The position numbers and the translations under genes were made by a program. The notes under the pieces were generated by a model that searched no databases, was not told the DNA's origin, and was given only the letters and a program-made list of their open reading frames with translations. Source: Chrysochromulina parva (Eukaryota > Haptophyta > Prymnesiales > Chrysochromulinaceae). Taken from it: DNA of 17,096 nucleotides. The number at the start of each line of letters is the position of its first letter. Within the stretch, counting starts at the first letter, position 1. This document shows positions 1 through 17,096 of this stretch, piece by piece. The stretch lies in the NCBI GenBank assembly GCA_002887195.1, contig PJAB01001120.1:1-17096 (forward strand). Direction: 5' to 3'.

Positions 1-1
1 G

Positions 2-1642
2 CACTGGATCAAAGGCAGCACCGCCTTCCGCATCGTCGACCCGGCGCGCTTTGCCAGCGACCTGCTGCCGCGCTACTTCAAGCACAACAAGCTCGGCTCG
101 TTCACGCAGCAAATGCACACGTACGCCTTTGTGCGGCGCTCCTATTCTGAGCCGGATTATCCTGACGCGATGGTCTTCTCGCATGAGCACTTCCGCCCCG
201 ACGCGCCAGAAGAGCTGCACAAAATCCGGCGTGGGCCAGCCGGTGGCCGTGTCGAGGACCTCGTCGAAGAGCTCACAGTCGTCCATACGAGCTACGCGCC
301 ACAGCCGCACAACTCGCCGGTGGCGGCGGCGGCACAGCCGCCGCAGCCGCCACAGCCGCTGCGAGCGCCACCGCCACTAGCCAGGCTGCCAATGCCGTCT
401 GTGCCGCACGAGGCGGGGGTACAGCTGCCGCCGACGAACGCATCGTCGGATCGCGGTCCCGTCGCCTTGCTGGCCCCTGCCAACGACTGCCAGATGGCAG
501 CATGCAGCCACGCCCCGGCGGGCAGGAGCTCTACTGCTGCCGCCGAAGGCGGCGGCTTCGTGGTGCCGATGGAATTGCTCGAGGAGCTGCTCCGGCAGTC
601 GGAAGAGGCTATCGGGCGGATGGAGCAAAGCTTCCGACATCGCGCCCTCGCGATGGATCATACACTCGTCGCGCTCTCCCAGGCGGTCGCGCATCGGCAC
701 CCGGCGCTGCATGCGGCTGTGCAGGAGATCCTGAACGCGAGGCCAGCACCGGCCGTGCCCGCTCCGCGCGCCGCGCAGGACTACGAGAACGACATGGAGG
801 ACGAGGACGACATGGACTGCAAGGACGACGATATGGGGGCGCACGACAAGCACAGCGACGGCGAGGAGAACGATTGCACCTACGCCATCGGCGGCGCTGC
901 GCAAGGAAGTCAACCGGGTGGTGCTGCGGCCGGTGCCTCTGCCCGCGGCAGCTCCGCCTTCGGCTGCGGCTCCGGACGGCCCACGCTCGATCACCTGACC
1001 GCGGCCGTGAGCTTGACGGACGCCGGCTTGCTGCCCGACGAGGCGGTGGCGAAGATCGATCTGAAGCGCAAGCGCGATACGTCGCCCGAAGGCAGCCGCG
1101 AGGGCGAAGAGCGCGATTCCGAGCCCTCAGAGCGCTCGTCGTACGATAACAACGACCACAGCTCTATCGAGGGGCGCGACGGCTCAGACCGCGAGCGGAC
1201 GGGGGCGGACAGCGGCTCCGAGGACGATCGCCGGAAGCAATGCCGAGGCGAATCGGACGAGCGCTCCGACTCAGCAGGCCGCTCGTCGCATAAGTCGGGC
1301 AGCGACAAGTCGGGCAGCGACAAGTCGGGCAGCGACAAGTCGGGCAGCGACAAGTCGGGCAGCGACAATTCTGGCGCTTCGGGCGGCTCGCAGCCGTCGA
1401 ATGCGAGCGGCAACGGTTCGCACCACTCGGATCAATCAGGCTCCAACGCGGGCTCGAATGCCGACTCCAATGCGGGCTCGGGTTCCGCGAGCGACGTATC
1501 GCGCGCCTCTGCGGTGGCCGGGAGCGTCGGCTCCGCTGGTGCCAACTCGTCGGACTCGAACAACCTCTCTTCGTCCTCCGCCTTGCCGCAGAGCGAGCCG
1601 AGTACCGTGGGCAGTGGCTCGACGAGCGGCTCCAGTCCGTGA
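2..1642 (+). CDS. Heat-shock-factor-like transcription factor, 5' end missing
   Basis: This is the C-terminal 546 residues of a protein whose start lies left of the window; the frame is open from base 2 to a TGA at 1640-1642. Residues 1 to about 75 match the HSF-type winged-helix DNA-binding domain: a W-x3-T-x-F-x-I strand, then LLPRYFKHNKLGSFTQQMHTYAF, matching the family pattern LLPxYFKHxNxxSFxRQLNxYGF, then a wing resembling FxHExFxxxxxxxLxxIRR. A helix with regular hydrophobic spacing follows (about 153-205, starting MELLEELL), which may oligomerise like HSF HR-A/B. Next come an acidic run rich in E/D, a KRKR nuclear localisation candidate near residue 356, and a long Ser/Gly/Asp-rich tail. 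Odd points: the usually invariant Arg of the recognition helix is Gln here, and the tail carries five perfect KSGSD repeats. The HSF fold is clear; DNA binding to standard heat-shock elements is not. Confidence 0.85.
   Translation, partial: HWIKGSTAFRIVDPARFASDLLPRYFKHNKLGSFTQQMHTYAFVRRSYSEPDYPDAMVFSHEHFRPDAPEELHKIRRGPAGGRVEDLVEELTVVHTSYAPQPHNSPVAAAAQPPQPPQPLRAPPPLARLPMPSVPHEAGVQLPPTNASSDRGPVALLAPANDCQMAACSHAPAGRSSTAAAEGGGFVVPMELLEELLRQSEEAIGRMEQSFRHRALAMDHTLVALSQAVAHRHPALHAAVQEILNARPAPAVPAPRAAQDYENDMEDEDDMDCKDDDMGAHDKHSDGEENDCTYAIGGAAQGSQPGGAAAGASARGSSAFGCGSGRPTLDHLTAAVSLTDAGLLPDEAVAKIDLKRKRDTSPEGSREGEERDSEPSERSSYDNNDHSSIEGRDGSDRERTGADSGSEDDRRKQCRGESDERSDSAGRSSHKSGSDKSGSDKSGSDKSGSDKSGSDNSGASGGSQPSNASGNGSHHSDQSGSNAGSNADSNAGSGSASDVSRASAVAGSVGSAGANSSDSNNLSSSSALPQSEPSTVGSGSTSGSSP
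1292..1366 (+). repeat. Five perfect 15-bp tandem repeats encoding KSGSD
   Basis: The unit AAGTCGGGCAGCGAC occurs five times without a mismatch and stays in frame with the HSF-like gene, giving (KSGSD)5 in its Ser-rich tail. A diverged sixth unit (AATTCTGGCGCTTCG) follows. Identity at every third codon position points to recent expansion by slippage or unequal exchange. Confidence 0.95.
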
Positions 1643-2075
1643 GAGCGAAAGCCTCCGCGGGAAGAAATGCGGCACAACCGCCATAGCAAGGTATAGCAGA
1701 CTGAATGTGCAGACGGAGCGTACGTGAACAATCCTCCGTGTCAGCTTGCGGGGGCGGGGGGGGGCGCCCAGCCCCCGCCGGCCGCCGTGGGTGGCGCGCT
1801 TGCATGGCTTGTTGACGGTCTGTCCCCGTTGAGTCGGCGGCGTTTTGATTCGACCGGCGACGGCGTTGCCGTTGGCCGCGTATTATCCAGTTTCGTAGTA
1901 CTTGCTTGTTATATGTACATCACGATGCGTAAGTCTAACCGTATCTCTAAAAATTTCTCCGCGGCTCGGCCGGCGGGGCCCGCCCTTCCAGTAACATTCA
2001 TCGGTACGGCCTCGGACACATGACACATGTGCGGGCCACTATGGAATGGCCTGCTTGCCGCTGTGCCATACCGGC
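1643..2075. other. Convergent intergenic region between HSF-like gene and TVP23
   Basis: These 433 bp separate two 3' ends. I see no convincing gene. The region holds a G-rich tract with a flanking inverted repeat (1748-1778) and, from about 1900, a more AT-rich part that may contain 3' UTR and polyadenylation signals of either gene. A 99-codon open frame at 1724-2023 has no recognisable domain and I do not call it. Confidence 0.6.
1748..1778. repeat. G-rich inverted repeat, possible hairpin or G-quadruplex
   Basis: GCGGGGGC at 1748-1755 and GCCCCCGC at 1771-1778 are perfect 8-bp inverted repeats around a 15-nt loop that contains a run of G. It lies about 105 bp past the HSF-like stop codon, so it could affect transcript 3'-end formation; that role is inference. 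Confidence 0.5.
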
Positions 2076-2828
2076 TCAGATCGGAGCGCTGCCCCCACCG
2101 CCACCGGGTCGTGAGCGCATGGACGCATACGCCTGCAGCCCTCGCGTAAAAACTGTGCCGCCGAACGCTTGCAGCTTTTTGCTGGCGTCTCGCTTGCACT
2201 TCACATATCCGTAAGCGTTGATCACGCTGAGGCCAAATGCAACCTGGACGAGCAAGAACCACATGAATTTGAACGAGAGCAGCGCCCCGATGGCGAGAAT
2301 ACCCCAGACGATGGGCGAGATGAAGAGCGCGAGCCAAAAGATGTTGGAGTCTGTCGGATGCACAAACCTCTGGTCCTCGAAACTTTGAAAGTGCCATTTC
2401 GACTCACCCTTGTCATCGACGACGTTCCACCATCGCAGGCCGACGAGCAACCGGCCAGAGATGTTTTTGACTGTCCAGAAATCTGCGCGGCAGCGGCAGC
2501 AGTAGTGGCTCAGGCAACAGCAGAGGCGCAGGAAGGAGCTGGGCAGCGGCCGCGCTGAGACGAAACGGGGCGCACCCATGGCCATCAGCATCGTTACGAG
2601 CACAAAAGTGAGCACGTACGAGGTGCCCCAGAGGCCCGCCGTCAGGTACACGAAGACCGCAAGTGTCTTGAAGAGCACATTGCGATTTGGCGACGGCAAT
2701 ACGCCGCCTGCCGGCTGGTTCATCGCCAGCGGGACATTCTGCTCACCACCGTAGGACTGTACTGCGGCTGCTGCGGCGACGGAGCCGTCGTGATTGTAGG
2801 TCGGCGGCCGGAAAGGATTGTCCAACAT
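2076..2828 (-). CDS. TVP23: TVP23-family Golgi membrane protein, two exons
   Basis: TVP23 (FAM18) proteins are small four-helix membrane proteins of late Golgi and recycling vesicles. The signature is clear: DFWTVKNISGRLLVGLRWWN, then DxxGESKWHFQS, then the IFWLALFISPIVWGILA helix and a final helix ending INAYGYVKCKR. The first ATG in frame is at 2828 (MLDNPF); codons upstream give only GTG starts, unlikely in a eukaryote. Read straight through, the protein has 250 residues and a 31-residue Cys-rich insert just before DFWTVKN that other TVP23 proteins lack. Removing an intron at 2483-2575 joins MAM directly to DFWTVKN and gives 219 residues, close to the usual family length. The CDS is therefore best taken as complement(2076-2482, 2576-2828). 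The N-terminus carries an NPF motif, which can bind EH-domain endocytic proteins. It is divergently arranged with the next gene. Confidence 0.9.
   Translation of the reverse strand: MLDNPFRPPTYNHDGSVAAAAAVQSYGGEQNVPLAMNQPAGGVLPSPNRNVLFKTLAVFVYLTAGLWGTSYVLTFVLVTMLMAMGAPRFVSARPLPSSFLRLCCCLSHYCCRCRADFWTVKNISGRLLVGLRWWNVVDDKGESKWHFQSFEDQRFVHPTDSNIFWLALFISPIVWGILAIGALLSFKFMWFLLVQVAFGLSVINAYGYVKCKRDASKKLQAFGGTVFTRGLQAYASMRSRPGGGGGSAPI
2483..2575 (-). other. Predicted 93-nt phase-1 intron of TVP23
   Basis: On the minus strand the exon ends ATGGCCATGG, followed by GTGCGCCCCG; the 3' end reads CGCTGCCGCGCAG before ATTTCTGGACAG. GT-AG ends, a pyrimidine-rich 3' half and restored family alignment (MAM-DFWTVKN) support it. 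The length is a multiple of three and holds no stop, so retention would not break the frame. Confidence 0.82.
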
Positions 2829-2932
2829 GTACACAGGCACCGACGCTGCCGAGCGGCTCAGGGAGAAAGTTAGGCAACATGTAATCGGCAGGCCGTCAGG
2901 CGTAAGCTGTGTTGTGAAGGTGCGAAATCACT
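2829..2932. promoter_or_regulatory. Head-to-head intergenic region, candidate bidirectional promoter
   Basis: Only 104 bp separate the ATG of TVP23 (minus) from the ATG of the unrecognised membrane protein (plus). Both 5' UTRs and both promoters must fit here unless upstream exons exist. I see no TATA box. Shared control of the pair is an inference from geometry. Confidence 0.5.
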
Positions 2933-3759
2933 ATGAATATCGCCCGCGTCGCGATCCGATCCGTGAAACAAGGGGGATGGATAAGTAAGCGCGGTGCTCG
3001 CCTTTGGCGGACTCCGATGGTTTCCTTCAATCGTGTCGTGAATGCGCTGTCGCTGCTCGCCGTCGCCGCAGGAGCCGCCTCGCTCGAATCACCGACCAGC
3101 CCTTCGACAACTCGTCCGTCGTCGCTGGTCGCCACGCGCAGGCAATATTTGCCAGCGGGCCACGCGGAGTACGAATTCGGGCCTCGCCAAGAAAAACTCT
3201 TCAATACCACGATGGTCGCGATGCAACAGGTCGCCATCGGCTTCTATGTGCACGCGTCCGTCAAGGCGCTTGAGACCATCCTCTACGTGTGTGCCGAGCG
3301 CGAGTGGGCCAAGCTTGCTGCTCTAGGCGGTCTCGTCAATGATGTACTGTATGGAGTCTTCACTTACAACGCGGCCGCGCACTTTGGCGCAATAACGGCG
3401 ACAAAAGGCAATGACTAACCCTTACCCTAATCCTAACCCTAATCCTAACCCTAGACTAACCCCGACCCTAATCCTAACCCTAATCCTAACCCTACCCACC
3501 CTAATAACTCACTCCGCTCAAACCTGGAATGACCTAACCCCAACCAGGCAATGACATCTCGAGACTCACATCGGCGCTGCAAGAAATGACGCTCTTCTGG
3601 AAGAGAATGCGCAACCCGCTTTTCGTCAAGAGCGCGATCATGCTGCTGCAACTGATTTGGAAGTACTTCCGGCCCTTCATCCAATCGAAAGCAGCGTCGT
3701 TGCAAGCAGCGATTTTGCCAGCAGTCAGGCTCTTCACTGGCGCTGCAAGTGGCGATTAG
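2933..3759 (+). CDS. Unrecognised multi-helix membrane protein, two exons
   Basis: I do not recognise a family. Exon 1 (2933-3407) begins at an ATG and, read straight through, would stop at 3416-3418, in the first TAA of a telomere-like repeat. Splicing out 3408-3547 as a GC-AG intron keeps the same frame (codon G|GC = Gly) and continues for 70 more codons to a TAG at 3757-3759, giving 228 residues. The exon 2 peptide looks like real protein: aromatic and basic residues around a hydrophobic helix (NPLFVKSAIMLLQLIWKYF), with most third codon positions G or C. Hydrophobic segments lie near residues 31-50 (signal peptide or anchor), 93-117, 125-150 and 180-200. Between the first two is a Ser/Thr/Pro/Arg-rich linker. 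A secretory or organelle membrane location is plausible. A second Met at residue 29 is an alternative start. Function unknown. Confidence 0.68.
3408..3547 (+). other. Predicted 140-nt GC-AG intron built of telomere-like repeats
   Basis: The 5' junction reads AAAAG|GCAATGAC and the 3' junction CCAACCAG|GCAATGAC, so AGGCAATGAC occurs at both ends (3406-3415 and 3546-3555). The only standard-type placement within this ambiguity is GC-AG. A CTAAC branch-point-like motif lies at about 3534-3538, and several more occur in the repeat body. Removal joins two open frames in phase. Support is frame continuity and boundary motifs; there is no transcript evidence here. Confidence 0.7.
3416..3492. repeat. 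Degenerate interstitial telomere-like repeat (CCCTAA type)
   Basis: The tract is hexamers in the C-rich orientation: exact TAACCC units alternating with TAATCC, plus TTACCC, CGACCC and one TAGAC interruption. The other strand therefore reads TTAGGG/GGATTA. The degenerate alternation suggests an old tract rather than a living chromosome end, and genes lie on both sides. Confidence 0.85.
3546..3555 (+). repeat. Second copy of direct repeat AGGCAATGAC spanning the intron 3' junction
   Basis: The identical 10-mer lies at 3406-3415 across the 5' junction. A third, degenerate copy (GGAATGACCTAACCC) starts at about 3527. The pattern resembles a target-site duplication or a tandem duplication of the exon boundary. 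Confidence 0.8.
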
Positions 3760-4261
3760 GCTGTTCATCGGCTTTTCGACCTGAGGACCTGTTCGCGATT
3801 TTCAGTCGGCGTTGATTCGGTTTGAGGAGTGACGACCCACGCGCCACGGCCTAGTGGCCACGGCCCGAAGCACAATGACTAACTTACTGTGGTCCTCTCA
3901 ATGTCTCAAAAGCTGATCATCTGGCTACGGACTACGCTAACGCCTTTAACGCGAAACGCCCCACGGTATACGCGACCCCGCCCCGTGAGTCCGAGAGGGA
4001 GTGGAGTTGAGGTACGGCCAAATGACGGCCAATTTTTTTTTATCCTGTCACTTACCGGTATATAAAAATGCCTAAATCGTAAATGCTAAATGGCGGGTGG
4101 CCGGGTGCGGTGGCGGGCGCGAGTCCCGGCCCGCGGGGAGCGCGAGCCCTCCAGAGCCCAGTCGTCCGAGCATGACTCAACGGGCTTGCAAGTATTTCTA
4201 CTAGTGATCTAGTGTGCTTTAACTAGTGTGTAGAGGCCAGGCACGCGACAGGGCGTCGTGG
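3760..4261. other. Convergent intergenic region, no gene seen
   Basis: These 502 bp lie between the 3' ends of the unrecognised membrane protein gene (+) and the DGAT2-family gene (-). No long open frame or RNA gene is apparent. Small structures: a T-rich tract and TATATAAAA at 4059-4067 without a matching downstream gene; a 7-bp inverted repeat GGCCGGG (4099-4105) / CCCGGCC (4125-4131); and two CTAGTGTG direct repeats at 4209-4216 and 4223-4230. Confidence 0.6.
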
Positions 4262-5218
4262 TCATAATTTGGCTCGAGTCAATAGGTTGCTGCCAGGCGG
4301 GCGAGGCCCTTTGCGGCCGATGAACTCAATTGTCTTGTGCGCGGCGCCACATTGAGCCTTGCGGCTCTCGAAGCATCGCTCGAGGTAGACGAGGTAATCC
4401 TTGTGTGCCTGTTCGACCTGATCCAACGTGTAAGACGAGGCCGGGAAGGGGTCAAAGGTCACGACAGTCACAGCTTCAGTGAATGGATTATTCATGATCC
4501 AGCCGCCCATGGGCCCTGTCCAAAACACCATCGGCAAACCCCATGCTTGAGCCTTGATGGCGCGCCACTGCCGCCATCGAGCGAAAGTCACATACATATC
4601 GTTGAGGCCGAACGAGTAAGCGGGGATGATGTCAATCTTGTGCTCAATTGCGAGCCGCACGAAACCCATACGGTCTGCAATGTAATTGTACTCGATCGTT
4701 GGGTGCGCATTCGTGTACACCGCACTGGGATCCTTGGCACGATCACCAAAGATTTCGCCGTACAGCGGATAGTATTGCACGGCTGGCGCCATGCAGAAGA
4801 CAAGCTTGATGCCGTCGACGAGGTCGAGGCCGAATCGCGCAATCAAGTTCCACCATCCAAAATTGAGGATGCCGTGCGGATGTGCTGCCAAGAGATACTG
4901 CTTCGATTTGTCGTACGGCTTCGACTGCGCCCGAACGAGCCGCGGCTTTGACGACGAGCCTAGTGCGACGAACCGCCGGACACTTTCATTCCACGTCGTA
5001 GACGTGTTCCGCAGAAAATAGTACGCCGAAGCCAGGCCAACGGTGCGCCTTGGATGACGGAGGAGCGACCAAAGGACAAAGGGCATGTAGCCGAGTACGC
5101 GCATCGAGTGCACGATCGTTCGAAGTGGCTCATAGATGAGACTGTCCTCGGGAAGTGGCTCGAAGATAGGGTTGAGCGGCGTCGGCTCGTCGGGCCCTGG
5201 CGACACGATCCGCGACAT
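4262..5218 (-). CDS. DGAT2-family acyltransferase with C-terminal AKL
   Basis: Proteins of the DGAT2/MGAT family transfer an acyl group from acyl-CoA to glycerolipids or other alcohols, usually at the ER. The first ATG is at 5218 (MSRIV), giving 318 residues; an in-frame TGA lies just upstream at 5249-5251. One membrane segment is likely at about 37-57. The catalytic HPHG is at 113-116, followed by RMGFVRLAI at about 183-191 and SFGLNDMY at 202-209, both family hallmarks. Compared with typical DGAT2, the stretch between HPHG and GFVRLAI is roughly 30 residues short and lacks the usual Gly-Gly-x-x-Glu block, and the later GKP motif is not obvious. The protein ends A-K-L, a peroxisomal PTS1-type tripeptide. 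Substrate is uncertain: diacylglycerol, monoacylglycerol, wax alcohol or another acceptor. It is head to head with the DDX55 gene. Confidence 0.85.
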   Translation of the reverse strand: MSRIVSPGPDEPTPLNPIFEPLPEDSLIYEPLRTIVHSMRVLGYMPFVLWSLLRHPRRTVGLASAYYFLRNTSTTWNESVRRFVALGSSSKPRLVRAQSKPYDKSKQYLLAAHPHGILNFGWWNLIARFGLDLVDGIKLVFCMAPAVQYYPLYGEIFGDRAKDPSAVYTNAHPTIEYNYIADRMGFVRLAIEHKIDIIPAYSFGLNDMYVTFARWRQWRAIKAQAWGLPMVFWTGPMGGWIMNNPFTEAVTVVTFDPFPASSYTLDQVEQAHKDYLVYLERCFESRKAQCGAAHKTIEFIGRKGPRPPGSNLLTRAKL

Positions 5219-5384
5219 TCTGTACAAAGTACCGGTAACTTTCTCGACTCAATCTTGACGAGAAACATCGACATGCATGACGAGAATCAGAAACTCGGAT
5301 CAACACAGTTCAAATGATTGCGTTTTCATCAGAGAATCCCTGTGTGTGGCACGCGTCTCTCCTCACGCACGAACTCCGTCCATC
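5219..5384. promoter_or_regulatory. Head-to-head intergenic region, candidate bidirectional promoter
   Basis: The 166 bp between the ATGs of the acyltransferase (minus) and the helicase (plus) must hold both promoters. An ACGCGT hexamer is at 5351-5356. An in-frame upstream ATG for the helicase is at 5277, so part of this region could be coding if that start is used. No clear TATA box. Confidence 0.5.
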
Positions 5385-7719
5385 ATGACGACACCTGCAG
5401 CCGCTGCAATACCACCGCGGGAATGCACGTCGCCGTTCTCGCAGCTGCAGCCGCCCCTCTCTGCTGCGCTCATCGAGACGCTTTCGAAACATGGCTTCAC
5501 TCATGCCACGCCCGTGCAGGAGGCAACTATCCCACGACTGCTCAGGCACCAAGATGTCGTTGTGCAAGCAGCGACCGGCTCGGGAAAGACGCTCGCCTTT
5601 CTGCTGCCGCTCTTCGAGGTGCTGGGACGCCTTGATGAGCCGCTCAAGAAGCACGATGTTGGGGCTATCGTGGTCGAACCCACACGCGAGCTGGCGCAGC
5701 AAGTGTACTCGGTCGCACAAAAGATTGGCGCGGGCGGCGCTCCAACCCTGCGGCTCTCGCTTGTGATCGGGGGCACGGACATTCAGCAGGCAATGACCCA
5801 GTACCGCACCGATGGTGGCAACGTGATTATTGGCACCCCCGGCCGCCTGGACGACGTGATGGAGCGTATGCCCGAGATGCGACTCAAGACGCTTGAGTTG
5901 CTCGTGCTTGATGAGGCCGATCGATTGCTCGATATGGGGTTTGAGGCGACGCTCAACGCCATCCTCGGTCGGCTGCCCAAACAGCGTCGCACCGGGCTGT
6001 TCTCGGCCACGCAGACCTCCGAGGTCCTGAATCTCGTCAGGGCGGGGCTACGCAACCCAGTCAAGGTAGAGGTCAAGGTCCGTGCTCTGCCGCCGCCCGC
6101 AGCGCCGCTGCCCACAGCAGCGCCGCCGCCGCCGCTTGCAGCGCCGCCGCTTGTCCGCGATGCGAAGACAAAGAAGAAGGAGAAAGAACGGAACCAAAAG
6201 GTGAAGGCGGACGACGGTACGCCTCATGCCGCCGATGCCGCCGATGCCGCCGATGCCGCCGACGCCGCCGCTGCCCAGAACACCGCGGCCGCCTCGCCAG
6301 CCGCACCTTTGTTAGGGCGCGTGCAGGCGACGCCCGCGACGCTGACGAACCACTACATGATTGTGGATGGCGAAGCGCGGCTGGCGCAGCTGGTCGCCTT
6401 CCTCTGCGACGAGCTCGCTGCCGGGCGAAAGCTCATGGTCTACTTTTTGACATGCGCCTGTGTGGACTACTATGCGAGTGCGCTCACACGGCTACCGGTA
6501 ATGCGCGGCCTCCCTGTGCGCGGCCTGCACGGCAAGATGGCGCCGAGCTCACGGACCAAGGCGTACGAATGGTTCGTGGGGTCCACCACCGGCGGCGCCG
6601 CGCTCCTATGCACCGACGTGGCGGCGCGAGGCCTCGATATTCCAGACGTTGATTGGATTGTGCAATTCGACGCACCGCAGGACCCGAATGCCTTTGTGCA
6701 TCGCGTGGGCCGTACGGCGCGCATGGGCCGTGCGGGGCGCGCGCTCCTCTTCCTGCGCTCTACGGAGGATGCGTACGTGCGCTTCCTGCAGCTGCGTAAG
6801 GTGCCACTCACACCCATTGAGCCAGCCCACGACCTCGTGTCGCTGCGCCCCGAACTCACGGAGCTTCTGGTGGCCGATCGAGCTCTCGTGGAGGGTGCCG
6901 CCCGTGCCTTCGTCTCGTACGTGCGCGCGTACAAGGAGCATCAGTGCAAGTTCATCTTTCAGCTCGAGAAGCTGGATCTCGGCGATCTCGCGCGCACGCT
7001 CGCGGTGCTGCGCTTGCCTAAGCTCAAAGAGATCCAGCAGGCCAAGCGCAGGAAGGGCGCTGCTGGCTGGGTCGACTGGACGCCACTCGTGCAGGTGGAC
7101 CTGGACTCGATTGCACCCGAGTGCATGCCCCATCGGCCTGGATGCGTCTGGTTGCGTCTGATTGCGTCTGAGTGCGCAGGTGGACCTGGACTTGATTGCA
7201 CCCAAGTGCATGCCTCTTGAGTCTGATTGCGTCGGGTTGCCCCCGATGGCGCAGGTGGACCTGGACTCGATCAAGTTCAAGGACCGGCAGCGCGAGAAGC
7301 AGCGCCAAACCAACAAGAAGATCAAGGCGGAGGCGGCCGCCGCGGAGGCTGAAGCGCAGGTGGCTGAAGGGGCGACCGCAGCCGCACCGGCTGCCGCCGC
7401 CCCCGCTTCCCGAGCAGGTCTGTCTCAGCAGGAGCGCGACCGCGAGCGGGCTCGGCAGGCGGCCGAGGAGGAGGAGGAGCTGGCTCGGGAGGCCGCGCTC
7501 ATGAAGAAGCTGAAGCGCGGCAAGATTACCCAAGCAGAGTTCGACAGGCTGATGGGCGAGGACGACGAGGAGGAGGAGGAGGAGGCCGACGAGGATGACG
7601 CCACGCCGCGAGGGGTTGGTGCTGGTGGCAGACCCCAAGCGGGCAATAAGCGTGGCCGCTGGAATGGCCGTGGCGATCGGAGCGGCGGAGGACGCGGGAA
7701 GAAGCGCTCCCGCTACTAG
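5385..7719 (+). CDS. DDX55: DEAD-box RNA helicase DDX55/Spb4, two exons
   Basis: Spb4/DDX55 is a nucleolar ATP-dependent RNA helicase required for 60S ribosomal subunit assembly. Taking ATG 5385 and removing an intron at 7095-7254 gives 724 residues. Motifs in order: Q-motif (PVQEATIP, about 43-50), ATGSGKT 63-69, PTREL 99-103, TPGR 141-144, DEAD 166-169, SAT 197-199, ARGLDIP 404-410, HRVGRTAR 429-436. The segment FVSYVRAYKEHQCKFIFQ and, after the splice, KFKDRQREKQRQ are specific to this subfamily, followed by the C-terminal LMKKLKRGKITQAEFDRL and an RGG/Lys-rich tail. An Ala/Pro/Lys-rich insert of about 80 residues (225-304) separates the two RecA lobes, with four 9-bp repeats encoding ADA. 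ATG 5277 is in frame and would add 36 residues, but family alignment favours 5385. Without splicing the frame stops at 7218-7220. Confidence 0.93.
6231..6266 (+). repeat. Four 9-bp tandem repeats in the DDX55 inter-lobe insert
   Basis: GCCGATGCC occurs three times, followed by GCCGACGCC. The repeats are in frame and encode Ala-Asp-Ala in the linker between the helicase lobes. Confidence 0.9.
7095..7254 (+). other. Predicted 160-nt intron made of two tandem GT...AG units
   Basis: Exon 1 ends CTCGTGCAG and exon 2 begins GTGGACCTGGACTCGATC. Removing 160 nt shifts the frame by one and joins the two open frames as Q|VDLDSIKFKD, the expected DDX55 sequence. Unit A (7095-7179, 85 nt) and unit B (7180-7254, 75 nt) each begin GTGGACCTGGACT and end GCGCAG, and they match at about 34 of their first 37 positions. 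The exon after the intron repeats the first 17 nt of unit A exactly. Unit A removed alone leaves unit B in frame with no stop (25 extra residues). Retention of both gives a stop at 7218. Confidence 0.85.
7141..7179 (+). repeat. 10-bp tandem repeats inside intron unit A
   Basis: The 3' half of unit A consists of GATGCGTCTG, GTTGCGTCTG, ATTGCGTCTG and a last partial copy AGTGCGCAG that forms the 3' splice site. Unit B has only degenerate traces of this array (TCTGATTGCG, then a GGGTTGC variant). Confidence 0.85.
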
Positions 7720-8365
7720 TCAGTAGGGAAACCCGAACTACTCGAAGTCACTGCCGTGCCACGAACCGCGCCGGACAGCTGTTACGTGTCAGTGATCCGA
7801 GCTTCGGAGGGCAGGCCAAACACTCCTGGACACGTGCACTGCATTGTGGAGGTGTCGAACGGCAAAAGCCACGCCCGTGCTGGCCGTGCTGGCCTCGCGG
7901 GGGCGCCCGTTGTAGGTTTTGCGCCATGCAGGATCTCGCGTTAGTACCGCGCAAAGAACGCGAGACGGCGAGTTAAAAATAACGCGTTTACGCGTTAGAA
8001 TGACGCCACGGGCCGGGGGGCGGTGTGACGTGGCCCGGGTGGGCCACCGCACCGTTCATTTTAACGCTACAACCGTTTCAACAGCGAGTGAGAGTCCGAG
8101 CGACTACAAAGTTCCGCGCGGCCGGGCGGGGTTTAGCCAAGAGGGGTTCGTAGCTACTCAGAACGGCGCGGTACGCAGTATGCAAAGTACGAAGCGCGTA
8201 TCATCAAACACAGCACAAAGCCGCCGTATCATCCGAAGCGGCATCTCCGATCGTCGAGCGCGGGCCGAGGCGGGGGCGGCTCAATCTAAAATCCCTGTGG
8301 TGTCCCGACCCGACAGGGACAGCATCACCGGCTGTCCACGGCGTGCCGAACAACGCCTCACCAAG
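7720..8365. other. Convergent intergenic region between DDX55 and DNA2
   Basis: These 646 bp separate two 3' ends. I find no credible gene or tRNA. A plus-strand open frame entering from 7919 runs antisense into the DNA2 3' end and has no protein-like features. The clearest structure is a cluster of AACGCG/CGCGTT palindromes at 7935-7997. Confidence 0.6.
7935..7997. repeat. Cluster of AACGCG/CGCGTT inverted repeats with two ACGCGT boxes
   Basis: CTCGCGTT (7935-7942) pairs with AACGCGAG (7957-7964). Then TAACGCGTTTACGCGTTA (7980-7997) is a perfect palindrome with a 4-nt centre and contains ACGCGT at 7982-7987 and 7990-7995. ACGCGT is the MluI cell-cycle box in fungi; any such role here is only a suggestion. 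Confidence 0.6.
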
Positions 8366-11300
8366 TCACCATGCAGGCAGCCCCTGGAGCTCCTGCTGTG
8401 CCGGCCGATTCTCGCGCCCAGCCTGCACCAGGGTGGGCGGGCGATTACGAACCTCCTGCAGCACGTTTGCGGTGATTGGCCGGTTGGCAGCCACGGCGAG
8501 CGCCGCCCGGCGCGGCGAGCGCCGGAGTCCTGGGGTAGCGGCAGCCGGTGCCACAGGCGCCGCGGCACCGAGTGGCACCGGCGCGTATAGGTGCAGAGCG
8601 CCAGGCGGCAGCGGTAGCATCCACTGGCGTTGCGCGGCGAGCTGTAGGAAGGCCGCGAGCACCGCCGAATGCGCCACCGTCGAGGCTGAGCCAACGATGA
8701 TCATCTTTCTCTTTGCACGAGTGAAGGCGACGTTGAGACGGCGGAAGTCCGCTAGAAGCGAGCCCGTGTCGCCCTGCCCGTTTGAGCGCACGAGCGAGAG
8801 CACCACGCACTCAAAATCGCGCCCCTGGCACTTGTCCACCGTCATCAGTTCCACAGCCGTCGCGGGTGACGAAGTCTCGGGCGCTGTCTCGGGCGCTGTC
8901 TCGGGCGCTGTCTCGGGCGCTGACGCGTGGGAGCCGTCGCCGCCAGATGCGCCCGATACAGCGTCCGAGACGCCGCCAGGTGCGCCCGATACAGCGCCCG
9001 TGACGCCGCCAGATGCGCCTCCGGCGAACGCCGCGGACAGTGCGGCGCGGATGCGCTCAAGTTGCGCCCGATAGGCCGAGATGACGCCGAGGTGCGCGGC
9101 CGGCACACCCGCTGCGAGAAGTGCATGCACGAGCAGCGCTACCAGCCGCGCCTCGCCTCCGTTGGACACGTTGCCGCGCGCGCCTTCCGAGCGCTCCTCC
9201 GCCGATGGCATGGCATCAGTGTCGAGGAAGACAACTCGTCGGTTGGTCGACAGGCACTCGTCGAGCCAGTCTGCGTGGCGAGTGGCCCCCAGCCAGGGCG
9301 CCAAGGAGTTCGAGGAACCGTCAGTCTCCACTGACACGTCGCCCAACACGGCGGCGAGCGCGTCGGATGTGGCGAGCGGCCGGTGAGGGTGCGCTGCGGC
9401 CACCCACTCACGCGCCTTGGCCCACGCCTGCGCATCCGTCGAGGGCGGCGGCAACCGATGCGGCAGTGGCAGCGAGAGCGAGGCGTTGGCCTGCGCCTCG
9501 CTGCCGCAGCGCAGCAGGCCGCCGTACACGAGCCTGTTCGAGACGTCCATAATCTCCGCGTTCATGCGGTACTGCGTCGTAAGTTGGCAAATGGCGCGAG
9601 GGTGCGCGGCGGCAAGTCGGCTGAAGAGGGCTGTGCCCATCCCGGCGCGCTCAGCCTCCGCCTCTGCCACGAGGGGCGGGAGCTGATATTGATCGCCCAC
9701 GAGGACGAAGCGGCGCGCCAGCCGGAGAGGGCCAAGGCATACCGGCTCGGTGATCTGACCCGCCTCGTCCACAATCGCCACGTCGAGCTGCCGCTTCCAG
9801 AGCAGGGCGTGCTGTGCGCCCATCGCGGTCGCTGCCACGACCGGCCGACGCGCCAGCTCGGCCTCTACCATTCCCTGGTCGGCGAGCGTCGAGTCATCGA
9901 GCAGGGCCGGCAGCGAGTGCGCGCGCACGGCTGGGTGCACCTTGCCCACGGGGCCGAGGCGCACGAATGCAACCCCTTCCTCGAGTAGCTTGAGGCACAG
10001 CGTGTCAACGGCCGAGTGCGTGTACGCTGTGAGCAACACCTGCTGCCCCGCCGCCACGAGAGCGCGTACTGCCTGCGCGATGAGGGTCGACTTGCCAGTA
10101 CCGGGCATACCGAGTATAAGACAGTAGTCCTCGCACGCCAGCACGCGACCGACCGCGCGTCGCTGCTGTGCGTTGAGTGGCGTGTTCGCGAGGCGCTCGC
10201 GTTCGGGCGCTGGCAGCGCCTGCAGCGCCGCCGCCTCTGAGCTGAAGCGCGGCGGCTGCATGTCCACCAGTAGCTCGAGTAGCCGGGAGGGCATCGCCGG
10301 CGGTGCGGCCTCGGCGGGCGCGGCCTCGGCGGCGCCTGCCGCAGTGGTGGCGGCAGCAACGACGGGGATCGACGCTGTGTCGGGCGCTCGTGGCGGCGCG
10401 AGTAGCCCAAGCACATTGCTCCGGCAGATGCTGAAGCCGCTCGCAACGTCCGCCTTGTCCAGGCGCAAAAGCCGTGGCGCGGGCGTGGTCGTGGGCGCGG
10501 GCGTGGTCGTGGGCGCGGGCGTGGTCGTGGGCGCGTGCGTGGTCGCCGCGGCAGCCGAGGGAACACCAGCGCGCTGGCCTGTCGTGGCGCCCAATGCAGC
10601 GCCTATGGCCTCGATGCCGAGATCGAGCAGATTGGCGTCCGTGATCAGTGCAAGCTCGGTGGTGCTCAAAGCCGTGACTGTGCCATTGCACAGGCCCCAC
10701 CGAGGTGCGCGGCCACCACCCTCGTCGGCCGCGACAGAGACCGTTACGTAATCGCCGATCGCCACTGGACCATCGCTCAGCGCAACGCCGGAGCTCACCT
10801 CGCGGCTCTTGGCGCCGAGGCTGGCGCCGACGCTGCCACTGCTGCATGCGCCTCCTGTGACGCTGCGACTGTTGCGTGCGCGTCGGAAGATGTGCACAAA
10901 GCGGTCCGTCGCACCACCAGCGACGGTGGGCACACGCTCCACGCGCACAAGCTCGAGCGATCCAAGCGCGCGGCCGGCGGCCTCGCGCTCGAAGGCACTG
11001 AGCTGAAGCATCTCGCGCGCGAGATGTGCTGAGCTGCGCTCTTCTAGGTCGATCAGTCGGAGCCAGTGCTGCGCGTACTCGAGGTGGTGCGCGCGCAGGT
11101 GGGACGTATGCGCGGTGAAGACGTCGCGTGCGCCAAAGGAGGAGGCGTTGCCGTGCTCGAGCGCCGCGTGCACGGTAGCACACGGCGCCGCCATTGGGCA
11201 GCGGAGGCATACGTGGGGATCACCCAATGGCGGAGGCATGCGCCCGTCGGCTAGGGCGTGCGGCGCGGCGGCACCCACGAGGATGTTGCGCTGCACGAGA

Positions 11301-13708
11301 AGCGAGGCGAGCAGCCCCGACTCGGCAGGCACGACCCACATACTCTGGTGCGTCTGCTTAGACGTCTGCTTGGACAGCTGTGGGTACCAGAGCAGCCCGC
11401 TGGGCACGCGCGTCTCGTACAAGTCGGAGACTAGCAGTGTGTACACGAGCAGCTGCGCGTTGTGATCGGCCGTGTTGTAGGCCGTGCGCTGGCCTGTCTT
11501 GAGCTCGAGTGGCATGGGCAGCTCGATGCGCCCGCCGCGCCCATCCAAAAGCGTCACGGCCACGATCGCGTCCACCGTCCCCTTCAGCCCGTACGTTGTC
11601 GAGATCAGCGACTCTTCGGCTCCGATCACACCAGAGAGGCGCAGCTCGCCTGCCCCCAAGCCGCAGGCTCGGAAGGTGCGCGCCGTCAGGCTCGTGGCGT
11701 CACCCGGTGCCATCTCGCATCGGAGTGGCTGCGCGCCGAGCGGTAGCATGGGGGCCGGTACGGCCGGACTCGGCGCGGCTGACACGTGGGCGGTAGGCGC
11801 CGGCGCAGCTGGCAGCACGCGCACCGCCGCGGGCGGCGGCAGGTAGTCATTCGCCCACTGGCATAGCGTAGGCAGCGATTCGTGAAGCTCACGACCCACA
11901 TCCCGCTCGTCGAGCTGGAGCGCGATCAGCTCTGGCAGGTGTGAACGCAACACCTCACGGACCGCACGCGGCCAGTCTGTGCGGATCGAAGCGGCAGCGG
12001 CGGTGGCGGCGGCATTCGGCGGGGCAGTGGGCGTCTGTTGACGAAACTCGGCATTCGTCTGTTGACGAAACTCCGCATTCGTCTGCCCCGTGGAAGCAGC
12101 GGCGCCAAGTTTCGTCAAGGCATCCGGGGCGTCCGGGGCGCCCCCCTCGCTCCGTGCGGCGGCCGCGGCTGCGGCGTCCGCCTGTTCACGCCAGTGCGCG
12201 AGGACACGCCCGAACAGCTCGTGCTTCATCGTGCCAAGCACCAGATTCTTGCCCAGGTCCGCTTCGCGGAACAGCTTGGAGAAGACGGTGCGGCGCGTGC
12301 ACGAGCATGCCTGCGCGAGCGACGTGCCGGTGACGAGTACCTCGGGGCGCAGCACGAGCCATGGGCCAGCCGAGCGCGTGAGCACGGTGCAGCGTGCGCC
12401 ACTGCTATCAGTGGTCAGTGCAAGCTCACCCACGAGATTGACCCGATCTGACGGGAGCACCGGGGTTAGTCGCCACTCGTCGTGTAGCTCGGCGTAGAGC
12501 ACGTCCGCGCGCGACCATCCCGTGATAAGCCGTTGGTCGACGCCCAGCAGGTCCGCGCCGAGCGAAGGCGGTAAACGCGACGTTGCGCCTGCGCCGTCGT
12601 GGGCGCCGTCGTCGCCCCCTGCCGCCAAGTCCGCAGATTGAGTCTCCGCGGCGGAGTGACGCCGGTCCACAAGAACCTCGATCCATCGCACGTCGCCGCC
12701 GGCAGTCTGCTTGAAGCCAGTGCGCAGCACGAGGCCGCTCGTAACAGGCGGCCGGTGCGTCGGCGGCGCCGGCATGCACTGACGGCGGCGCGGCAGCGGC
12801 ATGGCGAGGGTCGGCAGCGGCGTGGCGAGGGCTCTAGCGGCGAGGGGTCCTTGGGCCGCTAGAGCCATCGCAGACGGGCGCAGCCGAGTGCCCTCGAGCG
12901 TCTCCCGCCGTGGGTCCGGCTTCGGAGCACCCTGGACTGGCAACGTGTCGTCGGGCGCCGGCGCCGCCACTTCCCGCGGGGGCGCAGATCGTGGGACCGA
13001 TGCGAACGGAGCCACCGTGTCGGCTGCGTTTGCGAGCGACGGTGCCGGCGAGACATGCATGGGAGCGGGAGCGGGTTCGGGTGCTGGCGCTGGCGGGGCT
13101 GTGGGGGCAGGCGCAGGCGCAGCGGCCTGGGCGAGTGGCGCGGGGTGTCGTTCCGTGCTGGTACCACTGCTACCACCAGCACATCCCTCCGCCATGAGCG
13201 TCTCTACGAGCTCGGCGATGGGATCAGCTTCTGCTGCGCCCTCGACCGATCTGCTGCTTCCCGCCGCACTGCAACTACTGCCAGCGGCGCCGGCTACTCC
13301 CAAGCCAGCATCTCCGCGGACGCCGCCCCTGCGCTGTCGCTGGAAACCTTGGAAGGGCATGGCAGCCGGTGCCTGGGGCATCTGCAGCAGCACGGCGTCC
13401 GGCTCGGTGTGGCGCTGCTTCTGCTTCTCCTTGCCGCGCTGCATCAGGTCGAGCAGTCCAGCGACCTGCTTTGCGCTCGATCCGGGCCGCGGATCACGCC
13501 TCTGCACGGGCACAGACTTGGCAGCGCCGGGTCGCACCGCTGGCGGCTGCTGCCGTCTCTTTGAATCGTTGAAGGCCCACATGATCGTACCACGCTCCAA
13601 ATCCGCCTTGTCCTCCACCTTTTGCTCGCCGGAGCTGTCGACGGTTGCCGCGGCCTTTTCGAGCGGAGAGCCCTTGCGCTTGCCGGCCGTCGAGTTCGAG
13701 CGCAGCAT
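8366..13708 (-). CDS. DNA2: DNA2 nuclease-helicase, long form
   Basis: DNA2 joins a RecB-type nuclease to an SF1 helicase; it trims long Okazaki flaps and resects DNA ends. The frame runs 1,780 codons from an ATG at 13708 with no need for introns. Residues 1 to about 440 are low complexity with a KRK basic patch. The nuclease follows: CSCTRR (first Fe-S Cys, about 466), GTMKHELF, GLKGTVDAIV (catalytic Asp, about 708), MPLELKTG (Glu and Lys, about 732), QLLVYTLL, and CLRCPMAAPC (CxxCx5C, about 835), giving four cluster cysteines. Helicase motifs: GMPGTGKST (about 1200), DEAG (about 1315), GDQYQLPPL (about 1339), QYRMN (about 1380), TVDKCQGRDFE (about 1623), VAFTRAKRK (about 1662). All key residues are present. 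It is much longer than the human protein (about 1,060) because of a long N-terminus, inserts made of tandem repeats and an added C-terminal tail of about 100 residues. Confidence 0.94.
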   Translation of the reverse strand: MLRSNSTAGKRKGSPLEKAAATVDSSGEQKVEDKADLERGTIMWAFNDSKRRQQPPAVRPGAAKSVPVQRRDPRPGSSAKQVAGLLDLMQRGKEKQKQRHTEPDAVLLQMPQAPAAMPFQGFQRQRRGGVRGDAGLGVAGAAGSSCSAAGSSRSVEGAAEADPIAELVETLMAEGCAGGSSGTSTERHPAPLAQAAAPAPAPTAPPAPAPEPAPAPMHVSPAPSLANAADTVAPFASVPRSAPPREVAAPAPDDTLPVQGAPKPDPRRETLEGTRLRPSAMALAAQGPLAARALATPLPTLAMPLPRRRQCMPAPPTHRPPVTSGLVLRTGFKQTAGGDVRWIEVLVDRRHSAAETQSADLAAGGDDGAHDGAGATSRLPPSLGADLLGVDQRLITGWSRADVLYAELHDEWRLTPVLPSDRVNLVGELALTTDSSGARCTVLTRSAGPWLVLRPEVLVTGTSLAQACSCTRRTVFSKLFREADLGKNLVLGTMKHELFGRVLAHWREQADAAAAAAARSEGGAPDAPDALTKLGAAASTGQTNAEFRQQTNAEFRQQTPTAPPNAAATAAAASIRTDWPRAVREVLRSHLPELIALQLDERDVGRELHESLPTLCQWANDYLPPPAAVRVLPAAPAPTAHVSAAPSPAVPAPMLPLGAQPLRCEMAPGDATSLTARTFRACGLGAGELRLSGVIGAEESLISTTYGLKGTVDAIVAVTLLDGRGGRIELPMPLELKTGQRTAYNTADHNAQLLVYTLLVSDLYETRVPSGLLWYPQLSKQTSKQTHQSMWVVPAESGLLASLLVQRNILVGAAAPHALADGRMPPPLGDPHVCLRCPMAAPCATVHAALEHGNASSFGARDVFTAHTSHLRAHHLEYAQHWLRLIDLEERSSAHLAREMLQLSAFEREAAGRALGSLELVRVERVPTVAGGATDRFVHIFRRARNSRSVTGGACSSGSVGASLGAKSREVSSGVALSDGPVAIGDYVTVSVAADEGGGRAPRWGLCNGTVTALSTTELALITDANLLDLGIEAIGAALGATTGQRAGVPSAAAATTHAPTTTPAPTTTPAPTTTPAPRLLRLDKADVASGFSICRSNVLGLLAPPRAPDTASIPVVAAATTAAGAAEAAPAEAAPPAMPSRLLELLVDMQPPRFSSEAAALQALPAPERERLANTPLNAQQRRAVGRVLACEDYCLILGMPGTGKSTLIAQAVRALVAAGQQVLLTAYTHSAVDTLCLKLLEEGVAFVRLGPVGKVHPAVRAHSLPALLDDSTLADQGMVEAELARRPVVAATAMGAQHALLWKRQLDVAIVDEAGQITEPVCLGPLRLARRFVLVGDQYQLPPLVAEAEAERAGMGTALFSRLAAAHPRAICQLTTQYRMNAEIMDVSNRLVYGGLLRCGSEAQANASLSLPLPHRLPPPSTDAQAWAKAREWVAAAHPHRPLATSDALAAVLGDVSVETDGSSNSLAPWLGATRHADWLDECLSTNRRVVFLDTDAMPSAEERSEGARGNVSNGGEARLVALLVHALLAAGVPAAHLGVISAYRAQLERIRAALSAAFAGGASGGVTGAVSGAPGGVSDAVSGASGGDGSHASAPETAPETAPETAPETSSPATAVELMTVDKCQGRDFECVVLSLVRSNGQGDTGSLLADFRRLNVAFTRAKRKMIIVGSASTVAHSAVLAAFLQLAAQRQWMLPLPPGALHLYAPVPLGAAAPVAPAAATPGLRRSPRRAALAVAANRPITANVLQEVRNRPPTLVQAGRENRPAQQELQGLPAW
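8877..8924 (-). repeat. Four 12-bp repeats encoding APET within DNA2 helicase lobe 2
   Basis: On the plus strand TCGGGCGCTGTC occurs three times and then TCGGGCGCTGAC. On the coding strand this encodes (APET)n just before helicase motif V. Confidence 0.92.
8938..9018 (-). repeat. 33-bp tandem repeats encoding an 11-residue Gly/Ala/Ser unit in DNA2
   Basis: About two and a half copies encode GASGGVTGAVS, GAPGGVSDAVS and GASGGDGSHAS. They lie next to the APET repeats; together they form an insert of about 45 residues inside the second RecA lobe. Confidence 0.85.
10485..10544 (-). repeat. 18-bp tandem repeats encoding TTTPAP in DNA2
   Basis: The plus-strand unit GTGGTCGTGGGCGCGGGC occurs at 10485-10502 and 10503-10520, then with one change at 10521-10538, followed by a partial copy. 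It encodes a Thr/Pro/Ala linker between the nuclease and helicase parts. Confidence 0.92.
12032..12085 (-). repeat. 24-bp tandem repeat encoding QTNAEFRQ in DNA2 nuclease region
   Basis: Two copies (12032-12055 and 12056-12079) differ by one base, and a partial third follows. The repeat lies in a low-complexity insert between the first Fe-S cysteine region and the catalytic Asp. Confidence 0.9.
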
Positions 13709-14247
13709 ATCGATGACGAGGGCGGCAAAGCTAGGCGAGAAAACACGAAGGTGTGAATTGGTTGCGGAATGCCGCTTGAGGTCTCGAGCGAGTGGCAGTC
13801 GGCGAGTGGTGGCAACCTTACGCCGGTCCGGTGTCTTGGGTGTCGAATTATACCCATTGGCTGTGAATTGTTCCCAGACGGGTTGCTTTTTCGCCAGTAT
13901 CGCGTGTGCGTGGCTGCGTGCCCGTGACGGCGCACTTTTTGACTAGGGGGACCTTCCTACTAGTACTCAGGTAATAACCTCATCGGCTTTGAACACTGTG
14001 CCGTGTGCGCCCGTAGGTGTCCCGGGTGTGTCCCTCCCGGCTCCCCCCGGAACCCCCCCCGGTGTCTGTTTACCGGTAGAGGGTCCAGCAAGAGAGAAGA
14101 GTGGTCATATCAGATCTGTCTTCATCTGCTTCATCTCCGCCCTGGCGCCTGGGTCGATGCGCCTCTGGGTGTGGGGTTCCAAGGTTTTTAGAGCTCCGGT
14201 AAAAACAGTGTACCCAAGCGCCATCTTCACCTCGAAGCTCTGCAAAC
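13709..14247. other. Region upstream of DNA2, presumed promoter and 5' UTR
   Basis: These 539 bp lie between the DNA2 start (minus) and the 3' end of the zinc-finger gene (minus). They should hold the DNA2 promoter and the terminator of the zinc-finger gene. I see a C-rich stretch at about 14020-14062 but no TATA box, RNA gene or convincing open frame. Confidence 0.5.
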
Positions 14248-14997
14248 TTAATCCGCAACCGCCGGTCGCGACAGTTGCAGCTGCTCAGCCCTGAGCTTCT
14301 CTATCTTCTTCTCCGCGTTGGCGAGTGCCTCGGCCATCACGTCGTACGCCGCCTCGATCGACTTCGCGCCCGCCTCGGCGAGCTCAGCTTTGCGGCGCGC
14401 CTCCTCGGCCTTCTGCTCGGCCGCCTCAGCTCGCCCGCTCAGTTCGGCAACTCGTTTCTCGCGCTCCGCGAGGGCATCGGAGAGGACGTCGTACGCCGCC
14501 TCGATCGATCGAGACGCTGCCTTGGCCAACTCTGCGCGTTGTTCAGCCTCGGCTCGTAGAGCACTCTCCTCAGCAAGCCGCCGCTCAGCAGAGAGTGCCC
14601 GCTGCGTGAGCGCCGAAAGCACCTCATCCTCGTGTTCGACCGCCTCAACGGCGGCCACCTGCGCACGAAAGCTTGGCAACTGAAGAGCGCACACCCGTCT
14701 GTGCGTCGGCAGCCGCTCGTTGGCGAAGTGTCGCCCGCACAACGTGCAAATTGTCCGTGCCACAGGCTGGACAGACTCGGCACAAAACGCGCCCGAGATG
14801 GCTCCTTTGTCGCCAATCATAGGAGCCGGACCACACTCATCGAGCGCCTTGACGCTTTCACGAAACGGCAGCGCATTTGCGCACACGCGCACGTGCATAT
14901 CGAATCGCGTCACTGCAAAGGAGCGGCCACAGTGGGGGCACGACAAGCGGTCACCCTGCAGGACTCCCGTCTGCGCTGGCGGCTTCTCAATGTTCAT
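14248..14997 (-). CDS. Double C2HC zinc-finger protein with duplicated coiled coil
   Basis: The 249-residue protein starts at an ATG at 14997 with an in-frame TGA 15 bases upstream, and ends at TAA. Two small zinc fingers have identical spacing, C-x2-C-x11-H-x3-C: C20/C23/H35/C39 and C84/C87/H99/C103, each with the C-x-x-C-G-R-x-F core of the ZC2HC1 type. From about 120 to 242 the protein is an Ala/Glu/Arg-rich coiled coil. Within it a 49-residue segment containing SIEAAYDV occurs twice; 49 is seven heptads. The family occurs in many protists, often without known function; some members are linked to cilia or microtubules, but nothing here shows that. It sits between the ankyrin gene and DNA2, all on the minus strand. 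Confidence 0.8.
   Translation of the reverse strand: MNIEKPPAQTGVLQGDRLSCPHCGRSFAVTRFDMHVRVCANALPFRESVKALDECGPAPMIGDKGAISGAFCAESVQPVARTICTLCGRHFANERLPTHRRVCALQLPSFRAQVAAVEAVEHEDEVLSALTQRALSAERRLAEESALRAEAEQRAELAKAASRSIEAAYDVLSDALAEREKRVAELSGRAEAAEQKAEEARRKAELAEAGAKSIEAAYDVMAEALANAEKKIEKLRAEQLQLSRPAVAD
14339..14508 (-). repeat. 147-bp periodic duplication in the coiled-coil gene
   Basis: The plus-strand string ACGTCGTACGCCGCCTCGAT starts at both 14339 and 14486, a spacing of 147 bp or 49 codons. The sequences around it also correspond, showing internal duplication of the coiled-coil segment. Confidence 0.85.
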
Positions 14998-15022
14998 GAG
15001 CCTCAGACGGTCTCAATGTTCA
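14985..15022 (-). repeat. 12-bp direct repeat at the zinc-finger gene start
   Basis: TCTCAATGTTCA (plus strand) is at 14985-14996 and 15011-15022. The first copy includes the start codon context; the second lies in the presumed 5' UTR beside a five-codon upstream open frame (ATG at 15030, TGA at 15013-15015). Confidence 0.8.
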
Positions 15023-15147
15023 CGCGCCATCGTCGATCGTGCACGACCTTTTCAACTGTGAGTTGGTGCCTTCTTGGAACCGAGAACCGCGCAGCCATGA
15101 CCCATGGCCGGAGGCGAGAACGTCGATTATTATGATTTCATACGATT

Positions 15148-16404
15148 TCACTGAACGCCCAGAGCGACTACGAGGCGCTGCACCTGCTCGGGCAGGCTGC
15201 CCTCGGTCTCGAGGCCCATGGCCCGGTTGGCGGCCTGAATGGCGTCGGGCAGCGAGAGCCTTCCATCGAGCGCGAGAGCCGAGCGGATGCGCCCCACGCG
15301 CTGCGTCAGCCCGTCGAGCTGCGCCGCCTCTGTGCTCTCCTTGCCCTTGCTGAAGAGGTCGATGCCAGTCGCGAGCGTCTCCGCCTTGCGCACGGCCCCA
15401 GGGTCGCGCAGCATTTCGATGATCTGGATGAAGTTCAGGCATCCCTTGTACGCAGCGACCCGGCCCGCCTCGGGCGCCTCGGGCGCGTCCTCCTTCTTGC
15501 CGGCCTTGCCACCCTTGCCGTTCGCCTCGCTCTTGTCCAGGGGCTTCACTTGAGGCGGCGCGGTGTCGTCCTCGGCGGCGGCGGCGATGGCCGCCATGAG
15601 CATCGGCTTGAGCGGCGCAATCGCAGCAGTGAGTGCCGTGAAAAACGGAGGGCCTCGACTGGCATTGCGGGCGAGCTTGTTGAGTGCATCCTTGGTGCTC
15701 TCGAGCACTTTCTTATTCGGATGGTCCTTGTCTGTGGCCGCATCGATGCCACAGACTGCCTTGGTCATGCGCAGGAGAGCGTTATCGAGCGCCGTGCCGT
15801 CCTTGTCACGAAGCGCGACCGAGGCGCCATTGAGGATGAGCAGTTTCACGACGCCCGAGTGCGCATTGTGCGCCGCGTTGATGAGCGCTGTCGAGCCCCA
15901 ACAGTTGGGTCGATCGAGCGCGGCTCCGGCGTTACAGATGATCTCGGCGCACGCCATATGACCGTATGAGGCAGCCATGTGCAGCGGCGCGACCATGTTC
16001 TCGTCCGTCCAATCGTGAGCGCCCTTGGGCCCTCGCTGGATGAGCATTTGAAGCGTCGCCGAATCGCCCTTCTTTGCAGCGTGAGCGCAGGCCTCGGCGC
16101 ACAGAGCGAGCTGGCGGGCCTCGGCGGCGGCGGCGGTGCGAGCAGCCGCATCCGTCGGTGCAAGCACGGCCACGCGCCGATCGGAGGACGCCTTGCCGCG
16201 TGCTGTCAGCTGCGAGCCTTCGGCCAGACTGCCGCCAGCATCAGTGACCAGCTGGGACCCAGGAACGGGCACGATGGCCGCAGTGGGCGTGGTGCGAATG
16301 CGTGACACCGCACGGACAGCATCGCCAGCACCTTTCCAGAGCTCCGTGCCAGAGCGTGATTGTGGGCGAGCAGCGGCAGCGGAAGGTGGTCGCACGAGCG
16401 CCAT
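15148..16404 (-). CDS. Ankyrin-repeat protein with conserved-looking C-terminal region
   Basis: The 418-residue protein runs from an ATG at 16404 to TGA. Residues 1-95 are Ala/Ser/Arg-rich and look disordered. Three or four ankyrin repeats follow: about 102-125 (ACAHAAKKGDSATLQMLIQRG), 139-167 (PLHMAASYGHMACAEIICNAG), 170-200 (TALINAAHNAHSGVVKLLILNG), and a weak fourth at GTALDNALL. A helical part (210-290), a charged Lys/Glu/Pro linker (about 290-325) and a helical C-terminus (326-418) complete it. The C-terminus includes a pattern RLSLPDAIQAANRAMGL then LPEQVQRLVVALG, which I cannot assign to a family. Ankyrin repeats bind other proteins; the partner is unknown. No signal peptide or membrane helix is seen. 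Its 3' end lies 150 bp from the zinc-finger gene start. Confidence 0.85.
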   Translation of the reverse strand: MALVRPPSAAAARPQSRSGTELWKGAGDAVRAVSRIRTTPTAAIVPVPGSQLVTDAGGSLAEGSQLTARGKASSDRRVAVLAPTDAAARTAAAAEARQLALCAEACAHAAKKGDSATLQMLIQRGPKGAHDWTDENMVAPLHMAASYGHMACAEIICNAGAALDRPNCWGSTALINAAHNAHSGVVKLLILNGASVALRDKDGTALDNALLRMTKAVCGIDAATDKDHPNKKVLESTKDALNKLARNASRGPPFFTALTAAIAPLKPMLMAAIAAAAEDDTAPPQVKPLDKSEANGKGGKAGKKEDAPEAPEAGRVAAYKGCLNFIQIIEMLRDPGAVRKAETLATGIDLFSKGKESTEAAQLDGLTQRVGRIRSALALDGRLSLPDAIQAANRAMGLETEGSLPEQVQRLVVALGVQ

Positions 16405-16896
16405 GGCGGGACGTTGCCGTTATGTGCGGTTGGCCAAGGCTGTGAAAGGAGTTCGTGCCGCCTTCTGCCTAGGTCGCGCAGGATTAGAGGTGTTGAGGAG
16501 GGGCGTGGGCCTCCAGGAGAGTAGGATATGGGATTTGTCGAGGATTCGATTCGGAAAGTCTGGGTGGGAACGAACGTGAGCGCGAATAGTTGGCGCTTCA
16601 AGTGCATGTTTTCAAGTCACAAGTGGAGCTTTTCCGCCCCGTCGTCATTCGACTTGCCAGCACGCACCGAGACGGTCGCGGGGCCGTCGCCTCGGAGGAT
16701 GAAAAAAGAAAATTGGTTGCATTATACACACACACGGTCACACTTAGGTCACACGCCGGCCGCACAGCGAGGGTATATAGCTCTATAGGTACACGAACCG
16801 ACCGAGGTCCGCCGAGATTTCTCTTCATCTCTTGAACAACACTCAACACGCCTCTCGACCTCCATTTCACACGAAGACGAGACGTTAACGAGACGT
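16405..16896. promoter_or_regulatory. Region upstream of the ankyrin gene
   Basis: These 492 bp lie between the ankyrin start (minus) and the 3' end of the IQ-motif gene (minus). They contain a short CA run (about 16725-16734), two GGTCACAC-like motifs (about 16736-16752) and a TATATAGCTCTATA stretch (about 16772-16785) that reads as TATA-like on both strands but is about 370 bp from the ankyrin ATG. An 86-codon plus-strand open frame at 16528-16788 shows no protein features. Confidence 0.45.
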
Positions 16897-17096
16897 TCAC
16901 TCCAGGGCGACAACCCAGTCGATCGACACGTGGTCGCCGATGACCGTGAAGTTGAGGTGGATGCGCGGTACCTTTTCCCTCGCCGAAGGGGGCCCTCGCT
17001 TCTCCAGCATCAGCATCGACGTCTGCTGGCGAGCCAGTTTGCCACGGCTGCGCGCTTGAATGACCGTGGCACTCTTGTCGAGATTCAATCGCGGGA
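16897..17096 (-). CDS. IQ-motif protein, C-terminal fragment
   Basis: The frame is open from the right window edge to a TGA at 16897-16899, so the start lies outside; the only start-like codon in the window is a TTG, which I do not accept. The visible C-terminal 65 or so residues hold ATVIQARSRGKLARQQ, matching the IQ motif (IQxxxRGxxxR) that binds calmodulin or related EF-hand proteins as a helix. It ends with LNFTVIGDHVSIDWVVALE. The rest of the protein, and so its type (myosin-like, ciliary or other), cannot be judged. Confidence 0.65.
   Translation of the reverse strand, partial: PRLNLDKSATVIQARSRGKLARQQTSMLMLEKRGPPSAREKVPRIHLNFTVIGDHVSIDWVVALE

What the first reader, a model, noticed from the sequence alone, without database searches (positions are those of the whole stretch)
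3406..3555. An intron made of telomere-like repeats, bounded by a 10-bp direct repeat
Seen: the open frame from 2933 runs into a CCCTAA-type tract and stops in its first TAA, but removing 3408-3547 joins it in phase to 70 further protein-like codons. AGGCAATGAC spans both junctions. Inference: a telomere-repeat tract was inserted (for example during break repair) with duplication of its target, and is tolerated because it is spliced. The C-rich strand supplies repeated CTAAC, which resembles a branch point, and pyrimidines, so such tracts may be pre-adapted as introns in this orientation. GC-AG ends are unusual in most eukaryotes.
Basis: partly seen in the sequence, partly recalled or inferred. 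Interest (0 to 1): 0.88.

Follow-up and report, generated by a model that had tools for sequence, protein, structure and literature searches.

The report
Introns built from telomere-like repeats
In a planktonic alga that is likely a relative of Chrysochromulina, runs of chromosome-end-like repeat DNA sit inside genes between duplicated scraps of the gene itself and are predicted to be spliced out, which points to a likely route by which new introns are born.

Summary
A CCCTAA-type tract interrupts a frame at 3416-3545, AGGCAATGAC lies on both sides, and removing 3408-3547 (GC...AG) joins two open frames. Relatives conserve the exon-2 peptide (79-98% identity), while the tract differs from one close relative by an indel that is not a multiple of three. 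The window is not unique. In the same 45-Mb assembly, 17 of 40 sampled tract-bearing sources have a flanking direct repeat of 10-37 bp (median 28). All 20 of 43 tract rows inside predicted genes carry CCCTAA on the coding strand. The repeats are enriched for AGG[TC] (9 of 15, expected 2.9). In 7 of 10 proteins scanned, a Pfam domain runs across the junction once the tract is removed. Other introns of this genome are built alike from 10-12-bp arrays (CTGATTGCC type), so telomere-like DNA is one filler of a wider process. Most likely staggered-break repair duplicated the target and added array DNA; the duplicated AG|GY then would serve as splice sites and CTAAC/CTGAT units as branch sites. No RNA was available, so splicing is inferred. 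Staggered-break intron gain (Daphnia) and telomere insertion at breaks (mammals) are each known; my ten searches found no report of the combination.

The parts
2933..3407 (+). predicted exon 1 (158 codons plus 1 base)
   Evidence: open frame to the TAA at 3418; relatives P0002-P0009 share it and end at KGND, KGNDPLTLTRIPP or KGNDPLTPTRIPP
3406..3415 (+). direct-repeat copy 1, AGGCAATGAC; AAG|GC would be the donor
   Evidence: sequence; 25 of 20,000 random pairs as good
3408..3547 (+). predicted 140-nt intron, GC...AG; seven CTAAC
   Evidence: removal restores the frame; CTAAC starts at intron positions 8, 26, 38, 49, 67, 79, 127
3416..3545 (+). inserted segment, 130 bp, CCCTAA-type units to about 3494, then a less regular stretch ending CCTAACCCCAACC
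3546..3555 (+). direct-repeat copy 2, AGGCAATGAC; CAG| would be the acceptor
3548..3759 (+). predicted exon 2 with stop TAG
   Evidence: peptide conserved in P0010-P0016 with conservative changes and in-frame indels
7095..7254 (+). second intron-like insertion in the window, in an SPB4-type DEAD-box helicase gene: three copies of GCAGGTGGACCTGGACT[CT]GAT spaced 85 and 75 bp; GT...AG, non-telomeric filler with TGCGTCTGATTGCG units
   Evidence: removal of 160 bp joins ...WTPLVQ to VDLDSIKFKDRQREK in frame

Best explanation
The 140-bp tract at 3408-3547 is predicted to be a spliceosomal intron that likely arose when telomere-like repeat DNA was inserted into a coding exon with duplication of the target AGGCAATGAC, whose two copies would now supply both splice sites. 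Shown here: the tract, the repeated 10-mer, the restored frame, the conserved peptide on both sides, and the same anatomy at other loci of this genome. Inferred: a staggered break (or two offset nicks) with long overhangs was filled in, giving the duplication, and repeat DNA from telomerase action or captured telomere DNA was joined in between. Inferred: when the duplication carries AG|GY and the C-rich strand is the coding strand, the spliceosome removes the insert without changing the mRNA, with CTAAC units as candidate branch sites; other insertions in coding sequence are selected out. The same process with 10-12-bp CTGATTGC-type arrays appears to have made further introns of this alga.
For: (1) Flanking direct repeats. 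Of 41 tract rows with usable flanks, 17 score 12 or more against 0.85% of 1,640 mismatched flank pairs. The 17 loci kept, the window among them, have repeats of 10-37 bp, median 28, with 0 to 5 mismatches (one, L044, with a gap). (2) Strand. All 14 tracts whose upstream flank scores above 5 as a stop-free coding frame have CCCTAA on the coding strand. All 20 of 43 tract rows inside predicted genes are sense, 0 antisense; 15 of the 20 fall in a predicted intron. (3) Splice signals. 9 of 15 coding duplications hold AGG[TC] in both copies (expected 2.86, P 0.0005) and 13 of 15 hold AGG (expected 4.82). (4) Protein continuity. After removal, Pfam domains run across the junction by at least 20 residues in 7 of 10 proteins scanned (of 12 built): PfkB, protein kinase, TTL, GH79, aspartyl protease, RelA/SpoT, IFT140/IFT172. 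(5) Window gene. Exon 2 is conserved, down to 79%. Relative P0010 reads an open frame through its tract into exon 2, while the same frame in the window stops, so the tracts differ by a non-3n indel. (6) Derived state at one site. The kinase with an identical 30-bp duplication (L046) is uninterrupted there in Chrysochromulina tobinii P0017 and in P0019, P0020, P0022, P0024, P0025 and P0026 (8 of 17 hits looked at, P0018 starts at that point). (7) Insertions not usable as introns exist too: L063 (34 bp, over the stop codon of the upstream frame) and L055 (24 bp, outside predicted genes, with the duplication's GGTTA running into GGGTTAGG and then CCTAACCC head to head), as expected if insertion comes first and splicing is a filter.
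Against: No transcript was seen. Exon 2's codon score is weak and no better than that of one antisense frame (0.071 vs 0.070), and my gene finder did not call this gene. 23 of 40 sources show no flanking repeat by the measure (one of them, L070, has an 11-bp in-register repeat); in L060 the splice sites would come from the tract itself. In one search two downstream flanks (L036; the second row of L072, 11.6 against 10.7) score best on the antisense strand, and the gene finder may favour sense tracts because it can bridge them. At the window site no relative without the tract was found, so the insertion is not dated there. P0017 is an annotated model and could be a spliced product. The nearest CTAAC copies lie 10 and 58 nt from the acceptor, not at a typical distance (recalled). 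The L046 insert is open in frame and could be translated. Telomerase is supported by one head-to-head case only, and I know of no way for it to make the 10-12-bp arrays.
Confidence: 0.68

Rival explanations
1. Introner-like mobile element: the arrays are remnants of a transposon or retroposon family that inserts with long target duplications, with telomere-like and CTGATTGC-type tails as variants of one mechanism.
For: Telomeric and non-telomeric arrays share architecture and an overlapping duplication range. In several non-telomeric cases the duplication ends at CAG, or within one base of it, and the insert begins GTGAGT or similar (L053, L055, L070, L071, L072), as for introners that carry the 5' splice site (PMC9860276, passages). 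CTGATTGCCN arrays match at 354 overlapping places.
Against: By eye, no shared non-repeat body stands out among the inserts printed. PMC9860276 speaks of 3-9 bp duplications for introner families known before, against 10-37 bp here. Terminal inverted repeats and an encoded enzyme were not searched for.
Confidence: 0.2
2. Tandem genomic duplication of an AGGT-bearing exon piece made the intron, and simple repeats expanded later inside the duplicated segment by slippage.
For: Nested copies of exon piece plus array occur in the window at 7091-7275 and in L078. Homogeneous variant runs such as CCCGAA in L065 point to internal expansion. AGGT duplication is a recognised route (PMC3443670, passages).
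Against: The same two unit classes (CCCTAA; CTGATTGC type) recur at unrelated loci, which independent slippage does not predict. L046 has 66 bp of near-pure hexamers with an identical 30-bp duplication, leaving little time for expansion.
Confidence: 0.15
3. The tract at the window site is not spliced: the protein ends at KGND and the tract is 3' untranslated sequence.
For: All eight exon-1 relatives found end at KGND or nine residues on, and the codon score of exon 2 is weak.
Against: Those records end where an unspliced open frame would end. The exon-2 peptide is conserved with conservative changes and in-frame indels, and the same anatomy elsewhere sits inside conserved domains.
Confidence: 0.12
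4. Assembly artefact that joined telomeric reads into genes.
For: The source is a fragmented assembly of 2,199 contigs without a name.
Against: P0010 reads through a near-identical tract into exon 2 and stands for 5 member sequences on 13 contigs from three sources. In 13 of the 17 loci the two copies of the duplication are not identical: 12 by substitutions, L044 by a gap and substitutions.
Confidence: 0.03

Closest known systems
Intron gain at staggered double-strand breaks in Daphnia pulex (PMC4202315, passages)
   Same: Insert flanked by a direct repeat of the exon end; repeated bouts at one site; explained by staggered-break repair.
   Different: There the exon-intron repeats are 4-12 bp and the main text does not contain 'telomer' or 'tandem'; here repeats are 10-37 bp and the filler is a tandem array.
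Interstitial telomeric sequences inserted at breaks in mammals (PMC2246262, passages)
   Same: Telomere repeats inserted at break sites, sometimes with target duplication (6 of 130 rodent and 4 of 25 primate loci).
   Different: Duplication is a minority outcome there and no intron creation appears in the passages seen; here 17 of 40 sampled sources have it and the genic tracts are predicted to be introns.
Introners, including those of Chrysochromulina sp. (PMC9860276, passages)
   Same: Many similar introns, splice sites co-opted from target duplications; a Chrysochromulina family carries the 5' splice site and takes the 3' one from the target.
   Different: Duplications of 3-9 bp in earlier families (4 bp for that Chrysochromulina family) and shared element sequence; no 'telomer', 'tandem repeat' or 'simple repeat' in the main text.
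Tandem genomic duplication of AGGT (PMC3443670, passages)
   Same: AGGT in the duplicated exon piece provides both splice sites.
   Different: No foreign repeat filler between the copies in the passages seen.

Membership tests
Spliceosomal intron | Removal from the mature transcript | not testable with these tools
   No RNA data held
Spliceosomal intron | GT/GC...AG ends with both exons in one frame | tested here: met
   GC...AG at 3408-3547; GT...AG at L034, L040, L046, L054, L058, L065, L071
Spliceosomal intron | Conserved protein on both sides | tested here: met
   Window exon 2; 7 of 10 other proteins with a domain across the junction
Break-repair intron gain (Daphnia type) | Direct repeat of the target at both ends | tested here: met
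   10 bp here; 17 of 40 sources
Break-repair intron gain (Daphnia type) | Empty site in relatives | tested here: inconclusive
   Supported at L046 by uninterrupted proteins, protein level only; no tract-free relative at the window site
Introner | Shared element sequence across many introns | tested here: inconclusive
   Units are shared but no longer body was seen by eye in the inserts printed; no all-against-all comparison was run
Introner | 3-9 bp target duplication (reported for some families; not a strict definition) | tested here: not met
   10-37 bp in 17 of 17 loci with a repeat
Introner | Terminal inverted repeats or a mobilising enzyme | not tested
   Not searched
Interstitial telomeric sequence | Tract unit equals the organism's telomere repeat | tested here: inconclusive
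   Contig C85 ends in TTAGGG repeats, and C939 and C1328 have long arrays starting within about 40 bp of an end; telomere identity was not proved

The most novel reading that the evidence does not exclude
This haptophyte lineage makes introns de novo by a single insertion route that duplicates 10-40 bp of exon and drops in a ready-made array of branch-site-like units, with telomere repeats as one source: telomere DNA is pre-adapted to become introns, and only in the CCCTAA orientation.
Probability: 0.45. Interest if true: 0.93.

Novelty: new variant of a known kind. Interest (0 to 1): 0.83.

Why it matters
Where new spliceosomal introns come from is a long-standing question, and many gains leave no readable origin. 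Here the origin can still be read: target duplication, repeat filler, orientation bias and AG|GY enrichment, with insertions that did not become introns as internal contrasts. It links telomere biology to gene structure and gives a predictive rule that strain comparisons and RNA reads can test at once. It also warns that gene callers without splice models cut such genes short: eight relatives in the protein database end in or at the tract.

Tried and rejected
The Rfam scan of the window found nothing. Pfam finds no family for the window protein, so its function is unknown. Degenerate tract patterns added five loci. Of the 19 rows with score 9 or more I dropped L057 (repeat inside the tract itself) and the second, minus-strand view of L055, leaving 17. 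The L044 repeat has a 3-base gap and was not fitted by an in-register intron, though the gene finder proposed a longer one. Of 12 spliced products built, L059 and L065 were not sent to Pfam; the domains of L044, L034 and L054 did not clearly cross the junction and are not counted. The gene finder gave 19 GC donors among 104 introns; such counts depend on a home-made model and are not used as a rate. The widely spaced short repeats L058:5192 and L045:5061 on the minus strand look like chance or coding repeats and were set aside. Ten literature searches (one search listed 20 of 53 papers and 15 of 17) gave no paper that, in its listing or in the passages I read, describes telomere-repeat introns with target duplications; the library holds open-licence papers only.

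Full report
What is in the window. The frame from 2933 runs to a TAA at 3416-3418 inside a CCCTAA-type tract. AGGCAATGAC stands at 3406-3415 and 3546-3555. Removing 3408-3547 gives one 228-aa frame. The tract is period 6 up to about 3494, followed by a less regular stretch and CCTAACCCCAACCAG. All five + strand CCCTAA of the window are in it. The duplicated 10-mer alone is unlikely by chance (25 of 20,000 random pairs), though a looser gapped score does not single it out.

Which organism. The window is contig C1120 of an unnamed 45-Mb assembly in 2,199 contigs. The best relative of a kinase from the same assembly is a Chrysochromulina tobinii protein, 79% identical over the whole query by BLASTP and 90% in the multiple alignment; C. 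tobinii is a prymnesiophyte haptophyte. The GC content of 0.55-0.71 along the window is compatible with the 63.4% reported for C. tobin (PMC4580454, passages). I therefore read the source as a haptophyte close to Chrysochromulina; this is inference, mainly from one protein.

Relatives of the window gene. Eight relatives of exon 1 were found; three end exactly at KGND and five at KGNDPLTLTRIPP or KGNDPLTPTRIPP, which is what an unspliced frame running into a CCCTAA tract would give. So the tract, or one like it, is at this place in all relatives seen, and it is old. A search with the exon-2 peptide found seven relatives. P0014 and P0015 are 79-81% identical with exchanges such as R/K, V/I and Q/E, and others differ by in-frame gaps. 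P0010 has an open frame from an ATG in the tract through to exon 2. The same frame in the window stops before it, so the two tracts differ by an indel that is not a multiple of three, while exon 2 stays intact. That fits a removed segment. Against it, the codon score of exon 2 is weak and my gene finder missed the gene.

Other telomere-like tracts. The 15-mer CCTAACCCTAACCCT occurs at 118 places, 60 and 58 by strand; the listing is cut and shows 30 contigs. I fetched all 30, four further contigs shown by a longer pattern and five found with degenerate patterns. Places beyond the cut that the longer pattern misses were not seen. With the window this makes 40 sources, 193,089 bases, and 43 tract rows. 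Local alignment of the two flanks of each tract gave a score of 12 or more for 17 of 41 rows, against 0.85% of 1,640 mismatched pairs, and 9 or more for 19 of 41, against 7.5%. From these 19 I dropped a duplicate view of L055 and a repeat internal to the tract of L057; 17 loci remain, with duplications of 10, 13, 23, 23, 24, 24, 27, 28, 28, 29, 30, 30, 30, 31, 33, 34 and 37 bp. Inserts are 22-135 bp. The other 23 sources show no such repeat; 18 of these 23 lie outside predicted genes, and one, L070, has an 11-bp in-register repeat.

Strand and splice signals. A codon model trained on long frames was applied to the flanks without reference to splicing. All 14 tracts with a stop-free upstream frame scoring above 5 (a threshold chosen after seeing the table) have CCCTAA on the coding strand. 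Downstream flanks above the same threshold are sense in 10 rows and antisense in 2, L036 and the second row of L072. In a home-made gene finder (65 genes, 104 introns), 20 of 43 tract rows lie inside genes, every one in sense, 15 of them in a predicted intron; one of the 20 is the contig-end array L056. The finder may favour sense tracts because it can bridge them as introns. Of 15 duplications at coding loci, 9 contain AGG[TC] in both copies (expected 2.86 from exon windows of equal length, P 0.0005), and 13 contain AGG (expected 4.82; none of 20,000 draws).

Protein continuity. Of 12 spliced products built, ten were scanned against Pfam. A domain match crosses the junction by at least 20 residues in seven: PfkB (junction 299 in 19-319), protein kinase (165 in 63-218), TTL (278 in 193-307), GH79 (118 in 7-212), aspartyl protease (300 in 62-409), RelA/SpoT (166 in 61-189) and IFT140/IFT172 (191 in 104-447). 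It does not clearly do so in three: the 2OG-Fe(II) oxygenase L044 (junction at the domain edge), the WD-repeat protein L034 and MatE L054. Two of the seven, GH79 (L060) and RelA/SpoT (L070), are not among the 17 loci with a duplication. The kinase insert at L046 is open in frame and could be translated; but the C. tobinii protein and six further database relatives (P0019, P0020, P0022, P0024, P0025, P0026) are uninterrupted there (8 of 17 hits looked at), so the insert is probably a gain in this lineage. P0017 is an annotated model and could be a spliced product. P0018, 99% identical over 52% of our query, begins at the ATG of the second copy, as expected of a frame cut by a tract.

The process is wider than telomere repeats. 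A search for in-register direct repeats that restore a frame found introns of the same build with other fillers. In the predicted introns, 16 of 104 have a junction-spanning repeat scoring 10 or more, against 0.32% of mismatched pairs: 8 of 14 with telomere motifs and 8 of 90 without. Tandem arrays occur in 66 of 104 introns (mean of 20 base shuffles 3.55); 52 of the 66 have period 6 or 10-12. CTRAY, a branch-site-like pentamer (recalled consensus), has a density of 14.8 per kb in introns in sense, 2.5 antisense and 2.3 in exons. CTAACCC is found 69 times in sense and once antisense, CTGATTG 65 and 4 times. Three units of CTGATTGCCN match at 354 overlapping places in the genome. Six such places were fetched; one of six (L079) has a clear 19-bp flanking repeat, and L078 shows an exon piece copied together with its array. 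In the window itself the SPB4-type helicase gene has two such steps at 7091-7275.

Mechanism. The anatomy (target duplication, foreign filler, insertions also over a stop codon and outside predicted genes) says that insertion comes first and splicing filters. Long duplications fit fill-in of a staggered break or of offset nicks. L055, outside predicted genes, runs from a duplication ending GGTTA into GGGTTAGG and then CCTAACCC, as if both ends had been extended with G-strand repeats; this is one case. The 10-12-bp arrays need another source, so I commit to break repair with captured or newly made array DNA and keep a mobile element as the main rival.

Relation to the known. Staggered-break intron gain is described in Daphnia with 4-12 bp exon-intron repeats (PMC4202315, passages). 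Telomere insertion at breaks is described in mammals, in a minority of cases with duplication (PMC2246262, passages). Earlier introner families have 3-9 bp duplications, and a Chrysochromulina family is among the newer ones (PMC9860276, passages). AGGT duplication is a recognised route (PMC3443670, passages). The words 'telomer', 'tandem repeat' and 'simple repeat' do not occur in the introner paper's main text, nor 'telomer' in the review of gain mechanisms or the Daphnia paper. Micromonas introners (PMC3879977, passages) and dinoflagellate introners (PMC7789003 and PMC11453091, passages) gave no such case in what I saw, and PMC11782384 (passages) reports direct repeats near splice sites, mean 11.4 bp, in a wide range of introns. 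My ten searches found no report of the combination.

Limits. No transcript, no empty-site DNA, an incomplete unnamed assembly, a home-made gene model, and tracts chosen by telomere pattern, so the 17 of 40 is not a genome-wide rate.

Noticed in passing
window 7091-7275: Helicase gene with three copies of an exon piece and TGATTGCG-type filler: a second intron of the same build in this window.
   Followed up: yes
L055:3009-3086: Insert outside predicted genes with head-to-head telomere-like repeats between 24-bp duplications, possibly G-strand extension at both ends of a break.
   Followed up: partly
L063 minus strand 2928-3056: 34-bp identical duplication across the stop codon of the upstream frame with a telomere-like tract between: an insertion that needs no splicing.
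   Followed up: partly
L078; L080; L072 minus strand 83-249 and 510-668: Nested introns in which an exon piece plus array seems to have been duplicated again, as if insertion recurs at the same place.
   Followed up: partly
L047, L051, L056: Shared sequence like GGTCAAAAGAGGAGAATGAGAGAAGAAATGAC next to telomere-like arrays, near contig ends in L051 and L056: possibly a subtelomeric element.
   Followed up: no
window 8366-13942, minus strand: 1858-aa open frame that looks like a large helicase (recalled motifs, not tested).
   Followed up: no
window 1292-1368: Five perfect 15-bp repeats coding KSGSD in a long open frame.
   Followed up: no
L065 minus strand 1458-1569; L071:1465-1547: Tracts with homogeneous runs of variant units (CCCGAA, CCCTTA), which suggests local amplification or copying from variant telomere repeats.
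   Followed up: no
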